Source of the DNA: Sphingomonas vulcanisoli
GTDB taxonomy: Bacteria; Pseudomonadota; Alphaproteobacteria; Sphingomonadales; Sphingomonadaceae
NCBI RefSeq assembly: GCF_011761305.1
Contig: NZ_JAAOZC010000001.1
Location: forward strand, 372,001-436,000
Direction of reading: 5' to 3'
Length of the DNA: 64,000 nucleotides
The notes below the pieces were generated by a model. That model was given only the letters and a program-made list of their open reading frames with translations, was not told where the DNA came from and ran no database searches. Of the stretch, positions 1-64,000 are shown piece by piece. The position numbers and the translations under genes were made by a program. Each line of letters starts with the position of its first letter. Positions within the stretch are counted from its first letter, which is position 1.

Positions 1-566
1 TAATTGCCGGCGCCCAGAGCGACATTCAGCGAGCGCTCGCCGAGAACCGGCTTGTTGGGGATGATATTGATCGCGCCGCCGGTCGCGTTGCGTCCGTAGA
101 GCGTGCCTTGCGGCCCCTTGAGCACCTCGATCCGCTGGAGATCGAAGAAGGTGCCTGTCGTTGATGTCGGGCGTCCGAGGTAAACTCCGTCCAGGTTGAA
201 CGCGATCGCCGGATCGGAATACGCATTGTTGGTGTAATTGCCGACGCCGCGGATGAAGAAGGTCGTATTGGCGCCGCCGCCCTGCTGCACGGTGAGCGCC
301 GGTGCCACCGCGTTCAAGGTCGATGCGGTCATGACGCCCTTGCCCGTGAGCTCCGCGGGCGAGACGACATCGATCGCGATGGCGGCGTGCTGCGCACTTT
401 CGGTCCGGCGCTGGGCAGTGACGACGATATCGGCGAGCCCTTGCGTAGGCATCTCTGCCGCGGGCGCTACCGCTGCGGGCACGGGCGCCGCGGTCTGCCC
501 ATGAGCCATCGTGCCGACGGTGATTGCGAGCAATGCCGTAGATGTCTTCAGGAATGCAGAATGCAT
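1..566 (-). CDS. TonB-dependent receptor, N-terminal part (cut by window edge)
   Basis: Reading leftward from an ATG at 566 gives about 188 residues before the window ends, so only the signal peptide, the TonB-box region and most of the plug domain are present. The first 22 or so residues form a Sec signal peptide (MHSAFLKTST, then a hydrophobic run ending near AHGQ). A TonB-box-like DIVVTAQRR follows, then classic plug motifs: VQQGGGANTTFFIRGVG, LDGVYLGRP and RIEVLKGPQGTLYGRNATGG. In this family the protein is an outer-membrane barrel that takes up a scarce ligand using TonB energy. It lies about 110 bases downstream of a same-strand ring-cleavage cluster, so it may import that pathway's aromatic substrate; this is inference, since the barrel that would hint at the ligand is outside the window. 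Confidence 0.93.
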   Translation of the reverse strand, partial: MHSAFLKTSTALLAITVGTMAHGQTAAPVPAAVAPAAEMPTQGLADIVVTAQRRTESAQHAAIAIDVVSPAELTGKGVMTASTLNAVAPALTVQQGGGANTTFFIRGVGNYTNNAYSDPAIAFNLDGVYLGRPTSTTGTFFDLQRIEVLKGPQGTLYGRNATGGAINIIPNKPVLGERSLNVALGAGN

Positions 567-675
567 CGTAACCCCTCCTTGGCGGCCGCTTTTCCGGCGG
601 TCCATGACCGCTCTTCCACCACAGGCCGGATCATCAGAGAAGTTGTTTGTATTTATCGAAATGCATCGATCATTT

Positions 676-1203
676 TTATGATGATGGCGACGATTTGGTC
701 CGCCTTTGAGCAAAAATCGGCGGGCGCCGGATCGACGGCCAATAGGACATGCCGAGCGCCTTCCGCAGAATTGGGGGTGTGGTGACGATCCCAGCAAGAC
801 CGCCGTAAAGCGTCTTCACGATCAGCGCCGCAGGGGGCGAGAGCGCCACCGGCCCGAACGCCAACATCAGCAACGCTGCCAAACCGCCGAGCAAAGGCAT
901 CGCCACCATCGCGCAGCCCAGCACCCGCAAGAGCTGCGCCGCCCGCGTCGGCACCGGTCCCACGGGAACGACGGCGCCCTTGCTGATCCTTGCGAGCATG
1001 ATCAGCGACGGCACCAATCCGCCCAGGCAGGTGATGCCGAACGTCTGCGGCAGGAAATCGATGGCGAGCGCGGAGCCCCGCACCGGCGCCCAGCCGAACA
1101 CCAGGAAAAAGAAGCCGACGCTGACCAGCGCGTTGATGAAGAAGCTCAGGATCGTCTCGCGCCGCAGCAGCGCGTACAGATCCAGGACCTCGCCTCGGCT
1201 CAC
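676..1203 (-). CDS. small integral membrane protein of unknown function
   Basis: 175 residues starting at a GTG (1203) whose first bases overlap the stop codon of the hydrolase gene (GTGA overlap), the usual sign of translational coupling; a longer reading from 1236 would run further into the hydrolase gene. The protein has about four hydrophobic segments, beginning with ETILSFFINALVSVGFFFLV, then FGITCLGGLVPSLIMLA, a VLGCAMVAMPLLGGLAALLM stretch and a final LIVKTLYGGLAGIV. I do not recognise a family. Its place as the last gene of the monooxygenase/dioxygenase/hydrolase run suggests a role in transport of, or tolerance to, the pathway's substrate, but nothing in the sequence shows this. Confidence 0.7.
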   Translation of the reverse strand: MSRGEVLDLYALLRRETILSFFINALVSVGFFFLVFGWAPVRGSALAIDFLPQTFGITCLGGLVPSLIMLARISKGAVVPVGPVPTRAAQLLRVLGCAMVAMPLLGGLAALLMLAFGPVALSPPAALIVKTLYGGLAGIVTTPPILRKALGMSYWPSIRRPPIFAQRRTKSSPSS

Positions 1204-2357
1204 GCGGTGCGGCCGCCGAGCGTCTCGGCGAACCAATCGGAGATATATTCGCGGCCGAAGCTCATATTGTCGGCGCCGACATGCTCGACCCCGCCTTCGC
1301 GGGCGGTGAAGATCTTGAGCTCACGCCGGGGCGAATTGACCAGTTGATCGTAGCTGCGGTGCGCATAGTCGAGCCCGATCTGGCGGTCACTTTCGCCGTG
1401 CGTGACGAGAAACGGCACGGTGATCCGGTCCATGATGCCATCCAGCGTCATGCCCTTGGCCTTTTCGAGGAAATCCGCCTGGCTCTTGGCGCCGAACACC
1501 CACCAGACATGGCTCCAGTAATGCGGCACGGGATTCTCGCCCTCGCGCCGCATCCTTTTCTGCTGCACCTCGGCCCAGTCATGGTTGGCGCCCCACACCG
1601 CGCCGCTTGCAAAGCGCGGCTCAAATGCCACCGCGCGCGGCGCATAATGGCCGCCGAGCGAAAGGCCGGTCATGCCGATCGCCTTCGCGTGAACCTCGCC
1701 CTGCGTTTCCAGCCAGTCGACCCAGGCCGAGGCCCAGGCCTCGCTGTCCGGCCGTGCGGGCAACCCCTGCAGGCGCAGCGCCTCGCCCGTGCCGGGCTGA
1801 TCGACGCACAGGCACGAGATACCGCGCTTGGCGAGCGCATGCGGCAGCCAGGAGAAGAAGATCAGTTCCTTCGTGCTGTCCAGCCCATTGCAATAGACCA
1901 CCGCCGGGCGCGGCCCTTCGCCCGCCCCACGGGTCCACAGACCCGACAGCGTCTTGCCCTCGTAGGGAATCTCGACCCGCTCGACATTGTCCCCGGCAAA
2001 GGCCGTGCCGCGCGTGAAGGCGTCCAGCGCCTTGGCGTAGGTTTCCTCGCGGCCGGGATGGCCATGGCCCTGCATCCGCTCGGCCATCTGATAATAGAGC
2101 GCGGCGCGCTTCAGCTTGTCGCCCGCCGAGAACAACCGCCCCTTCGCCTTGTCCTCGGTGGCGAGCGCGGCAAGCTTGTCGGCCATCTTCGACCATTCGG
2201 CCATGAATGCTGCGGTGCCGCTGTCCTCACCGCGCGCCGCCGCGTCTCGGATCGGCGCGCACATGTCGATGATCTCGCCAATCTTCGCCCCGCTTTCGAG
2301 CGCAATCGAAACCGACAGGTTCCAGACGTAATTGGGAAAATATTCGAACAAGGCCAT
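1200..2357 (-). CDS. alpha/beta hydrolase, C-C or ester bond hydrolase of the FrsA / pseudooxynicotine-hydrolase type
   Basis: 385 residues from the ATG at 2357, five bases after the dioxygenase stop. An N-terminal helical region of about 130 residues precedes the hydrolase core, an arrangement I associate with the FrsA and 2,6-dihydroxypseudooxynicotine hydrolase family. The nucleophile elbow is GMTGLSLGGH (Ser233), the likely acid is Asp324 in GESDRQ, and the likely histidine is His359 in GVEHVGAD. Members of this group include enzymes that cut carbon-carbon bonds next to a carbonyl. Together with the adjacent FAD monooxygenase and extradiol dioxygenase it would supply the third step of a hydroxylate, cleave, hydrolyse pathway. 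Substrate unknown; a plain esterase is the main alternative. Confidence 0.82.
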   Translation of the reverse strand: MALFEYFPNYVWNLSVSIALESGAKIGEIIDMCAPIRDAAARGEDSGTAAFMAEWSKMADKLAALATEDKAKGRLFSAGDKLKRAALYYQMAERMQGHGHPGREETYAKALDAFTRGTAFAGDNVERVEIPYEGKTLSGLWTRGAGEGPRPAVVYCNGLDSTKELIFFSWLPHALAKRGISCLCVDQPGTGEALRLQGLPARPDSEAWASAWVDWLETQGEVHAKAIGMTGLSLGGHYAPRAVAFEPRFASGAVWGANHDWAEVQQKRMRREGENPVPHYWSHVWWVFGAKSQADFLEKAKGMTLDGIMDRITVPFLVTHGESDRQIGLDYAHRSYDQLVNSPRRELKIFTAREGGVEHVGADNMSFGREYISDWFAETLGGRTA

Positions 2358-2362
2358 GCGGT

Positions 2363-3265
2363 TTATACTCCCACCGGCTGAAACAGGCCGGTGTCCGCTT
2401 CCGGATGCGGCATCGTGTGGGGGCCGCCGACGCCGGTCTCCCACTGGTCCATCACCCCCGGCCCAGGTTGGTGAACCTTCGCCTCGTGCGCAGCGTCGTC
2501 GACCGCCTCCAATTCCGATGTATATTCGACCGCAAAACCGTTCGGTGTCGTGAAATAACTGAACGTGTTGTTCCCCGCGGTATGGCGGCCCGGACCCCAG
2601 CGGATGTCGGTGCCATGCTTCTTGAGCCGGGCGATGCCGCGCATCATGTCGTCTACCGTCATCATGTCATAGGCGACATGGTTGAGGCAGGGCGGCCCCG
2701 GCAGGACGGCGATGCGGTGATGCCATTCGTTGCAGCGCAGGAAGCTCATGAAGTCACCCAGCCAATCGGACACGCGGAAGCCCAGCACATCGACGAAGAA
2801 GGCGGTCATCGCCTTGTGATTGGGCGAATGCAGGACGATGTGGCTGATCTTCTGCGGTACGCCGTCCCAGCGCAGCATCGGCCGCGACGGGCCGCGCGCG
2901 ACATCGCTCGAAATTTCGAACGGTAAGCCGTCGGCGGAGAAGAAGCGGAAACCGTAGCCGCCGCCAAACGTCGTCAGCTCCTTGGGAGCGAACACGGTTG
3001 TGCAGCCCGCGGCCTCGACCCTGGCGAACAACGCATCGACGTCGGCGCGCGTGTCGGCCGCCAGCGCGATGATGTCGATGCGCTTTGCCTGCGAATGGCG
3101 CAGACGCACGACGTACAGCTCATCGCTGCCTTCAGCAGCGAAATGGTCCATGCCGTCCTGCGCGCCGACGTGCTTCAGGCCCCAGACGTCACGATAGAAA
3201 GCGCGCTCTGCGTCGATCTCGGGACAGCCATAACCTACATAGCGGATCTCGGTGACGCGACTCAT
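2363..3265 (-). CDS. extradiol ring-cleavage dioxygenase (vicinal oxygen chelate family)
   Basis: 300 residues made of two tandem VOC (glyoxalase-fold) modules, the layout of type I extradiol dioxygenases such as BphC. The catalytic C-terminal module carries the metal triad His142 (KISHIVLHS), His196 (CLNHVAYD) and Glu247 (GFAVEYTSE), with a WHHR pair near 182 where the family keeps its second-sphere histidine. These enzymes use Fe(II) (sometimes Mn) and O2 to open a catechol-type ring beside the two hydroxyls. Start is the ATG at 3265, preceded by AAGGAAG; a longer reading upstream overlaps the monooxygenase gene and is rejected. Eleven bases separate it from the monooxygenase upstream and five from the hydrolase downstream, so the three are almost certainly one operon. 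Confidence 0.9.
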   Translation of the reverse strand: MSRVTEIRYVGYGCPEIDAERAFYRDVWGLKHVGAQDGMDHFAAEGSDELYVVRLRHSQAKRIDIIALAADTRADVDALFARVEAAGCTTVFAPKELTTFGGGYGFRFFSADGLPFEISSDVARGPSRPMLRWDGVPQKISHIVLHSPNHKAMTAFFVDVLGFRVSDWLGDFMSFLRCNEWHHRIAVLPGPPCLNHVAYDMMTVDDMMRGIARLKKHGTDIRWGPGRHTAGNNTFSYFTTPNGFAVEYTSELEAVDDAAHEAKVHQPGPGVMDQWETGVGGPHTMPHPEADTGLFQPVGV

Positions 3266-3276
3266 CTTTGCTTCCT

Positions 3277-4386
3277 TCAGATCGGTGCCGCGGTGACGGC
3301 GAACATGTCGTGGGTGGCCTTGCCCTGCTCGACGCGCGGCCCCTTGCCGATCTGCCCCAGGCAGATGGCCAGGCTTTCGCGGACGATATAGGCGCAGCGA
3401 TCGAACCGGCGATCGCGGTAGGCCGCGAAGCCCGCCTCGGGCGTCTCGGCGCGCGCGAGTTCCTCGGCGAGGACAATCGCATCCTCGATCGCCATGCCGC
3501 CGCCCTGGCCCAGGTGCGGTGTCGTCGCATGGACGGCGTCGCCGAGCAGCGCCACCCGCCCTTTGTGCCACGGCCCCTCAACCAGCAGCCATTCGAGCGG
3601 CTTGTAGACCACGGCGTCATCATCGACGATCTGCGCGGCCAAGCCGGCGATCGCTGGCGGCATTCCCGCCAGCTTCTCCCGCATTGCCGCCGCCAGCCTC
3701 TCACGCGGATAGCGCGGATTACCGGGCTCGGGCGTCGTCAGATACATGTACATGAGGTCTTCGGCGAGAGGCACCAGCCCGACGCCGATCGGTCCCTCAT
3801 AAGCGTGCAGCCCGGTGACGTCGGCGGGGCGCGCGAAATTGTAGCGCCACACCGCCTGACCGGTGAATTCCGGCGCGGGCGTGTCGGGGAAGATCATGCC
3901 GCGAGTCTGGGAGTAAAGGCCGTCGGCGCCGACGACGATATCGTAGCGTCCGTTCGTTCCGTCCGAGAAGACAACGTCCACGCCCTCGCCATCGTCATCG
4001 AGACTCGTCACCGTCAGGCCCAAGCGGACGACGGCGCCGGCAGCGATCGTGCGATCGCCGAGCACCTTATGGAGCGCCCGCCGCCCGATGCCGACATTGG
4101 CCGGATACCCTTCGACCAGCGCGGGCGAGGCGATTTGCGCGACCTTCTGCCCGTTGGGCAGGAACACGCTTACATAGTCATAGCCGAAGCCCGCGCCGAC
4201 ATAATCGTCCAGCAGATCGAGCTCCTTCATCGCGCGCACGACGTTGGATTGCTGGATGATGCCGACGCCATAGACCGACCAGTCAGGATCGCGCTCGATC
4301 ACCTCGACAGCGATGCCTTCGCGGCGCAGTGCGATGGCGGCCGTAAGTCCGCCGATACCGCCCCCGATCACCAGAACACTGGTCAT
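3277..4386 (-). CDS. FAD-dependent aromatic monooxygenase (class A hydroxylase)
   Basis: 369 residues from the ATG at 4386. The N-terminal Rossmann signature is VLVIGGGIGGLTAA (dinucleotide-binding GGGIGG at residues 8-13), the DG motif is VVGADGLYSQTR, and the GD motif that binds the FAD ribityl is LLGDAVHATTPHLGQGGG. This is the p-hydroxybenzoate-hydroxylase / UbiH-like fold, whose members use NAD(P)H and O2 to hydroxylate an aromatic ring. As first gene of the cluster it probably makes the dihydroxylated ring that the neighbouring extradiol dioxygenase opens. A 122-base gap separates it from the LysR gene upstream and is the likely promoter/operator region for the catabolic genes. Confidence 0.88.
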   Translation of the reverse strand: MTSVLVIGGGIGGLTAAIALRREGIAVEVIERDPDWSVYGVGIIQQSNVVRAMKELDLLDDYVGAGFGYDYVSVFLPNGQKVAQIASPALVEGYPANVGIGRRALHKVLGDRTIAAGAVVRLGLTVTSLDDDGEGVDVVFSDGTNGRYDIVVGADGLYSQTRGMIFPDTPAPEFTGQAVWRYNFARPADVTGLHAYEGPIGVGLVPLAEDLMYMYLTTPEPGNPRYPRERLAAAMREKLAGMPPAIAGLAAQIVDDDAVVYKPLEWLLVEGPWHKGRVALLGDAVHATTPHLGQGGGMAIEDAIVLAEELARAETPEAGFAAYRDRRFDRCAYIVRESLAICLGQIGKGPRVEQGKATHDMFAVTAAPI

Positions 4387-4508
4387 CGCGCCGATCCGCC
4401 AACTGAAAACGTGCCCATGCCATCCCCTCGTCAGGCCCCTTCGGGGCTCCTCCATTCAGGGGATAGCTATCCTCGATAATCTGTAAACCTGAACGAATTT
4501 ATCGAAGA

Positions 4509-5426
4509 TCATTGATGTTTTTTATTGATCGCGCCCTGATCGCGCAGCCTCTCACGCAGCCAGATGAGGCCTGGATCGCCAGCGCGAGCGGGGTGATGCT
4601 GGACCATCTGGCGCATCGTCGGAAAATCGAAGGGGATCTCGGCGATTGCGATCGGGTGATGCGCTGCCATCACCAGCGCCAGCCTTTCGTGCATCAGCGC
4701 GAGCCGCGGCGTATGCATCAGCAACCACGGCACGACCGCGAACGAAGGCGCGACCATCTCGACCCGGACCTGTTTGCCCATCATGGCGAGTGCCCGATCG
4801 CTGAACACCGGCGTGCGGTGATAGCCGATCGCAACGGTGACATGACCTGCCGCGAAAAACGCCGCCTCATCGATCGGCCCCGCGAACAGTGGATTTCCCC
4901 GCCATCCGACAATGACATGACGCTCGTCGAACAGATGCTCGGCGGGCAGGCTCCGATCGATATAACCTTCCGGGGTGATCAGCAGATCGATGGCGCCTTG
5001 TTCGAGCTGCGCGAAACTCTGATCTTCGCTGATCAGCAATTCGAGGCGCACGGTCGGCGCTTCCCGCGCCAGATCGCGCGACAGGGGAGCAAGAACCGCG
5101 GTCGAGATGTAATCGGATGAACAGAGCCGGAAGGTGCGCTGCGATGTCGCCGGATCGAACCGCGTCGACGTCGCGATCAGGCTCTCTATCGCGCGCAGGC
5201 TTTCGAGTACCTGCGGCAGGAGACTTTCCGCATAAGCGGTTGGCAGCATCCGCTTGCCGTGCGCGACGAGGATATCGTCGCCGAAATAGTCGCGCAGCCG
5301 CTTCAACGCCGAACTGAGCGCGGGCTGGCTGAGGTTGAGCTCCTCCGCCGAACGCGATACGCTGCGCGTGCGCATCAAGGTCTCGAACACGCCAAGCAGA
5401 TTGAGATCGAGACCTTTGAACCGCAT
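4509..5426 (-). CDS. LysR-family transcriptional regulator (NodD/NahR-like)
   Basis: 305 residues. The N-terminal winged helix reads LDLNLLGVFETLMRTRSVSR followed by LSQPALSSALKRLRDYFGD, the LysR DNA-binding signature, and the remainder is a periplasmic-binding-protein-like effector domain. The opening MRFKGLDLNLL and the YISTAVLAPL region resemble the NodD/NahR/PcpR branch that senses aromatic inducers. It lies on the same strand and immediately upstream of the monooxygenase, dioxygenase and hydrolase genes, so it is the obvious candidate regulator of that cluster. Unusually for LysR systems the regulator is co-oriented rather than divergent, so read-through from its own promoter could also feed the operon. 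Confidence 0.92.
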   Translation of the reverse strand: MRFKGLDLNLLGVFETLMRTRSVSRSAEELNLSQPALSSALKRLRDYFGDDILVAHGKRMLPTAYAESLLPQVLESLRAIESLIATSTRFDPATSQRTFRLCSSDYISTAVLAPLSRDLAREAPTVRLELLISEDQSFAQLEQGAIDLLITPEGYIDRSLPAEHLFDERHVIVGWRGNPLFAGPIDEAAFFAAGHVTVAIGYHRTPVFSDRALAMMGKQVRVEMVAPSFAVVPWLLMHTPRLALMHERLALVMAAHHPIAIAEIPFDFPTMRQMVQHHPARAGDPGLIWLRERLRDQGAINKKHQ

Positions 5427-5861
5427 CGTTCCGTCCTTTAGGGACGCATAGCGATTTTTGAGAGATGCCTGAATGGCCTGGCAAGTTGGGTCATGAAATA
5501 AACGTCATCCGCGCTCGCTATCAAATACACCCCGCCGCCGCGATATCGATATGACAACACCCATTTCACACATAGCCTTAAAGGACGAAGCTCATTCTGC
5601 CGAGCAGGCAAGCCGGCTATGGTGTGGGCCGCGAGAGTGGCTTTATCAATTAAGTGCGGGTGCCACTTTCCGCCGCTTCACGATAAAAGGCTTCGTACCC
5701 CTTTTGCGCGCGACGTACGAACGTAACCGCTACACTGACGGCCTTTACGATTACCGGCGGATTAGCGGACAAGTAGGGATGCTTCGCGCATTCAAACGAC
5801 TGCTTTCGAGAAACGTAAATACAAGCTCGAACGGCTGCGATTGGGTCGTTAGCGGTCGCGC
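5427..5861. other. 435-base gap with no convincing gene
   Basis: This interval is clearly richer in A+T than its neighbours. It must hold the promoter of the LysR gene near its left end. A 104-residue reading frame on the plus strand (5551-5865) crosses most of it, but it has no recognisable motif, no good ribosome binding site, an odd amino-acid composition, and ends inside the stop region of the opposing PEPxxWAM gene, so I do not call it. No hairpin with a T-run, tRNA or repeat was seen. Confidence 0.5.
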
Positions 5862-6476
5862 CTAGATGAAGCTAAGTCCGGGGCTTCTCTTCCGCAGCGT
5901 GAAACCAATGGCGCCAAAGCCCATCAGCATCATTGCCCAGGTCGCAGGTTCAGGCACCGAAGCGGCTCCACCAGCAACGGCGGCGCTTCCGACATTGAGG
6001 GTGATCGTATCCGATGGGGTCGAATAATTGAAAGTACCCTCTGTCAGCCCGAGAGAGGCGATCGAGCCAGAGAAAGTCGAACTTCCGGACAAAGCGGCCC
6101 CGGAGACATAGCTGGATGAAAGCGCAAATCGCTTAACGCTACCCAATAGACCGAAGAAATCGCCTGAAAATGAAATTGCATTGGCACTCACATTGAGGTT
6201 GCCGAAACTCCTTGAGCCGCCGGTTAAACCACCGTATAGATTGTACAAGCTTGTGAAGCCTAAATAGATTGTTGCCGAACGTGTTTGAAATACACCAGCT
6301 TGGACTATAGAGCTGCTACCCAGGTTCGTGGAGCCGGTCAGATCAAGCGAGCCAGACTCTGACATGATGACGGTGCCGTTGCTCTCAACAATGTTGATAG
6401 TGACAGCCGACAACGCTGCCGAGGCGTCAAAAAAGACTGCGACCGCCGCTGCGGCTACCTGAATTGCTCGGCTCAT
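5862..6476 (-). CDS. secreted PEPxxWAM-motif protein (PEP-CTERM-like)
   Basis: 204 residues. It has an N-terminal signal peptide (MSRAIQVAAAAVAVFFDASA) and a C-terminal sorting tag VPEPATWAMMLMGFGAIGF followed by TLRKR, i.e. the PEPxxWAM motif, a membrane segment and a basic tail. This is the sphingomonad version of PEP-CTERM, recognised by an exosortase/archaeosortase-like transpeptidase and linked to envelope or matrix proteins. The middle is Ser/Gly/Thr-rich with beta-like repeats (SLDLTGSTNLGSSS, AALSGSSTFSGS). I chose the ATG at 6476 because GTGGGGGT sits a normal distance upstream; ATGs at 6482 and 6506 are possible. Base composition is less G+C-rich than flanking genes, which hints at transfer or relaxed constraint. 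Specific function unknown. Confidence 0.83.
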   Translation of the reverse strand: MSRAIQVAAAAVAVFFDASAALSAVTINIVESNGTVIMSESGSLDLTGSTNLGSSSIVQAGVFQTRSATIYLGFTSLYNLYGGLTGGSRSFGNLNVSANAISFSGDFFGLLGSVKRFALSSSYVSGAALSGSSTFSGSIASLGLTEGTFNYSTPSDTITLNVGSAAVAGGAASVPEPATWAMMLMGFGAIGFTLRKRSPGLSFI

Positions 6477-6874
6477 ACGCATACCCCCACTTGTAGCCGA
6501 AGCCACGCTATCGATTTTCAGGATAGGATCCGAAAGCGCCCATCGGCGAGGCGGTAGTCAGTAAACCTATTTAAGGTGGCCACAATGACGATTCCTTACA
6601 ACGAACGCGGCGCTCATTTGTCGACCCCGCCAGTCGCTGGGCCGGTTGTTGTCTCACCGCTTTCAGGTGACCCATCCCCACCGCCCGCCAATTGTGTTGC
6701 CGCTCTTGTAGCCGCCCTCTTCCATCGGCCGAAACGGGACGAACGCCCGCTTTGCGGCAAGGCGAATATAGGGGTGAAGGTCGGCTGTTGGGTCGATGGT
6801 CGCCATCCCCGCCTAGTCCAATCGCGCTCCGAGAGCGGGTTTGCGAGCGGCGTGCTTCGCGCATAACAGGCGTC
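6477..6874. other. 398-base intergenic region, no supported gene
   Basis: Holds the upstream sequence of the minus-strand PEPxxWAM gene and of the plus-strand aminotransferase. Small frames here (for example 6576-6866 on plus) show no motif or ribosome binding site and run into the aminotransferase. No hairpin, tRNA or repeat stands out; a divergent promoter pair is expected but no convincing -35/-10 boxes were identified. Confidence 0.5.
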
Positions 6875-8016
6875 ATGCCCGTAGAGATCGAACAGTTCCA
6901 TGCCATCGCCATCAGCCGGATCGCGCATGCGATGAAGGCCGAAGGCGCGAGTATCATCCATATGGAGTTCGGCCAGCCCTCCACCGGCGCGCCGGCGGCG
7001 GCGATCGCGGCGGCGCATCATGTCCTCGACAGTGATGGCATGGGCTATTGGGAGAGCATGCCGCTCAAGCAGCGGATCGCGGCGCTGTATGGCGAGGCTT
7101 ATGGCGTCGACGTCGATCCTGAGCGGATCATCCTCACCTGCGGCGCTTCTCCGGCGTTCGTATTGGCGCTATCCTGCCTGTTCGCGCCCGGCGCGCGCGT
7201 GGCGCTGGCGCGGCCCGGCTATGTCGCATACCGCAACACATTGAAGGCGCTGCATCTGGAGCCGATCGAGCTGGCGTGCGGCGATGCCGAGCGGTTCCAG
7301 ATCAGCGCCGCGCAGATTGCCGCGCTGGAGCCCGCGCCCGATGGCGTGATCCTCGCCAGCCCCGCCAATCCCACCGGCACGATCATCGCGCCCGAAGAGC
7401 TGGCCGCGATCGCCGAGGTCTGCGGGCGGCGCGGGATCGCGGTGATCTCGGACGAGATTTATCACGGACTGACCTACACTGGCCCCGCGCAATCGATGCT
7501 TCAGCATTTGGGCGATGCGCTGATCGTCAACAGCTTCTCCAAATATTACAGCATGGCGGGCTGGCGACTGGGTTGGCTGGTGGTGCCGGAAGCGCTGATC
7601 GGCGCGGCGCGGGCGCGGATGGGCAATCTGTTCCTGACGCCGCCATCGCTGGCGCAACATGCCGGGCTGATCGCGATGGACGAGCGGGCGGAGCTAGAGG
7701 GACACATCGAGACCTATCGCCGCAACCGCGCGCTGCTGCTGGAGGCGCTGCCCGCGCTCGGTCTGCGCCGCATCGCGCCGCCCGATGGCGCTTTCTATAT
7801 CTATGCCGACATCGGCCATCTTACCGACGACAGTCTCGCTTTCTGCGGCGCCCTGCTGCGCGACACGGGCGTCGCCACCGCGCCGGGTGTGGACTTCGAT
7901 CCGGTAGAGGGGCGGCGCTTCATGCGGTTCAGCTTCGCGGTTTCGACGCCGCTGGTGGAGGAAGCGATCCGGCGGATGACGCCATGGTTTGCCGTGCTCA
8001 ACAAGGAGGCCGCCGC

Positions 8017-8020
<4 letters not shown>
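6875..8020 (+). CDS. PLP-dependent class I/II aminotransferase
   Basis: 381 residues. Family signatures of fold-type I aspartate-aminotransferase-like enzymes are present: [15 protein letters not shown] near the start, [22 protein letters not shown], and [16 protein letters not shown] with Lys223 as the Schiff-base lysine; the C-terminal arginine region is MRFSFAVST. These enzymes move an amino group between an amino acid and a 2-oxo acid; substrate preference cannot be read here. I start at the ATG at 6875 ([18 protein letters not shown]), preceded by ACAGG, instead of the much longer upstream reading, whose first 61 residues look non-coding. The gene ends in a GTGA overlap with fumC, so the two are translationally coupled although functionally unrelated. 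Confidence 0.9.
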
Positions 8021-9414
<1,394 letters not shown>

Positions 9415-9417
9415 CAC

Positions 9418-9503
9418 CGTTCGCCCTGAGCTTGTCGAAGGGCCGTACTTCTTCATCCACCTTTACAAGAAGGACGACCGTTCGACAGGCTTAGGGCGAA
9501 CGG
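9418..9503. repeat. intergenic inverted repeat after fumC
   Basis: Two arms, CCGTTCGCCCTGAGCTTGTC at 9418 onward and its near-complement TTCGACAGGCTTAGGGCGAA starting at 9481, are separated by about 40 bases. The arms match through roughly 20 positions with a few mismatches. Repeats with this core are familiar to me from sphingomonad intergenic regions. It begins 3 bases after the fumC stop, so it may also act in termination or mRNA stabilisation. Confidence 0.75.
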
Positions 9504-9580
9504 ATCAAATCATTCGTTCGGTTGCGGAACCGAAACGGCGGGCGAACGTCCTGCTTTCAGAACTTTTTGGGAGGCAAAAA

Positions 9581-9778
9581 ATGATCGGTAAGTTGATCGG
9601 CGCGCTGGTAGGCGCGGAAGTCGAGCGCAAGCGCCAGCAGAGCGGGCTCAAGGGCGCGATCATCGGCGCGATGGCGGTCGGCGTGATGCGCCGGATGGGG
9701 CCGATCGGCCTTGTTCTGGGCGGCGCCTATGTAGCGAAGAAGGCTTTTGACCGCAACAAGGAAACCGCTGCGGCCTAG
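9581..9778 (+). CDS. small Gly/Ala-rich hypothetical protein
   Basis: 65 residues beginning MIGKLIGALVGAEVERKR, with TTGGGAGG properly spaced before the ATG; I reject the longer upstream reading that would run back through the inverted repeat into fumC. Composition is Gly/Ala-rich with two hydrophobic stretches (GAIIGAMAVGVMRRMGPIG, LVLGGAYVAKKAF), suggesting a membrane-associated or glycine-zipper-type peptide. I cannot assign a function. Its last four bases overlap the end of an opposing 33-residue gene. Confidence 0.65.
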   Translation: MIGKLIGALVGAEVERKRQQSGLKGAIIGAMAVGVMRRMGPIGLVLGGAYVAKKAFDRNKETAAA

Positions 9779-9876
9779 CGCATCCGGCGCTCGGGGCCAC
9801 CCGTGATCAGCCACAGTAAAAGTGCCAGCCAGGCCGCATAAACCACGGCGAGCGCGGTGATTTCCAGAGTGTGCAT
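9775..9876 (-). CDS. 33-residue single-span membrane peptide
   Basis: The minus strand encodes a 33-residue peptide starting MHTLEITALAVVYAAW, continuing as a hydrophobic helix (LALLLWLI) and ending GGPERRMR. A textbook CAGGAG lies eight bases before the ATG at 9876. The layout is one transmembrane helix with a basic C-terminal tail, typical of small inner-membrane proteins. It ends tail-to-tail with the 65-residue gene, overlapping by four bases. No family recognised. Confidence 0.55.
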   Translation of the reverse strand: MHTLEITALAVVYAAWLALLLWLITGGPERRMR

Positions 9877-9905
9877 CGAACGGCTCCTGATCTTCGCCTG
9901 TCCTT

Positions 9906-10526
9906 ATGACCGCCTCCTCTTGCAGCCGCGTGTCACGGTTCGTCGCTTCTGCAACACGCATGTTGCCTGAGCTGAGCGACCGGCGCGGCGAGCGGCGAGG
10001 CTTGACCGAGGGGGAGAGACGGCTCGCCGCGTCCATCTTCGGCACCGCGCTCGATCCTCATGCTGTCGAGGTGCGGCGCTGGGCGTGGTGGGCGCTGCAG
10101 GGGCGCGAATGGGTGATGGCCCCGGCGGGCCATCTGCACTTTCATGCCAAGGGCAGCGGCTGGTCGGCGGATTTCGCAGCCGAGAGCGTGCCGCTGCAGG
10201 CCTTCTTCCTGCATGAATTGACGCACGTCTGGCAGCATCAACGTGGCGTGAACCTGATCCTTCGCCGCCACCCCTTTTGCCGGTATCGCTACCGGCTGGA
10301 GCGCGGCAGACGCTTCACCGATTACGGCCTTGAGCAGCAGGGCGAAATCGTCCGCCACGCGCATCTGCTGCGGCACGGCTATGCCGTGCCGGGCAATCCG
10401 CCGCGGGCTGCCTATGAGGCACTGCTCGCCGATGCCTTCGCCAAGCCCTTGCGCGCGGACCCGCGTTCAGCTTGGAGCAAGTGGATCGGGCGCTTTGGCG
10501 CGCGACTTCGGGGCGTGAGGGACTAA
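9906..10526 (+). CDS. stand-alone HExxH metallopeptidase-like protein (DUF4157 / eCIS-type motif)
   Basis: 206 residues from the ATG at 9906; an alternative ATG at 9960 would give 188 and neither has a good ribosome binding site. The key feature is FFLHELTHVWQHQRG, a zinc-binding HExxH followed by the VxQHQ pattern I associate with the DUF4157 metallopeptidase-like domain found next to contractile injection systems and polymorphic toxins. Similar sphingomonad proteins are often loosely named Vgr-related. Around it are many Trp/Arg/Tyr residues and a preceding DPHAVEVRRWAWWALQGREW segment. No secretion signal and no injection-system genes are nearby. It ends four bases before glmS, so it may be cotranscribed. 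Proteolytic activity is unproven. Confidence 0.72.
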   Translation: MTASSCSRVSRFVASATRMLPELSDRRGERRGLTEGERRLAASIFGTALDPHAVEVRRWAWWALQGREWVMAPAGHLHFHAKGSGWSADFAAESVPLQAFFLHELTHVWQHQRGVNLILRRHPFCRYRYRLERGRRFTDYGLEQQGEIVRHAHLLRHGYAVPGNPPRAAYEALLADAFAKPLRADPRSAWSKWIGRFGARLRGVRD

Positions 10527-10530
10527 GGCC

Positions 10531-12354
10531 ATGTGCGGCATCATCGGCATCGTCGGCAAGGAAGAGGTGTGCGGGCGGCTGCTCGCCGGTCTGCGCCGGC
10601 TGGAATATCGCGGCTATGATTCGGCGGGCATCGCCACCGATCATGACGGCATCATCGATCGCCGCCGCGCGCCGGGCAAGCTCGATAACCTTGCCGCCGT
10701 GCTGCACGAGAATCCGCTCCCCGGCACCACTGGCATCGCCCACACCCGCTGGGCAACGCACGGCGCGCCGACCGAGGATAACGCCCACCCGCACGCCACC
10801 GAGCATGTCGCGCTGGTCCACAACGGCATCATCGAGAATTTCAAGCCGCTGCGCGAGGAGCTGCAGGCGCGCGGCCGCGTCTTCAAATCGCAGACCGATA
10901 CCGAAGTGGTGGCGCATCTCGTCTCCGAGCAGATCGAGCAGGGGGCCGAGCCCGCCCAGGCGGTGTCTACAGTGCTCAAGCGGCTGCACGGCGCGTTCGC
11001 GCTGGCGATCCTGTTCCGCGAGCATCCCGATCTTCTGATCGGCGCGCGACTCGGTTCGCCGCTGGTGGTCGGCTATGGCGATGGCGAGACCTATCTCGGC
11101 TCGGACGCGCTCGCGCTGGCGCCGCTCACCCAGCGCATCTGCTATCTCGAAGAAGGCGATTGGGTGATCATCACCCGCGAAGGCGCGCAGATCTTCGACA
11201 AGAATGATCAGCCTGTCGAACGGCCGATCACGATCAGCGGCGCGACCGATATCGCGCTGACCAAGGGCAATCACCGCCACTTCATGCTCAAGGAGATTTA
11301 CGAGCAGCCGATCGTCGTCGCGCAGACGTTGCGCGCCTATCTCCGCCGGCTGGAAGGCACGCTGGCGCTGCCGACCGAAGATTTCGATCTGGCGAGCGTC
11401 AAGCGCGTTACGATCGTCGCCTGCGGCACGAGCTTCTACGCGGGCCTCGTCGCCAAATATTGGTTCGAGCAATTCGCGCGTGTCCCCGTCGATATCGATG
11501 TCGCCAGCGAGTTCCGCTACCGCGCGCCGGTGCTGGAGGAGGGCGGGCTCGCGCTCTTCATCAGCCAGTCGGGCGAGACCGCCGATACGCTGGCGGCGCT
11601 GCGCCATGCGCGGGCCGAGGGGCAGAAGATCGCGGTGGTGGTCAACGTGCCGACCTCGACGATGGCGCGTGAGGCCGATTTGCTGCTGTCCACGCACGCC
11701 GGCCCCGAGATCGGCGTCGCCTCGACCAAGGCCTTCACCTGCCAGCTCGCGGTGCTGGCCGCGCTCGCCGCCAATCTCGCTCGCGCCAAGGGGCGGCTGT
11801 CGCCTGATGAAGAGCGCGCGATCGTCCGTCACCTGTCCGAAGCGCCCGCCGCGCTCAATGGCGCGCTTGCTTACGACGAGGCGATCCAGGAGATGGCGCC
11901 GATCATCGCCGCCGCGCGCGACGTGCTCTATCTCGGCCGCGGCCCCGATTATCCGCTGGCGATGGAGGGCGCGCTCAAGCTCAAGGAAATCAGCTACATC
12001 CATGCCGAGGGCTATGCCGCCGGCGAGATGAAGCACGGCCCGATCGCGCTGATCGATGAGAATGTGCCGATCATCGTCATCGCCCCCTCCGGCCCGCTGT
12101 TCGACAAGACCGTGAGCAATATGCAGGAGGTGCAGGCGCGCGGCGGCAAGGTGGTGCTGATCAGCGACTATGACGGCATTCAGGCGGCGGGCGACGGCTG
12201 CGTCGCCACGATCACCATGCCGAAGGTCCATCCCCTGATCGCGCCGCTCGTCTATGCGGTGCCGATCCAGCTCCTCGCTTATCATGTCGCCGTGGCCAAG
12301 GGTACGGACGTCGATCAGCCGCGCAATCTGGCGAAGAGCGTCACGGTGGAGTGA
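10531..12354 (+). CDS. glmS: glutamine--fructose-6-phosphate aminotransferase (isomerizing)
   Basis: 607 residues, the standard length. It makes glucosamine-6-phosphate from fructose-6-phosphate and glutamine, the first step toward UDP-GlcNAc for peptidoglycan and lipid A. The N-terminal glutaminase domain starts MCGIIGIVG with Cys2 as nucleophile and includes HTRWATHGAPTEDNAHPH. Two sugar-isomerase (SIS) domains follow, with VACGTSFYAG, ISQSGETADT and EVGVASTK-like IGVASTKAFT. The C-terminus ends PRNLAKSVTVE, the conserved tail that closes the active site. The gene follows the HELTH protein by four bases. No glmS-ribozyme-like leader can exist in so short a gap. Confidence 0.98.
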   Translation: MCGIIGIVGKEEVCGRLLAGLRRLEYRGYDSAGIATDHDGIIDRRRAPGKLDNLAAVLHENPLPGTTGIAHTRWATHGAPTEDNAHPHATEHVALVHNGIIENFKPLREELQARGRVFKSQTDTEVVAHLVSEQIEQGAEPAQAVSTVLKRLHGAFALAILFREHPDLLIGARLGSPLVVGYGDGETYLGSDALALAPLTQRICYLEEGDWVIITREGAQIFDKNDQPVERPITISGATDIALTKGNHRHFMLKEIYEQPIVVAQTLRAYLRRLEGTLALPTEDFDLASVKRVTIVACGTSFYAGLVAKYWFEQFARVPVDIDVASEFRYRAPVLEEGGLALFISQSGETADTLAALRHARAEGQKIAVVVNVPTSTMAREADLLLSTHAGPEIGVASTKAFTCQLAVLAALAANLARAKGRLSPDEERAIVRHLSEAPAALNGALAYDEAIQEMAPIIAAARDVLYLGRGPDYPLAMEGALKLKEISYIHAEGYAAGEMKHGPIALIDENVPIIVIAPSGPLFDKTVSNMQEVQARGGKVVLISDYDGIQAAGDGCVATITMPKVHPLIAPLVYAVPIQLLAYHVAVAKGTDVDQPRNLAKSVTVE

Positions 12355-12357
12355 ATA

Positions 12358-12379
12358 TCCTCCCCCTGGCGGGGGAGGA
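12358..12379 (+). terminator. hairpin directly after glmS
   Basis: A perfect 9-bp stem (TCCTCCCCC / GGGGGAGGA) with a TGGC loop starts 3 bases after the glmS stop. There is no T-run behind it, so it is either a weak or factor-assisted terminator or one arm of the C-rich hairpin repeat family seen elsewhere in this window. Confidence 0.5.
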
Positions 12380-12467
12380 ATGGATCGCCGATCAATACGT
12401 TATTTGACGCCTCGCCGTTCGTCATGGGCACGCCGCACGCTGCTGCGGCGCAGCAGGGGGCTGGACG

Positions 12468-14063
12468 ATGAGCGAAGCGGGATTTGGGGCGCCGACGCGG
12501 CGGCAGTTATTGACCGCAGTCGGCAAGATCGGCGGCACCGCCGCGCTTTATCAGCTCATGACGACCATGGGGCATGCGGCGGAAACCCAGTTCAGCGGGC
12601 CGCCCAACCTCAGCGGTGCGCGCAAGGGCGCGTCCGTTATCGTGCTGGGCGCGGGCCTCGCCGGAATGCTCGCCGCTTATGAGCTGACAAAGGCCGGCTA
12701 TAAGGTTCAGATCCTCGAATATCAGCAGCGCGCCGGTGGTAGAAACTGGTCGCTCTACGGCGGCGATACCTACACCGATTTAAGCGGCGCGACCCAGCAT
12801 GTGAAGTTTGCCCCGGGCAATTACCTCAACCCCGGCCCGTGGCGCATCCCGCACCATCACCGCACCCTGCTCCACTATTGCAAGGCGTTCGGGGTGAAGC
12901 TGGAACCCTTCATCCAGTATAACCACAACAGCTTCGTCCATCACGAGAAGGCGTTCGGCGGCACACCCCAGCGCTTCAAGGCGCTCGCTGCCGATTTCGA
13001 GGGCAATGTCGCCGAGCTGCTCGCCAAGTCCATCGATCAGAAGGCGCTCGATCAGGCACTGACCAAGGAAGACCGCGAGAAATTGCTGGAGGCGCTGCGC
13101 GAGTGGGGGATGCTCGATGCGGACATGAAATATGCCAAGAACCTGAAATCCTCGAGCCACCGCGGCTATGATCGGCCGCCCGGCGGCGGCGTCCCCGGCG
13201 CGCCGACGCCGTCCGATCCGTTCGCGTTCGGCGAGGTGCTCGACAGCCATATCTTCACCAACATGGCGTTCTTCATGAACGACGAGATGCAGACCACCAT
13301 GTTCCAGCCCGTCGGTGGCATGGGCATGATCGGCAAGGGCTTCCAGAAACAGGTCGGCCAGATGATCACGCATGGCGCCAAGGTCAGCAAGGTGATGCAG
13401 GACGCCTCGGGCGTAACCGTCACCTATACCGATATGCCGGCCAATATGGTGCGCACCGCCAAGGCCGATTATTGCGTCTGCACCATCCCGCTAGGCATCC
13501 TCAATCAGATCGATATTAACGTGAAGCCCGCCAAGAAAGCGGCGATCGGCGCGGTGCCCTATTCGGGCCAGGTCAAGATCGGGCTCGAGATGAAGCGCCG
13601 CTTCTGGGAGGAGGATGAGGCGATCTATGGCGGGCATAGCTTCACCAGCCAGGATATCGCGCTCGTCTCCTATCCCAATTACAATTATTTCCAGGATGGG
13701 CCGGCGGTGCTCCTCGGCTCCTTCGCCAACGGCATCGGCGCCTACAAATTGGCGGGGATGACGCCCGAGCAGCGCATCGAGGCGGCGCTTGCCCAGGGAT
13801 CGGTGTTCCACCCCGAATCCTATCGCAAGGAATTCCTCTCGGGCGCATCGGTGGCATGGCACCGCAATCCCTGGACGCTCGGCTGCTGCGCGCGCTGGAC
13901 CGAGGAGATGCGCGCCGCGCATTATCAGACGCTTGTCGAGGTCGACGATCGCATCGTGCTCGCGGGCGAACATGCTTCCTATATCGGCTGCTGGATGGAG
14001 GGTGCTTTGCTGTCGTCGCTCGACGCCATCACCCGGCTCCACAAACGCGCGCTGGAGGCCTGA
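12468..14063 (+). CDS. Tat-exported flavin amine oxidase/dehydrogenase (copy A)
   Basis: 531 residues. A twin-arginine leader is visible (PTRRQLLTAVGK, Arg11-Arg12), followed by a short hydrophobic stretch to about residue 38. The FAD-binding fold follows with VIVLGAGLAGMLAAYEL, the second motif AGGRNW, and the C-terminal FAD contact LAGEHASYIGCWMEGALL. This is the monoamine-oxidase/L-amino-acid-oxidase family. The next gene, one base after the stop, is a c-type cytochrome, the arrangement seen for nicotine oxidoreductase NicA2, where a cytochrome rather than O2 accepts electrons. I infer a periplasmic amine dehydrogenase; the substrate is unknown. A clear paralogue of the pair lies at 39105-41067. 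Confidence 0.9.
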   Translation: MSEAGFGAPTRRQLLTAVGKIGGTAALYQLMTTMGHAAETQFSGPPNLSGARKGASVIVLGAGLAGMLAAYELTKAGYKVQILEYQQRAGGRNWSLYGGDTYTDLSGATQHVKFAPGNYLNPGPWRIPHHHRTLLHYCKAFGVKLEPFIQYNHNSFVHHEKAFGGTPQRFKALAADFEGNVAELLAKSIDQKALDQALTKEDREKLLEALREWGMLDADMKYAKNLKSSSHRGYDRPPGGGVPGAPTPSDPFAFGEVLDSHIFTNMAFFMNDEMQTTMFQPVGGMGMIGKGFQKQVGQMITHGAKVSKVMQDASGVTVTYTDMPANMVRTAKADYCVCTIPLGILNQIDINVKPAKKAAIGAVPYSGQVKIGLEMKRRFWEEDEAIYGGHSFTSQDIALVSYPNYNYFQDGPAVLLGSFANGIGAYKLAGMTPEQRIEAALAQGSVFHPESYRKEFLSGASVAWHRNPWTLGCCARWTEEMRAAHYQTLVEVDDRIVLAGEHASYIGCWMEGALLSSLDAITRLHKRALEA

Positions 14064-14064
14064 C

Positions 14065-14505
14065 ATGCGGAAGACCTTGATCCTCAGCCTCGCGCTGCTC
14101 GCTGCCGCTCCCGTGATCGCGCAGCAGGCGAGCAAGACCAATGCGCCGGTGATGGGCGGCGACAGCACCGGCTCGGCGACGCACTCGACGCTGCCCGCCG
14201 ATGGCGAGGGCCTGTATCGCGGCGTCTGCCAGAGCTGCCACATGCCCGATGGCAAGGGCGGCACCGGGGCGGGGACGATTCCCGCGCTCGCCGGCAATCC
14301 GCGCCTCACCTCGTCGGCCTATGTCATCCTGATGGTGGGGCAGGGGCGCGGCGGGATGCCGGGCTTTGCCGATTTGATGACCCCCGCGCAGATCGGCGAG
14401 GTCGCGCGCTACGTCTGCACGCATTTCGGCAACAGGTGCCAGGGTGACGCCTCGCCCGAGACGGTAAAGCGCGTGCTTGCGTCGATCAGCCACCGGCCGG
14501 CGTAG
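14065..14505 (+). CDS. periplasmic c-type cytochrome, partner of amine oxidase copy A
   Basis: 146 residues with a Sec signal peptide (MRKTLILSLALLAAAPVIAQ) and a single haem-binding CQSCH at about residue 55. The probable axial methionine lies in GRGGMPGFADLMT, and the rest fits a class I mono-haem cytochrome c fold (LTPAQIGEVARYVCTHFG at the end, like the terminal helix of cytochrome c). Two extra cysteines near the C-terminus (VCTHFGNRC) could form a disulfide. The ATG at 14065 follows the oxidase stop by one base, so the two are cotranslated and the cytochrome probably receives electrons from the flavoprotein and passes them to a terminal oxidase. Confidence 0.9.
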   Translation: MRKTLILSLALLAAAPVIAQQASKTNAPVMGGDSTGSATHSTLPADGEGLYRGVCQSCHMPDGKGGTGAGTIPALAGNPRLTSSAYVILMVGQGRGGMPGFADLMTPAQIGEVARYVCTHFGNRCQGDASPETVKRVLASISHRPA

Positions 14506-14548
14506 GTACGCTCACGGAACAATCCCCGCCGTGATACGATGGCTTGGT

Positions 14549-15313
14549 ATGAGCGACGACAAGCACGATTACGCGCACGATCTGGCCCGCCTCCAGCTGG
14601 CTCTGGTCAACACCCAGATCGCTACGGCCAAGAGTGGCGAACGCACGGTGATCCTGTTCGAGGGCCGCGACGGCGCAGGCAAGGACGGTTCGATCAAGCG
14701 GATCACCGAGCATCTTTCCAACCGCGCCACGCGCGTGGTGGCGCTGCCCAAGCCATCGGATCGCGATCGCACGAGCTGGTATTTCCAGCGGTACGTCGCG
14801 CATCTGCCGGCGGCGGGCGAAATGGTGATCTTCAACCGCAGCTGGTACAATCGCGCCGGCGTCGAGCGCGTGATGGGTTTCTCCACGCCGGCCGAGCAGG
14901 AGGAATTCCTGCGCGACGCGCCCAATTTCGAGCGGATGCTGGTCGAAAGCGGGATCAAGCTGATCAAGCTGTGGCTCGACATCTCGAAGAAAGAGCAGAA
15001 GGAACGGCTCGATGCACGGCGCAAAGACCAGCTGAAGGCGCTCAAGGTCTCCGATCTCGATGCGGTCGCGCAGAAGAAGTGGAACGATTACTCCAACGCG
15101 CGGGATGAGATGCTGCTCCAGACGAGCAGCCCGATCGCGCCCTGGATTTGCGTGCGCGCCAACCACAAGAAGCCCGCGCGGCTGGCGATCATCGCGCATA
15201 TCCTCCACCGCATCGCGCCGCCCGAGATCGCCGCCAAGATCGCCGCGCCGGAGCCCGAACGCCTGTTCCCCTTCGATCGCGAGGCGATCAGCGACGGTCG
15301 GCTGTATCGATAG
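14549..15313 (+). CDS. ppk2: polyphosphate kinase 2 family protein (PPK2)
   Basis: 254 residues from the ATG at 14549; a longer reading from 14477 would overlap the cytochrome gene, and no strong ribosome binding site distinguishes nearby starts. Signatures are the Walker A VILFEGRDGAGKDGSIKRI, the lid-type arginines in DRDRTSWYFQRYVAHLP, and the Walker B-like EMVIFNRSWYNRAGVERVMG. These cytosolic enzymes transfer phosphate from polyphosphate to nucleoside di- or monophosphates, regenerating ATP or GTP. The length and single domain fit class I PPK2 (diphosphate-preferring), but that is a family-level guess. The downstream convergent gene is a TonB receptor, separated by a paired-hairpin repeat. 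Confidence 0.93.
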   Translation: MSDDKHDYAHDLARLQLALVNTQIATAKSGERTVILFEGRDGAGKDGSIKRITEHLSNRATRVVALPKPSDRDRTSWYFQRYVAHLPAAGEMVIFNRSWYNRAGVERVMGFSTPAEQEEFLRDAPNFERMLVESGIKLIKLWLDISKKEQKERLDARRKDQLKALKVSDLDAVAQKKWNDYSNARDEMLLQTSSPIAPWICVRANHKKPARLAIIAHILHRIAPPEIAAKIAAPEPERLFPFDREAISDGRLYR

Positions 15314-15321
15314 CCGCAGTT

Positions 15322-15418
15322 CCCCTCCCTGGAAGGGAGGGGTTAGGGGTGGGTGGATCAGAAGCGAGCGCTCCGATGGAGAGCAACCCACTCCCAGCCC
15401 CTCCCTTCCAGGGAGGGG
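15322..15418. repeat. paired-hairpin intergenic repeat (C-rich family), copy 1
   Basis: Two perfect 9-bp hairpins, CCCCTCCCT / AGGGAGGGG, occur at 15322-15342 (loop GGA) and 15398-15418 (loop TCC). The sequence between also pairs end-to-end in part (TTAGGGGTGGGT against ACCCACTCCCAG), so the whole unit is one large imperfect palindrome. It fills the gap between two convergent genes and could terminate both. Related units lie at 20186, 53391 and 62202. Confidence 0.8.
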
Positions 15419-15425
15419 AGCAAAA

Positions 15426-18149
15426 TCACCCTCCCGCGGGCCGTTGGAAGGGCCTCGGCGGCAGTTGCGTGAACAATTTGCGGATGCCGATCCGGAACGT
15501 CCGCCCGGCCGGATCGAGATAGGCCGATTGATAGCGGATCGGCGTATCCCCGAATGCATCGCGGATATGCTGGCGCGTATCGAACAGGTTGGTCAGCGAG
15601 AAGGTGACGCGCAGATTGCGCGCCCAATCCTTGCCGATGAAGCGCGGCATCTCGCCGATGTTGAAGAAGCTGCGCAGGTTGAGCGTCGCCAGTGATGAGA
15701 AATGCAGATCGCCGGTCGAACTGCCCGGCGCCGCATCCACGGTGGTGCCGCTCTGCCAATTGCCTTCCAGCCGCGCGCCGATGCCGTTGTTGGAATAGCC
15801 GAGCTGGGCCTGCACCTGGTGCGCGGCCTGGCCGCCGCCCGACGTGATCGATCCGCCGTGGAGCAGATCGATCACCGGCACGCCGGGACGGATCAGCACG
15901 CGGTCCTGGATCGTCCAGGTGTGATAGAGCGCGATCTGAATGCGCCCGCCGGCATTCTGGCGGAAGCGTTGCGCGCCGCCACCGCCGCCGCGCCCGAACC
16001 CACCAAAGCCGCCGCCGCCAGGGCCGAAACCGCCGCCGGGACCGCCACCTGGTGGCCCGCCAAAACCGCCTCCCGGCCCACCGAAGCCGCCACCGCCGGG
16101 CGGTGGACCACCCGGAGGCGGCCCGTCACCGGGCGACGGGGGCGGCGGGCCGCCATCTGGTGGCGGGGGCGGAGGCGCATCTCCGCCACCCGGCGGGCGC
16201 GGGAAGGCGCCGCCGAAGCGTGCCTGCATCGCCTTACGGAATGCCGCGACCACCGCAGGCGATGGCTTCAACGGGATCGAGAAGGTGAAGCCGCTGCGCA
16301 GCGATTGCGTATCCTCGCGATCGAAATTGACCGGGCGGCTGTCGACCGAGGTGAGATCGCCATCGGCATCGCGCACGAATCGTTCGGGGAAGGCGCCTTC
16401 GATCGCCGCCGTCGGCTCGGGCAGCGTTGCGATCGCATCGCGGATGCGGCTCTTCACATAATTGATCGTCACGTTGAGATCGGATTTGGCGAGCGGCTTG
16501 AACTGCACGCCCAGCCGGATCACGGTGCGATCGTCGTTGGTCAGGTTGCGATTGCCGCCGCTGATCGAAATGACGTCCGCGGTTACGCCCTTCTGCGCAT
16601 CGAACACGCGCGTCTGCGCGGTGACCAGCAGGGGATTGCCGAGCTGTGCCACGGTCGGCGCGCCCTGATCGTTGGTATAGGATCCGATGAAGGTGAGGTT
16701 GGCGATCGGCGACCAGTTGATGCCGCCGCCCCAGGTGGTGAGCGTGCCGAGATCGGAGAGCTGATTGACGGCGATATTGGCGTTGGCGGTCAGCTTGCCG
16801 AGAAAGGGCAGCACGTCATTGGCTTTGCTGGCGATGGGCAGATCGACGTTGAGCTGGAAATTGCCCGCCTTGCGCGACAGGCTCACCGTCTGATCGAGGT
16901 TGGCGCGGTGCGAGGAGGAATCGATCGCGGTGAGCGTGCCGCCGATCTTGATCGTCGAGCTCGCGTCCCCGGCGGGCAGGTGGAACAGCTTGCCGTTGCT
17001 CACCATCTGCGTATTGGCGGTGTTGGTCACGGATCGCGCGCGATCGGTCAGCAGTCCACCCAGCGCGCCGGTAAGATCGCCATTCGGGTTAAGCGTCGGG
17101 TCGCGCGCCGTCAGCCGCGCCTGGATGGCGCTGCTGTCATATCCCGTTTCGCTCGCGGTGCGGCTGTCGCCATGATCGTAATTGCCGGTGAAGTTCCAGC
17201 GCCACTTGGCCGAGAAATTGCCGTTGGCGCCGATACCGAGATGTTCGGTGAGCGAACGCACCCGCTGGCCCAGCGCGTCGGTGCCGAACGTACGATCCAC
17301 CGTTCCGCCCGCCGGCAAGAACGGGTCGCCCGCGGGCACCACCAAGGATGCCGAGGGTAACCCCTGCAGCGCATTGCTCTGCGAGCCGGTGATCGTGGCG
17401 TTGACCGTCGCCGAAACGCCACCCAGCGCGCGGGCGTAGACCGTGTTGAGCGTCTCGGTCCTAGTCGTCGGACTGAGGGTGCGATAGGGACTGAGATCGA
17501 TGCCATCCGGGGACATCGAGGTCAGCCCGCGCTGGCTTTCCAGCAGCCGATCGGTCTGGTTGTAACGACCGTCGATGTTGACGCGATTGTCGCCCTGGAT
17601 GCGGAAGAGATCGGCATTGGCGTCGCCGCCGGTGCCGCCGCCTTCGGTGGTCGTTCCGCCGTTGACCGCGCCGGTCATCGATCGGAAGCGGCGGCGCAGC
17701 ACGATGTTGACCACCTTCTGATCGGCGGAGAAGCCATATTTGAGCGCGACCTCCTCGGGCAGGATTTCGGCGCGCAGGATCGCCTCGGTCGGCACGTCAC
17801 GGATTTCGGCGAAGCTCGAGATGCGCTTGCCGTTGAGCAGCACCGCCGGCGCCTCGCCACCGCGCCCGCGCACGCTGGTGGTCTGCGGGGCGAGCTCATC
17901 GAGCAGATCGGAGACCGAATTGACGCCATAAGCGCGGATGTCGGCAGGGTTGAGCGTCTGCTCGGGCGGAATGTCGCCGATCACCGAGCCCGGCGGCTTC
18001 TGCCCGCGTACGACGATCTCGTCATCGGCATCGGCGGCCATATCGGCGGCGGCCTTGGCGGCCTTAGCCGCGGGCTTGGTCGGCGTAGCTTGGGCCAGCA
18101 CCAGCGTCGGCAGGCTGGCGGCAAGGAGAAGGATGAATCGGAACGTCAT
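15426..18149 (-). CDS. TonB-dependent receptor with a long Gly/Pro-rich insert
   Basis: 907 residues from the ATG at 18149 (MTFRFILLLAASLPTLVLAQ, a signal peptide). A TonB-box-like DEIVVRGQKPPGS and a plug domain (NSVSDLLDELAPQTTSVRGR, APAVLLNGKRISSF, VALKYGFSADQKVVNIVLRR) precede a beta-barrel ending in a conventional receptor tail. At about residues 650-730 there is an extreme low-complexity segment: a proline-rich run (PPPPPPDGGPPPPSPGDGPP) then a glycine-rich run with GGFGGP repeats. Just before it is a stretch resembling the OprB/barrel loops, so the insert probably lies in an extracellular loop or a flexible hinge. The plug style is that of the sphingomonad receptors with truncated TonB boxes. 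Ligand unknown. Confidence 0.9.
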   Translation of the reverse strand: MTFRFILLLAASLPTLVLAQATPTKPAAKAAKAAADMAADADDEIVVRGQKPPGSVIGDIPPEQTLNPADIRAYGVNSVSDLLDELAPQTTSVRGRGGEAPAVLLNGKRISSFAEIRDVPTEAILRAEILPEEVALKYGFSADQKVVNIVLRRRFRSMTGAVNGGTTTEGGGTGGDANADLFRIQGDNRVNIDGRYNQTDRLLESQRGLTSMSPDGIDLSPYRTLSPTTRTETLNTVYARALGGVSATVNATITGSQSNALQGLPSASLVVPAGDPFLPAGGTVDRTFGTDALGQRVRSLTEHLGIGANGNFSAKWRWNFTGNYDHGDSRTASETGYDSSAIQARLTARDPTLNPNGDLTGALGGLLTDRARSVTNTANTQMVSNGKLFHLPAGDASSTIKIGGTLTAIDSSSHRANLDQTVSLSRKAGNFQLNVDLPIASKANDVLPFLGKLTANANIAVNQLSDLGTLTTWGGGINWSPIANLTFIGSYTNDQGAPTVAQLGNPLLVTAQTRVFDAQKGVTADVISISGGNRNLTNDDRTVIRLGVQFKPLAKSDLNVTINYVKSRIRDAIATLPEPTAAIEGAFPERFVRDADGDLTSVDSRPVNFDREDTQSLRSGFTFSIPLKPSPAVVAAFRKAMQARFGGAFPRPPGGGDAPPPPPPDGGPPPPSPGDGPPPGGPPPGGGGFGGPGGGFGGPPGGGPGGGFGPGGGGFGGFGRGGGGGAQRFRQNAGGRIQIALYHTWTIQDRVLIRPGVPVIDLLHGGSITSGGGQAAHQVQAQLGYSNNGIGARLEGNWQSGTTVDAAPGSSTGDLHFSSLATLNLRSFFNIGEMPRFIGKDWARNLRVTFSLTNLFDTRQHIRDAFGDTPIRYQSAYLDPAGRTFRIGIRKLFTQLPPRPFQRPAGG

Positions 18150-18316
18150 GTTCGCGCCCCTACCGCAATAAGGCGACGAAAAATGTCTGCCTTGCAATAT
18201 GCGCCGAGCGCGTGCGGTGCGCGATACGATCTTCGGATGGGGCTGGCATTTTGGCAACGAAGCTGAAAAGCTGTGGGCTATGAAACCGCGATCACGCGGA
18301 CTGGGGATGTGCAGCA

Positions 18317-20179
18317 ATGACATTGGAAATGGATCGGCGGGATGTGATCGCCACCGCACTCGTACTGGCGGCGGCAGGCGGCGGCGTCGCCCATGCGGCA
18401 ACGGGCGCGGGCGAATCAGCCGCCGCCTGGGATCTCACCGAAATCTATCCGACCGGCGCGGCCTGGGATGCGGACCGTCAGGCACTCGCCGCGCTGATCG
18501 AGAAAGCGGGCAGCTATAGGGGCAAGCTCGGCACCGATGCCGCGACGCTGCGCGCGGCGCTGCAGGCGCAATCCGATGCCGCGCTCAAAGTGTCACGGCT
18601 GTACACTTACGCCAGCCTCAAGGCCGATGAGGATGTGCGGATCGCGCCCAATCAGGAGCGCAAGCAGATCGCGATGGACCTGTACGGCAAGTTCGGCGAA
18701 GCGATCGCTTTCACCTCGCCCGAACTTTTGGCGGTCGGCAAGGCGAAGGTCGAAGGCTTTCTCGCCGCCGATCCCGGTCTCGCCAAGTTCCGCTTCCAGA
18801 TCGAGGATACGCTCCGTCAGGCGCCGCACACCTTGAGCGCCGAGGCCGAGCAGGTCATCGCCGCCACCGCGGTGCCGTTCAGCGCGCCCAGCGACGTGCA
18901 TCAGCAGCTCACCGCGTCCGATATCCCGAGGCCCACGGTCACGCTCTCGACCGGCAAGCAGGTCCGCCTCGATGATCAGGGCTATACGATGTACCGCGAT
19001 GCGCCAAACCGCGCCGATCGCAAGCTCGTCTTCGATAGCTTCTGGGCGAGCTACAAGACGTTCGAAAACTCGATGGGCGCCAATATGAGCGGCCAGGTGC
19101 GGACCGAAATCTTCACCGCCAAGGTCCGCAAATTCCCGACCGCGCTCGGCGCCGCGCTCTACGGGCCCAATATTCCCGAGGGTGTCTATCGCACGCTCGT
19201 CGCGCAGGCCAATGCCGGGCTGCCGCAGTTCCACCGCTACCTCGATCTGCGGCGGCGGATGCTCAAGCTGCCCGATCTCCATTATTACGATATCTATCCC
19301 TCACTGGTATCGCTCGATCGCACCTTCACGCTGGAGGAAATGCGCAGCCTGACGCTGGCGGCCACCAAGCCGCTGGGCGAGGATTATGGCGCCACCTTTG
19401 CCAAGGCGACCGCGGCGCGCTGGATGGATCCGCGCGCACGCACCGGCAAGGCGGCGGGCGCCTACATGAACCCCGGCGCCTATGAGGTACATCCCTATCT
19501 GCTGCTCAATCTCTCCGACAAATATGACGGTCTGACCACCTACGCGCACGAATGGGGCCATGCGATGCACTCGCTGCTCGCCAACAAGGCGCAGCCCTTC
19601 GAGACATCGAACTACCCGACCTTCATCGCCGAGATTGCCTCGACCTGCCACGAAATGCTGCTCGCCCGCTTCATGCTCGCCAATGCCAAGACCAAAGAGG
19701 AGAAGCTCTTCTACATCGGCCAGCAATTGGAGACGATCCGCGGCACCTTCTACCGCCAGACGATGTTCGCCGAATTCCAGGCGGCGATCCACGATCTCGC
19801 CGAGAAGGGGGAGGGCTCGTCCGGCGGGCGCTATACCGAAATCTACCTCGATCTGCTCAAGCGCTATCATGGGCCGAAGATGGAGCTGAACCCCGTCTAT
19901 GCCGCCGAATGGGAATATATCCCGCACTTCTACGGCGGCTTCTATGTCTTCCAATATGCCACCTCGATCACCGCGGCCAACTATTGGGCCGAGCAGGTGC
20001 TGACCGGGGGCGCGGCGGCGCGCGATCGTTATCTTGGCGTGCTGCGCGCGGGCGGATCGGACTATGGCTACGAAATCCTGCGCAAGGCCGGCCTCGATAT
20101 GGCGACGGCGGCGCCGTATCAGGCGATGGTGGGGACGTTCAGTAAGCTGCTCGATCAGGCGGAGGCACTGCTGGCCTAA
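18317..20179 (+). CDS. exported oligoendopeptidase F-like M3B metallopeptidase
   Basis: 620 residues. The zinc site is HEWGHAMH (HExxH) with a downstream glutamate region ETSNYPTFIAEIASTCHE, as in PepF/M3B. The enzyme hydrolyses short peptides. Unlike the usual cytosolic PepF, this copy begins MTLEMDRRDVIATALVLAAA with an Ala/Gly-rich run to AHA, which reads as a twin-arginine or Sec leader, so I infer periplasmic location. The mature N-terminus AAAWDLTEIYPTGAAW matches the conserved start of PepF. The start at 18317 has GGGGA about ten bases upstream; an ATG at 18329 is an alternative. It is divergent from the TonB receptor to its left, compatible with a peptide-scavenging role, but that link is speculative. 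Confidence 0.92.
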   Translation: MTLEMDRRDVIATALVLAAAGGGVAHAATGAGESAAAWDLTEIYPTGAAWDADRQALAALIEKAGSYRGKLGTDAATLRAALQAQSDAALKVSRLYTYASLKADEDVRIAPNQERKQIAMDLYGKFGEAIAFTSPELLAVGKAKVEGFLAADPGLAKFRFQIEDTLRQAPHTLSAEAEQVIAATAVPFSAPSDVHQQLTASDIPRPTVTLSTGKQVRLDDQGYTMYRDAPNRADRKLVFDSFWASYKTFENSMGANMSGQVRTEIFTAKVRKFPTALGAALYGPNIPEGVYRTLVAQANAGLPQFHRYLDLRRRMLKLPDLHYYDIYPSLVSLDRTFTLEEMRSLTLAATKPLGEDYGATFAKATAARWMDPRARTGKAAGAYMNPGAYEVHPYLLLNLSDKYDGLTTYAHEWGHAMHSLLANKAQPFETSNYPTFIAEIASTCHEMLLARFMLANAKTKEEKLFYIGQQLETIRGTFYRQTMFAEFQAAIHDLAEKGEGSSGGRYTEIYLDLLKRYHGPKMELNPVYAAEWEYIPHFYGGFYVFQYATSITAANYWAEQVLTGGAAARDRYLGVLRAGGSDYGYEILRKAGLDMATAAPYQAMVGTFSKLLDQAEALLA

Positions 20180-20185
20180 CCCAAA

Positions 20186-20312
20186 CCCTCTCCCCTTGTG
20201 GGAGAGGAGGGGCCCAAGCCGCAGGCTTGGGAGGAGAGGGGGAAGCGGTGTCCTCTCCAAGCTCGCTTCGCTCGCACCCCTCACCCTAACCCTCTCCCAC
20301 AAGGGGAGAGGG
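20186..20312. repeat. paired-hairpin intergenic repeat (C-rich family), copy 2
   Basis: Left hairpin CCCTCTCCCCTTGTGGGAGAGG starts at 20186 and right hairpin CCTCTCCCACAAGGGGAGAG starts at 20291, and the two arms are reverse complements of each other over about 20 bases. The middle carries direct CCAAGC / GCTTGG style symmetry (CCCAAGCCGCAGGCTTGGGA). It starts 7 bases after the M3 peptidase stop and may work as its terminator before lon. Confidence 0.8.
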
Positions 20313-20396
20313 AATCCTGTTGCGCATTGATCTCCGGTCGTATGCGCCCCATGTTCTCGTTGAAGCCGGGATCCTTGCGCCCGGCGCGGAGTATCG

Positions 20397-22802
<2,406 letters not shown>

Positions 22803-22814
22803 TCTGAAGGATAT

Positions 22815-22840
22815 CTCCCGGCTCGTAACGATGCCGGGAG
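22815..22840 (+). terminator. lon terminator hairpin (candidate)
   Basis: An 8-bp perfect stem CTCCCGGC / GCCGGGAG with a 10-base loop lies 12 bases after the lon stop and is followed by GGTCTTG, only a weak T-rich tail. Confidence 0.55.
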
Positions 22841-22913
22841 GGTCTTGCCCTCGCCGATCGCGTCAATTCGGGCGCGATAATTTCGATCTGTCGCCTAAAC
22901 GCCGTCTTTGCCT

Positions 22914-22942
22914 TTGACAGCCGCGTATTCCGCAGTTTTAAT
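22914..22942 (+). promoter_or_regulatory. housekeeping-sigma promoter of hupB
   Basis: TTGACA at 22914-22919, a 17-base spacer, and TTTAAT at 22937-22942 match the sigma-70 consensus in 11 of 12 positions. The predicted transcript would start near 22950, giving a short leader with GGAAGGGAGAG before the hupB ATG at 22973. Confidence 0.75.
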
Positions 22943-22972
22943 GGCTTATCCGCGAAGACGGAAGGGAGAGCG

Positions 22973-23245
22973 ATGAACAAACAAGAGCTGATCGTGGCCG
23001 TATCGGAGGCAACCGGGCAGGCCCGTGCCGATGTGGGCCGTATCGTTGAAACAATGCTTTCGATCGTAGGCAACACGCTGCAGCGCGGCGATGAGGTGCG
23101 ACTCGTCGGCTTCGGCAATTTTTCGGTGACCAAGCGCAAGGCCTCCACCGGCCGCAACCCGCGCACCGGCGAGCCGCTCAGCATCGCCAGCACGGCCCAG
23201 CCCAAGTTCCGCCCGGGCAAGGTGCTCAAGGAATTGGTGAACTGA
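22973..23245 (+). CDS. hupB: DNA-binding protein HU
   Basis: 90 residues, exactly the family size. HU is a small basic nucleoid protein that bends DNA as a dimer. The sequence begins MNKQELIVAVSEATGQARAD, carries VRLVGFGNFSVTKRKA and the DNA-arm signature GRNPRTGEPLSI, and ends FRPGKVLKELVN. It has its own strong promoter upstream and a perfect hairpin downstream, so it is transcribed independently of lon. Confidence 0.97.
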   Translation: MNKQELIVAVSEATGQARADVGRIVETMLSIVGNTLQRGDEVRLVGFGNFSVTKRKASTGRNPRTGEPLSIASTAQPKFRPGKVLKELVN

Positions 23246-23250
23246 CCTAC

Positions 23251-23280
23251 ATCCTCCCCATCTGCGATGGGGAGGATTTA
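23251..23280 (+). terminator. hupB terminator hairpin
   Basis: A perfect 12-bp stem (ATCCTCCCCATC / GATGGGGAGGAT) with a TGC loop starts 5 bases after the hupB stop and runs into TTTA. It shares the C-rich arm style of the window's hairpin repeats, but its position and symmetry support termination. Confidence 0.7.
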
Positions 23281-23345
23281 CAACCCGCTTGCCAGTCCAA
23301 GGCCGGCCCGCTATCCGCCCCGTCCGGCGTGGCCTCCCTGCTTAG

Positions 23346-23420
23346 GGGCGCATAGCTCAGCGGTAGAGCACACCCTTCACACGGGTGGGGTCGCAGGTTC
23401 AATCCCTGCTGCGCCCACCA
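23346..23420 (+). tRNA. tRNA-Val (anticodon CAC)
   Basis: 75 bases folding as a cloverleaf: acceptor GGGCGCA pairs with TGCGCCC, D-arm GCTC/GAGC, anticodon stem CACCC/GGGTG enclosing the 7-base loop TTCACAC with CAC at positions 34-36, and T-arm GCAGG/CCTGC with TTCAATC. The 3' CCA is encoded. Confidence 0.96.
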
Positions 23421-23448
23421 CGCCCGCCCGTTCCATTTCCCAACCTTC

Positions 23449-23475
23449 GTGCTCCGGCGCCTGCCGGAGCGCTGG
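23449..23475 (+). repeat. CCGGAGC-type short palindromic repeat, single unit
   Basis: The unit begins GTGCTCCGGCG, has a 4-base centre and ends CCGGAGCGCTGG. It is the same unit that flanks the GIY-YIG pseudogene (34354, 34677, 34727) and occurs as a degenerate pair at 45399-45475. Here it stands alone between tRNA-Val and zapE. Confidence 0.75.
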
Positions 23476-23585
23476 ATCATCATGCGCCGCGCTTGCCGCC
23501 ACCGCTCCGGCCCGCGCCGAAGCACCGAGGTGCCTAGCGCCTTGATGAAGTCGGCTTTAGGGAAACGGCGAATGAAGGGGCGCGC

Positions 23586-24695
23586 GTGACCGGTAAGCTG
23601 ATTGATCGCTATGAGGCCCTGATCGCGGGTGGCGAGCTTCGCCCCGATCCCTGCCAGCGCGAGGTCGCCGAACGGCTCGATCGTCTCGCCGCAGAACTCG
23701 AAGCCGCCAAGCCCAAAGGCCTGCTCGCGCGCTTCCGCAAGACGGCGCGGCCGCGCGGGCTGTACATCTGGGGCGGGGTCGGGCGCGGCAAGTCGATGCT
23801 GATGGATTTGTTCGTCGCCAGCGTGGACATACCGGCTAAGCGGCGCGTACACTTCCATGCCTTCATGCTGGAGGTCCACGATCGCCTCCGTATCGAGCGG
23901 CTGCGCGAGGTGGGCGATCCCATCCAGCCCGTCGCCGAGGCGCTGGCCGCAGAGGCGCCGTTGCTCGCCTTCGATGAGATGGTGGTCAACAATATGGCCG
24001 ATGCGGCGATCATGAGCCGCCTGTTCACCGCGATGATGGATGCGGGCACGGTGATCGTCGCCACGTCCAATCGCGCGCCGGGCGATCTCTACAAGAACGG
24101 CCTCAACCGCCAGCTCTTCCTGCCCTTCATCGCCCTGCTGGAGCAGAAGCTCGACGTGCTGACGCTGGATGGACCAACCGATTACCGGCTGCAGCGCCTT
24201 GCGGGTTTCCCGACCTGGTACACGCCGCTTGGGCCGGCCGCGACGCAGGCGGTGAGCCGCGCCTTCTTCCGCCTGACCGATTATCCGCCCGAGGATGCGG
24301 TGCATGTTCCCTCCTGCGATATCGCCGTCGGCCATGGTGGGCGGACGCTGCATGTGCCCAAGGCGCTGAAGGGCGTCGGCGTCTTCTCGTTCAAGCGGCT
24401 CTGTGCCGAGGCGCGCGGCGCCTCCGATTATCTGGCGATCGCGCATGAGTTTCATACCGTCATCCTTGTCGGCATTCCCGTGCTGGGGTCCGACAAGCGC
24501 AACGAAGCGGCGCGCTTCGTGACGCTGATTGATCAGCTCTACGAGCATGGCGTGAAACTGCTCGCCACCGCCGCCGCTGAGCCCGAGCAACTCTATCCCA
24601 AAGGCGATGGCGCTTTCGAATTCGAGCGCACCATTTCGCGGCTGCGCGAGATGCAATCGGCGGATTATCTCGGGCGCGGCCACGGTGTGGTTTGA
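23586..24695 (+). CDS. zapE: cell-division-associated AFG1-like ATPase ZapE
   Basis: 369 residues from a GTG at 23586. A P-loop NTPase with Walker A LYIWGGVGRGKSMLMDLF, the nearby VHFHAFMLEVHDRL, Walker B PLLAFDEMVV and sensor IVATSNRAPGDLYKNGLNRQ is the AFG1/ZapE signature. ZapE interacts with FtsZ in enterobacteria; the mitochondrial relative Afg1 helps handle respiratory-chain subunits. In many alphaproteobacteria this gene sits just upstream of mdh and the suc genes, as here, apart from two glycosyltransferase genes in between. Confidence 0.94.
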   Translation: MTGKLIDRYEALIAGGELRPDPCQREVAERLDRLAAELEAAKPKGLLARFRKTARPRGLYIWGGVGRGKSMLMDLFVASVDIPAKRRVHFHAFMLEVHDRLRIERLREVGDPIQPVAEALAAEAPLLAFDEMVVNNMADAAIMSRLFTAMMDAGTVIVATSNRAPGDLYKNGLNRQLFLPFIALLEQKLDVLTLDGPTDYRLQRLAGFPTWYTPLGPAATQAVSRAFFRLTDYPPEDAVHVPSCDIAVGHGGRTLHVPKALKGVGVFSFKRLCAEARGASDYLAIAHEFHTVILVGIPVLGSDKRNEAARFVTLIDQLYEHGVKLLATAAAEPEQLYPKGDGAFEFERTISRLREMQSADYLGRGHGVV

Positions 24696-24745
24696 TCTGA
24701 AAGGCCGCCTCGTTATGGTGCCCAAGGGGTGGCAAGGGATTTGGT

Positions 24746-26341
24746 TTGTCCGATCGTAGCGTGAGCGGGGCAGGCAGGGGCGTGGGGCTGGCGATCGCGG
24801 CCGTGGCCGCTTTGCTGTTTTTGGTGCTGGCCCGGCATTTCGCCGGTCTGCAGAATGTCTGGATCGACGAGAGCACCCAGCTTTCGGGCAGCGCCTTGCC
24901 GTTCGCGCGGATGTTCGCCTGGCTCGCCGGCCATTACGAGCCGCTCGGCGTGCCCGGCGATCGCATGCCTCCGGTCAGCTATGCGCTGGATGCGCTGTGC
25001 GGGCGGACCGTGTGCGGCGGGGTGATCGCCTATCGCTGGCTGCATATGATCGTCACCGCTGCCGGAATCGCCGGACTGGTGCTGCTGGTGGCGCGCCGTT
25101 ACGGCTGGGCGGGGGCCGTCGTGAGCGGCGCCTTTCTGGCGCTGACACCCCAGATGCTCGCCACCGGTATCGAGATCCGCGCCTATCCGATCTTCTTCGC
25201 GGTGACGGTGCTGCAGCTGTGGCTGCTGTTCGGCCTGATCGAGGCGGAGGCGCTGTCGTGGCGCCGCCTGCTGCCGTTCGCGCTGGCGGGCGTGCTGGCG
25301 CTCTATACCCACTTTTTCGGTATCGTATCCAGCTCGGCGCTGTTCACCGGGCTGATCGCGGCGCGCGCGCGGAGTTGGGAAACGCTGATCCGGATCGGCA
25401 TCGCCTGGGCGCTGGTGCTGGCCAGCGCGGCGGGGATCGCGCCCTTCGTGATGGGGGCGAGCGCGATCAGCCAGGGGGTCGAGAATGCCGGGCCGCCCGG
25501 GCTGCACGATCTGCTGCTCTTCGCGGCGCGCGTCGTCGGGCACAGTTCGATGATGCTGCACCCGCTGCTGATGGTGGGGTTCGCGCTGGCGCTGGCCGCG
25601 CTGCTGCTGATCGCGCTGATCCGTCTTGCGCCGCCAGTGCTGCGGGCGCTGCGTGCCGTCGCCGATCCCGCCGTCGCCGTGTTCGTGGCTTTGGCCGCGG
25701 GGCTGACGGTGACGGTGCTGGCGGCGTTCGTGATCCATGGCTTCAATCCGCTGAAGACCAGCTACAGCATCTGGATGCTGCCGCTCATCGCGCTGCTGAT
25801 CGGCGCGGCCTGCGCGGGACGCTGGCGGGTGCCGGCGATGGCCGCAGGGGCGCTGCTGATCGCCGCGCTGGTGCCGATGACCGCGCAGTTCGAGGCGCAC
25901 GGCGACTGGTTCGTCCATGGCCCCGAGCGCGCGATCGGTGAACAGATCGATGCGCCAGGCAGGACCGCAATCGTCTATATCGATGACAATTGGCCCTACG
26001 GCTTCTTCCCCTTAGTCTATCGCTATCATGGGCAGCTCGCGCAATATTCGCTGTGGCCCGATGGCAAGCTGCGGCGGATCGGCATGGGCGGCGATCCGCA
26101 TACGCCGCCGCTCTCGCCGGCCGAACTGCGCCGCTACGATCGGCTGCTGCTCGTGGGCATCGAACTCACGACCTATCATGAGCTTCGCGCGGTCGACGAG
26201 GGCGCCGTCGACTCCACGCCACCGCCAAGCGGTGACCTGCTCGGCCCGGCGGCGGGTGGTTGGAATTCGCTTAACACCGTCATAAGATCCGGCGTCTATT
26301 GGCTGCGGATGACCCGTTTGCAGAGGACCGACGCCCCTTGA
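24746..26341 (+). CDS. polytopic GT-C-type glycosyltransferase (ArnT/PMT-like)
   Basis: 531 residues with about ten transmembrane segments. The first periplasmic loop after helix 1 contains VWIDESTQLSGS, the acidic D-E pair of GT-C enzymes, and the C-terminal 150 residues form a soluble domain (TAIVYIDDNWPYGFF onward). Such proteins take sugar from a polyprenyl phosphate donor and place it on lipid or protein on the periplasmic side. The best start is a TTG at 24746 preceded by AAGGGAT. It is followed, with a TTGA overlap, by a polyprenyl-phosphate sugar transferase of the DPM1/GtrA type that would make exactly such a donor, so the pair is a plausible donor-plus-transferase unit. Acceptor unknown. 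Confidence 0.72.
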   Translation: MSDRSVSGAGRGVGLAIAAVAALLFLVLARHFAGLQNVWIDESTQLSGSALPFARMFAWLAGHYEPLGVPGDRMPPVSYALDALCGRTVCGGVIAYRWLHMIVTAAGIAGLVLLVARRYGWAGAVVSGAFLALTPQMLATGIEIRAYPIFFAVTVLQLWLLFGLIEAEALSWRRLLPFALAGVLALYTHFFGIVSSSALFTGLIAARARSWETLIRIGIAWALVLASAAGIAPFVMGASAISQGVENAGPPGLHDLLLFAARVVGHSSMMLHPLLMVGFALALAALLLIALIRLAPPVLRALRAVADPAVAVFVALAAGLTVTVLAAFVIHGFNPLKTSYSIWMLPLIALLIGAACAGRWRVPAMAAGALLIAALVPMTAQFEAHGDWFVHGPERAIGEQIDAPGRTAIVYIDDNWPYGFFPLVYRYHGQLAQYSLWPDGKLRRIGMGGDPHTPPLSPAELRRYDRLLLVGIELTTYHELRAVDEGAVDSTPPPSGDLLGPAAGGWNSLNTVIRSGVYWLRMTRLQRTDAP

Positions 26342-27465
26342 ACGCTCCCCTCCGATCGCACGGCGACGTCGGCGAAGGCCTGCCCGCCGAACTCGCGATC
26401 GTCGTTCCCGCCTATAACGAGAAATCGAACGTGCCGCTGCTGGTCGAGGCGGTGGCGGCGGCGCTGCCCGATGTGCGCTGGGAGATCGTGTTCGTCGACG
26501 ATGATTCGCCCGATGGCACTGCGACGGAGGTGCGTCGGCTCGCGCTCGCCGATCCGCGCGTGCGGGTGATCCACCGCTATGGACGGCGCGGCCTGTCCTC
26601 GGCCTGCGTCGAGGGCATCATGGCCACTGCGGCGCCGGTCGTCGCGGTGATGGACGCCGATCTCCAGCATGACGAGCGCATCCTGGGCGCGATGTTCGCG
26701 CGGCTGGGGCAGGGCGATGTCGATCTGGTCGTCGGCAGCCGCTATGTCGAGGGCGGCGGCATGGGCGAATGGAGCAAGCGCCGCGTCGCGATGAGCCGGT
26801 TTGCCACCGCGCTTTCGCAGCGGCTGACACGCACTCCGATCGGCGATCCTATGAGCGGTTTCTTCATGCTCCGCCGCGATATCTTCCTGTCGGCGCTGCC
26901 TAATCTATCTTCGGTGGGGTTCAAGATCCTCCTCGATATCGCCGCCTCCACGCCGGAGCCGCTGCGCGTGGCGGAGGTGCCCTACACCTTCCGCACTCGC
27001 CAGCACGGCGAGAGTAAGATGGATGCGCTGGTGCTGTGGGAATATCTCCAGCTGCTGCTCGATAAGATGTTCGGCCACATCATCCCGCCGCGCTTCATCG
27101 GTTTCGTGATGGTCGGCACGACGGGCGTTATCGTCCACTTCGCGACGTTGTTGCTGCTACGCGAGTTGACCGGCGACAATTTCCGCACAGCGCAGACGAT
27201 CGCAACCTTGGTCGCGACCTCGAGCAACTTCTTCCTCAACAACATACTGACCTATCGCGATCAGCGATTGAAGGGGATACAGCTCGCGATTGGCTGGCTG
27301 ACGTTCAACATCGTGTGCAGTGTCGGCGCCCTGACCAACGTAAACATCGCAACCTACCTGTTTGCCAACCATCATACGCTGTGGGTCTCGGCACTGGCCG
27401 GGATCGCGGTGACGACGGTATGGAATTACGCGATGTCCTCGATCTTCACCTGGCGGAAGAAGTAG
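26338..27465 (+). CDS. polyprenyl-phosphate glycosyltransferase (GT2) fused to a GtrA membrane domain
   Basis: 375 residues. The N-terminal GT2 domain (residues about 18-240) resembles dolichol-phosphate mannosyltransferase: LAIVVPAYNEKSNVPLLVEA, FVDDDSPDGT, VVAVMDADLQHDERIL, and GDPMSGFFMLRR. From about 250 to the end, four hydrophobic helices (RFIGFVMVGTTGVIVHFATL, SNFFLNNILTYRDQR, and so on) are a GtrA-like domain that helps move lipid-linked sugar. I prefer the TTG at 26338, which overlaps the upstream stop as TTGA and has AGAGGA upstream; a TTG at 26299 would add 13 residues. Coupling to the GT-C gene suggests one envelope-modifying pathway. Confidence 0.88.
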   Translation: MNAPLRSHGDVGEGLPAELAIVVPAYNEKSNVPLLVEAVAAALPDVRWEIVFVDDDSPDGTATEVRRLALADPRVRVIHRYGRRGLSSACVEGIMATAAPVVAVMDADLQHDERILGAMFARLGQGDVDLVVGSRYVEGGGMGEWSKRRVAMSRFATALSQRLTRTPIGDPMSGFFMLRRDIFLSALPNLSSVGFKILLDIAASTPEPLRVAEVPYTFRTRQHGESKMDALVLWEYLQLLLDKMFGHIIPPRFIGFVMVGTTGVIVHFATLLLLRELTGDNFRTAQTIATLVATSSNFFLNNILTYRDQRLKGIQLAIGWLTFNIVCSVGALTNVNIATYLFANHHTLWVSALAGIAVTTVWNYAMSSIFTWRKK

Positions 27466-27623
27466 CCGCGCGGCAGTGCGGCATGTTTACTGCCGAGTAG
27501 CTTTTTCGGCCAAAGGCGGTTGCCCCTTCGCACTTGCGGCGTTAAGCGGGCGCCGCTGATCCGTGGCCGCGCCTATGTGGCCGCATCCTGACAGTTTTCC
27601 CGGCACGATCCGGGGAAGGGTAA

Positions 27624-28603
<980 letters not shown>

Positions 28604-28604
<1 letters not shown>

Positions 28605-29092
28605 TGAGCGGGTCAGCCTTGCTTGCTTTCATGGCGTTGGCTGCTGGACAACCTATGTCCGGGAGTGAGGTCGGTGACATTCCGGCGAGCGAGACGGCCA
28701 TTGTCGCGGGTAGCAAAGCCTGCATTGGCGCTACCGTCGATCCAGATGGAGAAGACGGGCGACTGGCCGGCTGGCAAGCCGTGCCGGTGCCGCCCGACGC
28801 TCATCCTTTTGGCACCGTCCTGACTCGTGACAATGTACTGCTTTCGGTCAAGAAGGGCGTCGACGGCGGCTGTTTTGTGATGGCAAAGGTCGATGCCGCT
28901 TTCGACAAGACCAGATTTCTGTCCCACCTCGGTCAAATCGCTGGGGTGCCGGTGGATGGTCGTCAGCCCGTCAATCTCTCTAACGGCGAACTGATGACGG
29001 TGCAGGCCGACCCCGCGCAGGCAGGCGGCTACGTAATGGTCATCATGTTCAATCAGCATAGCAAGCTTTTCATGCATTCTCAGGGGAACTGA
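28604..29092 (+). CDS. hypothetical protein interposed between mdh and sucD
   Basis: 162 residues. The ATG at 28604 shares its A with the last base of the mdh stop (TGATG overlap), so translation is coupled. The first 18 residues (MSGSALLAFMALAAGQPM) look like a short signal peptide; the rest is soluble and moderately acidic, with two cysteines (SKACIGATVD and GGCFVMAKVD) that could pair outside the cytoplasm. No family recognised. It occupies the slot where sucC usually sits in alphaproteobacterial operons, but it shares nothing with SucC. Probably a lineage-specific exported protein riding in the TCA operon. Confidence 0.68.
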
Positions 29093-29095
29093 CGC

Positions 29096-29986
29096 GTGAG
29101 CATCCTCGTCGACAAGAACACCAAGGTCATCACGCAAGGGATGACCGGCAAGACCGGCAGCTTCCACACCCGGGCGGCGCTGGATTATGGCACGCAGATG
29201 GTCGGCGGGGTAACGCCGGGCAAGGGCGGCACCATGCATGAGGAGCTCGGGCTGCCGAACTTCGATACGGTGGCCGAGGCCGTTGCCGCGACCGGCGCAA
29301 CCGCGTCGGTCGTGTACGTGCCGCCGCCCTTCGCCGCGGACTCGATCCTCGAAGCGATCGATGCGCAGGTGCCGCTGATCGTCTGCATCACCGAAGGCAT
29401 TCCCGTGCTCGATATGGTCCGCGTCAAGCGCGCGCTTTCGGGCTCGAACAGCCGTCTGATCGGCCCGAACTGTCCGGGTGTGCTGACGCCGGGCCAGTGC
29501 AAGATCGGCATCATGCCGGGCAGCATCTTCTCGAAGGGCTCGGTCGGCGTCGTGTCGCGGTCGGGTACGCTCACCTATGAGGCGGTGTTCCAGACGACCA
29601 ACGCGGGCCTGGGCCAGACCACCGCGGTGGGCATCGGCGGCGATCCGGTCAACGGCACCAACTTCATCGATGTGCTGGAGCTGTTCCTGGCCGATGACGA
29701 GACCAAATCGATCATCATGATCGGCGAGATCGGCGGCGATGCCGAGGAGCAGGCCGCGCAATTCCTGATCGATGAGGCCAAAAAAGGCCGCAAGAAGCCG
29801 ATGGCGGGCTTCATCGCAGGCCGCACCGCGCCTCCGGGCCGTCGCATGGGCCATGCCGGTGCGATCGTTTCGGGTGGCAAGGGCGATGCCGAAAGCAAGA
29901 TCGCGGCGATGGAGGCGGCGGGCATCCGCGTCTCCCCCAGCCCCTCCTTGCTCGGTGAGACCCTGGTCGAGGTGCTGAAAGGCTGA
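29096..29986 (+). CDS. sucD: succinate--CoA ligase, alpha subunit
   Basis: 296 residues from a GTG at 29096, three bases after the preceding stop. SucD binds CoA and carries the phosphohistidine: the CoA-binding start is [20 protein letters not shown], the ligase signature is [19 protein letters not shown], and the active-site histidine is in [16 protein letters not shown]. It needs the beta subunit SucC to convert succinyl-CoA to succinate with substrate-level phosphorylation. sucC is not next to it and is not anywhere in this window. Confidence 0.97.
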
Positions 29987-30132
29987 TTCCAAGACAGTTA
30001 CCCCCCGCAAATCCGCGCATTTTATCAGCGCGGTAGAGGGTTGATTAACCATATGGTCGGGCGCACCTGTTAAGCGCGCCGGACAGAACCGGGCGGAAGC
30101 GCGCTCCGGGCGCATGAAGTTAGGATTGTGCG

Positions 30133-33030
30133 ATGGGTTTCGAAGGCATGAGCTTCGACGAGCTGGAAGGGGTCAGCCCTTCGTTCGCGGAGGCGCTGTA
30201 TCGGCAGTTCAAGGCCGATCCGGCGAGTGTCGAGGCCGGCTGGCGCGACTATTTCTCCAGCCTCGAGACCAATGTCTCCGGGCCGAGCTGGGCGCGCAGC
30301 AACTGGCCACCGTCGGAAACCGATGCGCTGACCGCCGGGCTGGATCCCACGCAGATGATGCCCGCCGCCAAGCCGGCAAAGGCGCCCAAGGAGGTCGAAG
30401 GCGTCAAGACTGCCCCGGTCGCGACCGATGGCAAGACTGTCGAAGCCGCCGCACTGGATTCGATCCGCGCCTCCGCGCTGATCCGCACCTATCGCGTCCG
30501 CGGTCACCTGCTCGCCAATCTCGATCCGCTGGGCCTCGCGCATCAGCCCGAGCCCGCCGATCTCAGCCCCGAATATCATGGCTTTACGCCTGCCGACATG
30601 GATCGGCCGATCTATCTCGGCGGCCAGCTCGGGTTCGAGCGCGCGACGGTCCATGAGATCATCGCCGTCCTCCGCAAGAATTACTGCGGCAAGGTCGGCC
30701 TCGAATATATGCACATTCAGGACGTGGAGGAGCGCCGCTTCCTCCAGGAGCGGATGGAGGGCAAGGATAAGGAGATCAACTTCACGCCGGAAGGCAAGAA
30801 GGCGATCCTTACCAAGGTGATCGAGGCGGAGCAGTGGGAGAAATTCTGCGCCCGCAAGTTCGTCGGCACCAAGCGTTTCGGCCTGGACGGCGGCGAAAGC
30901 ATGATCCCCGCGCTGGAAGCGGTGATCAAATATGCCGGCGCTGCAGGCGCGAAGGAAGTCGTGCTCGGCATGGCGCATCGCGGGCGCCTCAACGTGCTCG
31001 TCAACGTCATGCAGAAGCCGTACCGCATTCTCTTCCATGAATTTGCGGGCGGCTCCTCGAACCCCGAGGATGTCGGCGGTTCGGGCGACGTCAAATATCA
31101 CCTCGGCACCTCGACCGATCGCGAGTTCGACGGCAACCAGATCCATCTGAGCCTCGCGCCCAATCCGTCGCACCTCGAATGCGTCGATCCGGTCGTGCTC
31201 GGCAAATCGCGCGCCAAGCAGACCCAGCTTAACGATAATGAGCGCAGCCAGGTGCTGCCGATCCTGATCCATGGCGATGCCGCCTTCGCGGGGCAGGGCG
31301 TGATCATGGAATGCTTCGGCTTCTCGGGTATCCGCGGCTACAACACCGGCGGCTGCGTCCATTTCGTGATCAACAATCAGGTGGGCTTCACCACCAGCCC
31401 GCAGTTCGCGCGCTCCTCACCCTATTCCACTGACATCGCCAAGATGGTCCAGGCGCCGATCCTGCACGTCAACGGCGATGATCCCGAGGCGGTGACCTTC
31501 GCCTGCAAGGTCGCCACCGAATATCGCAGCCGCTTCAAGCGCGATGTGGTGATCGATATGTGGTGCTATCGCCGCTTCGGCCACAATGAGGGCGACGAGC
31601 CGGGTTTCACGCAGCCCTTGATGTATGACGAAATCCGCAAGCATGCCGACGTCTCCAGGCTGTACGGCGATCGCCTCATCGCCGAGGGGCAGGTCAGCCA
31701 AGAATGGATCGATCAGCAGCAAAGCGCTTTCATCGCCAAGCTGGAAGACGAGTTCGAGGCGGGCAAGAGCTTCAAGGCCAACCGCGCCGAATGGTTCGGC
31801 GGGGAATGGTCCGGCCTCACCGCGCCGACCGAGGCGATCTTCGAGCGCCGCGCGGCGGCTTCGGGCGTTTCCGCCGACGCTTTGCAGGCGGTCGGCAAGG
31901 TACTGACCACGATCCCCGAAGATCTCACCGTCCACAAGACGCTGACGCGCATTCTCGATGCCAAGAAAGCGATGTTCGAAACCGGGCAGGGCTTCGATTG
32001 GGCGACCGGCGAGGCGCTGGCGTTCGGCACATTGCTCACGGAAGGCTATGGCGTTCGCCTCTCGGGCCAGGATGTCGGCCGCGGCACCTTCAGCCAGCGC
32101 CATGCGGTGTGGACCGATCAGAAGGACGGCCACCGCTACTTCCCGCTCTCGACGATCGATCGCGGCTTTCAGGTGCTGGATAGCGCGCTCTCGGAATTCG
32201 GCGTGCTCGGCTTTGAATATGGCTATGCCGGCCAGGCGCCCAAGACTTTGGTGATGTGGGAAGCGCAGTTCGGCGATTTCGCCAATGGCGCGCAGGTGAT
32301 CATCGATCAGTTCATTGCGGCTGGCGAAGCAAAATGGTTGCGTGCCAATGGTTTGGTGATGCTTCTTCCCCATGGTTATGAAGGGCAGGGGCCGGAGCAT
32401 TCGTCCGCGCGGCTGGAGCGCTATCTGCAGCTCTGCGCCGAGGATAATATCCAGGTCGCCAACTGCACGACACCGGCCAATTACTTCCACATCCTGCGCC
32501 GCCAGATGCTGCGCAACTTCCGCAAGCCGCTGGTGATCGTCACGCCGAAATCGCTGCTCCGCCACAAAGCGGCGGTCTCGTCGGTCGAGGATTTCCTCGA
32601 GACCAGCTATTTCCACCGCGTGCTGCCCGATCCCAAGGCGGGCGCTGACAAGGATGTGAAGCGGCTGATCCTCTGCTCGGGCAAGGTTTTCTACGATCTC
32701 GCCGAGGCGCGCGATGCGGCGGGCGATACCTCGACGCAGATCCTGCGCGTCGAGCAGCTCTATCCCTTCCCCGCCGATGCGCTGGCCGAACGGATCGCCA
32801 AGATGACCCATGTCGAGACGGTCGTCTGGGCGCAGGAAGAGCCCAAGAACAACGGTGCCTGGTCCTTCGTCGAGCCGCTGCTGGAGGACGTTCTCGCCAC
32901 CGCCGGCGTCGCTCCGAAGCGTGCCGTCTATGCCGGCCGCGCGGCGTCCGCCGCCACCGCGACAGGCCTCGCCAAGACCCATGCCAAGCAACAGGCGGCG
33001 CTCGTCGCCGCCGCGCTCGGCCACGATTGA
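30133..33030 (+). CDS. sucA: 2-oxoglutarate dehydrogenase E1 component
   Basis: 965 residues, full length. The E1 subunit uses thiamine diphosphate to decarboxylate 2-oxoglutarate and pass succinyl to lipoyl-E2. It starts MGFEGMSFDELEGVSPSFAE with the conserved LYRQFKADPASVEAGWRDYF that docks E2. The ThDP-binding part includes EVVLGMAHRGRLNVLVNVM, VHGDAAFAGQG-like LIHGDAAFAGQGVIMECFGF and VDMWCYRRFGHNEGDEP-type sequence (residues about 375-490); the transketolase-like region has SGQDVGRGTFSQRHAVW and HGYEGQGPEHSSARLERYLQ. A 146-base gap before it may hold its own promoter. sucB follows after 16 bases. Confidence 0.98.
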   Translation: MGFEGMSFDELEGVSPSFAEALYRQFKADPASVEAGWRDYFSSLETNVSGPSWARSNWPPSETDALTAGLDPTQMMPAAKPAKAPKEVEGVKTAPVATDGKTVEAAALDSIRASALIRTYRVRGHLLANLDPLGLAHQPEPADLSPEYHGFTPADMDRPIYLGGQLGFERATVHEIIAVLRKNYCGKVGLEYMHIQDVEERRFLQERMEGKDKEINFTPEGKKAILTKVIEAEQWEKFCARKFVGTKRFGLDGGESMIPALEAVIKYAGAAGAKEVVLGMAHRGRLNVLVNVMQKPYRILFHEFAGGSSNPEDVGGSGDVKYHLGTSTDREFDGNQIHLSLAPNPSHLECVDPVVLGKSRAKQTQLNDNERSQVLPILIHGDAAFAGQGVIMECFGFSGIRGYNTGGCVHFVINNQVGFTTSPQFARSSPYSTDIAKMVQAPILHVNGDDPEAVTFACKVATEYRSRFKRDVVIDMWCYRRFGHNEGDEPGFTQPLMYDEIRKHADVSRLYGDRLIAEGQVSQEWIDQQQSAFIAKLEDEFEAGKSFKANRAEWFGGEWSGLTAPTEAIFERRAAASGVSADALQAVGKVLTTIPEDLTVHKTLTRILDAKKAMFETGQGFDWATGEALAFGTLLTEGYGVRLSGQDVGRGTFSQRHAVWTDQKDGHRYFPLSTIDRGFQVLDSALSEFGVLGFEYGYAGQAPKTLVMWEAQFGDFANGAQVIIDQFIAAGEAKWLRANGLVMLLPHGYEGQGPEHSSARLERYLQLCAEDNIQVANCTTPANYFHILRRQMLRNFRKPLVIVTPKSLLRHKAAVSSVEDFLETSYFHRVLPDPKAGADKDVKRLILCSGKVFYDLAEARDAAGDTSTQILRVEQLYPFPADALAERIAKMTHVETVVWAQEEPKNNGAWSFVEPLLEDVLATAGVAPKRAVYAGRAASAATATGLAKTHAKQQAALVAAALGHD

Positions 33031-33046
33031 TCAATAAGGAAGACTG

Positions 33047-34339
<1,293 letters not shown>

Positions 34340-34353
34340 GGCTTAGCGACATT

Positions 34354-34380
34354 GTGCTCCGGCGCAGGCCGGAGCGTTGG
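34354..34380 (+). repeat. CCGGAGC-type palindromic repeat, left flank of GIY-YIG unit
   Basis: One unit beginning GTGCTCCGGCGCAGGCCGGA and ending GCGTTGG, 14 bases after the sucB stop and 10 bases before the ATG of the broken GIY-YIG gene. The same orientation and spacing recur right after that gene. Confidence 0.8.
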
Positions 34381-34390
34381 ATGGAGTAAG

Positions 34391-34673
34391 ATGAAGCCCG
34401 GCTGGGTGTACCTGATTGCCAATCATCGCCGCGGGCAAACCTATCTAGGCGTGACGAGCAACCTCCCACAGCGGGCGTGGCAGCATCGCAACGGCATGAT
34501 GGACGGGCACGCTAAAGATAAGCGTCTTGCTCGTTTGGTATGAAACGTTCGATGATCTGCAAGAGGCAAGGGCCAGCGAATATCGGATGAAGAAATGGCG
34601 GCGGGCCTGGAAGTTGCGCTTGATCGAGGAGCGTAATCCTGAATGGCGCGACCTATATGAGACGTTGTTCTGA
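34391..34673 (+). pseudogene. GIY-YIG nuclease-domain protein, broken by a frameshift
   Basis: The ATG at 34391 opens MKPGWVYLIANHRRGQTYLG followed by VTSNLPQRAWQHRNG, the GIY-YIG core (here VYL...TYLG with the following conserved arginine). It stops at a TGA at 34541-34543. In the +1 frame the homologous remainder continues without a break as LVWYETFDDLQEARASEYRM, then KKWRRAWKLRLIEERNPEWR and DLYETLF, ending at 34671-34673. The shift must lie around 34512-34532. Joined, the protein would be about 94 residues, the usual size of this stand-alone UvrC-like nuclease family. A true frameshift, a sequencing error, or programmed shifting cannot be told apart here. Palindromes flank it on both sides. 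Confidence 0.82.
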
Positions 34674-34676
34674 GCG

Positions 34677-34753
34677 GTGCTCCGGCGAAGGCCGGAGCTT
34701 TGGCGGCAAGCGATGCACCCTGCTCTCCAACGCTCCGGCCTTCGCCGGAGCAC
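34677..34753. repeat. head-to-head pair of CCGGAGC-type palindromes, right flank of GIY-YIG unit
   Basis: A forward unit at 34677-34703 (GTGCTCCGGCGAAGGCCGGA...) and an inverted unit at 34727-34753 (...CCTTCGCCGGAGCAC) are separated by 23 bases and are reverse complements of each other, forming a 77-base palindrome. It starts 3 bases after the GIY-YIG stop and ends 13 bases before the lpdA ATG, just ahead of its TGAGG ribosome binding site. Confidence 0.85.
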
Positions 34754-34766
34754 ATTGAGGCAAAAA

Positions 34767-36161
34767 ATGGCTGACTTTGATTTCGACGTTTTGGTGATCG
34801 GTGCGGGGCCCGGCGGTTATGTCGCGGCGATCCGGGCGGCGCAGTTGGGGATGAAGGTCGCTTGCGCCGAGAGCCGGACGACGCTGGGCGGCACCTGCCT
34901 GAACGTCGGCTGCATTCCGTCGAAGGCACTGCTCCACGCTTCCGAGCTGTATGCAGAAGCGCAGAGCGGCGCGCTGGCCAAACTGGGTGTCAAGATCGAG
35001 AGCATGAGTCTCGATCTCGATACGATGCACGGCCAGCGCAAGGATGCAGTGACGCAGCTCACCGGCGGCATCGAATATTTGTTCAAGAAGAATAAGGTCG
35101 AGTGGCTCAAGGGCCTCGCCAGCTTCACTGGCAAGGATAGCGTGCAGGTCGGCGATCGCACCGTGCGCGTGAAGAATATCGTCATCGCCACCGGCTCGTC
35201 GGTGACACCGCTGCCTGGCGTGACGGTCGATCAGAAGGTCGTGGTCGATAGCACGGGCGCGCTGGAACTGCCCAAGGTGCCAGAGCATCTCGTCGTGATC
35301 GGCGGCGGCGTGATCGGGCTGGAGCTGGGCTCGGTATGGAAGCGGCTCGGCGCCAAGGTGACCGTCGTTGAGTTCCTCGATCAGATCCTGCCCGGCATGG
35401 ATGGCGAGGTCCGCAAGGAAGCCAACAAGATCTTCAAGAAGCAGGGCATGGAGCTCAGGCTTTCGACCAAGGTGACTGGCGTCACCGTCTCGGGCGATAA
35501 AGCGACGCTGACCGTCGAGCCCTCCGCCGGCGGTGCAGCCGAGACGATCGCGGCCGATGCCGTGCTCGTCGCGATCGGGCGCCGCGCCAATACCGATGGC
35601 CTCTCGCTCGACAAGGCGGGTCTCACGCTCAACCAGCGTGGCCAGATCGAGATCGATCATGATTTCGCCACCGCGGTGCCCGGCATCTGGGCGATCGGTG
35701 ATGTCGTCCCCGGCCCGATGCTCGCGCACAAGGCCGAGGACGAGGGCATTGCCGTCGCCGAGAATATCGCGGGCCTCACCGGCATCGTGAACCATGATGT
35801 GATCCCGAGCGTGGTCTACACCGCGCCTGAGATCGCGGGCGTGGGCCTTACCGAAGAGCAGGCGAAGGCGGCGGGCGAGATCAAGGTCGGCAAATTCCCG
35901 ATGCTCGCCAACAGCCGCGCCAAGACCAATCACGAGCCCGATGGCTTCGTGAAAGTGATCGCCGATGCCAAGACCGACAAGGTGCTGGGCGTATGGATGA
36001 TCGCCAGCGTCGCGGGCAGCATGATCGCGCAGGCCGCGCAGGCGATGGAATTCGGCGCGACCAGCGAGGACATCGCCTACACCTGCCACGCGCATCCCAC
36101 CCACGCCGAGGCCTTCAAGGAAGCGGCGATGGCGGTGACGGGCAAGCCGATCCACATCTGA
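34767..36161 (+). CDS. lpdA: dihydrolipoyl dehydrogenase (E3)
   Basis: 464 residues from the ATG at 34767 (TTGAGGCAAAAA before it). The FAD-binding start FDVLVIGAGPGGYVAAIRAA, the redox-active disulfide GGTCLNVGCIPSKALLH (Cys about 43 and 48), the NAD-binding VVIGGGVIGLELGSVW and the C-terminal HAHPTHAEAFKEA with the catalytic His-Glu pair are all intact. It reoxidises dihydrolipoamide for 2-oxoglutarate dehydrogenase and related complexes, passing electrons to NAD+. It belongs with sucA and sucB, but a 400-base repeat/nuclease element now separates it from sucB, which may alter co-expression. Confidence 0.98.
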   Translation: MADFDFDVLVIGAGPGGYVAAIRAAQLGMKVACAESRTTLGGTCLNVGCIPSKALLHASELYAEAQSGALAKLGVKIESMSLDLDTMHGQRKDAVTQLTGGIEYLFKKNKVEWLKGLASFTGKDSVQVGDRTVRVKNIVIATGSSVTPLPGVTVDQKVVVDSTGALELPKVPEHLVVIGGGVIGLELGSVWKRLGAKVTVVEFLDQILPGMDGEVRKEANKIFKKQGMELRLSTKVTGVTVSGDKATLTVEPSAGGAAETIAADAVLVAIGRRANTDGLSLDKAGLTLNQRGQIEIDHDFATAVPGIWAIGDVVPGPMLAHKAEDEGIAVAENIAGLTGIVNHDVIPSVVYTAPEIAGVGLTEEQAKAAGEIKVGKFPMLANSRAKTNHEPDGFVKVIADAKTDKVLGVWMIASVAGSMIAQAAQAMEFGATSEDIAYTCHAHPTHAEAFKEAAMAVTGKPIHI

Positions 36162-36165
36162 TCTT

Positions 36166-36187
36166 CTGGGCTCCGCCTGGAGCCCAG
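36166..36187 (+). terminator. lpdA terminator hairpin (candidate)
   Basis: A perfect 9-bp stem CTGGGCTCC / GGAGCCCAG with a GCCT loop begins 4 bases after the lpdA stop, followed by CATTTCCC; the tail is only weakly T-rich. Confidence 0.6.
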
Positions 36188-36258
36188 CATTTCCCTGGTT
36201 GCTTGGAAAAGCCGCAAAAGAGCGTATCGCCGGGGGCATAAGCCTTCCGGAGAGATGA

Positions 36259-38889
36259 ATGCGTTCCCTGCTGCTTGCCTGCCTTTGCACCGTTTCCACC
36301 GCAGCGATCGCCGCCGATAGTGATCCCGCCGCGCCCAAGGGCCTGCTGCCCGACGCGGCCACGCCCAGCGCCTATCGCCTGACCTTCACGATCGATCCCG
36401 ATCAACCGCGCTTCTCCGGTCATGCCGAGATCGACGCAACGGTGAAGGCCGCGACGCCCAAGCTCTACATGCACGGGCGCGATCTCCATGTGGCGGACGT
36501 CTACGCTACAGTCGGCGGCAAGCGCATCCCCGCGCACTACGCACAGGTCGATCCCACCGGGGTCGTCCGCCTCGATTTCCCGCAGCCGCTGCCCGCGGGC
36601 AAGGTGACGCTGACCTTCGATTATGATGCCGCCTTCGGGGACACCGCGGCGGGCCTCTACCGCATCAAGGTCGCGGATAGCTGGTATAGCTGGACGCAAT
36701 TCGAATCGATCGACGCGCGCTCGGCTTTCCCCGGTTTCGATCAGCCAGGGTACAAGACGCCGTTTGAGATCAAGGTGCTGACCACGCCTGCCAATATCGT
36801 CGTCAGCAATGCGCGCGAAGTGTCCAGCAAGAGCGTCGCCGGTGCAAAGCCGATGACCTTGCACACATTCGAGTCGACTAAGCCGCTGCCCACCTATCTC
36901 GTCGCGCTCGTCACCGGGCCGTTCCTGCACCCAACCTCGTCTATCCCGGCCGATCCCCAGCGCGCTGCGCCGCTGCCGCTCGGCGCGGTCGCCACCAAGG
37001 CGCAGGCGGGCAAGACCGACTACGTCCTCGCCGAGACGCCGCGCATCGTCCAGCTGCTTGAAGATTATTTCGGCCAGCCGTTCCCCTTCCCGAAGCTCGA
37101 TCAGATCGGATCGCCGATCATGCCGGGCGCGATGGAGAATGCGGGCGCCGATATCTACGGCGACGGCATCATCCTGCTCGATGCCAACGCCTCGACGCGC
37201 CAGAAGCAGAGCTTCGGCATGGTCGTCGCGCATGAGCTGGCACACCAATGGTTCGGCGATCTCGTCTCACCCGTCTGGTGGGAGGATATCTGGCTCAACG
37301 AGAGCTTCGCCAACTGGATGGGCTACCGCATCGGCAACGCATGGCGGCCCGAGCTCAACATCGGCGTCAATGCGGTCAACGAGGCCTTCACCGCGATGAA
37401 CACCGATGCGCTGGAGGTCGGCCGCCCGATCCACCAGCCGATCACGCAGAACAACCGGATCGATGCCGCCTTCGATACGATCACCTATGGCAAGGGCGGG
37501 CAGGTGATCGCGATGATTGCCGCTTATCTGGGGGATGAGAAATTCCGCGATGGCGTCCGGCTGCATATCTCGCGCCACATGTACGGCAACGCCAGCACCA
37601 CCGATTTCTTCCAGGCACTCGCCGATGCCGCCAGGGATCCGCGGATCGTGCCGGCGATGCAGAGCTTCGTCGATCAGCAGGGTGTCCCCGTGGTGACCTT
37701 TGCGCGGCAGGGCGGCACGCTGGTGGCGACGCAGAAGCGCTACGCCTTCCTCGGCAGCAATCCCGCGCCGTTACATTGGACGATCCCGCTCTGCATGCGG
37801 CAGGGCGATGCCAAGAGCTGCCGCCTGCTCGATAAGGACAGCATAGCGGTCCCGGCGACGGGCGGCGTGATCATGCCCAACCTCAACGGCCAGGGCTATT
37901 ACCGCTTCGATCTCGCCCCCGCCGATTGGCGGGCGCTGATCGCCTCCTCCGCAAGCCTTTCGGGCAGCGAAGCACTGGCGATGGACGATAGCCTCTGGGC
38001 CGATTTCCGCGCGGGCACGGTCCCGGCGTCCAGCCTGATCACCGCCGCGAAAACAATGGCGGCCAATCCCGAATCCAACGCCAGTGTCGATGCCGTCGCG
38101 CGCTTCGGCTATCTGCGCAGCCACGGCATCATCCCCGAAGGCGCGATGGGCGATTATCGCAAGCTGATGGCGGGCATCTATGGCCCGCGCCTTGCCGCGC
38201 TCGGCTTCGATCCGGCGGCGGGCGCCTTCCGCAGCGACGATCCCGATCGCCAGAAGCTGCGCGATTCCCTGGTCAGCGCGATGGCCAACGATGCGCACGA
38301 TCCGGCGATCCGCGCCAAACTCGCCGCAGCGGGGGATGCCTATCTCGGCGGCGACAAGAAGGCGCTGAGCCCCACCTTCCTGGGCACGGCGCTGGCCGTG
38401 ATCGTCGAGCGCGACGGCCTGCCGCGCGCCAAGACGCTGATGGAGGCGGCCCTGTCGAGCGAGGATGCGATCTTCCGCAGTGCCGCGCTGCGCGCTGTCG
38501 CCGCGAGCGGCAGGCCGGAGGTCGCCGATTGGCTGCTGAGCTTCGATGACAAGCGCCTGCGCGTGCCCGAACGGCTGACGCTCGTCCGCGGCATCGTTGA
38601 TTCGCCGAAGACGCGGGAGAAGGGCATGGCTTGGGTCACCGCCAATTACGATCGCCTCGCCGCCAGCAACGGCATCTTCTTCGGCAGTCGTTTGCCTGAG
38701 ATGTTCGCGGTCGAATGTTCGGCGCAAGCCGCGGATGCGATCGAGGCCGGCTTCGGGCCGAAGGTCGCCAAGCTCGGCTTCGGCGAACTCTCGTTCCGTC
38801 GCATGGTCGAAAATGTCCGCCATTGCGGCGCGCTGAAGGAGGCCAAGAAGGCCGAGGTCGCCGCGGCGCTCAAGGCAGCGGTAAGCTAA
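36259..38889 (+). CDS. exported M1-family aminopeptidase
   Basis: 876 residues with an N-terminal signal peptide (MRSLLLACLCTVSTAAIAAD). The exopeptidase motif is PGAMENAGADIYG and the zinc site is VVAHELAHQWFGDLV followed by the third ligand in NESFANWMG; the large C-terminal alpha domain of the ERAP/PepN type fills residues about 530-876. The enzyme removes N-terminal residues from peptides; the signal peptide puts it in the periplasm, unlike cytosolic PepN. Two other exported or peptide-directed proteins (M3 peptidase, TonB receptors) occur in the window. Start ATG is preceded by CCGGAGAGATGA. Confidence 0.95.
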   Translation: MRSLLLACLCTVSTAAIAADSDPAAPKGLLPDAATPSAYRLTFTIDPDQPRFSGHAEIDATVKAATPKLYMHGRDLHVADVYATVGGKRIPAHYAQVDPTGVVRLDFPQPLPAGKVTLTFDYDAAFGDTAAGLYRIKVADSWYSWTQFESIDARSAFPGFDQPGYKTPFEIKVLTTPANIVVSNAREVSSKSVAGAKPMTLHTFESTKPLPTYLVALVTGPFLHPTSSIPADPQRAAPLPLGAVATKAQAGKTDYVLAETPRIVQLLEDYFGQPFPFPKLDQIGSPIMPGAMENAGADIYGDGIILLDANASTRQKQSFGMVVAHELAHQWFGDLVSPVWWEDIWLNESFANWMGYRIGNAWRPELNIGVNAVNEAFTAMNTDALEVGRPIHQPITQNNRIDAAFDTITYGKGGQVIAMIAAYLGDEKFRDGVRLHISRHMYGNASTTDFFQALADAARDPRIVPAMQSFVDQQGVPVVTFARQGGTLVATQKRYAFLGSNPAPLHWTIPLCMRQGDAKSCRLLDKDSIAVPATGGVIMPNLNGQGYYRFDLAPADWRALIASSASLSGSEALAMDDSLWADFRAGTVPASSLITAAKTMAANPESNASVDAVARFGYLRSHGIIPEGAMGDYRKLMAGIYGPRLAALGFDPAAGAFRSDDPDRQKLRDSLVSAMANDAHDPAIRAKLAAAGDAYLGGDKKALSPTFLGTALAVIVERDGLPRAKTLMEAALSSEDAIFRSAALRAVAASGRPEVADWLLSFDDKRLRVPERLTLVRGIVDSPKTREKGMAWVTANYDRLAASNGIFFGSRLPEMFAVECSAQAADAIEAGFGPKVAKLGFGELSFRRMVENVRHCGALKEAKKAEVAAALKAAVS

Positions 38890-38976
38890 GGGAGGGCAGG
38901 GGGCGGGCGCTCTCCGCCCCGCCTTCCCGCTTGACGCCCGCGCCGCGCCCGATTAGTCGCGCGCTTCCGCCAGCAC

Positions 38977-39051
38977 GGCCCCTTCGTCTAGCGGTTAGGA
39001 CGTCGCCCTCTCACGGCGAAAACACGAGTTCGATTCTCGTAGGGGTCACCA
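38977..39051 (+). tRNA. tRNA-Glu (anticodon CTC)
   Basis: 75 bases: acceptor GGCCCCT pairs with AGGGGTC (one G-U), anticodon stem TCGCC/GGCGA around the loop CTCTCAC with CTC at 34-36, T-arm ACGAG/CTCGT with TTCGATT, and an encoded 3' CCA. The D-arm region GTCTAGCGGTTAGGAC is typical of bacterial tRNA-Glu. Confidence 0.95.
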
Positions 39052-39104
39052 GGCCGGCACTGCCGCCTGACGGTGCTATTTGGAAAGCGAGCTTCGCTTC
39101 CCGC

Positions 39105-39482
39105 TCAATGCCCCGGTGTCGGCTTCGCGGGCACCGGCACGGCGCCGTTGCGGATGGCGGTGAAGGTTTTGGGCGGGATTGGTGGGGCGGTGTTGCCCCA
39201 GCTTGATCGCACAGTGCTGATGATCGCCGAAAGCTCATCGTCCTTCAGTTGATCCTTGAAGCTCGGCATGCCGCCACGACCGTTGAGGAGAGTTTCTGCG
39301 ACGGCCTTGGGATCGCCCTGCACGAAGGCGTTGCCGGCCAGCTTGGGGAAAGCGCCCTCGATGCCCTCGCCATGTGCCTGATGGCAGGCCGAGCAATTGT
39401 TGGCGAACAGGCTGGCCCCGTCGGGCGCGGCCAGCGCGGGGGCGGCGAGGAGCAGGGCGGGGGCGAGCAGAGAGAGGCGCAT
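39105..39482 (-). CDS. periplasmic c-type cytochrome, partner of amine oxidase copy B
   Basis: 125 residues from the ATG at 39482, with AAAGGA upstream. A signal peptide (MRLSLLAPALLLAAPALAAP) precedes a mono-haem cytochrome c with CSACH at about residue 33 and a probable axial methionine in NGRGGMPSFKDQL. The C-terminal DDELSAIISTVRSSWGN is the usual terminal helix, followed by a Pro-rich tail. It starts 10 bases after the end of the amine oxidase gene. Shorter than the copy-A cytochrome and lacking its C-terminal cysteines, but clearly the same role: an electron acceptor for the adjacent flavoenzyme. Confidence 0.9.
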   Translation of the reverse strand: MRLSLLAPALLLAAPALAAPDGASLFANNCSACHQAHGEGIEGAFPKLAGNAFVQGDPKAVAETLLNGRGGMPSFKDQLKDDELSAIISTVRSSWGNTAPPIPPKTFTAIRNGAVPVPAKPTPGH

Positions 39483-39492
39483 TTCCAATCCT

Positions 39493-41067
39493 TTACGCTA
39501 CGGAGGCGCGCTTGTGGAGAGCGGCGATCTGCATCCAGGCGCTTTCGATCCCGCCCGCCTGCCAGCCGCCGATATAGCTGAGATGCTCGCCCGCCAGATA
39601 GATGCGGTCGTCGGGCTCCAGCAGCACGGGATAATCCCTGGCGCGGCTCTCATCGCTCCACATCGCCCAGCCGCCGAGATTATATTTGACGCGATGCCAG
39701 GCGACCGAGAAGCTCGTCTCGAAGCTATCGCGATATTCGGGGAATACCTTTTCCCCGAAACTGAGCGCGAAATCGGTGCGCTGCGCGTGGGTCAGCGCGC
39801 TGACCTTGGCGGCGTTGGCGAAGAATTGATAATAGCCCAGCAACACGCCCTTCGGCCCGAGCCAGCCGGTGGACGGCAGCGAGACTGAGACAATGTCCAT
39901 ATCATCGGTGTAGATATGGCCGCCGTAGATCCAGTGGTTCTCCTCCCAGAAGCGACGCTTCATCTGGAGGCCGATCTTGCCGACCGGCGCATAGGCCGCG
40001 CCGTTCATCGCGGTCTGTTTGGGCGCGGATAGCCCGTTGTCGATCGATTTGAGCACCGAAAGCGGAATGGTGCAGATGCAGTAATCGCCGCTGACCACGC
40101 TGCGCTGCCCCGTGCCATCGACGACCGAGACATCCACTGTCCTGCCGTTCTGGCGGATCTTTTCGACCACGGTGGAGAAACGGATCTTGTCGCCGACGCC
40201 GCCCTTGGTAACGAAGCCGGTGGGGATCATGTACATCCCGCCCTTGGGCTGGAACATCGTGCGCTGCTGATCCCATTCGGACACCGACGCCAACACCCGC
40301 CACGCGCCTGAATCGAGCACATCGGTAAAGGCATAGGGCTTCGAGGGTACGCCGGGGTGGAGGCCCGCGCCGGGCTTGGAAATCCAGCCGCGCCCCTCGG
40401 TGCCGCGATAGGCATAATCCTTGCCCTCGAGATAGCCTTCGGTCTTGAGATATTCGAGGAACAGCGCCTTGTCGTCGGCGCCGAATTGCTTGTCGAGCGC
40501 GCCCGATTGCGTGACCTTGGCGAGGATTTCGGCGGCATTGCCGCGCGCATCGGCGGCCACTTCCATCTTGCGCAGCGGCTTGCGCGCCAGCGGGCCCTTG
40601 CCCTGCGTGGTGTAGATATAGCTGTTGTCGTTATCGTTGTTGAACAGCTCCACCTCGATCCCGAACTGCTTGACGTAATGCAGCGTCGATCGGTGATGGA
40701 AGGGGATCCGCCACGGGCCGTGGTTGATGTAATAGCCGTCATCGAACTGGCAGGTCTGGGTTTCGCCGCCGAGTTCGGTGAGCTGAAAGCCCTTGCGCGC
40801 GGTCTGCGATCGGCCGCCGGCGAAGCTGCGCGCCTCGATTACGGTGACGTCATAGCCCGCGCGGCCCAGCTCATAGGCCGACGTCAGCCCCGCGACGCCC
40901 GCGCCGAGGATGATGACCTTCTTGCCCTTGCCGCCGCCCTGCAGCGGCGGTGGCGCGGTCTGCGCCGAAGCGATGCCCATGCCGAACGCCTCCATGCCGG
41001 CAAGCAGGAGGCTGGTGCCGCCGATCTGGCCGAGGCCTTCCAAGAAAGACCGCCGCGTCATGTCCAT
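39493..41067 (-). CDS. Tat-exported flavin amine oxidase/dehydrogenase (copy B)
   Basis: 524 residues from the ATG at 41067, preceded by AGGGGAA. The twin-arginine leader is unmistakable (MDMTRRSFLEGLGQIGG). FAD-binding VIILGAGVAGLTSAYELGRA, the AGGRSQTA second motif and C-terminal LAGEHLSYIGGWQAGGIESA define a monoamine-oxidase-like protein. It shares specific blocks with copy A at 12468 (GPWRIP.HH, MKRRFWEE, IYGGH), so the two are paralogues, although clearly diverged. The flavoprotein/cytochrome order is the same in both copies. I infer periplasmic oxidation of an amine or amino acid with cytochrome c as acceptor; the substrate is unknown. Confidence 0.92.
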   Translation of the reverse strand: MDMTRRSFLEGLGQIGGTSLLLAGMEAFGMGIASAQTAPPPLQGGGKGKKVIILGAGVAGLTSAYELGRAGYDVTVIEARSFAGGRSQTARKGFQLTELGGETQTCQFDDGYYINHGPWRIPFHHRSTLHYVKQFGIEVELFNNDNDNSYIYTTQGKGPLARKPLRKMEVAADARGNAAEILAKVTQSGALDKQFGADDKALFLEYLKTEGYLEGKDYAYRGTEGRGWISKPGAGLHPGVPSKPYAFTDVLDSGAWRVLASVSEWDQQRTMFQPKGGMYMIPTGFVTKGGVGDKIRFSTVVEKIRQNGRTVDVSVVDGTGQRSVVSGDYCICTIPLSVLKSIDNGLSAPKQTAMNGAAYAPVGKIGLQMKRRFWEENHWIYGGHIYTDDMDIVSVSLPSTGWLGPKGVLLGYYQFFANAAKVSALTHAQRTDFALSFGEKVFPEYRDSFETSFSVAWHRVKYNLGGWAMWSDESRARDYPVLLEPDDRIYLAGEHLSYIGGWQAGGIESAWMQIAALHKRASVA

Positions 41068-41163
41068 CGCCGATTCCCCTTTTGCTCTTGCAACGCAGCA
41101 TGGAGGGCGCGGCAAGCGGCGGTCAAGGTGTCTATCTTCCCCCCTTGACGTGAGGAAAAGGGG

Positions 41164-41688
41164 TCAAAGCTTCAGGTTCACCCGCACGCCGAGATTATCG
41201 ATGCCGGGGTTCTGCTGGCTGAAGATCTGCGCATGGCTGAGATGCGTGAAGCTCGCTTCGACCCCGATGCGCGGCGCGACCCGGAAGCCGAGCGCAAGCT
41301 CCGGTTCGAATACGACGCGGCTGCCGAGATCGGTGCGGATGCCCGCGCTATCGTAACGGCGGTGCGGCCCATCGTGGATCGCGATACCGAGGCCGGGGCG
41401 GATATAGAGGCGATGGCCGATCTTGTAGCCCAGGCCCGCGGCGGCAAAATCGGTGCCGCCCCGGCTGTTCACCGATCCGACGACATAGGGTTGCAGGCCG
41501 CGGATCGGCCCGGTCGTGAACAGGTGGTTCCAGCGATAGCCGAATTCAAAATCGGCGCCCCCTTCGTGGATGTCCTTCGTGAAGAGCAGGAGATCGTGCC
41601 TATAGACGCCGCCGAAAAGATCGTTGGCCGAAGCCGGCACGGCCAGCATGATGGCTGCTGCAGCCGCCGAGCCCCAAACACTGTTCAT
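41164..41688 (-). CDS. PagL-like lipid A 3-O-deacylase (acyloxyacyl hydrolase family)
   Basis: 174 residues from the ATG at 41688 (TTGGGAG before it); a GTG at 41700 would swallow the ribosome binding site. A signal peptide ends near ASAND. The mature protein alternates as an eight-strand outer-membrane barrel, and the PagL active-site neighbourhood FTHLSHAQIFSQQNPGIDN carries the His-x-Ser pair; the catalytic glutamate of Pseudomonas PagL is not obvious here, as in many members of this family. The protein would trim an acyl chain from lipid A, altering the outer membrane. It is divergent from a LytS/LytTR-type two-component system. Confidence 0.8.
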   Translation of the reverse strand: MNSVWGSAAAAAIMLAVPASANDLFGGVYRHDLLLFTKDIHEGGADFEFGYRWNHLFTTGPIRGLQPYVVGSVNSRGGTDFAAAGLGYKIGHRLYIRPGLGIAIHDGPHRRYDSAGIRTDLGSRVVFEPELALGFRVAPRIGVEASFTHLSHAQIFSQQNPGIDNLGVRVNLKL

Positions 41689-41943
41689 ACGCACTCCCAA
41701 CGCTTACGCTGATCTACTCTCGCGCATCGCACTTAACTATGGCGGGGTGCGAAGCCCATTAAGGGGCAACGCTAGGGATCGGTGGTGCTCAACCTTGCTG
41801 TTCGATGAACGGTCGACGCGGTTCGACGGAACGACGATAGGCGGATTGTGGCTTTGCGGGTGGTCGCGCATGGGAAAGGATCATTTTCGATCTTTCGGAG
41901 GCTTGGCTTTTGACGTTGAGATCACGACCGGAAGGGGACGTGC

Positions 41944-43125
41944 GTGGCCGTGGCTGAGTCGGAGCATTCGGGCCCGGATGACGCCCGGACTGGGGTTTCC
42001 GCATGGGTGGCTATCGCATCGATCGTCGGCTTCTGGACGCTCTATTTCGCGATCCTGACGACGCGCGCGCTGGTGATCTACCAGGATCACGCCGGCACGG
42101 GATCGCGGGCGATCGTCTCGATCGCGTCGGTGATGATCACCATCCTTTTCTATCTGGCGTTGCGCTGGATCGGCACGACCAAGCTCTGGACCAGCATCAT
42201 CGTCGCCGCCGTGCTCGCGGCGCCAGCGGCGATCTCCTATGCGGCGATCAACTGGTATGTGTTCAGCCATAGCTGGGTGCAGCCGCAGCCCCGCCGGGTG
42301 GTCGTCATGGCCGGGGAGGGCGGGCCGGGGACGGGCCATGCGCCGACGATGATCACCGTCGGCAAGATGAGTTCGGACGACAATATGGCGCCCGTCACCG
42401 CGATCGCGGACCAGGCGGCGAACGGCTATTTCTTCTTCGTCTGCTGGGCGGCGCTGTATCTTGCGCTCTGCTACGCCGCCGAGATCGGCGCGCTGGAGCG
42501 GCGGGCGGCGGCGCTGAAGCGCGCGGCGCAATCGGCGGAGCTTCGCGCGCTGCGCTATCAGGTCAATCCGCACTTCCTGTTCAACACGCTCAATTCGCTC
42601 TCTTCGCTGGTGATGACAGATCGCAAGGCGGCGGCGGAGCGGATGATCGTCAATCTTTCGACCTTCTTCCGCAACAGCCTGACCGCCGATCCGACCGAGG
42701 ACGTGCCGCTGGACGACGAGATCCGGCTGCAACAACTCTATCTGGACATAGAGGCCGAGCGGTTTCCGGAGCGGCTGGCCGTGCGGATCGATGTCGACGA
42801 GGATGTCCGCAAGGCGTGCGTGCCCGGCTTGATCCTGCAGCCCCTGGTGGAAAATGCGGTGAAGCACGGCGTTTCGCGCGCCCGCACTCCGGTCACGCTC
42901 CGCATCCGCGCCTATCGCGAGGGGGTCAATCTGGTGGTGCTGGTCGATAATGACGGCGATACGCGCGGTGTCGCACCGGCGCAGGGCACGGGCGTGGGGC
43001 TGCGCAACGTGCGCGAGCGGCTGGCGGCTCGCTTCGGCGATGAGGCCAAGGCGAGCTGGGCGACGATCCCCGGCGGCGGCTTCGCGGTACGGCTCGAGAT
43101 GCCGTTGATCCACAATGACTGCTGA
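41944..43125 (+). CDS. LytS-type sensor histidine kinase
   Basis: 393 residues from a GTG at 41944 with GGAAGGGG upstream. The N-terminal third holds four membrane segments (for example WVAIASIVGFWTLYFAILTT, YFFFVCWAALYLALCYAAEI) with a periplasmic loop between the third and fourth. The kinase core is the His_kinase/LytS subtype: YQVNPHFLFNTLNSLSSLV with phospho-accepting His210, then the ATP-binding LQPLVENAVKHGVSR and GTGVGLRNVRERL. It phosphorylates the response regulator encoded immediately after it, with an 11-base overlap. Signal unknown; the sensor part has no recognised ligand domain. Confidence 0.93.
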   Translation: MAVAESEHSGPDDARTGVSAWVAIASIVGFWTLYFAILTTRALVIYQDHAGTGSRAIVSIASVMITILFYLALRWIGTTKLWTSIIVAAVLAAPAAISYAAINWYVFSHSWVQPQPRRVVVMAGEGGPGTGHAPTMITVGKMSSDDNMAPVTAIADQAANGYFFFVCWAALYLALCYAAEIGALERRAAALKRAAQSAELRALRYQVNPHFLFNTLNSLSSLVMTDRKAAAERMIVNLSTFFRNSLTADPTEDVPLDDEIRLQQLYLDIEAERFPERLAVRIDVDEDVRKACVPGLILQPLVENAVKHGVSRARTPVTLRIRAYREGVNLVVLVDNDGDTRGVAPAQGTGVGLRNVRERLAARFGDEAKASWATIPGGGFAVRLEMPLIHNDC

Positions 43126-43858
43126 GACCGCTCCGCTCCGCACCTTGATCGTGGATGATGAGCCGCTGGCGATCGAGCGGCTGCAGATCCTGTGCGCGGG
43201 AGAGCCGCAGATCGCGCTGGTAGGCACCGCGAGCGATGGCGAGGCGGCGCTGCGGCTGATCGAGGCTTTGACCCCCGATCTGGTCTTGCTCGACATATCG
43301 ATGCCCGGCCTCGATGGGATGGACGTCGCGCGCGCGGTGGACGGCAAGGCGGCGGCGCCGGCGATCATCTTCTGCACGGCGTTCGATCATTATGCGGTGG
43401 CGGCGTTCGATGTCGCGGCGGTGGGCTATCTGCTCAAGCCGGTGACGCCCGATCAGCTTGCCAAGGCGGTGAAGCGCGTCGCGCGGGTGCGGAGCGAGGC
43501 GGCGGCGGAGGCGGAGGCAGTGCCCGACTATCTCGACGAATTCTGGGTGACGCAGCGTTCGGAGGTGATCCGCATCGCGGCGACCGATATCGACCGGATC
43601 GAGGCCGAGCGCGATTATATGCGGCTGCACGTCGGCCAGCGCAGCTTTCTGCTCCACCAGACGATCAGCGAGCTGGAGCGGCGGCTCGATCCCGCGAAAT
43701 TTCTGCGGTTGCACCGCTCGACGATCGTCCGGCGCGATGCGATCGCCAAGATGCGCCACAACGGTCTCGGCACCTGGTTCGCCTGCCTGACGGACGGCAC
43801 GGAGCTACGGATCGGCCGCAGCTATCAGACGGCGGCCAAGGCGGCGGCTAAACTATAA
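43115..43858 (+). CDS. LytTR-type response regulator
   Basis: 247 residues. The receiver domain has LIVDDEP (acidic pocket at 14-15), the phospho-acceptor Asp60 in LVLLDISMPGLDG, and the conserved Lys in YLLKPVTP. From about 140 to the end is a LytTR DNA-binding domain (DIDRIEAERDYMRLHV, FLRLHRSTIVRRDAIAKM), which binds direct repeats upstream of target genes. It overlaps the kinase gene by 11 bases. Nearby candidates for regulation are the divergent PagL-like gene and the kinase operon itself, but no matching direct-repeat pair was identified. Confidence 0.94.
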   Translation: MTAETAPLRTLIVDDEPLAIERLQILCAGEPQIALVGTASDGEAALRLIEALTPDLVLLDISMPGLDGMDVARAVDGKAAAPAIIFCTAFDHYAVAAFDVAAVGYLLKPVTPDQLAKAVKRVARVRSEAAAEAEAVPDYLDEFWVTQRSEVIRIAATDIDRIEAERDYMRLHVGQRSFLLHQTISELERRLDPAKFLRLHRSTIVRRDAIAKMRHNGLGTWFACLTDGTELRIGRSYQTAAKAAAKL

Positions 43859-43871
43859 CATCCCGTTCGCC

Positions 43872-43888
43872 CTGCTCAGCACGAGCAG
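43872..43888. terminator. short hairpin between convergent genes (weak)
   Basis: CTGCTC / GAGCAG with an AGCAC loop, 13 bases after the response-regulator stop and 10 before the end of the opposing gene. No T-run; listed as a possible weak terminator only. Confidence 0.35.
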
Positions 43889-43898
43889 TGGAATTAGA

Positions 43899-44639
43899 TC
43901 ACCAATGGCGTCGGCGGCCGTAACCCCCGCGCGGGCCATAGCCATAGCCGTAATGGCGGTAATAATAATTGTGATAGGGATAGGGTCGGTAGTTCCAGCG
44001 TCCGTCAATAAAGATCCACGGACGATACCATTCGGGCGCGGCGTAATAATAAGGCCCCTGGTCGTAATAGAAGGCCGGCGCACCGCCGCGCGTGACATAG
44101 CCGGGCGGGCAGCCAGGGCTGGTGGCGCGCCCGTCAGTGCTGCCGATCGCCGCGCCGCCGGCCGCGCCCGCAATACCGCCGATCACCGCGCCGCCGCCGC
44201 GATCATGACGGCCGGCGACGCTGGAGCCGAGCAACGCACCGAACAGCCCGCCGATCACCGCGCCGGCACCGGCGTTGCCGCCCGATTTGACGCAATACCG
44301 CTGTGCCCAATCCTCAGCATAAGCCTCGTAATGCCGATCCTGATCGGGGTTGGGCGCGTAGCTGGGATCGGGCTGATAGCCGGGCGGCGGGGGTGGGGGT
44401 TGTGATCCGTCATAGCCCGGCGGCGGCGGCGGTGCCTGATAATTGTCGGGCTGCTGGGCATAGCCCTGCGGCGGATAGCCTTGCTGCCCGTAACCTTGCT
44501 GCGCCGGTGGCGCGCCATAGGGCTGCTGATAGCCTTGGGGCGGGGGATAATCCTGCGCCAGAACCGCCGTTGCAGGAATGGCTACTGCAACAACGCCTGT
44601 CGTCATTTTAAGGGCCAGGGCACGCCACTTCGCTGTCAT
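43899..44639 (-). CDS. glycine-zipper outer-membrane/periplasmic protein with Gln/Pro/Tyr-rich repeats
   Basis: 246 residues from the ATG at 44639, with GAGGA nine bases upstream. A signal peptide (residues 1-28, ending AVLAQD) is followed by a low-complexity region built of GY(Q/P)QP and PPPPPGY repeats to about residue 95. A short conserved region DRHYEAYAEDWAQRYCVKSG leads into a glycine zipper (AGAVIGGLFGALLGSSVAG, GGAVIGGIAGAAGGAAIGS). The C-terminal 80 residues are Tyr/Arg/Gly-rich with PEWYRPWIFIDGRWNYRPY. Glycine-zipper proteins of this kind insert in or organise the outer membrane; the specific role is unknown. Confidence 0.8.
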   Translation of the reverse strand: MTAKWRALALKMTTGVVAVAIPATAVLAQDYPPPQGYQQPYGAPPAQQGYGQQGYPPQGYAQQPDNYQAPPPPPGYDGSQPPPPPPGYQPDPSYAPNPDQDRHYEAYAEDWAQRYCVKSGGNAGAGAVIGGLFGALLGSSVAGRHDRGGGAVIGGIAGAAGGAAIGSTDGRATSPGCPPGYVTRGGAPAFYYDQGPYYYAAPEWYRPWIFIDGRWNYRPYPYHNYYYRHYGYGYGPRGGYGRRRHW

Positions 44640-44746
44640 CGGACCAATCCTCGTCACTCTGTTCTGCCGTCGTTCTACCGGTCGGAGCGTGAACGGCGAC
44701 TGACGGGAGCGTGTTCCTGCGAATGCGCTCAATGGAGCGTGGCGCG

Positions 44747-44781
44747 AAAAAAGAGGGCCTTCGGGAGTACCGAAGGCCCTC
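44747..44781 (-). terminator. strong intrinsic terminator of the UrcA-family gene
   Basis: On the minus strand a perfect 12-bp stem (GAGGGCCTTCGG / CCGAAGGCCCTC) with a 5-base loop is followed directly by six T residues. It lies 30 bases past the UrcA-family stop, the best intrinsic terminator in the window. Confidence 0.88.
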
Positions 44782-44810
44782 AAGAGGCACCGAAGGTCAT
44801 CAGCCCGGGG

Positions 44811-45182
44811 TCACGAGCCGCTTGCGGTGTTGGGGGCAGCCGATTGCGTCTTGGCTTCGGCGTAGTGCGGTGCGCTACGGGCCATGGCATCGGCGATCTG
44901 GGCCTTGGCGCCCTGCATCGCCGCCTGACGGCAGCGGCCATTTTCGAAATTGTCGGGGACGTCGTTGAGGCTGCACACCTCGCCGACCGCATGGTTTACG
45001 CGGTTCTGGAGTTTGCGCTGATCAGCGGCGCTGGCGAGATTGAGATCGGTGGTCTGGACGTGCATCTGACGGACGATCGCCGCATTGGTGTCGGACACCG
45101 TGATGACGGGAGCGGCGGAAACGGCGGCCGGGGCGATCGCCGTACCGGCGGCCAGCAGAGCGAGCATGCGAGAAACGAACAT
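44811..45182 (-). CDS. UrcA family protein
   Basis: 123 residues with a signal peptide (MFVSRMLALLAAGTAIAPAA) and AAGGAGAG nine bases before the ATG. The mature part matches the UrcA pattern: VQTTDLNLASAADQRKLQNR, VNHAVGEVCSL and NGRCRQAAMQGA, with two cysteines that probably pair. UrcA is a small periplasmic protein first noted in Caulobacter among uranium-responsive genes and common in sphingomonads; its molecular role is unknown. It is monocistronic and ends at a strong intrinsic terminator. Confidence 0.85.
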   Translation of the reverse strand: MFVSRMLALLAAGTAIAPAAVSAAPVITVSDTNAAIVRQMHVQTTDLNLASAADQRKLQNRVNHAVGEVCSLNDVPDNFENGRCRQAAMQGAKAQIADAMARSAPHYAEAKTQSAAPNTASGS

Positions 45183-45502
45183 CGGAAACTCTCCTTGAAA
45201 GCCTTGGGGTGGCCTGGTCGATCAGCGGTCAACCGCGACCGCCTCACTCTTCTAGGAGGGTGATTTCGGGTCCGCGCGCCCGGCTCGACCGACGTCACCC
45301 AGGTCTCGACATTCCGCCGATCGCACCGACGAACGGTCTAATCGTTTCGGCGAACGACGTGATTAACGGGTGAGTGGCGCGCGAATCGAAGTTGCCGCGT
45401 TCCGACGCAGGCCGGAGCGTTGGGTATTTGCGTGCAATGCTGAGTGTTTCAGCGCTCCGGCTTGCGCCGGAGCACGGCGCTCCGAGTGTGCGCTAGGTGC
45501 GA
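45183..45502. other. 320-base intergenic region holding a degenerate palindromic repeat
   Basis: Upstream region of the UrcA gene (minus) and the 3' side of the next minus-strand gene. No protein gene is supported. Its main content is the repeat pair at 45399-45475; the rest, about 45200-45390, shows no clear promoter boxes or hairpins to my eye. Confidence 0.55.
45399..45475. repeat. head-to-head CCGGAGC-type repeat pair (degenerate)
   Basis: A forward unit GTTCCGACGCAGGCCGGAGC at 45399 and an inverted unit AGCGCTCCGGCTTGCGCCGG at 45451, ending AGCAC, lie 25 bases apart. This is the same forward-then-inverted 77-base layout as at 34677-34753 but with mismatches in the first unit, as expected of an older copy. 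No GIY-YIG reading frame adjoins it. Confidence 0.75.
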
Positions 45503-45895
45503 TTACTTGTCTTTGTCCGGGCGCGGGGGGCGCGCGCCGCCGGGGCGGGGGCCCTTGGGCCTATCGCCGGCGGGATGACGCGGGCGGGTATGCGCAGGCG
45601 GTCGGTTGCCGCCGGGGCGCGGACCGGTCGGGCGCGGAGGCGGCGGCGATAAGCCAAGCGGAGTGACCGAATAGCCTTCTTTCTGCAATCGCTGGAAGGC
45701 GGTGCGCACGCTTGCCTCGATCGCCTGCTGCAGTTCGGCGGGGACATCCGCATAAGCGGCGTTGACGTGCAGCGCGCCCAGATCGCGCAGCAGATTGTTG
45801 GGCAGGCCCTTGGAAGCCTTCTTCAGCGCCTCCACCGCGTCCATCACCGCGGCGAAAAGAATGTGTTGCATCACGTCGGTGGCGGATTTGGTCAT
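45503..45895 (-). CDS. hypothetical protein with Pro/Arg-rich tail
   Basis: 130 residues. The first 75 form a soluble helical domain (MTKSATDVMQHILFAAVMDA, LPNNLLRDLGALHVNAAYAD, ASVRTAFQRLQKEGYSV); from about 80 onward the chain is a disordered Pro/Arg/Gly tail (PPPPRPTGPRPGGNRPP onward). I cannot place it in a family. The codon usage is normal for the window and the start context is acceptable, so I believe it is real. It ends near the repeat-bearing gap and starts 50 bases after the GGDEF gene's end, so it may be read separately. Confidence 0.65.
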   Translation of the reverse strand: MTKSATDVMQHILFAAVMDAVEALKKASKGLPNNLLRDLGALHVNAAYADVPAELQQAIEASVRTAFQRLQKEGYSVTPLGLSPPPPRPTGPRPGGNRPPAHTRPRHPAGDRPKGPRPGGARPPRPDKDK

Positions 45896-45945
45896 GGCTG
45901 GGCGCCCTTAGCGCCCCTCCGCGCCGAACGGAAGCGACTCCAGTG

Positions 45946-47073
45946 TCAGGCGGCGACGCAGGTGCGGCCGCGTCCGGCATTTTTCGCGGCATAGAGCGCC
46001 GTATCCGCGCGCTCGATCGTGGCATGGACATCGGCAAGATCGTCCAGTTCGGCGATACCCGCAGAGAAGTTCACCTGCCCCAGCGGCCGGCCGCTATCCT
46101 TATCGACCAGCTTGCGTTCCAGCAGTCCGGTGCGGATGCGATCGATCTCCGCTGCGGCTTCCTCCATACTGGTATCCTGAAACAGCAGCACGAATTCCTC
46201 GCCGCCGAAGCGTGCCGCAAAACAAAAGTCGCCGGCAATTTCCTGGAACTGCTTGGCGATCAGCTTGAGCACGCGATCGCCCGTGGCATGGCCGTGCGCG
46301 TCGTTGATCTTCTTGAAATGATCGATGTCGCACATCGCCAGTACCGGCTTCTGCGAACGCGGCACGGCGGCGGTGAGATCGCGGATATGCTTTTCGAATG
46401 CGCGGCGGTTGGGCAGATTGGTAAGGTGATCGAGGTTGGCGACACGGTTCGCGGTGCGCAACGTCGAGCGCAGCGTCTGCGCCTGCTCGCGCCGCTCGCG
46501 CAGCTCCTGATCGACCGACCGCGTCTGCGCGACCATCTTGCGTGTCAGCTCGACAACGCGGGACAGCGTCTGCGCCGGCGTGGTTTCCAGCGTGGCGATC
46601 TCGCTGGTCAGCGCATCGCCGAATTCCTTCTGCGCGGTGCCCGATTGGCCGATCAAGGCTATGCAGCGGCCGAGCTCGGCCTCGACCGAATTGGCGATAT
46701 CCTCGAGCTTGCCCGAACCCAGGCCATCCTCCGGCCGCTCACCGTAGAAGCGCTCGATCCAGGCATTGGAGATCGGCTCGCCTTCGAGCAGCGACTTGGA
46801 AACGGCGTTGATCAGTTCCTGGTTGATGTCACCGACGACGTCATGCGCCGCGCCGAAGTTGAGTGGGGTCAGCTCCAGCGAATGGCGGAAAAGGAAATCG
46901 CCGATGCGATCGTAAAGCCGGCGCGCCGAGCTCACCGTCGCCGGCCGTGGGGGGGCGGGCGCGGCGGCGGGCTCAGCCTCGGCACTCGTTCGGCCAAACC
47001 GCGACAGCGCGCCGATCAGACCGGAACGGCGCTGCGGTTCGACATCTTCCGGCGGCGTGTGGACAGTCGCCAT
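45946..47073 (-). CDS. diguanylate cyclase (GGDEF domain)
   Basis: 375 residues from the ATG at 47073, which has GGAG nine bases upstream inside the preceding gene; an ATG at 47088 would overlap that gene. A helical N-terminal region (residues about 45-205, with a probable coiled coil before the catalytic domain, SRVVELTRKMVAQTRSVDQE) leads to the GGDEF domain: DHLTNLPNRRAFEKHI, CDIDHFKKINDAHGHATGD and the active-site FGGEEFVLLF. It should make c-di-GMP from two GTP. The usual inhibitory RxxD five residues before GGEEF is absent. It starts 2 bases after an HD-GYP phosphodiesterase gene, so the two opposing activities are coexpressed. Confidence 0.93.
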   Translation of the reverse strand: MATVHTPPEDVEPQRRSGLIGALSRFGRTSAEAEPAAAPAPPRPATVSSARRLYDRIGDFLFRHSLELTPLNFGAAHDVVGDINQELINAVSKSLLEGEPISNAWIERFYGERPEDGLGSGKLEDIANSVEAELGRCIALIGQSGTAQKEFGDALTSEIATLETTPAQTLSRVVELTRKMVAQTRSVDQELRERREQAQTLRSTLRTANRVANLDHLTNLPNRRAFEKHIRDLTAAVPRSQKPVLAMCDIDHFKKINDAHGHATGDRVLKLIAKQFQEIAGDFCFAARFGGEEFVLLFQDTSMEEAAAEIDRIRTGLLERKLVDKDSGRPLGQVNFSAGIAELDDLADVHATIERADTALYAAKNAGRGRTCVAA

Positions 47074-47075
47074 TC

Positions 47076-48437
47076 TCAAGCGCTCCATAGGCTCGGTTGT
47101 GGGGCATCATTCTCGAACGGGTGACCGGCCGAGGCGGCGACAAGCAGCCGCGGATCGGGCATGCGCCCGTCAAGGACCAGCGCGCGCAGCACGCTCCAGC
47201 CGGTTCCGAACCAGGCTTCACCCGATTCGACGCCGACGATGTTGTCGCCGCGCAAACTCAGCGAACAGGTAAGCTCCTCGAACCGCACAAGTTCGCGTTC
47301 GGTGGTCGAATAGAAGGCGCGGACCTTGGGCAGCAGCGGATCGGCGGGGTTGCCGCCGGTGACGATGCCGAGCCGGTTGGTCCGCAGCCGCACCAGCGCG
47401 CCGACGGGATAGATGCCGATGCTGTGGATGAACGCTTGCAGGATTGCGGGGTCAAAGTGGCCGTCCCAATCGAGCATTTTCGAAAGCGCATCGGTCGGTT
47501 GCCAGCCCGCTTTGTACGGGCGGTTCGAGGTGATCGCATCGTAGACGTCGCACACCGCACCCATCCGCGCATGCAGCGACAATCGTTCGCCGGAGAGACC
47601 GAAGGGATAGCCCTTGCCGTCGATCCGCTCATGGTGATGGAGGCAGACATCGAGCGCGATCGGCGGTGCGCCTTCTGCCTCCGCAAGCAAAGCGTGGCCC
47701 GCGGCGGGATGATTGCGGATCAAATCGAATTCGTCGCTGGTCAGCGATCCCGGCTTTTCGAGGATCGCGTCCGGCACCGCCATCTTGCCGATATCGTGAA
47801 GGAGCCCGGCCATGCCGATATCGTGCGTCGACGAATCGTCCAGGCCGAGCTCGCGGCCCAGGTTGATCATCAGCGCGCAGACCGCGACCGAATGCAGATA
47901 GGTGTATTCGTTCTTGTTCTTAAGCCGCGTCACCTTGAGCATGGCGGAGGCATCGCGCTCCACCGATGCCGCAATTTCCTCGACCAGCGGCGCGACATCG
48001 TTCGGCCGGATCGCGCGGCCGAGGCGCGCATCCCGGAACATCGCCATCACTGCCTGCTTCGATCGCCGTACCGTTTCGGTTGCGCGCGCGATCTCGCCGG
48101 CATCCCCGGGAGCCGACACCCCGCGGACGGTGCGCTTGGGCGTCAGCATCGCCCGCAGCGTTTCGTCGGGTGCCCGCTTCGGCAAGGGGGATGCCGCGCC
48201 GATCGGCTGGGGCGCATCGAGTTCCGCGATCGGGCGATCCTGTGACGGATCGGGACCAAGCCCGCGCTCGTCATCGATGAGCACGGCATCGACTTCGGAG
48301 TCGGCAATCCGGCGCAACAGCTCCTCATCGTGGACGACGAAGCCCTTGCGCCAGAACGGATGCTTCAGCCACGAGCCTTCGAAGCCCACGACATACATGC
48401 CCATCCGTAGCTGGTGGAGTTCGATCCGCCGCTTCAT
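47076..48437 (-). CDS. HD-GYP cyclic-di-GMP phosphodiesterase with DUF3391 N-terminus
   Basis: 453 residues from the ATG at 48437; a TTG at 48476 could add 13. The N-terminal 65 residues (RRIELHQLRMGMYVVGFEGS, FWRKGFVVHDEELLRRI) are a DUF3391 domain. The HD-GYP core follows: YLHSVAVCALMINLGRELGL, LLHDIGKMAVPDAIL, the HHERIDGKGYPFGL motif that names the family, and ARMGAVCDVYDAITSNRPYK. All metal-ligand histidines and aspartates are present, so it is probably an active c-di-GMP hydrolase. It precedes the GGDEF gene in one operon. Confidence 0.94.
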   Translation of the reverse strand: MKRRIELHQLRMGMYVVGFEGSWLKHPFWRKGFVVHDEELLRRIADSEVDAVLIDDERGLGPDPSQDRPIAELDAPQPIGAASPLPKRAPDETLRAMLTPKRTVRGVSAPGDAGEIARATETVRRSKQAVMAMFRDARLGRAIRPNDVAPLVEEIAASVERDASAMLKVTRLKNKNEYTYLHSVAVCALMINLGRELGLDDSSTHDIGMAGLLHDIGKMAVPDAILEKPGSLTSDEFDLIRNHPAAGHALLAEAEGAPPIALDVCLHHHERIDGKGYPFGLSGERLSLHARMGAVCDVYDAITSNRPYKAGWQPTDALSKMLDWDGHFDPAILQAFIHSIGIYPVGALVRLRTNRLGIVTGGNPADPLLPKVRAFYSTTERELVRFEELTCSLSLRGDNIVGVESGEAWFGTGWSVLRALVLDGRMPDPRLLVAASAGHPFENDAPQPSLWSA

Positions 48438-48547
48438 GTCGTGTGAGCCCGCATGGAGGCTCAAATAACGGGACAAGATTAAGAAGCCGTTTCGGCCCCA
48501 GCGATTACTTCTCTCCGGTTGCGGTGCGCGGGGAAAGCCCGCAAGGA

Positions 48548-49180
48548 ATGGTGGTGCCTCGGCTCTCCCACTTTCTCGGCATCCCCAATATCAAGCAGCG
48601 GCTGAAGGCTCCGCTGGACGAATTGTGGGATCGCCGGTTCGGTGTGCATACCTTCGGCTTCCATCCGGCCAAGGGCGCATACGGGGATCCCGATTGGGGA
48701 TCGCACTTCGTGCCGCTCGGCTGGCGGGATATCTTCGCCGTGCTGGATGCCGCGGAGTTGGGGCCGGACGACGTCTTCACCGATCTCGGCTGCGGTACGG
48801 GCCGGGCGGTGTTTGCCGCCGCACATCGTGGCGTGCAGCGCGCCGTGGGCGTCGAATATGTGCCGTGGCTGGCCAAGGTGGCCGAGGAAAACCGGAAGCG
48901 GTTCCCAGGCAAGGACATTGCCATCGTAGAAGGCGATGCGCGCGATGTTTCGCTGGCCGATAGTACGATCGTGTATATGTTCCACGCACTCGGCACCGGC
49001 GTGCTGCAGGATGTGCTCGATCGCGCCGAACGCGATCGCGCGGCGGCAGGGTCGGGGCGGTTGCGGATCTGCTACGTCAATCCGGTCTTTGCCGAGATGC
49101 TGGATCGCACGGCCTGGCTGAAGCCCTTCACATCACTGCCCGGCGGGGCTTATCCCACGCGCATCTGGGAAAGCCGTTAG
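48548..49180 (+). CDS. class I SAM-dependent methyltransferase
   Basis: 210 residues. Motif I is DDVFTDLGCGTGRAVFAAAH, followed by AVGVEYVPWLAKVAEEN (motif II region) and IAIVEGDARDVSL, a standard Rossmann-fold methyltransferase; substrate not deducible. The start is uncertain: AAGGA directly abuts the ATG at 48548 while a GTG at 48554 would have normal spacing, so the true N-terminus may be two residues shorter. It is divergent from the HD-GYP gene and its last bases overlap tail-to-tail with the glycosyltransferase gene on the other strand. Confidence 0.85.
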   Translation: MVVPRLSHFLGIPNIKQRLKAPLDELWDRRFGVHTFGFHPAKGAYGDPDWGSHFVPLGWRDIFAVLDAAELGPDDVFTDLGCGTGRAVFAAAHRGVQRAVGVEYVPWLAKVAEENRKRFPGKDIAIVEGDARDVSLADSTIVYMFHALGTGVLQDVLDRAERDRAAAGSGRLRICYVNPVFAEMLDRTAWLKPFTSLPGGAYPTRIWESR

Positions 49181-50445
49181 GCCCAGAGCGGAGCGCGGGG
49201 GCCGAGGAGCGTCGATCGCCGCAGCAGGCCGAACACGCACGCCGCGAGCAACGCAATCAGCCACCACCACAGCGCCTCGCGCGCCATCCATCCCAACAGC
49301 GCGACGAACGGGCGGGAATCGGGGCCGATCAGCTTGGCCACATAGAGCAGGCCGCGCCGCCAGCAATCGCTCCACAAAAGCGCGAGGACCAGCGCTGGCG
49401 CAGGGTAGAAAAGCTTCGACCCGCCACCCCGCAGCGCAAGCAGCGCGGGCAGCGTCAGCAGCAGGTGGATCGCGCGGTAACCGATGTTCTGCGCCGTGAA
49501 GAAGCAGCCCAGCGTGAGCAATCCCCCGGCGAGCAGGAAGGCCCTTTCGCGCAAGGGGAGCGCCGCGATGGCCTCCACCGTCGTGACGCGAAACGAGAGC
49601 CGGGCGCCGAGGCCGAGGGCCGCCGCGCTCATCGTCCAGCGGATCAGCGGGATGAGCGGGGGCGCGCCATCGATCAGCGTGCTGATCCCGCCCGCAACCT
49701 GGATCGAACCGAACATGCCGCCGAAATAGTCGCCGGTCGGGATCAGGCCTAGCGCGCGCGTGAGATCGCCCCAGGCAAGCGTCACGAACAGCGCGGTCGG
49801 CAGGATCGCGGCCGCCGTGATCGCCGCCAGGCGTGCCGGGCGCTCGCGTGCCGCCAGCGCCATCAAGGCCAGCGGATAATATTTGAGCAGGCCCGCAAGT
49901 AGCGCAAAGCAATAGCCCAAAATCCTGAACGCCGGCGATCGGCAGGCAAGCGCTGCCGCACATGCGGCGAGCGTAAAAAGCACGACGTCGTTGTTGCCGC
50001 GCTCCACCGCGAATGCGGCCACCGTCGATACCGCGCCTAGTGTCATCGCCAGGACGTGCCGTGGCGCGCGCGCTGCTGGGAGCAACGCCACCGCGCCGCA
50101 GTAGAGCAGAGCGATCGCGATGCCGATCGGCGTGCCCCATGCGATCGTCACGGGCGCGCGGGCGATCAGCATCCACAGCGGCGAATAATCGTAGACCCGC
50201 CCCAGCGTATCACAGGGGTTGGCGACATAGACATCGATCCCCGCCCTCAGGCAGCGCGCGCCTGAAAGCATTGTCTCGGTATCGAGGAACGGGAAATCGA
50301 ACACATCGACCCCCCAGATGATCAGAATCCGGCGATAGGCACCGGTTGAACGCGCGGCCCACAGCAGCCCCAGCAGGACAGACAGGGTGAAAGCTGCCAA
50401 AGCCGGGGCGAACCGCGATAGAGGGGGTTGTCGCATTACGGTCAT
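49177..50445 (-). CDS. polytopic glycosyltransferase (GT87 / DUF2029-like)
   Basis: 422 residues with about ten hydrophobic segments. Early loop sequence FPFLDTETMLSGARCLRAGI and DVYVANPCDTLGRVYDYSPL, then the conserved AAFAVERGNNDVVLFTLAAC, are what I recognise in GT87/DUF2029 enzymes, which use polyprenyl-phosphate-mannose-type donors. ATGs at 50445 and 50436 are equally plausible starts; no clear ribosome binding site. It is divergent from a GT2 glycosyltransferase across a 106-base gap, so both may serve one surface-glycan pathway. Confidence 0.8.
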   Translation of the reverse strand: MTVMRQPPLSRFAPALAAFTLSVLLGLLWAARSTGAYRRILIIWGVDVFDFPFLDTETMLSGARCLRAGIDVYVANPCDTLGRVYDYSPLWMLIARAPVTIAWGTPIGIAIALLYCGAVALLPAARAPRHVLAMTLGAVSTVAAFAVERGNNDVVLFTLAACAAALACRSPAFRILGYCFALLAGLLKYYPLALMALAARERPARLAAITAAAILPTALFVTLAWGDLTRALGLIPTGDYFGGMFGSIQVAGGISTLIDGAPPLIPLIRWTMSAAALGLGARLSFRVTTVEAIAALPLRERAFLLAGGLLTLGCFFTAQNIGYRAIHLLLTLPALLALRGGGSKLFYPAPALVLALLWSDCWRRGLLYVAKLIGPDSRPFVALLGWMAREALWWWLIALLAACVFGLLRRSTLLGPRAPLWA

Positions 50446-50551
50446 TTACTGTCATGTGCCGGCATAAAGCGGCGTTCATAAGGAGAGGGCGTTAGCACGA
50501 TAGCAAGTTTGGTGTGGCAACCTCACCATAAAGGTAAGGGTTAGATGACCG

Positions 50552-51352
50552 ATGATCGACGGTAAAAAGGTTGCAGTGGTATTACCGGCGTACAATGCCG
50601 CGCGGACCCTGCGGCAAACCTATCAGGAAATTCCGCACGACATCGTCGATGATGTGATCCTTACCGACGATTGCAGCAAGGACGATACCTTGCTGATCGC
50701 GCGCTCGCTCAACATCCACACGCTGCGCCATGAGGAAAACCGCGGCTATGGCGGCAACCAGAAGAGCTGCTACCAGGCGGCGCTGGAGCGCGGCGCGGAC
50801 ATCGTGGTGATGCTGCACCCCGATTATCAATATACGCCCAAACTGGTAACCGCGATGGCAAGCATGATCGCCTCGGGCCACTACGACGCCGTGCTGGCAA
50901 GCCGCATCCTCGGTCGCGGCGCGCTGGAGGGCGGGATGCCGCGCTACAAATATATCGCCAACCGCGCGCTGACCTTTTTTCAAAACGTGCTGCTCGGCCA
51001 GAAACTCTCCGAATATCATTCAGGCTATCGCGCCTTCAGCCGGGAACTGCTGGAGAAGCTGCCGCTGCTCGCCTGCTCCGAGGATTTCGTCTTCGATAAT
51101 CAGATGTTGGCGCAGGCGCGGTGGTTCGGCTTCACTACCGGCGAGATCAGCTGCCCGACCAAATATTTCGCCGAAGCCTCCAGCATCAATTTCCGCCGCA
51201 GCTGCACCTATGGCCTCGGCGTGCTGGGGACGAGCTTCGCCTATCGCTTGAACAAGCTGGGCCTGAAGCGTTCGGCGATCTTCCACGATCTCGAAGCGCG
51301 GCTGCGCACCGAGACCGTGGTCCCAATCGCAAAGATCAAGCAGCGAGCTTGA
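50552..51352 (+). CDS. GT2 family glycosyltransferase (DPM1-like)
   Basis: 266 residues. A GT-A fold: [20 protein letters not shown], the first acidic motif [33 protein letters not shown], and the second acidic site [32 protein letters not shown] matches the acceptor-site loop of dolichyl-phosphate-type sugar transferases. It lacks a membrane domain. Its product, a lipid-linked sugar, would suit the divergent GT87-like enzyme. The last 17 bases overlap the end of wrbA on the opposite strand. Confidence 0.9.
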
Positions 51353-51935
51353 TCGCCAGCCTGGCGACAATCTCGCCCTGGTGGCGCGCGCCTTCGAGTT
51401 CGGTTTCCGAAGGCTGGCGGGTGCCATCGCCATTGGCGATCGTCGTAGCGCCATAAGGTGATCCGCCGACCACCTCGTCGTTCCGCATCATGCCGGTATG
51501 GCTGTACGGCAGGCCTGCGATCACCATGCCGAAGTGGAGCATGTTGGTGATCAGCGAGAAGAGCGTCGTCTCCTGCCCGCCGTGCTGCGTGGCAGAGGAG
51601 GTGAAGGCGCTGCCGATCTTGCCGTTTAGCGCGCCCTTCGCCCAAAGCCCGCCCGCCTGATCGAGGAAGGCCGCCATCTGCGAACTGATCCGGCCGAAGC
51701 GCGTGCCCGTGCCGATGATGATCGCGTCATAGTCGGCGAGGTCGTTTACAACCGCGATCGGCGCGGCCTGATCGAGCTTGAAGTGCCCGGCCTGCGCGAT
51801 CTCGAGCGGCACCGTCTCGGGCACGCGCTTGATATCCACCTCAGCGCCCGCCGCCCGCGCACCCTCGGCGATCGCGCCCGCCATCGTCTCGATATGTCCG
51901 TAAGTCGAATAATAGAGCACTAGAACTTTAGCCAT
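51336..51935 (-). CDS. wrbA: NAD(P)H:quinone oxidoreductase, flavodoxin-like
   Basis: 199 residues, the normal WrbA length. The FMN phosphate loop is [18 protein letters not shown] at the N-terminus; further WrbA blocks are [40 protein letters not shown] and THGG-like [20 protein letters not shown]. It reduces quinones by two electrons as an FMN tetramer, protecting against oxidative stress. It is a single gene ending convergently with a glycosyltransferase. Confidence 0.96.
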
Positions 51936-52083
51936 TGGTCACTCCTTTGCGTTAAGAGCGGGGATGGCGGGGACGAGGCAGTGGAGCCAGCCGTAAAGTC
52001 TAGTCCGAATCGTTCGATAAAGTTGAATGCACACCCGGCGCTTGTAATGGTGAGCGCGTTGCGTCCGATTGATAACCCTGAAG

Positions 52084-53298
52084 CTAAGCCGCCTGACGCA
52101 GTTCCATCCGGCCCCAGATCTCCACCAGCGCTCCCACGAGCTCCTGCATCATCTCCACCGTATGGCTAGGCCCCGGAGTAAACCGAAGGCGTTCGGTGCC
52201 GCGGGGGACGGTGGGATAGTTGATCGGCTGGACGTAGACGCCGTATTCGGCGAGCAATATGTCGCTGATCCGCTTGGCCTTGACCGGATCGCCGACCATC
52301 AGCGGCACGATATGCGTGACCGACGGCATCACCGGCAGGCCGGCCTCGGCCATCAGCCCTTTGAGCATCGCGGCGGCGGCCTGCTGGCCGTCGCGCTCCT
52401 CGGACGATCCCTTGAGATGCTTCACGCTGGCCAGCGCGCCCGCCACCAATACCGGCGATAGGCTGGTGGTGAAGATGAAGCCCGGCGCATAGCTGCGAAT
52501 CACATCGATGATCGTGCGATCGGTGGCGATATAGCCGCCCATCACGCCGAACGCCTTGCCGAGCGTGCCTTCGATGATCGTGATCCGCGATGCCGCCTCG
52601 TCCCGATCCGAAATGCCGCCGCCGCGCGGGCCGTACATGCCGACGGCATGGACCTCGTCGCAATAGGTCAGCGCGTTATATTTATCGGCAAGGTCGCAGA
52701 TGGCGTGGATGGGCGCGACGTCGCCATCCATCGAATAGACGCTCTCGAAGGCGATCAGCTTGGGCGCTTCCGCATCCTCTGCCGCCAGCAATTCCTCGAG
52801 ATGCTCGAGATCGTTGTGCCGCCACACCCTTTTCTCGCAGCCCGCATTGCGGATGCCCGCGATCATCGAGGCGTGGTTGAGCTCATCGGAAAAGACGATG
52901 CAGCCGGGCAGCACCTTGGCGAGCGTCGACAGCGTCGCATCGTTCGAGACATAGCCCGAGGTGAACAGCAGCGCCGCTTCCTTGCCGTGCAAATCGGCGA
53001 GTTCGGCTTCCAGATCGATGTGATAATGGGTGTTGCCGCCGATGTTGCGCGTACCGCCCGATCCGGCGCCGACATCGTGCAGCGCCTCTTCCATCGCTGC
53101 GATCACCTTGGGATGCTGGCCCATCGCGAGGTAATCGTTCGAGCACCAGACGGTGATCGGCTTCGGCCCGTTATGCCCGGCGAAGCAGCGCGCGTTGGGG
53201 AACATGCCCTTGTTGCGCAGGATATCGATGAACACCCGATAGCGGCCCTCGGCATGAAGGCGATCGATCGCTTGGGTGAAAACGCGGCTGTAATCCAA
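52084..53298 (-). CDS. hemA: 5-aminolevulinate synthase
   Basis: 404 residues, matching alphaproteobacterial ALAS. It condenses glycine with succinyl-CoA to 5-aminolevulinate, the first haem-pathway step, using PLP. The conserved start [20 protein letters not shown] implies initiation at the TTG at 53298 (GAAGGG upstream); the reading frame runs further upstream through repeat sequence, which I exclude. Other landmarks are [33 protein letters not shown] and the PLP lysine in [15 protein letters not shown]. The succinyl-CoA it uses is made by the 2-oxoglutarate dehydrogenase encoded elsewhere in this window. Confidence 0.97.
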
Positions 53299-53390
53299 GA
53301 CTCTAACCCTTCCGCGGGACCGCGCCCAATACCGATAAGTGTGGAGGGTTTCCAGCGCCATTCCTCGATCAGTCAGATCGAAGCCCGATA

Positions 53391-53519
53391 CCTCTCCCGC
53401 CTTCGCGGGAGAGGAGGGGCCCGCTCGCGCAGCGAGTGGGAGGTGAGGGTCTTCTTCTGCCGATCGGGCCGAAAAGAAAAAGACCCTCACCCAATCCTCT
53501 CCCGCGAAAGCGGGAGAGG
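53391..53519. repeat. paired-hairpin intergenic repeat (C-rich family), copy 3
   Basis: Two perfect 10-bp hairpins, CCTCTCCCGC / GCGGGAGAGG, at 53391-53414 (loop CTTC) and 53496-53519 (loop GAAA). The inner sequence is again partly self-complementary (GAGGTGAGGGTCTTCTT against AAGACCCTCACCC). It separates the start of hemA from the end of murI, both on the minus strand, and could terminate murI transcription. Confidence 0.82.
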
Positions 53520-53530
53520 GCTTGAGGGCG

Positions 53531-54334
53531 TCAAAGCTGCTCGATCCTAGGCAATCCGCGCGCGGCTAGTGAGTCTACAAGGGCGGTCGGTATATCGAGC
53601 GAGGCGGTAAACACGATGCTCCCGCCTGTCGGTTCAACGGGCCAATCCTGATCGCGGGTGAGGGTGGCGATGCGCCGCGCGATCCCTGGTGCCCCATCGA
53701 CGAAGGCAAGCGGACGCGGCGCGATGGCGGCGAGGCGATCGGCGACCAGCGGGAAATGGGTGCAGGCCAGCACCACAATATCCATCGCCTCCCCGCCGGG
53801 CTGGGCGAGCAGGCCGGCGAGCGCCTCGGCATAATCGGCATCGGCGGTGGCCTCGCCGCGCAGGCTCTGCTCGGCCAGTTCGACCAGCCGCGCCGATCCG
53901 TGGCGCAGCACTGTGCAATCGGCGGCGAAGCGCGCTGAAAGATCGTCGACATAAGGCTGGCGGACGGTCGCCTCGGTGCCGAGCACGCCGATCACGCGCG
54001 TTTTTGAGGCCTCGGCGGCTGGTTTGATCGCGGGCACCGTGCCGACGATCGGCAGATCGAGCGCGGCGCGCACCGCCGCCAGCGCGATCGTCGAGGCGGT
54101 GTTGCAGGCGATGGTGATCAGTCGCGGCCGATAGCGCTCCGCCAGCCGCCCCAGCAGAGCCGGCACGCGCGCGGCGATCTCGGCTTCGCTCTTGGTGCCA
54201 TAAGGAAAGCCGCCGTTATCGGCGACATAGATGATCGGCGCCTGCGGCAGGGCTTTACGCACCTCCGCAAGTACCGATAGCCCGCCGACGCCCGAATCAA
54301 ACAGCAGGAGCGGGCGGCTATCCACCAAGATCAA
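53531..54334 (-). CDS. murI: glutamate racemase
   Basis: 267 residues. Converts L- to D-glutamate for peptidoglycan. The family start [20 protein letters not shown], the first catalytic cysteine in [13 protein letters not shown] and the second in [13 protein letters not shown] are present. It starts at a TTG at 54334 that overlaps the stop of the upstream gene as TTGA; no closer ATG would keep the conserved N-terminus. It forms a two-gene unit with the DUF1993 protein upstream. Confidence 0.96.
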
Positions 54335-54837
54335 ACACCGCCGAGAAAATCCCGCTTGCCGAGCGGCACACCCTTGTTGCGCAGGATCGCATAGGCCGCG
54401 GTCGCGTGGAAGAAGACGTTGGGAAGCACGAAGCCCAGCAGGTAGGCCTGCCCTTTGAAGGGCATTTCGTTACCTGCGATTTTCAGAACGATATCGCGCT
54501 CTTCGCTGCCATCGATATCGGTGGCGGAAAGCGTGTTGAGATAAGCGACCGTCTTGGCGATCCGCTCGCGCAGTTGGGCGAAACTGGTCTCGTCATCGGC
54601 ATAGGCCGGGGCTTCCTGGCCGGCGAGACGGGCGCCGCCGCCCTTGGCCATGTCGGTCATGATCTGGATCTGGCGCGGGAAGGCGAGCATGTCGGGTGCG
54701 AGCTTGCCATCGAGCAGCTCCTGCGCATCCAAACCCTGCTCCTCGGCATAGTCCTCGGCCTTGCCCAGGAAGGCGGATACGGCCTCCAGCTGCCTGATCA
54801 GTACCGGTACGCTCGCCTGATACATGGAAATCGTCAT
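54331..54837 (-). CDS. DUF1993 family protein
   Basis: 168 residues from the ATG at 54837 with GGGAGGA eight bases upstream. The sequence MTISMYQASVPVLIRQLEAV, LAPDMLAFPRQIQIMTDMAK and FVLPNVFFHATAAYAILRNK is that of DUF1993, a four-helix-bundle family distantly like DinB that lacks a demonstrated function. It overlaps murI by four bases (TTGA), so the two are cotranslated; this may only reflect genome compaction. Confidence 0.88.
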   Translation of the reverse strand: MTISMYQASVPVLIRQLEAVSAFLGKAEDYAEEQGLDAQELLDGKLAPDMLAFPRQIQIMTDMAKGGGARLAGQEAPAYADDETSFAQLRERIAKTVAYLNTLSATDIDGSEERDIVLKIAGNEMPFKGQAYLLGFVLPNVFFHATAAYAILRNKGVPLGKRDFLGGV

Positions 54838-54989
54838 CGTATGATCCTCCCGGCGCGGACTGGATCGCCGGATGGCGGCCGCGTGACCGTCAATTGGGTG
54901 CATTGCCCCGGTTTCGCCAGCCCCTTATTCGCTCAAAATCCTAAACGAGGATCGCAGATCGCAGCGCGTATCGGCGCGCCTTCCAGCAT

Positions 54990-55760
54990 TTAATGCGGGG
55001 GGAAAGGCGGAAAGGCGAGGGGTGGAACATTGGCTCCAGGCGATCCAGCAGCCACCGCATTGTAGATGCCGACGCCGACCGCGCTGAAGGTGATCAGGTT
55101 GATTGTGAACTGCATCGCCGCGATCGTTGCCAGCCCCCACCACCAGGCAGGGTGAACCCGCCCGGTCACGCGCAGATCGCGGATCACGCCGGCGATTGGA
55201 AAAAGGATTACCAGAGCGAATACGGCCTCCCCCGCATAAGGGATCAGGAGAGGCATCGGGATCAGGCGGCCGACGCCGGGGCCGAGCAGGATTGCCATGC
55301 CGCAGAACATCAGCCGGCGATGCCATTGCGTCTGGCGCCGCTTGACGATCGCCGCGGCTGCCAGGCCCGCGAACGTAAAGACGGAGAGCGGATCCATGAT
55401 CAGGAAGTAGCCGGGCTGGAAGAAGAAGGGCGTGTGGCCAAGGCGGACCAGTAATACGGTGACATAAGTCCCCATCGCCACCATCGCCGGTATCCACGCG
55501 AGGGACAGCCAGCCGAGACGGCGATGCAGGGCGAGCGAGCCCCGCGCCGCCAAGATATTTTGCGTAAGGTATAGCACCACCCAGCCGAAGAAGATGATCG
55601 CGTGGATATGAACGCGCAGCGGCGCGCCGAAAGAGGAGCGGCCCGCCGCGAGCTGGAGCGAAAACCCCGCGACCACAAGCACGCTCATCACGATCGCGCT
55701 GATCAGGAAGAATCGTTCTCCGCGCGCAGCCGTCAGCGGCGGTATCACCAGCGTTGCCAT
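54990..55760 (-). CDS. polytopic membrane protein with conserved membrane histidines
   Basis: 256 residues with about seven transmembrane helices. Histidines occur at helix ends in a spaced pattern (APLRVHIHAIIFFGWVVLYL, RGSLALHRRLGWLSLAW, RRQTQWHRRLMFCGMAILL), which recalls haem-binding or cytochrome-b561-like membrane proteins, but I cannot name the family. The C-terminus is Pro-rich (PPLAFPPFPPH). Ribosome binding site GGGGGCAGGA precedes the ATG at 55760. Single gene, no operon partner apparent. Confidence 0.75.
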   Translation of the reverse strand: MATLVIPPLTAARGERFFLISAIVMSVLVVAGFSLQLAAGRSSFGAPLRVHIHAIIFFGWVVLYLTQNILAARGSLALHRRLGWLSLAWIPAMVAMGTYVTVLLVRLGHTPFFFQPGYFLIMDPLSVFTFAGLAAAAIVKRRQTQWHRRLMFCGMAILLGPGVGRLIPMPLLIPYAGEAVFALVILFPIAGVIRDLRVTGRVHPAWWWGLATIAAMQFTINLITFSAVGVGIYNAVAAGSPGANVPPLAFPPFPPH

Positions 55761-55895
55761 CGTCCTGCCCCCTTACAGCCCCGATGCCGCATCATAGCAT
55801 TTCGGCGGAAACGCGAAAGCGACTCCATTCGTCGCGCGACGAATAGCGCATCCGGCGGTTGACCCGCGGCGCCTGCCCGGCGAGACGCAGCGAAC

Positions 55896-57182
55896 GTGAC
55901 GCCGCCCAACAAACCCCCTTCATCGCAGCCCAAGCGGCCGTGGCACGCGCCCTGGTTCGTCTGGGCGGCCGGCATCGTTTTGGGCGCGGCATTGCTGATC
56001 GAGCTTGCCGTGCTCGGATATCATATGATTGCCAGCGCACCCGTGCGCCAAGGCTTCCGCACCGCCGCCCGCGCCGAGCGGGGTTTGGGCGCCGGACCGA
56101 TCAGCCAGAAACGCTTTCGTATCGATTATGCGCGGGTCGATGCGCGCGCCAAGGATTTGATGAACCGCAACGACATGGTCGGGCTCGGTCTCGCCGTGAT
56201 CGAGAACGGCCAGCTCGCCTTCATCAAGGGCTATGGCGAGACCAAGGCGGGTTCGGGGGACAAGGTCAGTGCGCAGACAGTGTTCCGCTGGGCGTCCAAT
56301 TCCAAGGGGGTGGCATCGACGCTGGCGGCGCTGCTTGCCAGCCAGGGCAAACTCAGCCTCGATGATCCCGTCTCCAAATGGTCGAAATCGATCAAGCTGC
56401 CCAAGGGCAACGAGAATGTGGCGACGCTGGCCGATGCGATCTCGCACCGGCTCGGCATCGTCAAGAATGCCTATGACGATCGGCTGGAGGATAATGAGGA
56501 TCCCGCGCAAATCCGCAGCGAACTCGCCGGTCTCTTCCCGATGTGCCCGCCCGGCACCTGCTTCGCTTATCAGAATGTGGGTTACGATCTGATCCACGAA
56601 GCGATCGAGAAAGCGACGCACGAGAGCTATGATCGGGCCGCGCACCAATATATCTTCGGCCCGCTCGGCATGACCAGCGCATCGACCACGCGCGAGGGGT
56701 TGGTCGGCGCGAAGAGCTGGGCGCAGCCGCATGACGGGCGGCACACTTTGCCGGTTCAGGAAGCCTATTACCGTATTCCGGCGGCGGGTGGAGTCAACAG
56801 CTCGATCATCGACATGGGTATCTGGATGCGTGCGCAGATGGGCGGGGCGCCCAAGGTGCTGCCGCAGAGCCTGCTGTTCACGCTGCACGTCCCGCGCGTG
56901 CTGACCCCGCGCAAGGGCCTCGCCGATTATGATCTCGCGCAACACAACAACAGCTATGGCCTCGGCTTTCGCCAGTCCGATTATGACGGCCACCACCTCA
57001 TCGGCCATCGCGGCGCGGTGAAGGGTTATAGATCGGTGTTTCTGTTCGATCCCGAGGAAAAGGTCGGCGTCGCGATGCTGTGGAACAGCCAATCGGTGAA
57101 GCCCACCGGCATGGCGCTGGAGATCCTCGATCAGTTCTATCGCCGCCCGTTTCGTGACTGGATGCAGCTCGGCAAACCCTAA
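55896..57182 (+). CDS. membrane-anchored serine hydrolase of the beta-lactamase / class C fold
   Basis: 428 residues from a GTG at 55896. A single N-terminal membrane segment (WFVWAAGIVLGAALLIELAV) anchors a periplasmic domain with the class C signatures: SxxK in WASNSKGVAS, the YxN motif in YQNVGYDLIH, and HxG in IGHRGAVKGYRS. Family members are esterases, peptidases or penicillin-binding proteins as often as true beta-lactamases, and nothing here favours resistance over housekeeping. The unusual SNSK (rather than SxSK followed by the more common motif spacing) is intact. Confidence 0.88.
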   Translation: MTPPNKPPSSQPKRPWHAPWFVWAAGIVLGAALLIELAVLGYHMIASAPVRQGFRTAARAERGLGAGPISQKRFRIDYARVDARAKDLMNRNDMVGLGLAVIENGQLAFIKGYGETKAGSGDKVSAQTVFRWASNSKGVASTLAALLASQGKLSLDDPVSKWSKSIKLPKGNENVATLADAISHRLGIVKNAYDDRLEDNEDPAQIRSELAGLFPMCPPGTCFAYQNVGYDLIHEAIEKATHESYDRAAHQYIFGPLGMTSASTTREGLVGAKSWAQPHDGRHTLPVQEAYYRIPAAGGVNSSIIDMGIWMRAQMGGAPKVLPQSLLFTLHVPRVLTPRKGLADYDLAQHNNSYGLGFRQSDYDGHHLIGHRGAVKGYRSVFLFDPEEKVGVAMLWNSQSVKPTGMALEILDQFYRRPFRDWMQLGKP

Positions 57183-57271
57183 GCGGTTCGGGCCAGAAAA
57201 ATCCCGAATATGGGGAATTTCGCAGATTAGGCTTAGGCTGGTCTTAACCGTCCTGTCGGCATAGCGCCGGA

Positions 57272-57574
57272 ATGGATCGAATTTCTCGGGCCGGGGCGCT
57301 CATCTTTCAGCTGGCGGCCGTGATCACCGCTCTCCTGGTCCTTGCGCTTTGTCCACCCTCCCGCGGGCGGATGACGGTGCTGCCGCTCACCGCCAACGCC
57401 GGCGAGCGGGCTTTGCAGACCGCGCTCGATCACGGCGCTGGTCTTATCGGCCGCGGTCCTCTTACCGGTTCCTTCGTCATTTCGGGTGAGCTGTCACGCC
57501 TGCGCGCGCCATTACTCGCAAGCGGCGCGATGCTGTTGGCGGCCCCGGCAGGGTGCGGGGAGAGGCGGCTATGA
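57272..57574 (+). CDS. small membrane-anchored protein coupled to a chemoreceptor gene
   Basis: 100 residues. One N-terminal membrane helix ([20 protein letters not shown]) and a short, likely periplasmic, Ala/Leu-rich domain containing [20 protein letters not shown]. No family recognised. The stop TGA overlaps the ATG of the downstream receptor gene as ATGA at 57571-57574, and that ATG has GGGGAGAGG upstream inside this gene, which supports both being real and coexpressed. A periplasmic sensing or assembly partner of the receptor is one possibility. Confidence 0.6.
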
Positions 57575-59187
57575 AAGAGGCATTGGTCCGGCTGACGGCG
57601 CGGATCGCGGATTTGATCGCCCGCCCCCTCGGCCGCTACGATATTGAAGATGCGATCGATCAGTTGCGGCTGCGCGGCGTAATGCTGATGGCCGTGAATG
57701 GCTGGCTCGCCACCGCGATGATGCTGATCGCGAGCATCTGGGTACAGCCCGCCGCGACGGCGCCGCTGTTCTTCATCGGTCTGCTGGCCAACGCCGGCCC
57801 AACCTGGATGATGCTGCAGCGGCGGCGGGACGTCTACGCGCGGATGATCGTCGGCACGCTCGCCGCCGCTGTGCCGGCGATGCTGCTGTTCCTGTTGCGT
57901 GGGTATAGCTGGCAAACCGACGGCCACATGTTCTTTTTCGTCGCGCTGTCGATGCTGGTGATGTTCTGCGACTGGCTACCGATCGCGCTCGCCTCGGCAT
58001 TGATCGCGGTGCATCACCTGATCCTCAACCTCATCGCGCCGACCTGGGTCTGGAATGATACCGGCGATCTTCCCCGCGTTTTCTATCACGCCTTTGCCGT
58101 GATCCTGCAGTTCGCCGTGCTGGCGCAGGTCACCACCTTGCTCCACCGCTTGCTCAGCAAGCAAAGCGAGGCAATCGCCGAGCAGCGCGCGCTGATCGAT
58201 CTCGCGGAAAGCGCGCGCGCACGGGCCGGCGAGGCGCTGGCAAGCGCGCAGTCCGCCGGGAACGCCGCCGCCGCCGAGCGTGAACGCCGCCAGAAGGCCG
58301 AGCAGCGCGTCGCCATCGAGCGTCAGGCGGAGCTAGTGATCCTGGCGTCCGAATTTGAACGCACCGTGGCCGAGGTCGTTAAGACTATCCACACCTCCAG
58401 CCAAGGCCTCGAAGGGCTGGCGATCCGGCTCGATGATGTCGCCGGCGCCGCCGATCGCGAGGTCAGCGCCGCAGCGGCAGGTGCGGCGGATACGATCGGT
58501 GACATCCGTCAGGTGGCCGCCGCAATCGGCGATCTCAGCGCCTCGATCCGCACGATCGCGGTGGCGGCGGGACATCAAAACGATCTGACCGAGCGCGCCG
58601 CCGGCGATGCCGCCCGCAGCGTCGAGACGATCGCCATGCTCGACGGGCGCGTTGTCGAGATCGAAGCTTTCATCGGTGACATCCACGATATCGCCGCCAA
58701 GACCAATCTGCTGGCGCTGAACGCCACGATCGAGGCGGCGCGGGCAGGGGATGCGGGCAGGGGCTTCGCGGTGGTGGCGGGCGAGGTCAAGAGCCTCGCC
58801 GCCGATGCTGCGCGCGCCAGCGAACGGATCCGCGATCTGCTGAGCGATATCCGCACCGGCGTTTCCGATAGCGCCGCCAAGATCAACGGAGCCACCGGGG
58901 CAGTGCATGACGTTTCGAGCGCGGCGGCGCGCATATCGCATGCGGTGGATGAACAGACCCGCTATGCGGGTGAGATCGACCGCAGCGCGGCGCGTGCCGC
59001 CTCCGGCGCGGATCGGATCGAGCGGCAGATGGAGGGCGTCGCTTCCTCGATCGCATCGACCGTCTCGCTCTCGGCGCAGGTGCGGGGCGATGCGATGACA
59101 CTGGCCACCAGCGCTCGCGATCTGCGCACCTCTACACAGCGCTTCGTCGCCTTTCTGCGCGATGGCGAGGTGAGTGCCGCGGCCTGA
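57571..59187 (+). CDS. methyl-accepting chemotaxis-type receptor with multi-span membrane sensor
   Basis: 538 residues. The N-terminal 200 residues hold about six membrane helices instead of the usual two plus periplasmic domain ([39 protein letters not shown] and others). There is no HAMP domain; a predicted coiled coil (residues about 210-260) leads into an MCP signalling domain with the conserved hairpin [20 protein letters not shown] followed by [18 protein letters not shown]. It ends without the NWETF-type CheR-binding pentapeptide. It should relay a membrane or intracellular signal to CheA/CheW; no che genes are in the window. Confidence 0.92.
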
Positions 59188-59238
59188 ACCGCCACGGCTC
59201 TTCCCAATTCGCGGCTGCGCCTCTATCTCGCGCCGATC

Positions 59239-60669
59239 ATGGCCACACCCCGCACGCTCTACGAAAAGATTTGGGACGCGCATCTCGTCGCGCGACGCGA
59301 TGACGGCACCTGCCTTATCTATATCGATCGCCACCTCGTTCATGAGGTGACGAGCCCCCAGGCGTTCGAGGGGCTTCGCGCGGCTGGACGCAAGGTGCGG
59401 CGGCCCGATCTGACACTGGCCGTGCCCGATCACAATCTGCCGACCACGGCGCGACGCGATGCCGCAGGCAATCCGCTGCCGATCGCCGATCACGAAAGCG
59501 CCGCCCAGCTCGCCGCGCTGCGCCGGAACGCCCCTGAGTTCGGCGTGCCCTATATCGATGCGCTCGCCGCCGAGCAGGGCATCGTCCACGTTGTCGGCCC
59601 CGAACAGGGCTTCACCTTGCCGGGCACGACCCTGGTCTGCGGCGATAGCCACACGGCCGCGCATGGCGCGCTGGGCGCGCTGGCGTTCGGTATCGGCACC
59701 AGCGAGGTCGAGCATGTGCTCGCCACGCAGACGCTGCTGCTGGCGCCTTCCAAGACGATGGAGATCCGCGTCGACGGCACGCTCGGCTTCGGGGTTTCGC
59801 CCAAGGATGTGATCCTCGCGATCGTCGGCAAATTGGGCGCGGCGGGGGGCACGGGCTATGTCGTCGAATATACCGGATCGGTGATCCGAGAGATGTCGAT
59901 CGAGGGGCGTCTCACCATCTCCAACATGGCGATCGAACATGGCGCGCGATCCGGCCTGATCGCGCCCGACGAGACCACCTTCGCCTATCTCAAGGGCCGT
60001 CCGATGGCGCCGCGGGGTGCCGAGTGGGACAAGGCCGTCGCCTGGTGGCGGACGCTGCCGACCGATGCCGGGGCGGTGTACGACAAGCTCGTCACGCTCG
60101 ATGCCGCAGAGATCGCGCCCAATCTCACCTGGGGCACCAGCCCTGAAGATGTGCTGCCGATCACCGGCGTCGTTCCCGATCCCGAAAGCTTCGCCGATCC
60201 CGCCAAGCAGGACGCCGCGCGCAAGAGCCTCGCCTATATGGGCCTGACGCCCGGCACGCGGATGCAGGATGTGGATGTCGAGAATATCTTCATCGGCAGC
60301 TGCACCAACAGCCGGATTGAGGATCTGCGCGCCGCCGCCGCCGTCGCCAAGGGGCGCAAGGTGGCGGGCAATGTCCGCCAGGCGCTGGTCGTGCCTGGAT
60401 CGGGGCTGGTCAAGCGTCAGGCCGAAGAAGAGGGGCTCGATCGCATCTTCATCGAAGCTGGTTTCGAATGGCGCGAGGCGGGCTGTTCGATGTGCCTGGC
60501 GATGAATCCGGACAAGGTGCCTGCCGGCGAACGCTGCGCCTCCACTTCCAACCGCAATTTCGTCGGACGGCAAGGACCGGGCGCGCGCACCCACCTGCTC
60601 TCGCCGGCAATGGCGGCGGCGGCGGCGGTGACGGGACGGCTGACTGACGTGCGCGAGCTGATCGGCTAA
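59239..60669 (+). CDS. leuC: 3-isopropylmalate dehydratase large subunit
   Basis: 476 residues, full length. With LeuD it isomerises 2- to 3-isopropylmalate in leucine synthesis using a 4Fe-4S cluster. It begins [20 protein letters not shown] with [20 protein letters not shown]; the cluster cysteines are in [33 protein letters not shown] and [12 protein letters not shown]. Expected partner leuD is not immediately downstream: the next gene is a MAPEG protein on the other strand, overlapping leuC by four bases. Confidence 0.97.
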
Positions 60670-61094
60670 GCGAAGGCCAAGGTCACCGCCCGCACGCTCA
60701 ACGCCACCAGCGCGGTGGTTGAGAGCGCGAAAAGGACAAATCGCACGATAACGCGGTTGTAGAGCGTCTGCACGAAGCTGTGGACGATGCGCAGGACGAC
60801 ATACGCCCAGGCCGCGAGCGCGGCATAACGCCCGCCGCCACCGAGGATCGCGATGGCGAGTGCCGCAGCGTAGAACAGTGTCGGCTGCTCCATCAGATGG
60901 ACGTAATTATGCCCCGCCCACAGGCTGCGATCGGGCAGGCGGCCATCGAGCTGATGGCCGCGGCCGCCGACCAGCTTGGTGATGTCGATCCCCGCCTTCC
61001 GCATCGCCGGCATCCGCGTCACGACCGTCCAGGCGAGCATCACCAGCGACCACAGAATCAGGATCGCAACGGGCTTCAGAATTTCGGCGTGCAT
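60666..61094 (-). CDS. MAPEG-family membrane protein
   Basis: 142 residues with four membrane helices, the MAPEG (membrane-associated eicosanoid/glutathione metabolism) layout. After helix 1 the typical loop appears, followed by [20 protein letters not shown] and [16 protein letters not shown], in which the N-Y-x-x-x-E-x-P pattern is the family signature; [17 protein letters not shown] closes helix 4. Bacterial members may have glutathione transferase or peroxidase activity but most are uncharacterised. Its stop overlaps the leuC stop region tail-to-tail by four bases. Confidence 0.9.
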
Positions 61095-61138
61095 CGGGTC
61101 CCCCCTCGTTCGGAGGATCGACCGTATCGTGATTTCGC

Positions 61139-62188
61139 TCAGCCGAACAGCTTGGCCCAGGCGCGCGGCGCGCGGTCCTTCCAGAGGCCGCGGTGATAGG
61201 CGTCCGATGCCAGCAGCGGGATCACTGATCCGGCCTCGGCGAACACCATCTGCTCGATCGCCGTGTTGACCTTGCCCCAGCTCGCCGCCTCCTGAAGCGT
61301 GGAGGAGGAGCAGGCGCCGTCGCGGACGTCGGCGACGGTGATCTGCACGGCATATTTGTGCACCTCGACGTCGTGATGGCCGAGGATTTCGGCGCAGACG
61401 ACGGTGTCCTGGATGAAGTTCTTGGGCACGCCCCCACCGATCATCAGCAGGCCCGAAACGCCCGCCGCGATCTTGATATCGGTGAGCTCGCGGAAGTCGG
61501 CAACGCTGTCGATCGTCAGATAAGGCTTGCCCGCCTTCATGCTATCGACCTGATGCTTGACCAGCCCGAAGCCCGCCGAGCTATCGGTGAAGGCGGGGCA
61601 GAAGATCGGCACGTCATGCTCATAGGCGAGCTTGACGAGGCTGTTCTCCTTCTTGCCATGCTCAACCAGATATTTGCCCATCTCGCGGATGAAGGCGCGC
61701 GACGAGTAGGCCTTGGGCTCCAGGCTCTCGGCGATTTCGAAGATGGTGTGATCGACGTGCTGAAGCTCTTCCTCGTCGATATAGGTATCGTAGATGCGAT
61801 CGATCAGCAGCGAGCGCAGCGTATCGTCGTCCGGGATTTCCTTGGCCTGGTAATGCTTGTGGCCAAGGCCTTCGAAGAAATCCATGTCGACGATCGTGGC
61901 GCCGGTGGCGACCACCGCATCGACCATGTTGTTGCGCAGCAGCTCGGCATAAGCGTCCATGCAGCCTGCGGCCGAGGTGGAGCCTGCGATCACTAGGAAG
62001 ATCGTGCAATCCTCGTCGCCCAGCATATCGTTGTAGATGCCGGTGGCGCGCGCGAGATCGCGGCTGGTGAAGCTCATCTTGCCCATCGCATCGATGATCG
62101 GGCGCGCGTCGAAGCTCTTGATGTCGATATGCTCGACGGTGGTGGAGAGCAGCTCCGCCTTGCGGTTGGTGTTGATCGGGTCGGTCAT
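61139..62188 (-). CDS. deoxyhypusine-synthase-like polyamine enzyme
   Basis: 349 residues from the ATG at 62188 (GAGGAAG before it); earlier starts would lie in a repeat. It belongs to the deoxyhypusine synthase fold: AGSTSAAGCMDAYAELLRNN, VATGATIVDMDFFEGLGHKH, the NAD-binding region SGLLMIGGGVPKNFIQDTV, and ASWGKVNTAIEQM with Lys306 equivalent to the Schiff-base lysine of the eukaryotic enzyme. Bacteria lack eIF5A hypusination, so such homologues are thought to join a polyamine-derived aminobutyl or guanidino group to another amine (homospermidine- or bis-guanidino-type products). The neighbour is an ornithine-type decarboxylase, which supports a polyamine role. Confidence 0.9.
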   Translation of the reverse strand: MTDPINTNRKAELLSTTVEHIDIKSFDARPIIDAMGKMSFTSRDLARATGIYNDMLGDEDCTIFLVIAGSTSAAGCMDAYAELLRNNMVDAVVATGATIVDMDFFEGLGHKHYQAKEIPDDDTLRSLLIDRIYDTYIDEEELQHVDHTIFEIAESLEPKAYSSRAFIREMGKYLVEHGKKENSLVKLAYEHDVPIFCPAFTDSSAGFGLVKHQVDSMKAGKPYLTIDSVADFRELTDIKIAAGVSGLLMIGGGVPKNFIQDTVVCAEILGHHDVEVHKYAVQITVADVRDGACSSSTLQEAASWGKVNTAIEQMVFAEAGSVIPLLASDAYHRGLWKDRAPRAWAKLFG

Positions 62189-62201
62189 GGTCTTCCTCAT
62201 C

Positions 62202-62301
62202 CCCCTCCCGCTTGCGGGAGGGGCTAGGGGTGGGCGCGCCAAAGGCGCGAACGGCGGAAGTGGCGATGCCCACCCCCGACCCCTCCCGCAAGCGGGAGGG
62301 G
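62202..62301. repeat. paired-hairpin intergenic repeat (C-rich family), copy 4
   Basis: Two perfect 10-bp hairpins, CCCCTCCCGC / GCGGGAGGGG, at 62202-62223 (loop TT) and 62280-62301 (loop AA). The inner flanks pair too (CTAGGGGTGGGC against GCCCACCCCCGA), making a 100-base palindrome. It lies between the decarboxylase and the deoxyhypusine-synthase-like gene on the minus strand. Confidence 0.85.
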
Positions 62302-62329
62302 AGAAGCAGATCTCGCTATTCCTTATTCT

Positions 62330-63517
62330 TTACAGCGTGACGACGTTCGAGAGGCGTTTCCGCTCCACGGGCGCCTCGACATAGGCGCTCGCCATCGGCT
62401 CGTCGGTGACGGTCACCGTCTCGCCGGCGGTGAAGCCGTTGAAGCCGGTGCGCATCGCGCAGCCATAGGCGCCGAGCATGCCGATCTCGATATAATCGCC
62501 GGGGCCGATGTCGGCGGGCAGCAGGAACGGCCCGGCCATATGATCGGCATCGTCGCACGTCGGCCCGTAGAAGCTGAACGGCACCAGCTTGGCATTGGAT
62601 TCTCGTTCGCGCACCAGAGCAACCGGGAAGCGCCACGCGACATGCGCAGCATCGTAGAGCGCGCCGTACGCGCCATCGTTGATGTAAAGCTCGTCATCGC
62701 GGCGGCGCTCGACGCGCACCAGCAGGCTGGCATATTCCGCCGACAGCGCACGGCCCGGCTCGGCCCACAGTTCTGCCGAATAGCTGACCGGCAGCGCTTC
62801 GAAGGCATCGTGGATCGCGTCGAAATAGGCCTCCAGCGGCGCGGGATCCATGCCGGGATAGATTGACGGGAAACCGCCGCCGACATCGATCACGTCAACC
62901 GTCACAGCCGCACCGACGATCGCCGCCCGGACATAGGCCATCGCCTGCAGATAGGCCGCGGGCGACATCGCCTGGCTGCCGACATGGAAGCAGATGCCGA
63001 GCGCATCCGCCGCCTGGCGAGCGGCCATCAGCAGCGCTTTGGCCTCATCCTGCGCTGCGCCGAACTTGGATGCGAGGCTGAGCTTGGCATGATCGGAGGG
63101 CACGCGCAGCCGCACGCACAGCGTCAGATCCGTGGCCTCGCCCGTGGCGCGGACGATCTTTTCCAGCTCCTCGATCGAATCGAGCGAGAAAGTGCGGACC
63201 CCATGATCGACATACGCTTCGCGAATCGCCTCCTCCGCCTTGACCGGGTGCATGAAGCACAGGGTCGCGCCCGGCAGCGTTTCCGCTACCAGCCGCACCT
63301 CGGCGATCGAGGCGACATCGTAATGCGTGATGCCGCCGTCCCACAGCTCGCGCAGCAGCGCGGGCGAGGGATTGGCTTTCACCGCATACAACGACTTGCC
63401 CTGAAACCTCTCGACGAAGAATCGGGCAGCGCGACGGGCGGCGTGCGGACGAACCATAGTAACCGGTGCTACCGGTTGGGAGGCGGCTAGCCCCAGCGCG
63501 TTATGATGCTTGTGCAA
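62330..63517 (-). CDS. ornithine/lysine-type decarboxylase (fold III PLP enzyme)
   Basis: 395 residues from a TTG at 63517 (GGAGG nine bases upstream). Alanine-racemase-fold decarboxylase: the PLP lysine is Lys47 in SLYAVKANPSPALLREL, the glycine loop is VIDVGGGFPSIYPG, the phosphate/substrate site is AEPGRALSAEYA, and the second-subunit cysteine is in YGPTCDDADHMAG. The latter motif marks ornithine decarboxylase and its lysine/arginine-accepting relatives. It makes putrescine or cadaverine, feeding the deoxyhypusine-synthase-like enzyme 140 bases downstream. The upstream region is shared with the divergent threonine dehydratase gene. Confidence 0.94.
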   Translation of the reverse strand: MHKHHNALGLAASQPVAPVTMVRPHAARRAARFFVERFQGKSLYAVKANPSPALLRELWDGGITHYDVASIAEVRLVAETLPGATLCFMHPVKAEEAIREAYVDHGVRTFSLDSIEELEKIVRATGEATDLTLCVRLRVPSDHAKLSLASKFGAAQDEAKALLMAARQAADALGICFHVGSQAMSPAAYLQAMAYVRAAIVGAAVTVDVIDVGGGFPSIYPGMDPAPLEAYFDAIHDAFEALPVSYSAELWAEPGRALSAEYASLLVRVERRRDDELYINDGAYGALYDAAHVAWRFPVALVRERESNAKLVPFSFYGPTCDDADHMAGPFLLPADIGPGDYIEIGMLGAYGCAMRTGFNGFTAGETVTVTDEPMASAYVEAPVERKRLSNVVTL

Positions 63518-63680
63518 CTCAAGGGACCTCCAGAAGCCTCACGGCCATCGTTGACGAAAAGCTGCCTTGCGGTTGGAAGTCCCCATGGGGCAGCGAGGGG
63601 GGCGATATATGGACGGGTGCCCCCCCTGTAAAGCGGCAAATGCGGGGATTTTTTCGAAGCTTGGCAAGACAGGATAAAGC

Positions 63681-64000
63681 GTGGAAAATCAGCGGCAAAT
63701 TGTGGAAAAAGCCCCATCGCATCAAGGCGTTGTCGAAGCCCTTCGGCGGATCGCGGGAATCGTGACGTGCACCCCTTTGCTGCCGTTCGAGGCGCTGGGC
63801 CGAAACTGGTGGTTCAAGGCCGAATCGCTGCAGCAGGGCGGCGCGTTCAAGCTGCGCGGTGCGTACAACCGGCTGGCGCAAATTCCGGCCGAGGATCGGC
63901 CCAATGGCGTCGTGGCTTTTTCGTCGGGAAATCATGCGCAGGGCGTGGCGCTTGCAGCGAAGATGCTCGGCATGCCAGCGGCGATCGTGATGCCTGCGGA
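63681..64000 (+). CDS. threonine dehydratase-like PLP enzyme, N-terminal part (cut by window edge)
   Basis: From a GTG at 63681 with AGGA six bases upstream, 106 residues are present before the window ends. After CTPLLPFEALGRNWWFKAES comes the PLP-lysine motif QQGGAFKLRGAYNRL, then the phosphate-binding FSSGNHAQGVALAAKMLG, as in serine/threonine dehydratase and IlvA-type ammonia-lyases. The length and any C-terminal ACT regulatory domain lie outside the window, so catabolic and biosynthetic forms, or a serine racemase, cannot be separated. Divergent from the ornithine-type decarboxylase. Confidence 0.9.
   Translation, partial: MENQRQIVEKAPSHQGVVEALRRIAGIVTCTPLLPFEALGRNWWFKAESLQQGGAFKLRGAYNRLAQIPAEDRPNGVVAFSSGNHAQGVALAAKMLGMPAAIVMPA

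Follow-up and report, generated by a model that had tools for sequence, protein, structure and literature searches.

What is a small GIY-YIG nuclease gene doing between copies of a palindromic repeat in the gap between sucB and lpdA, and is the arrangement a mobile insert or a resident of the genome that carries it? The locus lies in a 64,000-nucleotide stretch of Sphingomonas vulcanisoli DNA, analyzed at its full length and called the window in what follows. An earlier note on this DNA had proposed that the gene and its palindromes were an inserted package of 400 bases, in which the nuclease helps the palindrome to spread by analogy with REP palindromes and their RAYT transposases. The locus was compared with 119 genomes of the same family and with named genomes from many phyla.

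The sucB–lpdA gap and its palindrome

The gap is bounded on the left by sucB (33047..34339, + strand) and on the right by lpdA (34767..36161, + strand), the two neighbors that define the address of the nuclease; the context in relatives was established by tblastn. A 27-base palindromic unit (34354..34380, + strand) ends 10 bases before the ATG of the nuclease gene (34391..34673, + strand), which starts at 34391 and ends with a TGA at 34671–34673. Three bases past this stop begins a 77-base head-to-head pair (34677–34753), with a first arm at 34677..34703 on the + strand and a second arm at 34727..34753 on the − strand, inverted relative to the 5′ unit. This is the layout that the earlier note had described, and the coordinates agree. 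The two arms of the pair are 96% complementary. Folding of the single strand is far stronger for the pair than for its shuffles (z −8.9), and the 5′ unit forms a hairpin (z −3.9).

The nuclease gene itself is a frameshifted pseudogene, as had been noted before: the reading frame of the N-terminal half stays open up to 34543, and the C-terminal half continues in another frame to 34673. A base error in the assembly could conceivably account for the frameshift. The first half matched the Pfam GIY-YIG profile PF01541 at 27.8 bits, above the cut-off of 22.6, and the second half gave no match to PF01541 at the same cut-off. By comparison, an intact relative in genome G046 scored 53.5 bits, and L001, a second copy in the genome of the window, scored 56.4 bits. 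Nucleases of this type are about 95 residues long, with catalytic residues conserved in the relatives; Y7, Y18, R28, H32, E65 and N84 were invariant across ten A1 sequences, the window's relatives, and are presumably the GIY-YIG catalytic set of two tyrosines, an arginine, a histidine, a glutamate and an asparagine. NCBIfam assigned no family to the three nuclease proteins checked, and the only PDB relative found by sequence was 1zg2 (UPF0213 protein BH0048).

A close and intact relative, very like the window copy, was found in G023 (L325). Damaged or partial copies were seen in three genomes: the genome of the window (G000), with its frameshift; G119, with a stop; and G071, where the gene is recognizable in the last two thirds only. 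In all ten relative pairs tested, one of which (L105) contains a stop and several of which have a saturated dS, pN was well below pS, and the same was true of both halves of the window gene when compared with G023.

The window palindrome is present beyond chance: 12 matches with at most three mismatches were found at seven places in the window, where chance predicts 0.23, and no shuffle out of 100 gave more than two. Two of these places are solitary pairs of the same unit family, at 23451..23523 (two mismatches per arm, spacing 53) and 45399..45473 (two and one mismatches, spacing 55), and none of the window's GIY-YIG matches falls at either pair. In the genome as a whole, we listed 43 perfect GCTCCGGCNNNGGCCGGAGC units, 46 units by the broader exact pattern GCTCCNGCGNANGCNGGAGC, and 55 sites within one mismatch of GCTCCGGCGNAGGCCGGAGC, for which the reversed pattern gave none. 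When up to three mismatches were allowed genome-wide, the looser pattern gave 124 + 130 sites against 141 + 153 for the control; since this is no excess, only the strict palindrome counts are meaningful. Among the neighboring units of opposite orientation read by hand in this genome, with both arms listed, 21 of 23 had starts 50–55 bases apart, and the REPIN-like inverted pair is therefore the common form. No target-site duplications were noticed by eye in the flanks of the pairs.

L001, the other small GIY-YIG gene of the genome of the window, is intact, encodes 130 amino acids and is bracketed by a different palindrome, GTCCCGAGCGAAGTCGAGGGAC. That this gene should likewise lie between copies of its own palindrome suggested a general rule.

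Nucleases and palindromes across genomes

The family was scanned with the Pfam GIY-YIG profile in 119 genomes, giving 110 listed places and, with the two of the window's own genome, 112 in total. For each place, the 150 bases before the domain were compared with the 250 bases after it, and a local score of at least 16 was taken as a shared repeat. The count of flanking palindromes that the earlier note had called for gave 92 of the 112 sphingomonad places with a repeat common to the two flanks; among 1,903 displaced windows, the rate was 0.8%. In a stricter cross-genome control, in which the upstream side of one locus was compared with the downstream side of another, 10.7% of 1,977 random pairs reached the threshold, because members of the family have unit types in common. 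The order of units in the 92 bracketed loci was +[gene]− in 43, +[gene]−+ in 12 and +[gene]+− in five, the window included. Homologues lacking palindromes, which the earlier note had named as evidence against a link, do exist (20 of 112, not all of them intact), but they are only a minority. Among them are six genes fused to trmJ (L041, L043, L045, L048, L049 and L065) and L127, which belongs to another GIY-YIG clade.

The rule extended beyond the family. In named genomes of many phyla, 80 loci were found, and 62 of the 79 with enough flanking sequence were bracketed, compared with 0.6% of 1,136 windows; these loci include isolates of Rhodanobacter, Dechloromonas and Pseudohoeflea along with many metagenome-assembled genomes, in which misbinning is possible. 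A further 29 new class-level loci were bracketed in 13 cases, against one of 157 windows, and ten of the 16 unbracketed ones resemble other GIY-YIG clades by eye while six do not. These results support a link between nuclease and palindrome that is both real and general.

Several fusions were observed in the course of this survey. Fourteen clade-A GIY-YIG genes, in 14 genomes, are joined in frame to a gene for an RNA methylase of the SpoU/TrmJ type (L037, L038, L040, L041, L043, L045, L046, L048, L049, L052, L063, L065, L067 and L071, with Pfam run on L038 only). Palindromes are absent from six of these and retained in eight, and the fusions look like domestication in progress. From reading of the translations, other clade-A nuclease genes continue in frame into proteins that are JAB/MPN-like (L060, L082, L091 and L107), alanine-racemase-like (L084) or RluD-like (L085); the linkers of these fusions look palindrome-derived.

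We then compared nuclease types with palindrome types. Between genomes, the protein similarity of 91 bracketed nucleases correlated with the similarity of their 5′ units (Spearman 0.48), a value as high as which was reached in none of 300 permutations. In 50 of 61 loci, the nearest foreign nuclease had a unit more similar than that of any other bracketed nuclease in the locus's own genome; it was worse in nine and tied in two. Within single genomes, none of the 38 nuclease pairs with a similarity below 0.5 reached a unit score of 14, and similar units were found in three of the 19 pairs (16%) with a similarity above 0.5. At a protein similarity of 0.7–0.8, units were similar in 66% of 53 pairs at the same address and in 61% of 94 pairs at different addresses; these proportions are nearly equal, so the palindrome follows the nuclease and not the site. 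As judged from these sequence comparisons, the proposal that nuclease type predicts palindrome type is supported, and joint inheritance of nuclease and palindrome could account for part of the pairing.

A more detailed correspondence was considered and set aside. There are 11 clade-A proteins of the DFT type (L001, L047, L050, L051, L077, L078, L079, L088, L116, L119 and L134), nine of which go with the loop GCG[ACT]AGTC, the other two having been missed by the pattern used; proteins of the GYT or GFT type go mostly with the loop GCNTGTC. The DFT and GYT/GFT motifs are at most candidate specificity residues, with L038 and L046 breaking the rule and L071 having GCGAAGTC in its distal unit. Because of these exceptions, and because the DFT proteins belong to a single address group, where common descent confounds the comparison, we make no claim about specificity residues.

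The size of the palindrome population was also compared with the presence of the nuclease. Pattern GCTCCNGCGNANGCNGGAGC occurs at least once in 37 of 119 genomes, with 1 to 129 copies. At least two units were present in all eight genomes with an intact nuclease at sucB–lpdA and in 17 of the 111 others; when the remnants in G000 and G071 were added, the numbers became 10 of 10 and 15 of 109. With the bracketing units excluded, their number being set by hand, at least three units remained in 7 of 10 genomes against 13 of 109 (Fisher p = 1e-4), an association that is favored by the presence among the ten of G000, where the search originated. G095 and G061 each have just two exact units, and these bracket the nuclease, as do two of the three in G046. 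Conversely, G049, G077, G078 and G105 have 73, 47, 25 and 16 units, respectively, without a nuclease like that of the clade; their best scores against the window clade were 103.5, 114.8, 107.9 and 99.1 bits, compared with at least 148 for the clade, and the nucleases fetched from G049, G077 and G105 are bracketed by other palindromes. Unit-rich genomes without the matching nuclease imply either that loss is common or that something else maintains the units, and the GCTCC-type populations in these four genomes are possibly orphans left after nuclease loss or the work of another maintainer.

An old address and the origin of the palindromes

That the 400-base package looked inserted was not borne out by its context in related genomes. 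Nucleases of the window clade lie at sucB–lpdA in 11 genomes (G000, G119, G023, G051, G046, G095, G082, G072, G116, G061 and G071), and sister clades lie about 0.1–1.3 kb upstream of sucA. Six further named loci share the sucB–lpdA address (L176, L177, L178, L179, L185 and L189), and L187 is apparently the G061 record. The address holds across many genera, with intact copies in genera other than that of the window. When the 119 genomes were searched with a profile of the window clade, all 12 best matches were in the suc operon, at sucB–lpdA or upstream of sucA, nine of them at sucB–lpdA or twice in one genome. Because this address is shared by relatives and pN/pS is low, we regard the nuclease as an old resident and not a recent insert; the gene probably broke recently in the genome of the window. 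Recent insertion of the whole package is ruled out for the window clade by the shared address.

The gap has a varied content elsewhere. Of 26 such gaps measured, four (G000, G119, G023 and G051) hold the nuclease. The gap contains palindrome pairs and no nuclease in G121, G024, G105, G045 and G027, as judged by visual reading in two of these. The earlier note had counted palindromes here without the gene against its proposal; such cases were thus found, but the palindromes are of other types. Gaps of 48 bp in G030 and 11 bp in G021 are without clear units, in genomes that are too distant for base-exact comparison. In L147 (G122) and L152 (G120), of the same genus, the gap holds other genes, which in G122 are possibly a DUF433/PIN-like pair by eye. 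The site looks like an insertion hotspot.

The locus in the window is probably what is left of the GIY-YIG equivalent of a REPtron, the arrangement in which a RAYT gene resides among its own repeats, with a nuclease that would read, cut and maintain its own palindrome pairs. The gene is resident and old; the palindromes vary and disperse. In such a system, a vertically kept nuclease would recognize its palindrome as a folded single strand and cut it, probably in single-stranded form. Such cuts, made at replication forks or in the course of DNA uptake, could then multiply or maintain the inverted pairs, which would be non-autonomous passengers of the nuclease as REPINs are of RAYTs. Breakage of the nuclease in the genome of the window would have left an orphan population of pairs. 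Spreading of the palindromes by the nuclease, as we infer it, fits the data. The parts of the earlier RAYT analogy that stand are the link between nuclease and palindrome, the pairing of types and a REP/RAYT-like layout in a genome that yielded no RAYT, but the recently inserted mobile package does not. More tentatively, small GIY-YIG nucleases may constitute a second, independently evolved engine of extragenic palindromes across many phyla and also where RAYTs are lacking, each nuclease spreading its own inverted pairs via single-strand cleavage and keeping an ancient address while the palindrome co-diverges.

A less probable explanation, to which we nevertheless give some weight, is that the resident nuclease modulates genome exchange or the uptake of DNA. 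In that case it would cut incoming single-stranded DNA at the palindromes, which would multiply by other means or be selected where they limit recombination. The model for this is the Ssn nuclease of Neisseria, which is said to cut incoming single-stranded DNA at its NTS repeats. Shared addresses and low pN/pS do suggest a host function. A neisserial palindrome is also found at some of the loci: units with the dRS3 pattern ATTCCC(N8)GGGAAT, as given in the part of PMC3898611 drawn on here, flank 17 of the 79 named nuclease loci, 14 of them on both sides, compared with 13 and none of 1,139 control windows, and in the family set they flank 12 of 112, four on both sides, compared with two and none of 1,466. 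Against a role in uptake, the tight spacing of the pairs and the patchy copy number, from 0 to 129 per genome, resemble a replicating element.

That nuclease and palindromes jump together as one autonomous element is improbable. The layout is indeed like that of inverted terminal repeats, for 48 of the 112 loci no neighbor recurs elsewhere in the set, and of the 30 best named loci (L176–L205), 16 are at suc places and 14 have no suc gene of more than 50% identity alongside. However, homology of neighbors within 1.7 kb sorts 64 of the 112 loci into 11 groups, and the largest of these span 14, 12 and 8 genomes; paralogous neighbors may have contributed to these groups, as is probably the case for L115. 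Together with the confinement of the 12 best clade matches to the suc operon, this argues against a jumping package, and close relatives of the window clade do not carry it at different sites, as those of an autonomous transposon would. For this clade, an autonomous package is largely refuted by the shared address.

It is more doubtful still that a RAYT or an IS200 transposase moves the palindromes as REPINs, with the nuclease as a bystander. Y1_Tnp matches were found in 22 of the 119 genomes, and some family members have weakly scoring Y1 proteins of RAYT-like size, including one in the unit-rich G023. However, G105, G077 and G049, which are unit-rich, gave no Y1_Tnp match, nor did G046 and G109, and the Y1 search of the genome of the window found no RAYT. 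Its only Y1 match, L035, is on another contig (G000:C10) and has flanking hairpins of its own; by reading, we take it to be an IS200-type tnpA. A RAYT or IS200 mover was rejected for this genome on the strength of the IS200-like character of this sole Y1 gene and of the unit-rich relatives without Y1. Furthermore, a bystander would not follow the palindrome type. Lastly, although intergenic hairpins are common, it is hardly credible that ordinary terminator-like hairpins flank a small gene by chance, an explanation ruled out by the displaced windows (0.8% and 0.6%) and opposed both by the lack of a bracket in other GIY-YIG clades (L127 and the ten class-level loci assigned by eye) and by G095 and G061 with their sole two exact copies around the nuclease.

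Relation to known systems

As described in the portions of PMC6006769 and PMC8049555 used here, a REPtron consists of a resident RAYT/TnpA-REP gene for each repeat type, flanked by its REPs; it is inherited vertically, its repeats are commoner where the gene is present, and the locus is not thought to be mobile as a unit. The nuclease loci are alike in having one stable gene per repeat type, placed between repeats of its own family, in their inverted pairs, and in the greater number of repeats where the gene is found. They differ in the enzyme, which is a GIY-YIG nuclease in place of a Y1 HUH transposase: by Pfam, the nuclease protein of the genome of the window matches GIY-YIG only and is not a RAYT. 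The signature named in those portions of the two papers is GT[AG]G, whereas the window unit starts with GTGC. REPINs, too, consist of two units in inverted orientation, the form seen in 21 of 23 neighboring units here, but they are duplicated by a RAYT, and none was found in this genome, nor any Y1 match in G105, G077 and G049.

The dRS3/NIME repeats of Neisseria are related to these loci in that the dRS3 palindrome is one of the unit types flanking GIY-YIG nucleases, and differ in the stem, which in the window unit is GCTCCGGC. In the part of PMC3898611 drawn on here, dRS3 is linked to a phage integrase, and the term GIY-YIG is absent. Among the matches listed in our literature search, no paper connected nucleases of the GIY-YIG type with dRS3 or REP-like repeats. 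One nuclease family links seemingly unrelated repeats, from the sphingomonad units to the dRS3-type palindrome. The pairing points to a candidate enzyme for every palindrome family, and extragenic palindromes are present also where no RAYT was found; closely related nuclease–palindrome pairs offer direct material for testing specificity.

GIY-YIG homing endonucleases have the same domain and catalytic residues, but the gene studied here lies between two protein genes, with its repeat on either side, and no intron was noticed. The closest precedent is probably the Ssn family of Neisseria meningitidis, reportedly described in a 2025 study in Nature Communications as site-specific single-strand GIY-YIG nucleases that go with NTS repeats. 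Ssn is said to cleave only single-stranded DNA, in a sequence-specific manner, and to have many homologues, each with a different cognate sequence. Given this work, the statement in the earlier note that no such unit had been described is probably wrong. On that account, both systems combine a GIY-YIG nuclease of small size with a short, specific, many-copy repeat and with homologues whose cognates differ; the many-copy repeat that reportedly accompanies an Ssn nuclease is found here as well, cognate by association and not by cleavage. The sphingomonad loci may differ in having the gene between its own repeats, at an old shared address, with tight inverted pairs and a pairing of types tested across the family. 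If Ssn is as reported, this kind of nuclease–repeat system is known, and what the present loci probably add is the REPtron-like organization, the sharing of addresses and a test of the pairing.
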